Assembly (NCBI GenBank): GCA_021161545.1
Contig: JAGHAJ010000083.1
Coordinates: 1-8,026, forward strand
DNA from: Synergistota bacterium
Lineage (GTDB): Bacteria; Synergistota; JAGHAJ01
Length of the DNA: 8,026 nucleotides
Direction of reading: 5' to 3'
In this document: positions 1 to 8,026 of the stretch, in pieces
How positions within the stretch are numbered: position 1 is the stretch's first letter
How the letters are laid out: every line of letters starts with the position of its first letter
Translations under genes and position numbers: made by a program
The notes under the pieces: model-generated
Told to the model about the DNA's origin: nothing
Database searches by the model: none
What the model saw: the letters and a program-made list of their open reading frames with translations, nothing else

Positions 1-343
1 CCTTTCCAAATGAAGACAATATATTATAGCCAGTCTCAAGGACATACACCTCTTCTCTGTAGCTCAACTCATCAAGCTTTTCATGCCTATAACCGTGAAG
101 TGCTATCTCATGTCCATCCTGTACTATTTCAAAAACTCTATCTGGGTAGTTCTCCGCAACCCAACCCGGGATAAAAAAAGTTACCTTTAAGTTATACTTT
201 TGTAAGAGGTTTAAGAGGCGCTCTAACCCCACATTAAGACCGAATTGCGCCTTTGATATCTTAACTAAGCTATGAGGATAGTAATACCTCTCTGCACTAT
301 CTGCATCAAAATCTACAGAAAGAAACACACGGATACTACTCAT
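1..343 (-). CDS. Polysaccharide-deacetylase-fold hydrolase (HpPgdA / cyclic imide hydrolase-like), 5' part only
   Basis: This gene reads leftwards and runs off the window; about 114 N-terminal codons are present. The protein belongs to the NodB-homology (polysaccharide deacetylase) family. SVDFDAD (residues 9-15) is the first metal/catalytic-aspartate motif. VTFFIPGW (about 56-63) is a core beta strand, and GHEIALHGYRHE (about 80-91) carries the two metal-binding histidines in HxxxxH spacing. The pattern DFDAD, then FIPG, then GHEIxxHGYxHE resembles the Helicobacter PgdA branch, which also contains cyclic imide hydrolases, more than classical chitin deacetylases. There is no signal peptide, so a cytoplasmic small-molecule amidohydrolase is more likely than a cell-wall enzyme (inference). 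The ATG at 343 is preceded by GGAG at 7-base spacing. The upstream neighbour is a GntR regulator separated by a probable amidohydrolase remnant, which supports a role in cyclic amide breakdown. The family call is firm; the substrate is not. Confidence 0.85.
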   Translation of the reverse strand, partial: MSSIRVFLSVDFDADSAERYYYPHSLVKISKAQFGLNVGLERLLNLLQKYNLKVTFFIPGWVAENYPDRVFEIVQDGHEIALHGYRHEKLDELSYREEVYVLETGYNILSSFGK

Positions 344-376
344 TAAGCCACTCCGCTAAATAGCCGTTCCTGAGGG

Positions 377-483
377 TTATAAATACCTTTTCCCATACCT
401 CCCTATCATATTATCCTCAACCACCATGTCCACCACTAAATCCGCAAATCTCTAACCTTGCCACCTTTAATGACAAGCTTCAC
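377..483 (-). pseudogene. Probable remnant of a hydantoinase/dihydroorotase-type amidohydrolase
   Basis: Immediately after the GntR stop codon, an AAAGGGG ribosome site stands 7 bases before a GTG at 483. This opens a 15-codon frame reading VKLVIKGGKVRDLRI, which ends in TAG at 436-438. It looks like the opening strand of metal-dependent amidohydrolases (typically MKLLIKGGxVVD). In a different frame, codons ending at TAA 377-379 read VVEDNMIGRYGKRYL, resembling the end of dihydropyrimidinase/D-hydantoinase proteins (VVENGxxxGxxGxGRYL). The middle of a gene of about 450 codons would be missing. Short GGTGG repeats in the stretch could have promoted deletion. Seen: both peptides and the ribosome site. 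Inferred: their common origin. Each peptide is short, so coincidence cannot be excluded. Confidence 0.4.
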
Positions 484-485
484 AG

Positions 486-1208
486 CTATTCCCCTTTACA
501 CCCACTTACTCTACTCTTTATCAACCCTTCAACGTAGTTCAAGTGCTCCTTCATAGCGTCCATAGCCTTATCCTGATCATGCTCTCTTATAGCATCAAGT
601 ATCTTTTTGTGTTGCATGTTGAAGTTCTTCATGGTGCATACATCTGAAACCAAAGCTGTTCGTGTGTTCTTTATGTGGAAATCCATCGCCTCAGATATAG
701 CCATCATAACATCATAAAGTACCCTGTTGCCACTTGCCTTAGCAATAGTATAATGGAAATTCCTATCCGCTTCTATGCAAGAGTCCTCATATCCTACTTT
801 CTCATCCATGATTTTTATATAGTCTTCCATAAGCTTTATATCGTATTCTGTTGCCCTTTGAGAGGCAAGCCTTGCACAATCTACTTCAAGAACACGCCTG
901 AGCTCTACAAGCTCTTCTACAATGTTGTCCTCGAGCATCAATACTAAAGAAAGAGGATGCAAAAGATTATTACCATTTGACTGTCTTATAAACGTCCCCT
1001 CTCCCGGCCTACTTTCGATAATACCTACCATCTCAAGGGCGCTAAATGCCTCTCTTATGGATGCCCGGCTGACATTCAGCTTTTGCTTTAACTCCCTTTC
1101 AGAAGGCAACCTGTCCCCTCTTTTCAACTCACCTCTGTATATCATCTCCTTTATTTGCCCAACTATACGCATGTATAAACGACGTTCCTCTATAGGACGA
1201 AAATCCAT
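486..1208 (-). CDS. FadR-subfamily GntR transcriptional regulator (FCD domain)
   Basis: A two-domain ligand-responsive DNA-binding protein of about 240 residues, normal for the family. Residues about 9-75 are the GntR winged helix-turn-helix, with GDRLPSERELKQKLNVSRAS and the wing motif ESRPGEGTFI. The C-terminal part is an all-helical FCD domain with the metal-site residues D148, H152, H200 and H222 (motifs ADRNFH, QHKKIL, KEHL), so it probably binds a metal together with a carboxylate-type effector. The start at 1208 (MDFRPIEER) is preferred over the ATG at 1217 because the GGGGGA ribosome site lies about 7 bases upstream of it but directly abuts the other. The gene has its own promoter, so it is separate from the cobamide operon upstream. 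It probably controls the downstream hydrolase genes; the effector is unknown. Confidence 0.9.
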   Translation of the reverse strand: MDFRPIEERRLYMRIVGQIKEMIYRGELKRGDRLPSERELKQKLNVSRASIREAFSALEMVGIIESRPGEGTFIRQSNGNNLLHPLSLVLMLEDNIVEELVELRRVLEVDCARLASQRATEYDIKLMEDYIKIMDEKVGYEDSCIEADRNFHYTIAKASGNRVLYDVMMAISEAMDFHIKNTRTALVSDVCTMKNFNMQHKKILDAIREHDQDKAMDAMKEHLNYVEGLIKSRVSGCKGE

Positions 1209-1241
1209 TACACACATCCCCCAAACTTAATATCTTTAAAC

Positions 1242-1270
1242 ATTCTACCATCAAGAAGAAGAAAGCTCAA
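1242..1270 (-). promoter_or_regulatory. Sigma-70-type promoter for the GntR regulator gene
   Basis: On the minus strand, TTGAGC (1270-1265) and TAGAAT (1247-1242) are separated by exactly 17 bases. Transcription would start near 1235, leaving a leader of about 27 bases before the ATG at 1208. This is assigned from spacing and match to consensus only. TTCTAC (GTAGAA on the minus strand) occurs three times nearby, at 1243-1248, 1298-1303 and 1328-1333, and one copy overlaps the -10 element. Confidence 0.5.
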
Positions 1271-1352
1271 TACTCAATAGCCTCCTATCAGTTCTGCTTC
1301 TACTCCGTTTAGACACAACGGCCCAGATTCTACAAACGACATCAACATAATA

Positions 1353-2039
1353 TCACAAAAGCCTTCCTATCCTTCTCACTTTTGGAAATCCAGGGTGAAA
1401 TCTTGAATAGAATACCGCACAGGTAGCAGGCCCTGCACTTTTGCTCAACCACTCTCCCTCCACTTCGGGCACAAAGTTAAGTCCACTATTCTTTGCCAGA
1501 AGTTCCACCTCCTGTAATATACCCCTTGAACCGACAGGTATTACCTCACCAACTCCGTCAGTTTTCAGGAGTTCCATCAACTCATCAAAATCCATGGCAT
1601 CTTGAATCCGCTGAATATACTCCTTTCCAACAAGTGGCATACCCAGAACATAAACCCCACAACCAGGAACAGCTCCACCCACCCTCAAACTCCTAGTAAA
1701 GCCCACAACGCTCACACCCACACCAGTCTGAAGGGTGCGAAAGTTCTTCTCTGTTGAAACAACCAACTTTACATCCTTAAATCTATATAGAAACTCCCTC
1801 ACTCTATCTACCGCATCTCTCACATATTCAGGAGAGTTACAAAACGTTAAGCTTACACTCAAAGGATCTGCTCCCAAGGAGATATTTTCCATAATAGCCA
1901 CCTTGAGTGTCTCAAGCGAGACAAGCTCTATATCTACACTCAAAACATCAAGCTGCAGACCACCTATACCTCCAGCAGAATCACACGTATGAACGATGTA
2001 GCCATCACCAAACTTAAGAATAGCAGCATCTCTAATCAC
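1353..2039 (-). CDS. cblS: Alpha-ribazole kinase-like protein (CblS; AIR-synthase-related fold)
   Basis: A 228-residue member of the PurM/ThiL (AIR synthase-related) ATP-binding fold, and the last gene of the cobamide operon. The N-terminal part has RDAAIL (3-8), then CDSAGGIGG and AIMENISLGADP, matching the fold's pattern of acidic metal sites followed by a helix ending in GAxP. STEKNF, QTGVGVSVVG and a C-terminal GPATCAVF follow. The DSxGxIG signature and the operon context point to CblS, which phosphorylates alpha-ribazole to alpha-ribazole phosphate, an alternative to CobT for making the lower nucleotide. It is shorter than ThiL or PurM (about 320-345 residues), and the DD of ThiL is replaced by RD, arguing against thiamine-phosphate kinase. 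The GTG at 2039 is chosen because AGGAAGG lies 7 bases upstream; a GTG at 2045 is the alternative. It overlaps the cobD end by 8 bases. The fold is secure; the exact substrate rests on motif memory and context. Confidence 0.7.
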   Translation of the reverse strand: MIRDAAILKFGDGYIVHTCDSAGGIGGLQLDVLSVDIELVSLETLKVAIMENISLGADPLSVSLTFCNSPEYVRDAVDRVREFLYRFKDVKLVVSTEKNFRTLQTGVGVSVVGFTRSLRVGGAVPGCGVYVLGMPLVGKEYIQRIQDAMDFDELMELLKTDGVGEVIPVGSRGILQEVELLAKNSGLNFVPEVEGEWLSKSAGPATCAVFYSRFHPGFPKVRRIGRLL

Positions 2040-3024
2040 GTTCACCCCTTCCTAAACGTGGTATCCCAGCCCTTTCAAAAGCAACAAACAGCTTATCATT
2101 CTCCTCCTTCTTTCTGATGGAAACCCTTATCATATCAGGCAATCCAAAAGAGCTACAATCCCTTACATGCACACCAAGGCCATCGAGCACCCTTTGAACC
2201 TTAGAAGCCTCCCCAACTTTAATAACACCGAAATTAGCATCTGTCTGCAATCCAAAGTCCAAAAACCTCTCTCTTTCCCTCCATATCAAGGGCAAACTCC
2301 ATTCAAGAAACTTTCCATTATCCTCAAAGAGATATTTCAAAAACAGAAAACCAGACACACCTATGCCCCACGGTGCTCTATATCTCCTGAATAACTCACA
2401 ATACTTATCAGACTTGACATAGCCCACTCTTATACCGGGCATACCGTAAGATTTGGTAAAGCTTCTTATCCTTATAGTCTTTGAAGTACCTATATCCTCG
2501 TAATCCTTAACAAAGTCCATAAAGGCCTCATCTATTATAACAACAGCTCCAACCTCCTCAAGCCTACTAATCCATTCACGAAATCCCGTCTGAATGACTT
2601 TACCAGTAGGGTTATTAGGATTAGAAAATATAACAACCACTTTTTTCCCATTTCTTACCAGCTTTTCTGCTGTTAAAAAAGCATTCTCAAGCCCATCTAA
2701 CGACCACACCATGTGGACACCAGCAGAGCAAAACGATGCTACTCTTCTAAATTCCCCATAAGAAGGCATTGGTATTACTACATCTGCACCCTTCATAAGA
2801 GTAAAGCCCACTATCTGAAATGCCTCGGTCGCACCCGCCACTATTACAGTATCCTCTCCAAAACGTGCCCTAAACTCACTCTCTATCCATTCAACGTGAT
2901 TGTACCTTACAGCCCTCTTTGCACATTCACCAAACAGATTATATCTCCACTCAGGCACATACGGATTGACAGAAATAGAAAAATCTATGACATCATCCCT
3001 ACCTACACCACCATGAACTTCCAC
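2032..3024 (-). CDS. cobD: L-threonine-O-3-phosphate decarboxylase (CobD-type, PLP-dependent)
   Basis: A fold-type I PLP enzyme of 330 residues that would make (R)-1-amino-2-propanol phosphate, the linker of the cobamide nucleotide loop. It begins with the CobD hallmark HGG (residues 4-6), then DFSISVNP. SNPNNPTG (134-141), DEAFMDF (165-171), the PLP lysine K191 in SFTKSYGMPGIRVGY, and a C-terminal IRVSIR arginine motif follow. HGG, DFSxxxNP and DEAFxDF separate CobD from its close relative histidinol-phosphate aminotransferase, and the neighbours agree. The frame is open to an ATG at 3069, but that would add 15 residues rich in glycine, encoded by a GGT-rich stretch inside cbiB. The GTG at 3024 places HGG at the expected position, with a GGGGGTGGT ribosome site upstream. 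It overlaps the cbiB end by 22 bases. In Pseudomonas nomenclature this is CobC. Confidence 0.85.
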   Translation of the reverse strand: MEVHGGVGRDDVIDFSISVNPYVPEWRYNLFGECAKRAVRYNHVEWIESEFRARFGEDTVIVAGATEAFQIVGFTLMKGADVVIPMPSYGEFRRVASFCSAGVHMVWSLDGLENAFLTAEKLVRNGKKVVVIFSNPNNPTGKVIQTGFREWISRLEEVGAVVIIDEAFMDFVKDYEDIGTSKTIRIRSFTKSYGMPGIRVGYVKSDKYCELFRRYRAPWGIGVSGFLFLKYLFEDNGKFLEWSLPLIWRERERFLDFGLQTDANFGVIKVGEASKVQRVLDGLGVHVRDCSSFGLPDMIRVSIRKKEENDKLFVAFERAGIPRLGRGERD

Positions 3025-3896
3025 TGCACCACCCCCACCACCACGCAGAAAAATCCAACAATTATGCACACAGAATAGAGATACAATCTAAGCCCCCTCT
3101 CTATGTCAGCAATTGTCGGTTCTCTACCACTAAATCTATACACACCCTCCTTTTCAAACCACACCCCTAATACCCCACTAAAGGCACTCATCGGGTAGGC
3201 CGCATTTATCTTTACATGGGCATGTCTTTTAATGGAAGAAAATGCTCTTGAAGGCGAAAACAAAGAAAAAACCAAGGCCGTCAAACGGGAAGGTATAAAG
3301 TTTAACACATCATCCAGTCTCGCAGAGGATTTTCCAAACCATTCATACTTTTCAGTCCGATAGCCAACCATTGCATCGAGCGTATTAACCACTCTATACC
3401 CAACAGCCCCCGGCAGACCAAAGAGCAAGTAGAAGAAAAGCGGCGCTGTCACGGAATCTGACATATTTTCAGACAAGCTTTCAAGGGCAGCAGAAATAAG
3501 ATGTGGGGTATCAAGGTTCGAAACATTTCTACTAACAAGGCGAGAAACTGCCATGCGAAGTTCCTTCAAGTCTTCCGTAACACACTTAGAGACATGCGTA
3601 TAAAGTGCCCTTATAGAAAAAGTTGATTTCAATAGATATACCTGCAATGCAAAACCCAAGGCTCCATCCATCTGAGACAAGGTTATACTCAGATAAATCC
3701 ACACACTCAAGTCAACCACAAGAAGCAGGAAACCAAGAGAGAATCTCAACAAGCAAGAATCAGAATTGATGTCAAACAGTTTCACAATTCTTCCCATCCA
3801 CACAACAGGATGAAAAAGCACTGGCCATTCACCAAATATCAGGTCTACTCCAACGGCTGATAAAAGCACAAGCAAGTTTACCTTCCACAATATCAA
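3003..3896 (-). CDS. cbiB: Adenosylcobinamide-phosphate synthase CbiB (membrane protein)
   Basis: An integral membrane enzyme that condenses adenosylcobyric acid with aminopropanol phosphate to give adenosylcobinamide phosphate. The 297 residues are close to the usual size. Visible family motifs are DLIFGEWP followed by HPVVWMG near the N-terminus, ALESLSENMSDSVTAPL, YRVVNTLDAMVGYR, SARLDDVLNFIPSRLTA, and NAAYPMSAFSGVLGV with a following ISEN-like acidic segment. Hydrophobic stretches cover the N-terminal end, about residues 50-90, about 155-175 and the C-terminal end. The TTG start at 3896 forms a TTGA overlap with the cobS stop and has GGGGTG about 9 bases upstream; TTG 3926 and GTG 3908 are in-frame alternatives that would lengthen the protein into cobS. 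The product sits between CobD (supplies its amine substrate) and CobU (uses its product). Confidence 0.93.
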   Translation of the reverse strand: MILWKVNLLVLLSAVGVDLIFGEWPVLFHPVVWMGRIVKLFDINSDSCLLRFSLGFLLLVVDLSVWIYLSITLSQMDGALGFALQVYLLKSTFSIRALYTHVSKCVTEDLKELRMAVSRLVSRNVSNLDTPHLISAALESLSENMSDSVTAPLFFYLLFGLPGAVGYRVVNTLDAMVGYRTEKYEWFGKSSARLDDVLNFIPSRLTALVFSLFSPSRAFSSIKRHAHVKINAAYPMSAFSGVLGVWFEKEGVYRFSGREPTIADIERGLRLYLYSVCIIVGFFCVVVGVVQWKFMVV

Positions 3897-4603
3897 TTCA
3901 CGATGCACCCCATTGCATACGCACAAGTGAGAATAAAGAGCTGAACGCTCATGTTTAGTGCACCTAATACATCACCTGTACATCCACCTATTTCCCGCTT
4001 GCTCAATACTGCCATAGCATATGCCAACGCCAAAGAAAAAGAAAAAGAGCAGATATAAAGCCCAAACACTGACAAAAGAGGAATAGTAGAAAGCAGGGCA
4101 TAGATTGTATTCCTTCCATCATAGGGATAAAGTGTTCTTCCAAGTCCCACACCCTTGGCAGGAGTAGAAAACGTCAGCAGAAAACACATAGAAACTCTCC
4201 CAAAAACAGCAGAGTAAAACATCACATACGGCTGAACGCGAAAAAAGGCGTAAAGATATACCATGATGAACAAGACACCAAATAGCAAAGCTGAAGGTCC
4301 TACATTACCCATAGACATTATCTGTAACTTCTTATGTGGCTCTTTCTGGCTGAGAAAACCATCCAGTGTATCAAGAAGCCCATCAAAGTGGAATGCATCA
4401 AATAACCAGAACCCCATCGCAACTACGAAAATCTGTCCTAACCAAGAGGGAAAAAGCAGTTTCATCAAAAAGTAAAATAAACCTACCACATAACCAACAG
4501 CTCCAAAATATGCAGGAATCCTCTTTACATCTCCACTCCCCCTAACGGGTATCCTACTTAAAAAAGCCAGGGAAAAGAGAAATTCATTTATGATGCCATA
4601 CAT
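3893..4603 (-). CDS. cobS: Adenosylcobinamide-GDP ribazoletransferase (cobalamin synthase) CobS
   Basis: A polytopic membrane enzyme of 236 residues that joins adenosylcobinamide-GDP to alpha-ribazole or its phosphate, the last condensation of cobamide synthesis. The N-terminus has FLSRIPV (14-20). The acidic metal/substrate motif HFDGLLDTLDG (72-82) carries D74, D78 and D81, followed by MGNVGPSALL. GCTGDVLGA (about 207-215) is the second conserved Asp/Gly motif. Most of the remainder is hydrophobic membrane segments. The ATG at 4603 lies within the end of cbiR (20-base overlap), with GAGG 9 bases upstream, and places LSRIPV at the usual distance from the start. The gene lies between cbiR, which generates cobinamide phosphate, and cbiB. 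Its partner nucleotide would come from the CblS-like kinase at the operon end if CobT is absent. Confidence 0.93.
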   Translation of the reverse strand: MYGIINEFLFSLAFLSRIPVRGSGDVKRIPAYFGAVGYVVGLFYFLMKLLFPSWLGQIFVVAMGFWLFDAFHFDGLLDTLDGFLSQKEPHKKLQIMSMGNVGPSALLFGVLFIMVYLYAFFRVQPYVMFYSAVFGRVSMCFLLTFSTPAKGVGLGRTLYPYDGRNTIYALLSTIPLLSVFGLYICSFSFSLALAYAMAVLSKREIGGCTGDVLGALNMSVQLFILTCAYAMGCIVN

Positions 4604-5177
4604 CCTGCCATACCTCTATAGAATACAAAAGGTCATCGAGGTCAAAGACCTCAAAGTTAACAAGCACATCATCTCTCACAAAATCCATCGCAACAGAAGC
4701 CGCATCTTCATCAAGTCTCACATGGTCTTTCCCTTCCCTTACACCCATGAGATGAACTTCCACTATGTTCTCTACAAGATTTGCTGGGAACTTCATTCCG
4801 AGAATGTGATGTCCAACATCGAAAACCATCCTATCATAAGCATCTATTCTATATTTAAGATTCTCAATTGAAACTTTACTACCCCAGCTGATAGACTTCC
4901 AGCCATCCATAGGGTGAAGGACATAATTCAAGACAGGAAAACTAATCCCTTCGAAGAAGTCAAGTGCCCTTTTCGCATCAAAAATGCTATTCGTAGGGAG
5001 GTGCACAGTATAAGCAAGATCAAGCTCAAGGAGCTTATCGCTCTCTTTATATATAAGCTTTCTCACATCTTCACTCCAATCATAAACAAGCAGTTCCACA
5101 AAATCCACAATTCCATGCAGGAGCTTTGCATTATCCAGATATGTTCCAGGTATCACCCAAGAAGTAGAGCCAATCAT
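4584..5177 (-). CDS. cbiR: Cobamide-remodelling phosphodiesterase CbiR-like protein (xylose-isomerase-type TIM barrel)
   Basis: A 197-residue protein of the AP-endonuclease-2 / sugar-phosphate isomerase TIM-barrel superfamily. It begins IGSTSWVIPGTYLDNAK and then FVELLVYD (E29), a pattern I associate with CbiR. Putative metal and active-site residues on successive strands are E29, H59 (TVHLPT), H88 (VLHPMDG), D120 and H123 (DVGHH), H142 (EVHLMG), H152 (KDHVRL) and E176 (NFEVF). CbiR, first characterised in Akkermansia muciniphila, hydrolyses the nucleotide-loop linkage of cobamides to give cobinamide phosphate, so the cell can replace the lower ligand. The ATG at 5177 shares an ATGA overlap with the cobU stop and has GAGG 5 bases upstream. 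Its position inside a cobU-cobS operon is the strongest context evidence. It is smaller than typical xylose-isomerase-like proteins of about 270 residues. Without an alignment, another cobamide-related hydrolysis remains possible. Confidence 0.75.
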   Translation of the reverse strand: MIGSTSWVIPGTYLDNAKLLHGIVDFVELLVYDWSEDVRKLIYKESDKLLELDLAYTVHLPTNSIFDAKRALDFFEGISFPVLNYVLHPMDGWKSISWGSKVSIENLKYRIDAYDRMVFDVGHHILGMKFPANLVENIVEVHLMGVREGKDHVRLDEDAASVAMDFVRDDVLVNFEVFDLDDLLYSIEVWQDVWHHK

Positions 5178-5662
5178 TTTATCCTCATCGGTATACCGGA
5201 AACTATAAAATAAGCCTCATCTGCAACCTCAGCAAGTTTTATATTCAGCCTTCCCAACTCTTCTACATATTGCCTCGTATCTGCATCAGCAGGTACAACT
5301 CCCATGCCCACCTCATTTGTAACGATTATCTCATTACCATTAAGAGAAGATAAAAAATCAGCAATAGCCTGCCTTACATCTATTTTCCTATACATAATAT
5401 TAGCTAACCATGTAGTCACACACTCAAATACACATACATCATAGGAAGCTGTTTCCCTCAAAATAGCAGTAACATTAACAGGTTCCTCAAATGTGTCAAA
5501 CAGTCCCGCTCTTTCCCTTTTGTGCACCTCTATTCTATTTTGCATCTCCTCATCTATTGGTTCTGCAGTTGCTATAAACGCCCTACTTTTACCCAGTCTC
5601 AGGGCCAGTTGCAAAGCGAAAGAGCTCTTACCTGAACGCTCACCTCCAGTTATAAGCACCAT
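5174..5662 (-). CDS. cobU: Bifunctional adenosylcobinamide kinase / adenosylcobinamide-phosphate guanylyltransferase CobU
   Basis: First gene of the operon. The enzyme phosphorylates adenosylcobinamide and transfers GMP to the phosphate, giving adenosylcobinamide-GDP for CobS. The 162 residues carry a P-loop GGERSGKS (6-13), ATAEP (31-35), and IEVHKRERAGLFDTFEEP with the guanylyl-accepting histidine H47. ECVTTWLANIM (80-90), TNEVGMGVVP (115-124) and a terminal GIPMRIK complete the CobU pattern, and no motif is missing. It is slightly shorter than Salmonella CobU (about 180 residues). The ATG at 5662 has GGGGTGG ending 4 bases upstream, and a sigma-70-like promoter lies about 30 bases further up. 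The leader is too short for a cobalamin riboswitch. Since CbiR and CbiB both yield the phosphate form, the guanylyltransferase activity is probably the essential one here; the kinase would serve cobinamide salvage. Confidence 0.95.
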   Translation of the reverse strand: MVLITGGERSGKSSFALQLALRLGKSRAFIATAEPIDEEMQNRIEVHKRERAGLFDTFEEPVNVTAILRETASYDVCVFECVTTWLANIMYRKIDVRQAIADFLSSLNGNEIIVTNEVGMGVVPADADTRQYVEELGRLNIKLAEVADEAYFIVSGIPMRIK

Positions 5663-5693
5663 AAAACCACCCCAGAAGAACTATTGTAATAGA

Positions 5694-5722
5694 ATTTTAA
5701 CACCACCCCCAAAATAATTCAA
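5694..5722 (-). promoter_or_regulatory. Sigma-70-type promoter of the cobamide operon (cobU-cblS)
   Basis: On the minus strand, TTGAAT (5722-5717) and TAAAAT (5699-5694) are spaced by exactly 17 bases. The predicted start near 5687 leaves a leader of only about 25 bases before the cobU ATG. Its -35 element lies 9 bases from the -35 of the divergent iron-sulfur promoter, so the two promoters are back to back. Assigned from consensus match and spacing. Confidence 0.6.
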
Positions 5723-5731
5723 AGTGGTATA

Positions 5732-5760
5732 TTGACATATGCCTCTTGCAGGACTATAAT
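5732..5760 (+). promoter_or_regulatory. Consensus sigma-70 promoter of the isc-like operon
   Basis: TTGACA (5732-5737) and TATAAT (5755-5760) are both perfect consensus hexamers with the ideal 17-base spacer. Transcription should start around 5766-5768. A promoter this strong normally needs repression, and an inverted repeat begins in the -10 element and covers the predicted start. Confidence 0.85.
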
Positions 5761-5782
5761 GGTTACCAGTTAGGTCACTATT
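5758..5782 (+). promoter_or_regulatory. Putative Rrf2/IscR-type operator: 25-bp imperfect inverted repeat
   Basis: Arms AATGGTTACC (5758-5767) and GGTCACTATT (5773-5782) flank the 5-base centre AGTTA. The reverse complement of the right arm matches the left arm at 8 of 10 positions. The site overlaps the end of the -10 hexamer and the predicted transcription start, a classic repressor position. Its 25-base length equals that of IscR type 1 sites. The operon encodes its own Rrf2-family protein as third gene, so autoregulation is the natural inference; binding is not shown by sequence alone. Confidence 0.55.
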
Positions 5783-5799
5783 AAAAGAGGTGGTATAAA

Positions 5800-6984
5800 T
5801 TGATAGGAGACAAGGTATACTTAGACCATTACAGGACAACACCTGTTCATGAAGAAGTATATCAAAGAATGCAACCGTATTTCAAGGAGAAATTCTGGTT
5901 GCCTGCACCATTTGTATCTACAGGAACAGAGATAGGAGAGATGATAGAGGAGGCAAAGGGAGAAATATTAAAGTCTTTCAACCTGAAAAGAGGAGAAATA
6001 TTATTTACCCCTGGTGGAACATATGCCAACAACATGGTTATACATGGAGTATTAAGAGATGCTGAACCCGAGTCAACAAGAATAATAACATCAGAAGTGT
6101 GCCATATATCTATCTTGAACACATATATGTATTATAAGAAGAAAGGCATAGACGTGGTATTCTTAAAAGTGGATAATGAAGGCTATATAGACATAGAGGA
6201 GTTAAAAAGTCAGCTTACCCCACATACAAAGCTTGTTTCGATAACACATGTAAATCACACGATTGGAACGATACAGCCTGTAGAAGAAATCATCAAGACA
6301 GTAAAGGAGTACAACGAGAATATAGCTATACTGTTAGATAGTGCTACCGCCATAAATTCTATACCTATAGACCTCTCAAGGCTCAACGTCGATTTTCTGA
6401 CTGCAAGTGGCCATAAGATATACGGACCAAAGGGCATAGGCATCATAGTAGCAAGAGACACAAAGAAGTTGAAACCGATTATTTTTGGAAACGTAGATAC
6501 ATCTCCGTATACACCAGGAGCTGACAATATCCCCGGTATAGTTGGGATAAAAGAGGCAATCAAACTTGCCACAGTGAGGAGAGAAGAATATGTGAAACAT
6601 ACGTCAGAGCTACAGAAGTACCTGGCAGAAAGAATGGAAAAGGAGATACCAGACATTGTCCTTAACGGCCCACCAGTGGGAGAGCGAGCAGTGGACAATA
6701 TAAACTACTCCATAAGGTACGTAGAAGGCGAATCAGTAACACTGTTCTTAGACTTCGAAAATATTGTAGTAGCAACAGGTTCTGCGTGTGCATCCAGCAA
6801 TCTAAAGGTAAACTATGTCCTGAGTGCCATCGGAAGAGAACATGAACTCGCACATGGTTCTCTAAGGATTACATTGGGATGGGACAACAGCAAAGACGAA
6901 ATAGATACATTTGTGGAAACTCTAAAACCCATAGTAGAAAGACTGAGGAGTCAAAGCACCCTCACAAGAACACAGGAGGTGTAA
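5800..6984 (+). CDS. Divergent IscS/NifS-type cysteine desulfurase
   Basis: A class V aminotransferase-fold PLP enzyme of 394 residues that should mobilise sulfur from cysteine as a persulfide for iron-sulfur cluster assembly. The PLP lysine is K206 in SGHKIYGPKGIG, the acid/base histidine is H102 (CHISILNT), D180 would contact the pyridine nitrogen, and the sulfur-carrying cysteine is C330 in GSACASSNLKVNYVL. The arginine in GSLRITLG should bind the substrate carboxylate. Several normally conserved positions differ. YLDNAATTP is YLDHYRTTP, the GNPSS region is FWLPAPFVS, NNE(T/I)G is NHTIG, and the Gln that usually follows the PLP-binding Asp is T183. The start is TTG at 5800, with AGAGGTGG 6 bases upstream; it puts YLDH at the usual distance from the N-terminus. 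The IscU-like gene follows 4 bases after the stop. Desulfurase activity is likely, but the altered pocket makes substrate or partner differences possible. Confidence 0.88.
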   Translation: MIGDKVYLDHYRTTPVHEEVYQRMQPYFKEKFWLPAPFVSTGTEIGEMIEEAKGEILKSFNLKRGEILFTPGGTYANNMVIHGVLRDAEPESTRIITSEVCHISILNTYMYYKKKGIDVVFLKVDNEGYIDIEELKSQLTPHTKLVSITHVNHTIGTIQPVEEIIKTVKEYNENIAILLDSATAINSIPIDLSRLNVDFLTASGHKIYGPKGIGIIVARDTKKLKPIIFGNVDTSPYTPGADNIPGIVGIKEAIKLATVRREEYVKHTSELQKYLAERMEKEIPDIVLNGPPVGERAVDNINYSIRYVEGESVTLFLDFENIVVATGSACASSNLKVNYVLSAIGREHELAHGSLRITLGWDNSKDEIDTFVETLKPIVERLRSQSTLTRTQEV

Positions 6985-6988
6985 GAAA

Positions 6989-7624
6989 ATGGCTATAGTG
7001 AAGTATACGGAAAAAGTAATAGAACACTTTAAAAACCCAAGGAATGTTGGAGAAATAGAAAATCCAGATGGAGCTGCCACAGTAGGTAGTCCCGCATGCG
7101 GAGACCAGGTGTCAGTATTTCTGAAGGTAAATAATGACAGGATCGAAGATATAAAATTTCTATCGTATGGATGTGCATCCAACATAGCAACAGGTTCAAT
7201 AGTAACCGAGATGGCAAAGGGAAAGAGTATAGAGGAAGCAAAAAAGCTCACATGGAAGCAAGCAATGGAAGAACTTGGTGGGCTCCCTCCCATAAAGTTC
7301 CACTGCTCAGTTCTCGCAGTAGATGGTCTCAGGGCTGCAATCAAAGACTACGAAGAAAGAAAACTCGGTAAGAAATATGAGGAAAGCGTAAACGAAGAGT
7401 ACATACTTGAAAAACTAAAAGAGATTATATACCCTAAAACTGGAAACAACATAGTAGATGCCCAATTAATAAGATACATGAAATTCGAAGATGGAAAGCT
7501 AACAATCGAGATGTCATTTGAGGAAACAGATGAATTCAAGCAAAACGTGCTGGAAGAGATCAAAGAGCACATTTCAGAAATAAAGGAAGTAAAAGAAATA
7601 GACATAAAGGTGATGGAATACTAA
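6989..7624 (+). CDS. IscU/NifU-type Fe-S scaffold fused to a C-terminal MIP18 (DUF59)-like domain
   Basis: Residues 1-125 are an IscU scaffold: YTEKVIEHFKNPRNVGE, then the three cluster-ligand cysteines C37 (PACGD, with D39), C62 (YGCASNIATGS) and C106 (KFHCSVLAVDGL, preceded by H105). It would receive sulfur from the desulfurase encoded just upstream and assemble a [2Fe-2S] cluster. After a charged linker (about 121-137), residues about 138-211 resemble the MIP18/DUF59 fold: an LEKLKEII helix, NIVDAQLI, EDGKLTIEM, and a final VKEIDIKV strand. In stand-alone MIP18/SufT proteins the first turn usually carries DPE and the second loop a Thr...Cys-Pro element. Here these read YPK and EETDE, so the domain lacks its cysteine. 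A plain IscU has about 130-150 residues; this one has 211. The ATG at 6989 has AGGAGGTG 7 bases upstream, overlapping the end of the desulfurase gene. Confidence 0.9.
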   Translation: MAIVKYTEKVIEHFKNPRNVGEIENPDGAATVGSPACGDQVSVFLKVNNDRIEDIKFLSYGCASNIATGSIVTEMAKGKSIEEAKKLTWKQAMEELGGLPPIKFHCSVLAVDGLRAAIKDYEERKLGKKYEESVNEEYILEKLKEIIYPKTGNNIVDAQLIRYMKFEDGKLTIEMSFEETDEFKQNVLEEIKEHISEIKEVKEIDIKVMEY

Positions 7625-7626
7625 CC

Positions 7627-8026
7627 ATGTTCTTCTTAAGAACAACGAAATATGCAATAAGGTCTCTGGTATATATAACAGTGAAGGGAAAGACCACATC
7701 TCTACAAGAATTATCAAGGGAACTTGAGATTCCATTCGACTACCTTAAGAAAGTATTAATAAAACTGCAAAAAGCCGGGATACTACGTAGTATAAAAGGA
7801 AAGGCTGGGGGGTATTACCTTGCTAAACCCCCAGCCTCCATCACTATTGCAGAAGTGATAAAAATATTCGAAAGTGTGGGATTTGAGGAATGTAACTTTT
7901 CATATTGTGAAGAAAAGTGCATGGCATATAAGGGCATGATGCTATTAGAGAAAAGGCTTATGGAAGTACTCAATAGCATCACCTTAGCCGACTTTCAGAA
8001 AAGGAGGGAGAAATTAAATGAGGGTA
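7627..8026 (+). CDS. Rrf2-family (IscR-like) transcriptional regulator, 3' end not in window
   Basis: The frame is open from ATG 7627, 2 bases after the scaffold stop, to the window edge (133 codons visible). The N-terminus FLRTTKYAIRSLVYIT is the typical first helix of Rrf2 proteins. SLQELSRELEIPFDYLKKVL (25-44) with LQKAGILRSIKGKAGGYYLA (47-66) forms the winged helix-turn-helix. Three cysteines, C89, C94 and C98 (C-x4-C-x3-C), sit in the usual cluster-binding loop, so it probably holds an Fe-S cluster and senses cluster status. The spacing is tighter than in E. coli IscR (C-x5-C-x5-C plus His). The ribosome site is weak, suggesting translational coupling to the scaffold gene. It is the third gene of its operon rather than the first as in iscRSUA. 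The inverted repeat at the operon promoter is its likely target. Confidence 0.9.
   Translation, partial: MFFLRTTKYAIRSLVYITVKGKTTSLQELSRELEIPFDYLKKVLIKLQKAGILRSIKGKAGGYYLAKPPASITIAEVIKIFESVGFEECNFSYCEEKCMAYKGMMLLEKRLMEVLNSITLADFQKRREKLNEG
8018..8026 (+). CDS. Start of a further gene overlapping the Rrf2 gene
   Basis: A strong ribosome site AAGGAGGGAG (8001-8010) is followed by ATG AGG GTA at 8018-8026, in a different frame from the regulator, which has not yet ended. This looks like the start of a fourth, translationally coupled gene of the isc operon. Only three codons (Met-Arg-Val) are visible, so no product can be assigned. Confidence 0.5.

Follow-up and report, generated by a model that had tools for sequence, protein, structure and literature searches.

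What does a MIP18-fold domain contribute when it is carried by an iron-sulfur (Fe-S) scaffold protein and lacks the reactive cysteine of its free relatives? DUF59/MIP18 proteins are widespread in all domains of life, and the function of the domain is still debated. A conserved, naturally cysteine-free copy on a scaffold uncouples the fold from the reactive cysteine, and with it the contribution of the fold itself can be tested cleanly. Such a copy is encoded in the window, which is the whole 8,026-nucleotide stretch analysed here and a contig of a draft genome that is 82% complete. The features relevant to the question are as follows.

5732..5760 (+): sigma-70-like promoter match, 12 of 12, lying 40 bases upstream of the NifS-like gene; a consensus match only
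5800..6984 (+): NifS-like class I cysteine desulfurase homologue, the partner of the fusion (TIGR03402, active-site alignment)
6989..7624 (+): IscU-MIP18 fusion protein of 211 aa, a MisU/IscU-type scaffold with a cysteine-free MIP18-fold domain
7001..7363 (+): NifU_N / IscU domain, residues 5-125 (PF01592, invariant columns, PDB homologues)
7397..7603 (+): MIP18/DUF59-fold domain, residues 137-205, without the DPE and TxxC motifs (PF01883, hhalign, Foldseek)
7627..8025 (+): Rrf2-family regulator, running off the contig end (PF02082, E 5.4e-27)

A scaffold and a MIP18-fold domain in one chain

A preliminary description of this DNA proposed that an IscU scaffold is fused to a MIP18/DUF59-like domain, and this proved correct: a single uninterrupted frame of 211 aa matches both NifU_N and PF01883 above their cut-offs. 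The N-terminal match (Pfam PF01592, residues 5-125) has an E-value of 1.7e-43 and 148.3 bits against a cut-off of 22. C37, D39, C62, H105 and C106 are all present in the window protein and invariant across 66 aligned fusions, in agreement with the earlier view that the IscU part, judged by C37, D39, C62 and C106, is intact. The motif LPPIK occupies residues 99-103. The window fusion missed both NCBIfam equivalog cut-offs (171.5 bits against 187.9 for iscU, and 130.9 against 192.4 for NifU_clost), and its IscU domain is thus a diverged member rather than the equivalog.

An AlphaFold2 model of the whole fusion gave a pLDDT of 91.4 and a pTM of 0.61, from which it follows that each domain is predicted with confidence while the relative orientation of the two is uncertain. 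The best structural match of this model in Foldseek was the scaffold of the Archaeoglobus fulgidus IscS-IscU complex (PDB 4eb5, 4eb7). Since its top 50 matches were IscU-type only, the C-terminal domain was modelled alone.

The C-terminal stretch on its own matched PF01883 (FeS_assembly_P) over profile positions 2-72 of 73, with an E-value of 1.2e-6 and a score of 29.1 bits, above the gathering cut-off of 23.5. Profile-profile comparison with hhalign, in which the C-termini of 71 fusions were set against 16 stand-alone DUF59 domains, yielded a score of 88 (E 8.8e-17), compared with at most 19 for 30 column-shuffled control profiles. The AlphaFold2 model of the isolated domain reached a pLDDT of 93.9, and its ten best Foldseek matches in the PDB were all DUF59-family proteins, with TM scores up to 0.83. 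Matches of the isolated domain include 3lno, 3cq1/3cq2/2cu6, TM0487 (1uwd) and Mycobacterium tuberculosis (Mtb) SufT (5ird). The Thermus entries among them are titled otherwise, and we take them to be DUF59 proteins. A chance resemblance to MIP18 is ruled out by the shuffled-column controls together with the fold.

The C-terminal domain had also been described as cysteine-free. This is true of the window protein and extends well beyond it. Each of 16 stand-alone domains has C in the SufT cysteine column, whereas all 71 aligned fusions leave it empty, and the fusion members displayed in the alignment have other residues in place of the DPE motif. The SufT motif is DPE-X26-31-T-X2/3-C (PMC9045647); with that motif and its reactive cysteine missing, the domain is one of MIP18 fold but not a SufT. 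In a scan of 74 sequences, 72 had no cysteine at all in the domain; one of the 72, L107, ends before it. The two exceptions are L008, with five cysteines in an insert, and L057, with two that lie off-site. In L008, a Thermoplasmatota fusion (3927-4658), the insert interrupts the MIP18 domain, and the 7.7-kb locus yielded no NifS-like gene.

Estimates of dN/dS for the domain in close pairs are about 0.05-0.09, indicative of purifying selection, with synonymous sites saturated for the window and its near sister. G152 is the sole invariant residue, and L143, F183, E190 and E193 are nearly so.

Distribution and single origin

The fusion is widespread. It was found in 108 of 124 Cloacimonadota genomes, in 26 of 54 genomes of the Caldisericota-type phylum of G067 (G067 itself, where the fusion is apparently split between two contigs, is additional to these), in 24 of 147 genomes of the WOR-3-type phylum of G064 (one of the 24 being cut by a contig end), in 8 of 400 Chloroflexota and in 8 of 243 Thermoplasmatota, these counts being dependent on E-value cut-offs and on incomplete genomes. 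A near sister of the window fusion, 80% identical to it, occurs in a Thermotogae metagenome-assembled genome (L003). Searches of 60 other genomes of the window's phylum gave no full-length match.

In a tree of the IscU domain, built from few columns and with many forks unresolved, 58 fusions fall on one side of a branch (SH-aLRT 100) and 60 single-domain proteins on the other. The fusions are thus one clade, a single lineage with a patchy spread across phyla rather than something peculiar to the window's genome. Other phyla may also carry the fusion, as the genomes sampled are a part of the prokaryotes. An artefact of assembly, frameshift or sequencing is ruled out, since dozens of genomes, independent of one another, carry the identical joined frame and purifying selection acts on the C-terminal domain.

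The closest published counterpart is an architecture termed “S5”, listed with n = 5 by Mashruwala et al. in 2016, whose N-terminal domain is homologous to U-type Fe-S scaffolds (PMC4982691). By its description, S5 resembles the fusion in placing a DUF59/SufT domain behind a U-type scaffold domain. However, the authors state that a conserved cysteine is present in every SufT homologue, whereas all of the fusions aligned here lack it. S5 was listed without operon, partner or functional data (PMC4982691). The architecture is not exceptional: it is common across several phyla and was on record in 2016, though a functional study of such a fusion was not found in the open-licence literature. The architecture class is known from the 2016 listing; the clade-wide loss of cysteine and the altered partner are described here.

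The NifS-like partner and gene neighbourhoods

A NifS-like gene directly adjoins the fusion in nearly all loci. The window's copy matches TIGR03402 with an E-value of 1.2e-99, yet falls below the family cut-off. Escherichia coli IscS requires His104, Asp180, Gln183, Lys206 and Cys328, and each single change tested inactivated the enzyme (PMC9978102). By E. coli numbering, the window partner keeps His104, Asp180, Lys206 and the cysteine of its GSAC motif and has Thr in place of Gln183, so that its active-site set reads H, D, T, K, C rather than the full class I set of H, D, Q, K, C. The preliminary description had passed over this alteration of the partner's PLP pocket.

The same drift is seen across the family. 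Only 2 of 71 fusion-linked partners retain Gln183 (it is replaced in 69/71), 32/71 retain His104 and 49/71 retain Lys206; the other 22/71 have T, L, V or R in place of the lysine, mostly within one clade plus a few scattered cases. The persulfide cysteine, by contrast, is kept in 71/71. In a comparison set of 60 NifS proteins encoded beside ordinary IscU, Gln183 is present in 53/60, Lys206 in 52/60, the cysteine in 60/60 and His104 in all 58 that could be scored. The E. coli mutant data are not directly transferable to the fusion-linked partners. Of 39 Cloacimonadota genomes, 22 yielded a single class I NifS/IscS match, and for this reason the Lys-retaining partners of that phylum are probably active despite their changes at Gln183. 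The NifS-like protein and the fusion may in fact be the only ISC-type machinery in many Cloacimonadota.

An IscS without the lysine is not in itself new, given the precedents of A. fulgidus IscS and Methanosarcina acetivorans IscS1 (PMC7585200). The IscS of A. fulgidus has no PLP lysine; what it provides to the IscU-bound cluster is a cysteine ligand instead of sulfur (PMC7585200), and in this respect it resembles the Lys-less partners. It differs from the window partner, which still has its lysine, and A. fulgidus IscU is a chain of 153 aa that, unlike the fusion, has no C-terminal MIP18 domain. Eight Lys-less NifS-like proteins were also noted beside ordinary single-domain IscU, seven in Chloroflexota (L066, L068, L072, L075, L077, L079 and L083) and one in Aenigmatarchaeota (L010). 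These carry Gln, Ala or Leu in place of the PLP lysine, and seven of them also have Ala for Gln183. With residues of the PLP site repeatedly lost in the partner and the persulfide cysteine always kept, it can be asked whether ISC-type assembly in anaerobes runs without cysteine desulfuration.

By gene pattern, the window also resembles the minimal two-gene system referred to as MIS, in which an IscS-like protein (MisS) and an IscU-like protein (MisU) are encoded by adjacent genes (Garcia et al. 2022, as described in PMC12442378 and PMC10653786). In these reports MisU is presented as homologous to IscU, and a second domain is not mentioned, whereas the window scaffold has a MIP18-fold domain and its partner an altered PLP pocket.

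Three neighbourhood patterns are observed. In the first, found in Cloacimonadota and some WOR-3-type genomes, Rrf2, NifS-like and fusion genes lie together; the window holds these three genes, with Rrf2 downstream. The window's Rrf2 regulator has three clustered cysteines (CNFSYCEEKC) that are possible Fe-S ligands, and the match at 5732..5760 is a possible operon promoter. In the second pattern, a stand-alone, cysteine-containing SufT gene directly precedes the NifS-like and fusion genes, as in 9 of 13 Caldisericota-type loci and the WOR-3-type locus L197. In the third, TusA or DsrE2 genes lie beside the pair in Chloroflexota, Thermoplasmatota and some WOR-3-type genomes.

A second module, consisting of an ordinary IscS and an IscU-like protein without the first cysteine, occurs in the same stretch as the fusion module in six Caldisericota-type loci and in the sister L003. 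An equivalent pair is present in the window genome on contig C30. Representative positions are 1519-3032 in L002 (contig C30), 1773-3292 in L003 and 2330-3875 in L182. The IscU-like protein also lacks the His that precedes the third cysteine. In this second module an ordinary IscS is paired with the altered IscU-like protein, whereas the intact IscU of the fusion is paired with an altered NifS-like protein. In L003, a HEPN and nucleotidyltransferase gene pair resembling HEPN/MNT toxin-antitoxin systems (1045-1750) lies between Rrf2 and the second IscS.

With respect to other Fe-S proteins, SUFBD proteins were not found in the window genome, which at 82% completeness may reflect missing sequence; the sister genome has a SUFBD match. 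Elsewhere in the window, a minus-strand cluster for cobamide synthesis and salvage (2032-5662) encodes a CobD-like aminotransferase, CbiB, CobS, CbiR and a CobU-like protein. A 230-aa protein in the cluster (1353-2045, minus strand) had no Pfam or NCBIfam match at E-values up to 1, and CbiR, which denotes remodelling, matched above its cut-off.

Possible roles of the cysteine-free domain

The reading preferred here, held with about even confidence, is that the scaffold is of MIS/ISC type and bears, as a fixed part of its chain, a SufT-like contact domain that holds no metal. The gene product would be the U-type scaffold of a minimal, MIS-like ISC system. Its NifS-like partner would place sulfur on the IscU domain, or supply a cysteine ligand, and the cluster would be assembled on C37/D39/C62/H105/C106. 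The fused domain, having kept the MIP18/SufT fold and lost the cysteine pocket, would be a protein-contact module that binds no metal: a built-in SufT-like adaptor, which may also dimerise the scaffold. It may contact clients or a second scaffold copy and thereby aid delivery; in that event cluster assembly and delivery could be directly coupled, as the preliminary description suggested.

Known SufT/MIP18 proteins bear on this proposal. TM0487 (1uwd), 3lno and Mtb SufT (5ird), all of PF01883 type, match residues 137-205 in fold and profile, but are free proteins with the DPE-X26-31-T-X2/3-C motif, whereas the fusion domain is motif-less and part of a scaffold chain. Mtb SufT binds neither Fe nor a cluster, and without its cysteine it can neither homodimerise nor contact SufU, SufS, aconitase or SufR (PMC9045647). 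The fused adaptor would replace this cysteine-dependent contact of free SufT with U-type proteins and clients. With the domain already joined to the scaffold, such contact would be unneeded, which would explain the clade-wide loss of the cysteine pocket. The earlier suggestion that the second domain docks clients or stabilises the scaffold rather than binding metal is consistent with the loss of both halves of the SufT motif and with the metal-free state of Mtb SufT; the choice between docking and stabilising is weighed below. A difficulty for the adaptor reading is that the C62A change in Mtb SufT abolished homodimerisation and partner binding (PMC9045647), so that a cysteine-free domain might be expected neither to dimerise nor to dock.

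For most of the 59 Cloacimonadota sampled, no PF01883 match other than the fusion turned up; only about 5 have a separate short one. The window genome keeps a stand-alone, cysteine-containing SufT (L148), and in that genome the fused domain is therefore not a simple replacement for SufT.

A broader proposal is more tentative, and on balance doubtful. The fusions and their partners could form a distinct ISC-type system across phyla, in which the scaffold carries its own cysteine-free adaptor and the “desulfurase” is turning, in one branch completely, into a protein that works without PLP and either carries persulfide or donates a cluster ligand, with DsrE2/TusA rather than cysteine as its source.

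Pure dimerisation is a serious rival to the adaptor reading, if an unlikely one. The domain would then only dimerise or stabilise the scaffold, pairing two IscU sites (e.g., for coupling 2Fe-2S to 4Fe-4S clusters), with no docking of clients. Homodimerisation is known from DUF59 proteins, for instance Mtb SufT (PMC9045647), cluster-carrying IscU dimerises (PMC7585200), and a short, cysteine-free domain with G152 alone invariant would suit such a role; on the other hand, the Mtb SufT dimer needs the very cysteine that is missing from the fusions (PMC9045647).

It is less probable that the domain is half of a heterodimer that docks a cysteine-containing SufT of the same cell, with the latter carrying the cluster or contacting clients. 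The second gene pattern speaks for this arrangement, and the window genome and its sister each hold such a SufT. Yet no stand-alone PF01883 protein was found in most of the 59 Cloacimonadota or in G903, G482 and G063, which makes SufT docking alone unlikely as a general role, although incomplete genomes soften the point.

Still less weight is given to the pair being mainly a sulfur-trafficking device, wherein a pseudo-desulfurase, persulfide-loaded by DsrE2/TusA, hands its sulfur on to the fusion. At 12 of 71 loci there is an adjoining TusA gene, and DsrE2-like genes adjoin only Lys206-less partners (12/22, versus 0/49 of the Lys-retaining ones). As independent evidence, however, the DsrE2 link is weak, since it comes essentially from one clade and finds no support among independent pairs. 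Furthermore, the IscU cluster ligands are all retained, and the window partner keeps Lys206, with no DsrE2 or TusA gene seen in the window. A sulfur relay is possible for the Lys-less branch and is not indicated for the window.

Finally, that the C-terminal domain is a degenerate, functionless relic is very improbable, for although the family motif is gone and distant members are only ~20-37% identical to the window's domain, the low dN/dS of close pairs and the retention of the domain by all clade members in several phyla argue against it.
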